A DNA stretch of 5,139 nucleotides, taken from contig JACQWU010000256.1 of NCBI GenBank assembly GCA_016209155.1, positions 1 through 5,139 on the forward strand, given 5' to 3'. The DNA is from Candidatus Desantisiibacteriota bacterium (GTDB taxonomy: Bacteria; JACRDZ01). A program made the position numbers and the translations under genes. This document shows, piece by piece, positions 1 to 5,139 of this stretch; the stretch's first letter is position 1, and each line of letters opens with the position of its first letter. The notes under the pieces are model-generated. The model was given only the letters and a program-made list of their open reading frames with translations, searched no databases and was not told the DNA's origin.

Positions 1-93
1 AAAATAACTTTTTATTTTAATAAATCCAATGGACTTTTCGGAGCCTTAGACATATCCCTCATCCGCAGAACCAATTTAAAATTTAACAAATAA
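1..93 (+). other. Open frame of unclear status at left edge, possibly the 3' end of an upstream gene
   Basis: Reading from base 1, thirty codons are open before a TAA at 91-93. The other two + frames close within the first 20 bases. The translated piece includes SNGLFGALDISLIRRTN, which I do not recognise. It lies in the same frame as the epimerase fragment that starts at 109, separated by the TAA and five codons. The middle of the stretch (about 30-75) is richer in GC than its flanks. It could be the C-terminus of a gene cut by the window edge, or non-coding or repeat DNA that is open by chance. The - strand also has a short open run here. No function is assigned. Confidence 0.2.
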
Positions 94-104
94 GCGGGGG
101 CAGA
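82..104 (+). repeat. Left copy of a spaced G-rich motif (TTTAA, 7 bases, GCGGGGGCA)
   Basis: TTTAA at 82-86 is followed after seven bases by GCGGGGGCA at 94-102, then one base and an A. The same spaced pattern occurs on the - strand at the right end of the window (5139-5117). The G run also sits just ahead of the ATG at 109, so it may simply act as a weak ribosome binding site. Membership of a dispersed repeat family is an inference. Confidence 0.3.
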
Positions 105-108
105 AAAA

Positions 109-327
109 ATGAAGGTTGGGATTACAGGTGCGGGAGGAAATGTTGGGACGACTCTGCGTAAGGGATTATCGTCAAAATATGAGCTCATTCTTTATGATAT
201 TAATAATATAAAGCAAGCCGGCGGCAATAATTTCTTTAAGGTTGATTTTGCGGACAAGAATGTTGATAGAGATATTTTTAAGGGATTGGAACAATTCGGA
301 AAACTATTTTTAAATTTTAGGGATTAA
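109..327 (+). pseudogene. Truncated NAD-dependent epimerase/dehydratase (N-terminal fragment)
   Basis: The 72-residue product begins like the extended short-chain dehydrogenase/NAD-dependent epimerase family, which modifies nucleotide sugars or related substrates and is usually about 250-340 residues long. The dinucleotide-binding fingerprint TGAGGNVG is present at residues 6-13. An acidic residue ends the second strand (YD, D30), and a KVDFAD segment follows near residues 43-48. Family-like sequence stops around FKGL (residues 57-60), where members normally continue into the third strand (like VIHLA) and later the YxxxK catalytic pair; all of this is missing. The tail LFLNFRD looks unrelated and ends six bases before the HD gene. 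The fragment cannot be a working enzyme. GC counted by eye is 45% in bases 121-180 but 15% in 301-360, consistent with a junction near 290. The start is ATG at 109 with a weak GGGGG upstream; an in-frame TAA lies at 91-93. Confidence 0.7.
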
Positions 328-333
328 AATATT

Positions 334-924
334 ATGAATACAAGATTTCAAAAACAAATTAATTTTATTCTTGAAATTGATAAATTAAAAACTATTTTTC
401 GTAAAACCCGTTTATTGGATAATTCAAGATATGAAAATTCTGCTGAACACGGCTGGTATATGGCAATAATGGCAATTTTATTGTTAGAATATTCAAAAGA
501 ATCGAATATTGATATCTTAAAAGTTATTAAAATGGCATTAATTCATGACATCGTTGAGATTGATGCAGGTGATACTTATTTATATGATTCTGAATCACAA
601 AAAAATAAATCTCAAAAAGAAAAAAAAGCAGCAAAACGCATATTCGGGATTCTTCCTGATGATCAGCGGGATGAATTTATAATATTATGGAATGAGTTTG
701 AAGAAAAAAAAACAAAAGAAGCAAAATTTGCTGCTGTACTTGACAGGATTGGACCGCTTATACAAAATTATCATACAAAAGGATGTGAATGGAAAAAAAA
801 CAGTATTAAAAGCAGTCAAGTATATTCGGCAAATCAGCATATTGAACAGGGTTCAACAGAACTTTGGAATTTTGCCAGACAAATTATAGATGATTCTGTA
901 AAAAAAGGGTACCTTGTAAAATAA
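334..924 (+). CDS. HD-domain phosphohydrolase, YfbR/HDDC2-like (probable 5'-deoxynucleotidase)
   Basis: This 196-residue protein matches the HD_3 family of cytosolic metal-dependent phosphohydrolases. Characterised relatives (E. coli YfbR, yeast Ygk1/human HDDC2) dephosphorylate deoxynucleoside 5'-monophosphates. The metal-binding H...HD...D set is complete: H39 in AEHGW, H71-D72 in HDIVEIDAGD, and D137 in LDRIGPL. E75 and D80 of the HDIVEIDAGDT block and the NYHTKG segment (145-150) are also family-typical. Length is normal for the family, so the gene looks intact. The start is ATG at 334, with AGGGA at 319-323 as a modest ribosome site that lies inside the end of the epimerase fragment. GC counted by eye in bases 481-540, 541-600 and 601-660 is 20, 32 and 30%, well below the bactofilin (50 and 38% in two sampled lines). 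This suggests acquisition from elsewhere. The exact substrate is inferred from the family only. Confidence 0.85.
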   Translation: MNTRFQKQINFILEIDKLKTIFRKTRLLDNSRYENSAEHGWYMAIMAILLLEYSKESNIDILKVIKMALIHDIVEIDAGDTYLYDSESQKNKSQKEKKAAKRIFGILPDDQRDEFIILWNEFEEKKTKEAKFAAVLDRIGPLIQNYHTKGCEWKKNSIKSSQVYSANQHIEQGSTELWNFARQIIDDSVKKGYLVK

Positions 925-956
925 TTACCTGAATCTTGCACTTCAGATTCAGGTAA
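925..956 (+). terminator. Perfect 12-bp hairpin directly after the HD gene, possible terminator
   Basis: TTACCTGAATCT at 925-936 is the exact reverse complement of AGATTCAGGTAA at 945-956, with an 8-base loop. It begins at the base after the HD gene's TAA. No clear T run follows on the + strand (AAAATC), whereas on the - strand the tail is T-rich. Factor-independent termination is therefore plausible but not textbook. It is the first part of a larger palindrome cluster. Confidence 0.5.
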
Positions 957-997
957 AATCGCCAAAGACGCAGGATTTTTGGATGTATTGGCGATTT
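956..997 (+). terminator. Second hairpin with GC-richer stem, candidate terminator
   Basis: AAATCGCCAA (956-965) pairs perfectly with TTGGCGATTT (988-997). The stem holds a CGCC/GGCG core and is followed by a moderately T-rich stretch (TTTCTCAATCTT). Of the hairpins here it is the one most like a + strand intrinsic terminator, although the 22-base loop is long. Confidence 0.35.
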
Positions 998-1087
998 CTC
1001 AATCTTGCTATGCAAGATTCAGGATATAAAAATTGAGGCAATCTGATTTATCAGACCTAATGCAGTAATTCGCGTAATTTGAAAGTA

Positions 1088-1116
1088 TTGATTATACAAA
1101 AAATATTTAGTATAAT
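1088..1116 (+). promoter_or_regulatory. Sigma70-type promoter for the bactofilin gene
   Basis: TTGATT at 1088-1093 serves as the -35 box and TATAAT at 1111-1116 is a consensus -10 box, with an ideal 17-base spacer. Transcription would start near 1122-1124, giving a leader of about 30 bases before the ATG at 1152. The promoter lies downstream of the palindrome cluster, so the bactofilin is likely transcribed independently of the HD gene. Confidence 0.75.
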
Positions 1117-1136
1117 ACAAACATCTTATTTTATTA

Positions 1137-1142
1137 AAAGGG
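1137..1142 (+). promoter_or_regulatory. Ribosome binding site of the bactofilin gene
   Basis: AAAGGG, within the purine run AAAAGGGAAAA, ends nine bases before the ATG at 1152. It is a moderate Shine-Dalgarno match and supports that start. Confidence 0.55.
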
Positions 1143-1151
1143 AAAACAAAA

Positions 1152-1586
1152 ATGACAACAACTCATAATAAAGAAAAGAGTCATGAGACTGAAGTTAAGA
1201 TAGGTACATTACTCGGAACCGGAACCCGGTTTCACGGAGAAATGGTTGGGGAAGGGAATATCCGGATTGACGGCAGGTTTAAAGGAAAAATAACGAGTAA
1301 AGGCAGTTTATATATAGGTAAAACAGGTGAAATAGAAGCAGATATTGAAATCGGCAGTGTTGTAATCGGCGGGAAGGTAAAGGGTTCTGTGGCAGCAAAA
1401 AGTAAAGCAGAATTAATTTCTCCCGCAAAATTTTTAGGGAATATCTCAACTCCGCGTATCAGTATAGTTGACGGAGTAATATTTGAAGGTTCATGTGTAA
1501 TGAATACACGAAAGAATCCAAGGGAACCCATAGCCCAGCTTCCGAATAATACTTCAGATCCGCAGGATGAGGATGTAAAAGTTTAA
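1152..1586 (+). CDS. Bactofilin (polymer-forming cytoskeletal protein)
   Basis: The 144-residue product is a bactofilin (PF04519, formerly DUF583). Bactofilins self-assemble without nucleotide into filaments, often under the inner membrane, and organise cell shape, stalks or peptidoglycan synthesis. The right-handed beta-helix core runs from about residue 17 to 117. It shows the repeating G-x-(I/V) pattern: GTRFHGEM, IRIDGRFKGKI (37-47), GSLYIGKTGEIEADI, VVIGGKVKGSV and a closing TPRISIVDGVIFEGSCVM. Short disordered tails flank it: a charged N-terminus (MTTTHNKEKSHETE) and a Pro/Asn/Asp-rich C-terminus (about 119-144), as usual in the family. There is no transmembrane segment. The ATG at 1152 is backed by a Shine-Dalgarno site and a strong promoter. 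It converges on the deacetylase gene 37 bases away and near an envelope lipid exporter, which fits an envelope or shape role. The specific role here is unknown. Confidence 0.93.
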   Translation: MTTTHNKEKSHETEVKIGTLLGTGTRFHGEMVGEGNIRIDGRFKGKITSKGSLYIGKTGEIEADIEIGSVVIGGKVKGSVAAKSKAELISPAKFLGNISTPRISIVDGVIFEGSCVMNTRKNPREPIAQLPNNTSDPQDEDVKV

Positions 1587-1618
1587 TACCTATTCGGGTA
1601 TTTAGGCTGATTAGGTAT
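1585..1618. terminator. Possible shared terminator between convergent genes
   Basis: The 37-base gap between the ends of the bactofilin and the deacetylase holds overlapping inverted repeats. AATACC (1585-1590) pairs with GGTATT (1597-1602). Alternatively, ATACCTA (1586-1592) pairs with TAGGTAT (1612-1618). Convergent genes commonly share such a hairpin. Neither strand shows a long T run after the stem, so termination is plausible but weakly supported. Confidence 0.35.
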
Positions 1619-1623
1619 AAAGT

Positions 1624-2334
1624 TTAAATAAATTTGCCTTTTATTGTCATCATATCCTCTATTTCCAGAGGTTGTTTTGCTAAAAATGCTTCTCCGTATT
1701 TTTTACCTATTATTGCTCCATAAACACGGGCACGCGCTTCCAGTAATTCAAAAATATCATTAGCAGGCATAAAAATATTTTTACCATCTTCCGAATCAGA
1801 GAATTGCGATTTATAGCATTTTATAGCTTCCATTTTTTTTTGAAACTGTTCGGTGATATCAATTATAAAAGAAGGATGCGTTTCCTGAAATGCCATATAA
1901 TAAACTATTTTTGACGGACGATGAGCCAGTCCTCCAATTTTAAGCTTACTAAGTCCCGAAAAAAAACAGGATTCGTAACTCAGGATACTGGTTTTGTAAT
2001 GATCCGGATGACGGCCTTCCCAATACGGGATTATAACCATATCAGGCTGATATTTACGTAATATATGTATTATTTTATGCTGAGCCGCTTCGGTATTGTT
2101 TACTCCTGCATCAGGGAGATATAGATTTTTTCTTAATGTTATTCCCATGCATTTTGCGGCATTTTTTGCTTCACGCGCTCTTTCTTTTGCTGTTCCGCGC
2201 GTTCCTGCTTCACCCTGAGTGAGATCCAGTACCCCTACTTCGTACCCTTCGTCAACCAGCTTAATAATAGTCCCTCCGCATGAGAGTTCTATATCATCTC
2301 TATGCGCACCAATAGCCAGTACGTCTAATTTCAA
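1624..2334 (-). CDS. bshB1: LmbE/PIG-L family deacetylase, BshB1-like
   Basis: The 236-residue protein belongs to the zinc-dependent LmbE/PIG-L N-acetylglucosaminyl deacetylases and most resembles BshB1. BshB1 removes the acetyl group from GlcNAc-malate in bacillithiol synthesis. The first zinc motif is AHRDDIE (residues 10-16), with H11 and D14 as expected metal ligands and D13 as catalytic base. The family's usual proline at position 12 is arginine here. The second motif HPDH (109-112) supplies the third zinc ligand, H112. TQGEAGTRGT (39-48), the ERAREA helix and the C-terminal YGEAF (213-217) are family-typical, and the length is normal. There is no signal peptide, so it is cytosolic. The start is TTG at 2334-2332: an AGGAGGTT site lies eight bases upstream and an in-frame TAA at 2340-2338 rules out a longer form. 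No bshA or bshC is visible, so another N-acetyl sugar substrate is possible and the symbol is tentative. Confidence 0.85.
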   Translation of the reverse strand: MKLDVLAIGAHRDDIELSCGGTIIKLVDEGYEVGVLDLTQGEAGTRGTAKERAREAKNAAKCMGITLRKNLYLPDAGVNNTEAAQHKIIHILRKYQPDMVIIPYWEGRHPDHYKTSILSYESCFFSGLSKLKIGGLAHRPSKIVYYMAFQETHPSFIIDITEQFQKKMEAIKCYKSQFSDSEDGKNIFMPANDIFELLEARARVYGAIIGKKYGEAFLAKQPLEIEDMMTIKGKFI

Positions 2335-2340
2335 AGTTTA

Positions 2341-2348
2341 AACCTCCT
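2341..2348 (-). promoter_or_regulatory. Strong ribosome binding site that fixes a TTG start
   Basis: On the - strand AGGAGGTT is a near-perfect Shine-Dalgarno site, eight bases before TTG at 2334-2332. The in-frame TAA at 2340-2338 lies between the two, so the TTG is the only reasonable start for the deacetylase. Confidence 0.8.
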
Positions 2349-2353
2349 ATGAT

Positions 2354-2401
2354 AAATGGGAAGTGGGAAGTAAAATAAATCTTCAATTTAATTTCCCATT
2401 T
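2354..2401 (-). repeat. Inverted repeat in the gap between the kinase and deacetylase genes
   Basis: AAATGGGAA (2354-2362) and TTCCCATTT (2393-2401) are perfect 9-bp reverse complements with a 30-base AT-rich loop. A second GTGGGAA at 2363-2369 gives an alternative partner for the same arm. No T run follows on the - strand, so this is not a canonical terminator. One arm ends six bases from the deacetylase ribosome site, so the fold might affect transcript stability or translation. Confidence 0.35.
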
Positions 2402-2432
2402 CCTTTTTCTTATTTCCGATTTAATCTTTTAT

Positions 2433-3344
2433 TTAAGCATTGATATCAAAATTAGAAAATTTATGAAAGGATTTAACTCTTTTCAGAATATCGTTTGATT
2501 TAAGTTTAAGCAATTTGCGGATACTGAAATCTTCGACATTAAATGATGCCATTACACTTCCATATATTATTGCCCGGCGTATATTAGGTTCGCTTATGTC
2601 ACCGGTCTTTGCCAGATAGCCCACTAATCCGCCGGCAAAACTGTCACCTGCTCCTGTAGGATCAAATATTTCTTCAAGCGGATAGGCTGAAGCGGCAAAA
2701 TGAGTTTTTTCTGAAATCATCAGCGCCCCGTGCTCGCCTTTTTTTATTATCAGTATTTTCGGCCCCATTTTTCTAATAATACCCGAGGCTTTAATTAAAT
2801 TTGGTTCATTTGCAAGCTGTCTGGCTTCTGCATCATTTATAACAAGAATGTCCAGATATTTTAAAGTCCTTTTAAGTTCTTCGTTTTTATAAGCTATCCA
2901 GAAATTCATAGTATCCCCGACGATTAATTTAGGGCTATCCATCTGCTTTATAACTTTAAGTTGTAATTCCGGATCTATATTCCCGAGCAATAAATATTTT
3001 ATTTTTCGATAGGATTTAGGTACTATTGCTTTGAACTCTTCAAGTACATTAAGTTCAGTTTTTATTGTAGTGGCCATGTTAAGATCATCTTTATATGATC
3101 CTGTCCATCTAAATGTTCTACCCGGAAGTTTCTGAATACCATCTGTATTAATATTATTATTTCTTAATAATTTGATGTAATCTTCAGGAAAATCAGAACC
3201 AATTACACTTATAATCCCGGGAAGAGCGAAAAAACTCGCTGAAAGTGATGCATAAGTAGCTGAACCGCCCAGAATGTCATCTTCTCTCCCAAAAGGTGTT
3301 TCAACAGTATCTATCCCCAGTGTACCCACAACAAGCACTTGCAT
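2433..3344 (-). CDS. PfkB-family (ribokinase-like) sugar kinase
   Basis: The 303-residue protein has the full layout of a ribokinase/PfkB-family kinase, cytosolic enzymes that transfer phosphate from ATP to a sugar, sugar phosphate or nucleoside hydroxyl. The N-terminal substrate motif is LGGSATYASLSASFF (residues 25-39), containing the di-glycine turn. The C-terminal family signature DPTGAGDSFAGG (228-239) carries the anion hole GAGD, with D234 as the expected catalytic base. NDAEARQL (170-177) and IKKGEHGAL (200-208) are the usual nucleotide-side motifs. Segments such as DTMNFWI (144-150), NIDPELQL and SVMASFNVEDFS (263-274) are typical of a widespread, mostly uncharacterised subgroup annotated only as carbohydrate kinase, so the substrate cannot be named. 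The start is ATG at 3344-3342 with AGGAGGA at 3357-3351. It sits between the exporter and the deacetylase on the same strand and has a possible promoter of its own. Confidence 0.9.
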   Translation of the reverse strand: MQVLVVGTLGIDTVETPFGREDDILGGSATYASLSASFFALPGIISVIGSDFPEDYIKLLRNNNINTDGIQKLPGRTFRWTGSYKDDLNMATTIKTELNVLEEFKAIVPKSYRKIKYLLLGNIDPELQLKVIKQMDSPKLIVGDTMNFWIAYKNEELKRTLKYLDILVINDAEARQLANEPNLIKASGIIRKMGPKILIIKKGEHGALMISEKTHFAASAYPLEEIFDPTGAGDSFAGGLVGYLAKTGDISEPNIRRAIIYGSVMASFNVEDFSIRKLLKLKSNDILKRVKSFHKFSNFDINA

Positions 3345-3350
3345 ATTTAT

Positions 3351-3357
3351 TCCTCCT
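3351..3357 (-). promoter_or_regulatory. Ribosome binding site of the sugar kinase
   Basis: AGGAGGA on the - strand lies six bases before the ATG at 3344-3342. It is a strong match that confirms this start. Confidence 0.75.
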
Positions 3358-3372
3358 ATTTTTCATTTATAA

Positions 3373-3402
3373 TTTATATCACTAACTTATCGGCTATTTC
3401 AA
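3373..3402 (-). promoter_or_regulatory. Possible promoter for the sugar kinase and deacetylase
   Basis: On the - strand TTGAAA (3402-3397) and TATAAA (3378-3373) are separated by 18 bases, resembling -35 and -10 boxes. Transcription would begin near 3366, giving a leader of about 20 bases with the strong ribosome site. In such AT-rich DNA chance matches are common, so support is moderate. Confidence 0.4.
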
Positions 3403-3415
3403 ATACAAAAGTTAG
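3382..3415. repeat. Inverted repeat spanning the candidate -35 box (possible operator)
   Basis: CTAACTT (3382-3388) and AAGTTAG (3409-3415) are perfect 7-bp reverse complements, 20 bases apart. The candidate -35 box (3397-3402) lies between them and one arm falls in the promoter spacer. This placement would suit a regulator's operator, but it could also be a simple RNA hairpin downstream of the exporter gene. Confidence 0.3.
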
Positions 3416-3448
3416 CATAATCACACCTAAAAGCCTTCCACCTTAAGT

Positions 3449-3464
3449 CTATTCACCTGAATAG
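3449..3464 (-). terminator. Small hairpin after the ABC exporter gene
   Basis: CTATTC (3449-3454) pairs with GAATAG (3459-3464) around a 4-base loop. It starts eight bases past the exporter's stop codon on the - strand. The stem is short and AT-rich with no T run, so it is at best a weak terminator or a transcript-end stabiliser. Confidence 0.25.
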
Positions 3465-3471
3465 TTGCAAA

Positions 3472-5139
3472 TTATTTTATGAATTGCAATTCATAAAGTT
3501 CCCGGTATAAAACACATCTTCTCATTAGTTCATCATGAGAACCGGTATCCACAATCATCCCTTTATCCATCACCACAATTCTGTCCGCATGGTGGATAGT
3601 GGAAAGTCTATGCGCTATAACAACAGTAGTATGTCCTAAAAATAATGTATTTAATGCTTCCTGCACCTGTTTTTCAGATTCTGAATCAAGACTTGAAGTA
3701 GCTTCATCCAGTATAAGGATAGGCGGATTTTTCAGTATTACTCTTGCAATTGATAAGCGCTGGCGTTCTCCGCCTGAAAGCTGAGTGCCGCGTTCTCCAA
3801 CGATAGTATTAAATCCATTCGGCATTTTTTTTATAAATTGCATAGCATTTGCTTTTTCTGCCGCATGAATAATTTCTTCCATAGATGCGGATTCTTTACT
3901 ATAACTGATATTATTTTGAATAGTATCATGAAAAAGAAAAGTATCCTGAGTAACGATTCCGATTTGATTGCGCAGACTGGCAATGGAAATATCTGATATA
4001 TCTATTCCGTCTATTTCTATTTTCCCCTGAGCAGGAGAATAAAATCTTAAAAGTAAATCTATCATACTGGTTTTACCTGCTCCGCTCGGTCCGACAATAG
4101 CTACAATTTCATCTTTTTTTATTGTGAGATTAATATTTTTTAATACAGGTGTTTTCTCTTCATAGCAAAAATTCACATTTTTAAAACTAATATCCTTCTG
4201 TATAATATGCTCAATAGATTTATCTTTATCTAATATTGCAGGTTTTATTTCCAGAATGGAAACAATCTTCTCCATTCCGGCTTCTGCTGACAGTACTATA
4301 CCATATACATTACTCAGAACACTGATATGCGGAGTAAGAGCAAGCAGTGTACCGAAATACATAAAAAATTCTCCCTTTGTAAGATGTCCATCCAATATAC
4401 GCATACCGCCATATCCAAGAATACCGACAGCAATAATAGTGAATAAAGCTTCAACGACAGGGACCTGCAGAGAAGTTATACGAGTAAATTTTTTGCGGAA
4501 TTTTAAAAATAATTCATTTTCATTTCTAAATTTATAAGTCTCTGTATCTTCCATATTAAAAGCGCGCACAATCCGCACCCCCATAATTGTTTCCTGAAGA
4601 ATTATATTAATCTCAGCCATTTTATCCTGCATTTTTTTGGTGATATCTCTTATTTTGTGTCCTAATTTAATAATTGGAAAAATCATAATAGGTGCGCATA
4701 AAATTACTGTCAGAGTCATCCTCCAATCCAGTCCAAACAGAATCGCGGCAAAAATAACTATCTGGAAAATATTTATAAAAAGATCACGTATCCCCTTACT
4801 GATAGCACGTTCTATAAAATTAAGATCATAAATAAAATGCGAAAGCAGTGCTCCTGTGTGCTCGCGATAAAAATAATCTAAAGACAGTGACCATAAATGA
4901 CGATACAGGTCCTGACGAATATCTTTAACTGTAAGCTGTCCTGCCATGGATGATAAGTAATACTGTAAAAAATAAAAAATTCCTTTAACTATTGCCACAA
5001 GCAAAATAATAAAACCTATCTGCATTAAACCGGAAACAGGATCTTTAAAATTCAGATAATTGTTTACGAATTCCAAAAGCCATATTACGAATTTACGTTT
5101 AGATTGTGCGGAGAAATGTGCCCCCGCCGAAGAATTAAA
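3472..5139 (-). CDS. msbA: MsbA-like ABC exporter, permease fused to ATPase (5' end beyond window)
   Basis: This is a half-transporter of the MsbA/lipid exporter type: an inner-membrane domain followed by an ATPase, working as a homodimer. MsbA flips lipid A-core or related lipids across the inner membrane. The frame is open to base 5139 with no stop, giving 555 visible residues. The TTG at 5076-5074 is internal and not the real start. Normal MsbA proteins are about 580-600 residues, so roughly the first 30-50 residues, with transmembrane helix 1, lie outside. Hydrophobic helices appear near visible residues 37-64, 121-137, 140-158, 226-246 and 256-275. ATPase motifs are complete: Walker A GPSGAGKTS (350-358), Q-loop Q398, signature LSGGERQRL (454-462), Walker B ILILDEAT (474-481) with its catalytic Glu, and H-loop H510. 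The sugar kinase follows 127 bases downstream. The transported substrate is inferred; multidrug or other lipid cargo is possible. Confidence 0.88.
   Translation of the reverse strand, partial: FNSSAGAHFSAQSKRKFVIWLLEFVNNYLNFKDPVSGLMQIGFIILLVAIVKGIFYFLQYYLSSMAGQLTVKDIRQDLYRHLWSLSLDYFYREHTGALLSHFIYDLNFIERAISKGIRDLFINIFQIVIFAAILFGLDWRMTLTVILCAPIMIFPIIKLGHKIRDITKKMQDKMAEINIILQETIMGVRIVRAFNMEDTETYKFRNENELFLKFRKKFTRITSLQVPVVEALFTIIAVGILGYGGMRILDGHLTKGEFFMYFGTLLALTPHISVLSNVYGIVLSAEAGMEKIVSILEIKPAILDKDKSIEHIIQKDISFKNVNFCYEEKTPVLKNINLTIKKDEIVAIVGPSGAGKTSMIDLLLRFYSPAQGKIEIDGIDISDISIASLRNQIGIVTQDTFLFHDTIQNNISYSKESASMEEIIHAAEKANAMQFIKKMPNGFNTIVGERGTQLSGGERQRLSIARVILKNPPILILDEATSSLDSESEKQVQEALNTLFLGHTTVVIAHRLSTIHHADRIVVMDKGMIVDTGSHDELMRRCVLYRELYELQFIK
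5117..5139 (-). repeat. Right copy of the spaced G-rich motif
   Basis: On the - strand TTTAA (5139-5135), seven bases, GCGGGGGCA (5127-5119), one base, then A repeat the pattern found at 82-104 on the + strand. This copy lies inside the exporter's open frame, where it encodes part of FNSSAGAHF. It may be coincidence or a short dispersed repeat. Confidence 0.3.

Follow-up and report, generated by a model that had tools for sequence, protein, structure and literature searches.

Several families of short non-autonomous transposable elements (MITEs) are known from bacteria, and Correia/NEMIS, RUP, ERIC, Bcr1 and Nezha have been listed together (PMC3733652). The repeat family described here resembles these elements in that its many copies are short and intergenic, contain no coding gene, end in inverted repeats and have strong secondary structure as well as a target duplication, but differs from them in its sequence, its 5-bp TAWTA target and its three size classes, which extend down to a solo hairpin. 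The Tn3-derived miniature elements (TIMEs) are likewise non-autonomous and make 5-bp duplications at AT-rich targets, but they have conserved 38-bp Tn3 ends (PMC4133298), from which the ends of our family differ. REP/REPIN palindromes, of which a GTAG or CGTC tag is the defining feature (PMC3733652), have solo hairpins, inverted pairs, intergenic placement and proximity to stop codons in common with our family, which differs from them by a 5-bp target duplication and by having neither the tag nor a link to Y1-transposase genes. The IS1380 family (IS1247, ISPme1, ISEcp1), in which IS1247 makes a 5-bp duplication (PMC3281130), is alike in its CC ends and 4-5-bp duplications but carries a transposase, whereas our element has no gene.

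The locus lies in a 5,139-nucleotide stretch of DNA (the window) from a Candidatus Desantisiibacteriota bacterium, and the genome searched was the window's own bin (3,075,986 bases in 352 contigs, 79% complete). About 90 matching places were found when window positions 915-1040 served as the query, and the many intergenic copies returned by BLASTN are what an initial sequence-only reading had named as support for a dispersed element. This 3.08-Mb bin has no fewer than 46 insertions in which both ends are present; matches to the 12-base end CCTGAATCTTGC with at most one mismatch number 86 genome-wide, compared with 3 for a reversed control pattern. These dispersed copies with exact ends, which are direct observations, take three forms: a full form of ~177 bp, a shorter form without the centre, and 26-27-bp hairpins on their own (solo hairpins). 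The solo form is commoner than the full one (36 to 10), and the centre-less form comprises the window copy (96 bp) and a copy on contig C277, both with the same internal deletion. Two types of solo hairpin were told apart by length, A (loop ACTTC region) and B (12-bp stem, 3-base loop). No gene lies inside the element, either in the 96 bp of the window copy or at the full length of ~177 bp. No copies beyond chance fragments were found in 60 other genomes, related or distant, including three of the same phylum, and searches of viral, phage and plasmid collections gave no convincing sequence relative. A pattern scan of GTDB returned eight matches, about what chance would give, in unrelated bacteria; several of them are within genes, and they have no core in common.

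In a few cases (C277, C27 and C149), the copy is cut short or split by a second repeat. A MITE-like second repeat, some 110-140 bp long, with 24 ends of the sequence GGGCTGTCCAAAAAGGTG and no control match, was observed at G000:C27:5992-6127, C277:10687-10815 and C320:15004-15132 and on C131, C224, C280 and C344. At C277, C27 and C320, it splits copies of the window family or lies directly against them; in its ends it is similar to an IS1182 element at C59 (L128). A third dispersed repeat, containing CCCTGCCTTAGAAAGGCAGGGTATTAATGGCAC, was found at 14 places (0 control matches), namely G000:C70:10164-10196, C256:16970-17002 and 12 others, in two cases with a solo hairpin 25-60 bp downstream.

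The evidence for transposition comes from the flanks. Element bounds were set at CC...GG and the 46 insertions were pooled. Identical flanking 5-mers were observed in 23 of the 46, compared with 6.4 expected from shuffling partners; the largest number of identical pairs in 5000 shuffles was 15, and 23 was never reached (p < 1/5000). Flank identity at lengths 3, 4, 6, 7 and 8 gave no signal across the same insertions. The target consensus is TAWTA, yet nine of the 23 identical pairs are words other than the commonest, TAATA and TATTA (TATAA twice, and TATTT, TACTA, TAAAA, TGATA, TTATA, AAATA and TATGA once each), and composition cannot explain these nine matches. Full copies taken alone have identical 5-mers in 5 of 10 cases (2.0 expected, p 0.013), and half of the solo hairpins have perfect 5-bp duplications of their own. 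A TA-only duplication of the IS630/mariner type was rejected, as the identity is specific to 5 bp and as TATTT, TAAAA and AAATA, which are without TA on one side, still duplicate all five bases. Flank identity at this one fixed length, observed directly, is a target-site duplication and thus points to a MITE mobilised by a transposase. Together with many dispersed copies, fixed terminal inverted repeats and a short length without a transposase gene, it makes the feature almost certainly a non-autonomous transposable element; the dispersed intergenic copies and the duplication bear out the non-autonomous palindromic element that the earlier reading had listed among its options.

The window copy was compared with its relatives in an alignment with nine full-length copies (A1). 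In the full copy, the order of hairpins is A, AAAATCGCC...GGTGATTTT, a central ACCGTAC...GTACGGT, AAAATCGCC...GGCGATTT, and B, and the terminal inverted repeats CCTGAATCTTGC...GCAAGATTCAGG form fixed ends in all full copies. The full copy is an imperfect palindrome made up of nested hairpins (in several copies, sequence and reverse complement are 69-72% identical) with a predicted fold of -84.5 kcal/mol (z -12.7). Its ~120-bp core is conserved at a mean column identity of 90%, from which it follows that full copies spread as a unit. Hairpins two and three are missing from the window copy, which has lost ~80 bases of the centre between repeats of AATCGCC, and the junction falls in this repeated word. 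A longer ancestor is evident from the relatives; it had a hairpin at either end, and its centre was lost in the window copy. This is not the small palindrome duplicated around a different central one that had been proposed, and the 10-bp palindrome seen at the centre is, as judged from the alignment, the fourth hairpin of the full element. Because the window copy's own flanks agree at just 3 of 5 bases, a degenerate target duplication, its membership of the family rests on sequence. Coordinates are given in Table 1.

Table 1. Features of the window copy and its neighbourhood (positions in the window).
Feature	Position	Strand	Remarks
Very probable mobile element, CC...GG, 96-bp internally deleted member of the ~177-bp MITE family	928..1023	+	Aligned with nine full-length copies; 94-100% identity over retained parts
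Left terminal inverted repeat CCTGAATCTTGCAC	928..941	+	Pairs with right end over 928-940/1011-1023 (13 bp, 100% complementarity)
Hairpin A	925..956	+	Stem 925-936/945-956 (12 bp, 100% complementarity); elsewhere present as solo hairpin
Inner hairpin AAATCGCCAA...TTGGCGATTT	956..997	+	Pair 956-965/988-997 (10 bp, 100% complementarity); at deletion junction, ~80 bases of full copies missing
Hairpin B / right terminal inverted repeat (TCTCAATCTTGC TAT GCAAGATTCAGG)	997..1023	+	
Left flanking 5-mer AATTA	923..927	+	Expected target duplication, degenerate in window copy
Right flanking 5-mer ATATA	1024..1028	+	
HD-domain gene (PF13023, YfbR-like)	334..924	+	Host sequence, outside element
Bactofilin gene (PF04519)	1152..1586	+	Downstream, outside element

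The four inverted-repeat pairs (12, 10, 8 and 13 bp) that had first drawn attention to the locus were recovered at their coordinates by a repeat search of the window. The third hairpin was detected as an 11-bp pair at 91% (998-1008/1012-1022), inside which lies a perfect 8-bp core, AATCTTGC/GCAAGATT, at 1001-1008/1012-1019. The cores are also direct repeats of one another (929-939/998-1008 and 945-953/1015-1023), which bears on how the element decays. When the 121-nt region was folded, a free energy of -37.5 kcal/mol was obtained, compared with -20.6 +/- 3.2 in shuffles (z -5.3; none of 200 shuffles as good). Two competing global folds had been predicted, and both appear, with three hairpins in the minimum-energy fold and the long outer stem in the centroid fold. 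Upstream of the HD-domain gene, window positions 1-327 hold a 72-aa open frame with an epimerase-like start (NAD-dependent; MKVGITGAGGNVGTTLRKGL), an early stop and no Pfam match, which is probably a truncated gene remnant.

Such folds, and the z-score of the full copy, could also be those of a structured RNA at the 3' end of the transcript of the HD gene, or of a terminator or attenuator of transcription at the same place. Many copies do lie a few bases past a stop codon; in the window, the TAA stop of the HD-domain gene ends 3 bases before the element. On the + strand, however, no T run follows the last hairpin, the sole terminator-like match being on the minus strand, and copies sit within the likely operons hisB-hisH and lon-panD, 25-60 bases upstream of the next start codon, which speaks against a terminator. 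One compensatory change, G-C to U-A, was seen within hairpin B, but across ten copies it was the one pair in the local hairpins with changes on both sides, the long stem had none, and this is no better than controls; the full copies vary too little for covariation to support either global fold. An Rfam search gave no family at the gathering score, and the sub-threshold matches are due to chance. The structured RNA that had been offered as an alternative is not supported by covariation, by Rfam or by the 60 other genomes. We regard this explanation as very improbable and conclude that the element is not a regulatory or conserved RNA, nor a terminator.

The insertions are in short AT-rich spots between genes, none clearly inside one. 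Three frames that start or pass close to a copy were flagged (L055, L058 and L061), but each seems to be a neighbouring frame extended on its start side. The TAA stop of the upstream gene is within the duplicated 5-mer (TAA-TA or TAA-AA, distance 2 or 0) in about nine to ten of the 46 insertions, so that the stop codon is intact after insertion. This survival of the stop helps explain hairpins right behind stop codons without a regulatory role.

Solo and paired inverted hairpins between genes, often just past a stop codon, are also what would be expected of REP/REPIN palindromes (hairpins and hairpin dimers) mobilised by a RAYT (REP-associated tyrosine transposase), and the genome has six Y1-transposase genes, three of them just below the NCBIfam RAYT cut-off. 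Y1 transposases are not known to make a target duplication. Because the family has a 5-bp duplication, and because no GTAG or CGTC tag stands beside its hairpins, we exclude this origin as highly improbable; within about 1.5 kb of the six Y1 loci, CCTGAATCTTGC was not found at up to two mismatches. At one of the Y1 genes (L096, G000:C106, around 1428, 1673 and 2032), we observed repeated short hairpins, GTAGGGAACGGTTtcaAACCGTTCC, with a GTAG start, which are a candidate REP/RAYT system separate from the MITE family.

The MITE would be moved in trans by a DDE-type transposase, with the terminal inverted repeats CCTGAATCTTGC...GCAAGATTCAGG as its recognition sites. Insertion would be into AT-rich targets of 5 bp (consensus TAWTA), which become duplicated in the process. 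We infer this transposase, as well as the deletion mechanism described below and any activity, present or past. Among insertion sequence families with 5-bp duplications, IS1380 is one that has CC ends, and our best guess, from the ends and the duplications, is an IS1380-like transposase. Three IS1380 elements that start CCCGGAT (L132, L136 and L143) served as yardsticks. The MITE has CC at its ends and a duplication of 5 bp, compared with 4-5 bp in the yardsticks, and has 9 of 13 end bases in common with both L132 (end CCCGGATATTTCATAA, duplication TTAG) and L143 (end CCCGGATTCTGCAGTT, duplication TTGAA).

Mobilisation by another 5-bp-duplicating transposase, such as IS1634 or Tn3, is a substantial possibility, if not the one we would choose. 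An IS1634 transposase remnant is present in the genome (L130, NF033559, 141 bits) and some measured IS1634 elements start CC. These elements mostly have 4-bp duplications, however, and have 6-8 of 13 end bases in common with the MITE, compared with 9 of 13 for the two IS1380 elements, a small difference in a small sample by which IS1380 is only favoured over IS1634. For a Tn3-type mobiliser, the AT-rich 5-bp duplications of the TIMEs would fit, but Tn3 ends start GGGG, and Tn3 was rejected since its transposase is absent from the assembled genome. Among the DDE_Tnp_1 elements considered as partners, L128 was rejected as an IS1182 with GGCTGTCC-like ends, L129 for its 9-bp duplication, and L130 and L131 as remnants without matching ends. 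As for the IS1380-like transposase itself, none (PF13701/NF033539) was found in the genome's own assembly (79% complete) or in the same-phylum genomes, and the assembled 79% holds no autonomous partner with the same ends, a feature that would be supporting and not required. Repeated insertion sequences often fail to assemble in such bins, and the absence of a partner is therefore weak evidence.

After insertion, the MITE would decay through deletions between short direct repeats that lie within it. Loss of the centre between the AATCGCC repeats would give the 96-bp form seen in the window, and recombination between the left or the right arms of the end hairpins would leave a single 26-27-bp hairpin between both target duplications. 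Hairpins A and B have arms that are direct repeats of each other. Solo A would result if deletion joined the two right arms, and solo B, with the left end of hairpin A, if it joined the two left arms. Solo B hairpins start CC in 11 of 12 cases, as does the outer left end of the element, compared with 2 of 10 for hairpin B within full copies (Fisher p 0.0015), and such a hybrid is what an arm-to-arm deletion is expected to produce. The solo hairpins thus look like internal deletions between hairpin arms, for which solo LTRs offer an analogy. The CC starts fit deletion, although a mobile solo hairpin would need CC ends too, and direct insertion of solo hairpins is in principle conceivable. If solo hairpins were what moves, and the long elements composites of two of them, this would suit their excess over full copies and their perfect 5-bp duplications in half of cases. 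A transposase could presumably hardly pair ends 2-8 bases apart, however, and the conserved core of full copies that spread as a unit, together with the hybrid ends of solo B, also argues against this reading, which we consider unlikely. In the right hairpins of L032 and L040, the loop orientation is flipped (the right end at C112 is an inverted type A, and C233 has loop ATA for TAT), which suggests hairpin inversion or exchange between hairpins.

Taken together, these results support well a new MITE family of a well-known kind, the window copy being an internal-deletion derivative. An undescribed family is thereby added from a sparsely sampled bacterial phylum, one that appears to decay into REP-like solo hairpins. 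These footprints are its most interesting aspect, the element being otherwise ordinary in kind. We lean slightly towards the view that the hairpin arms drive a clean removal of the MITE, turning long copies into 26-27-bp footprints that keep both target duplications, and that most of the 'repetitive palindromes' of this lineage are transposon scars; if true, this would be a transposon route to REP-like hairpins in which no RAYT is needed. If the process is general, MITE scars, recognisable by their 5-bp duplication, may be present among the dispersed palindromes that are now called REP-like in bacteria.
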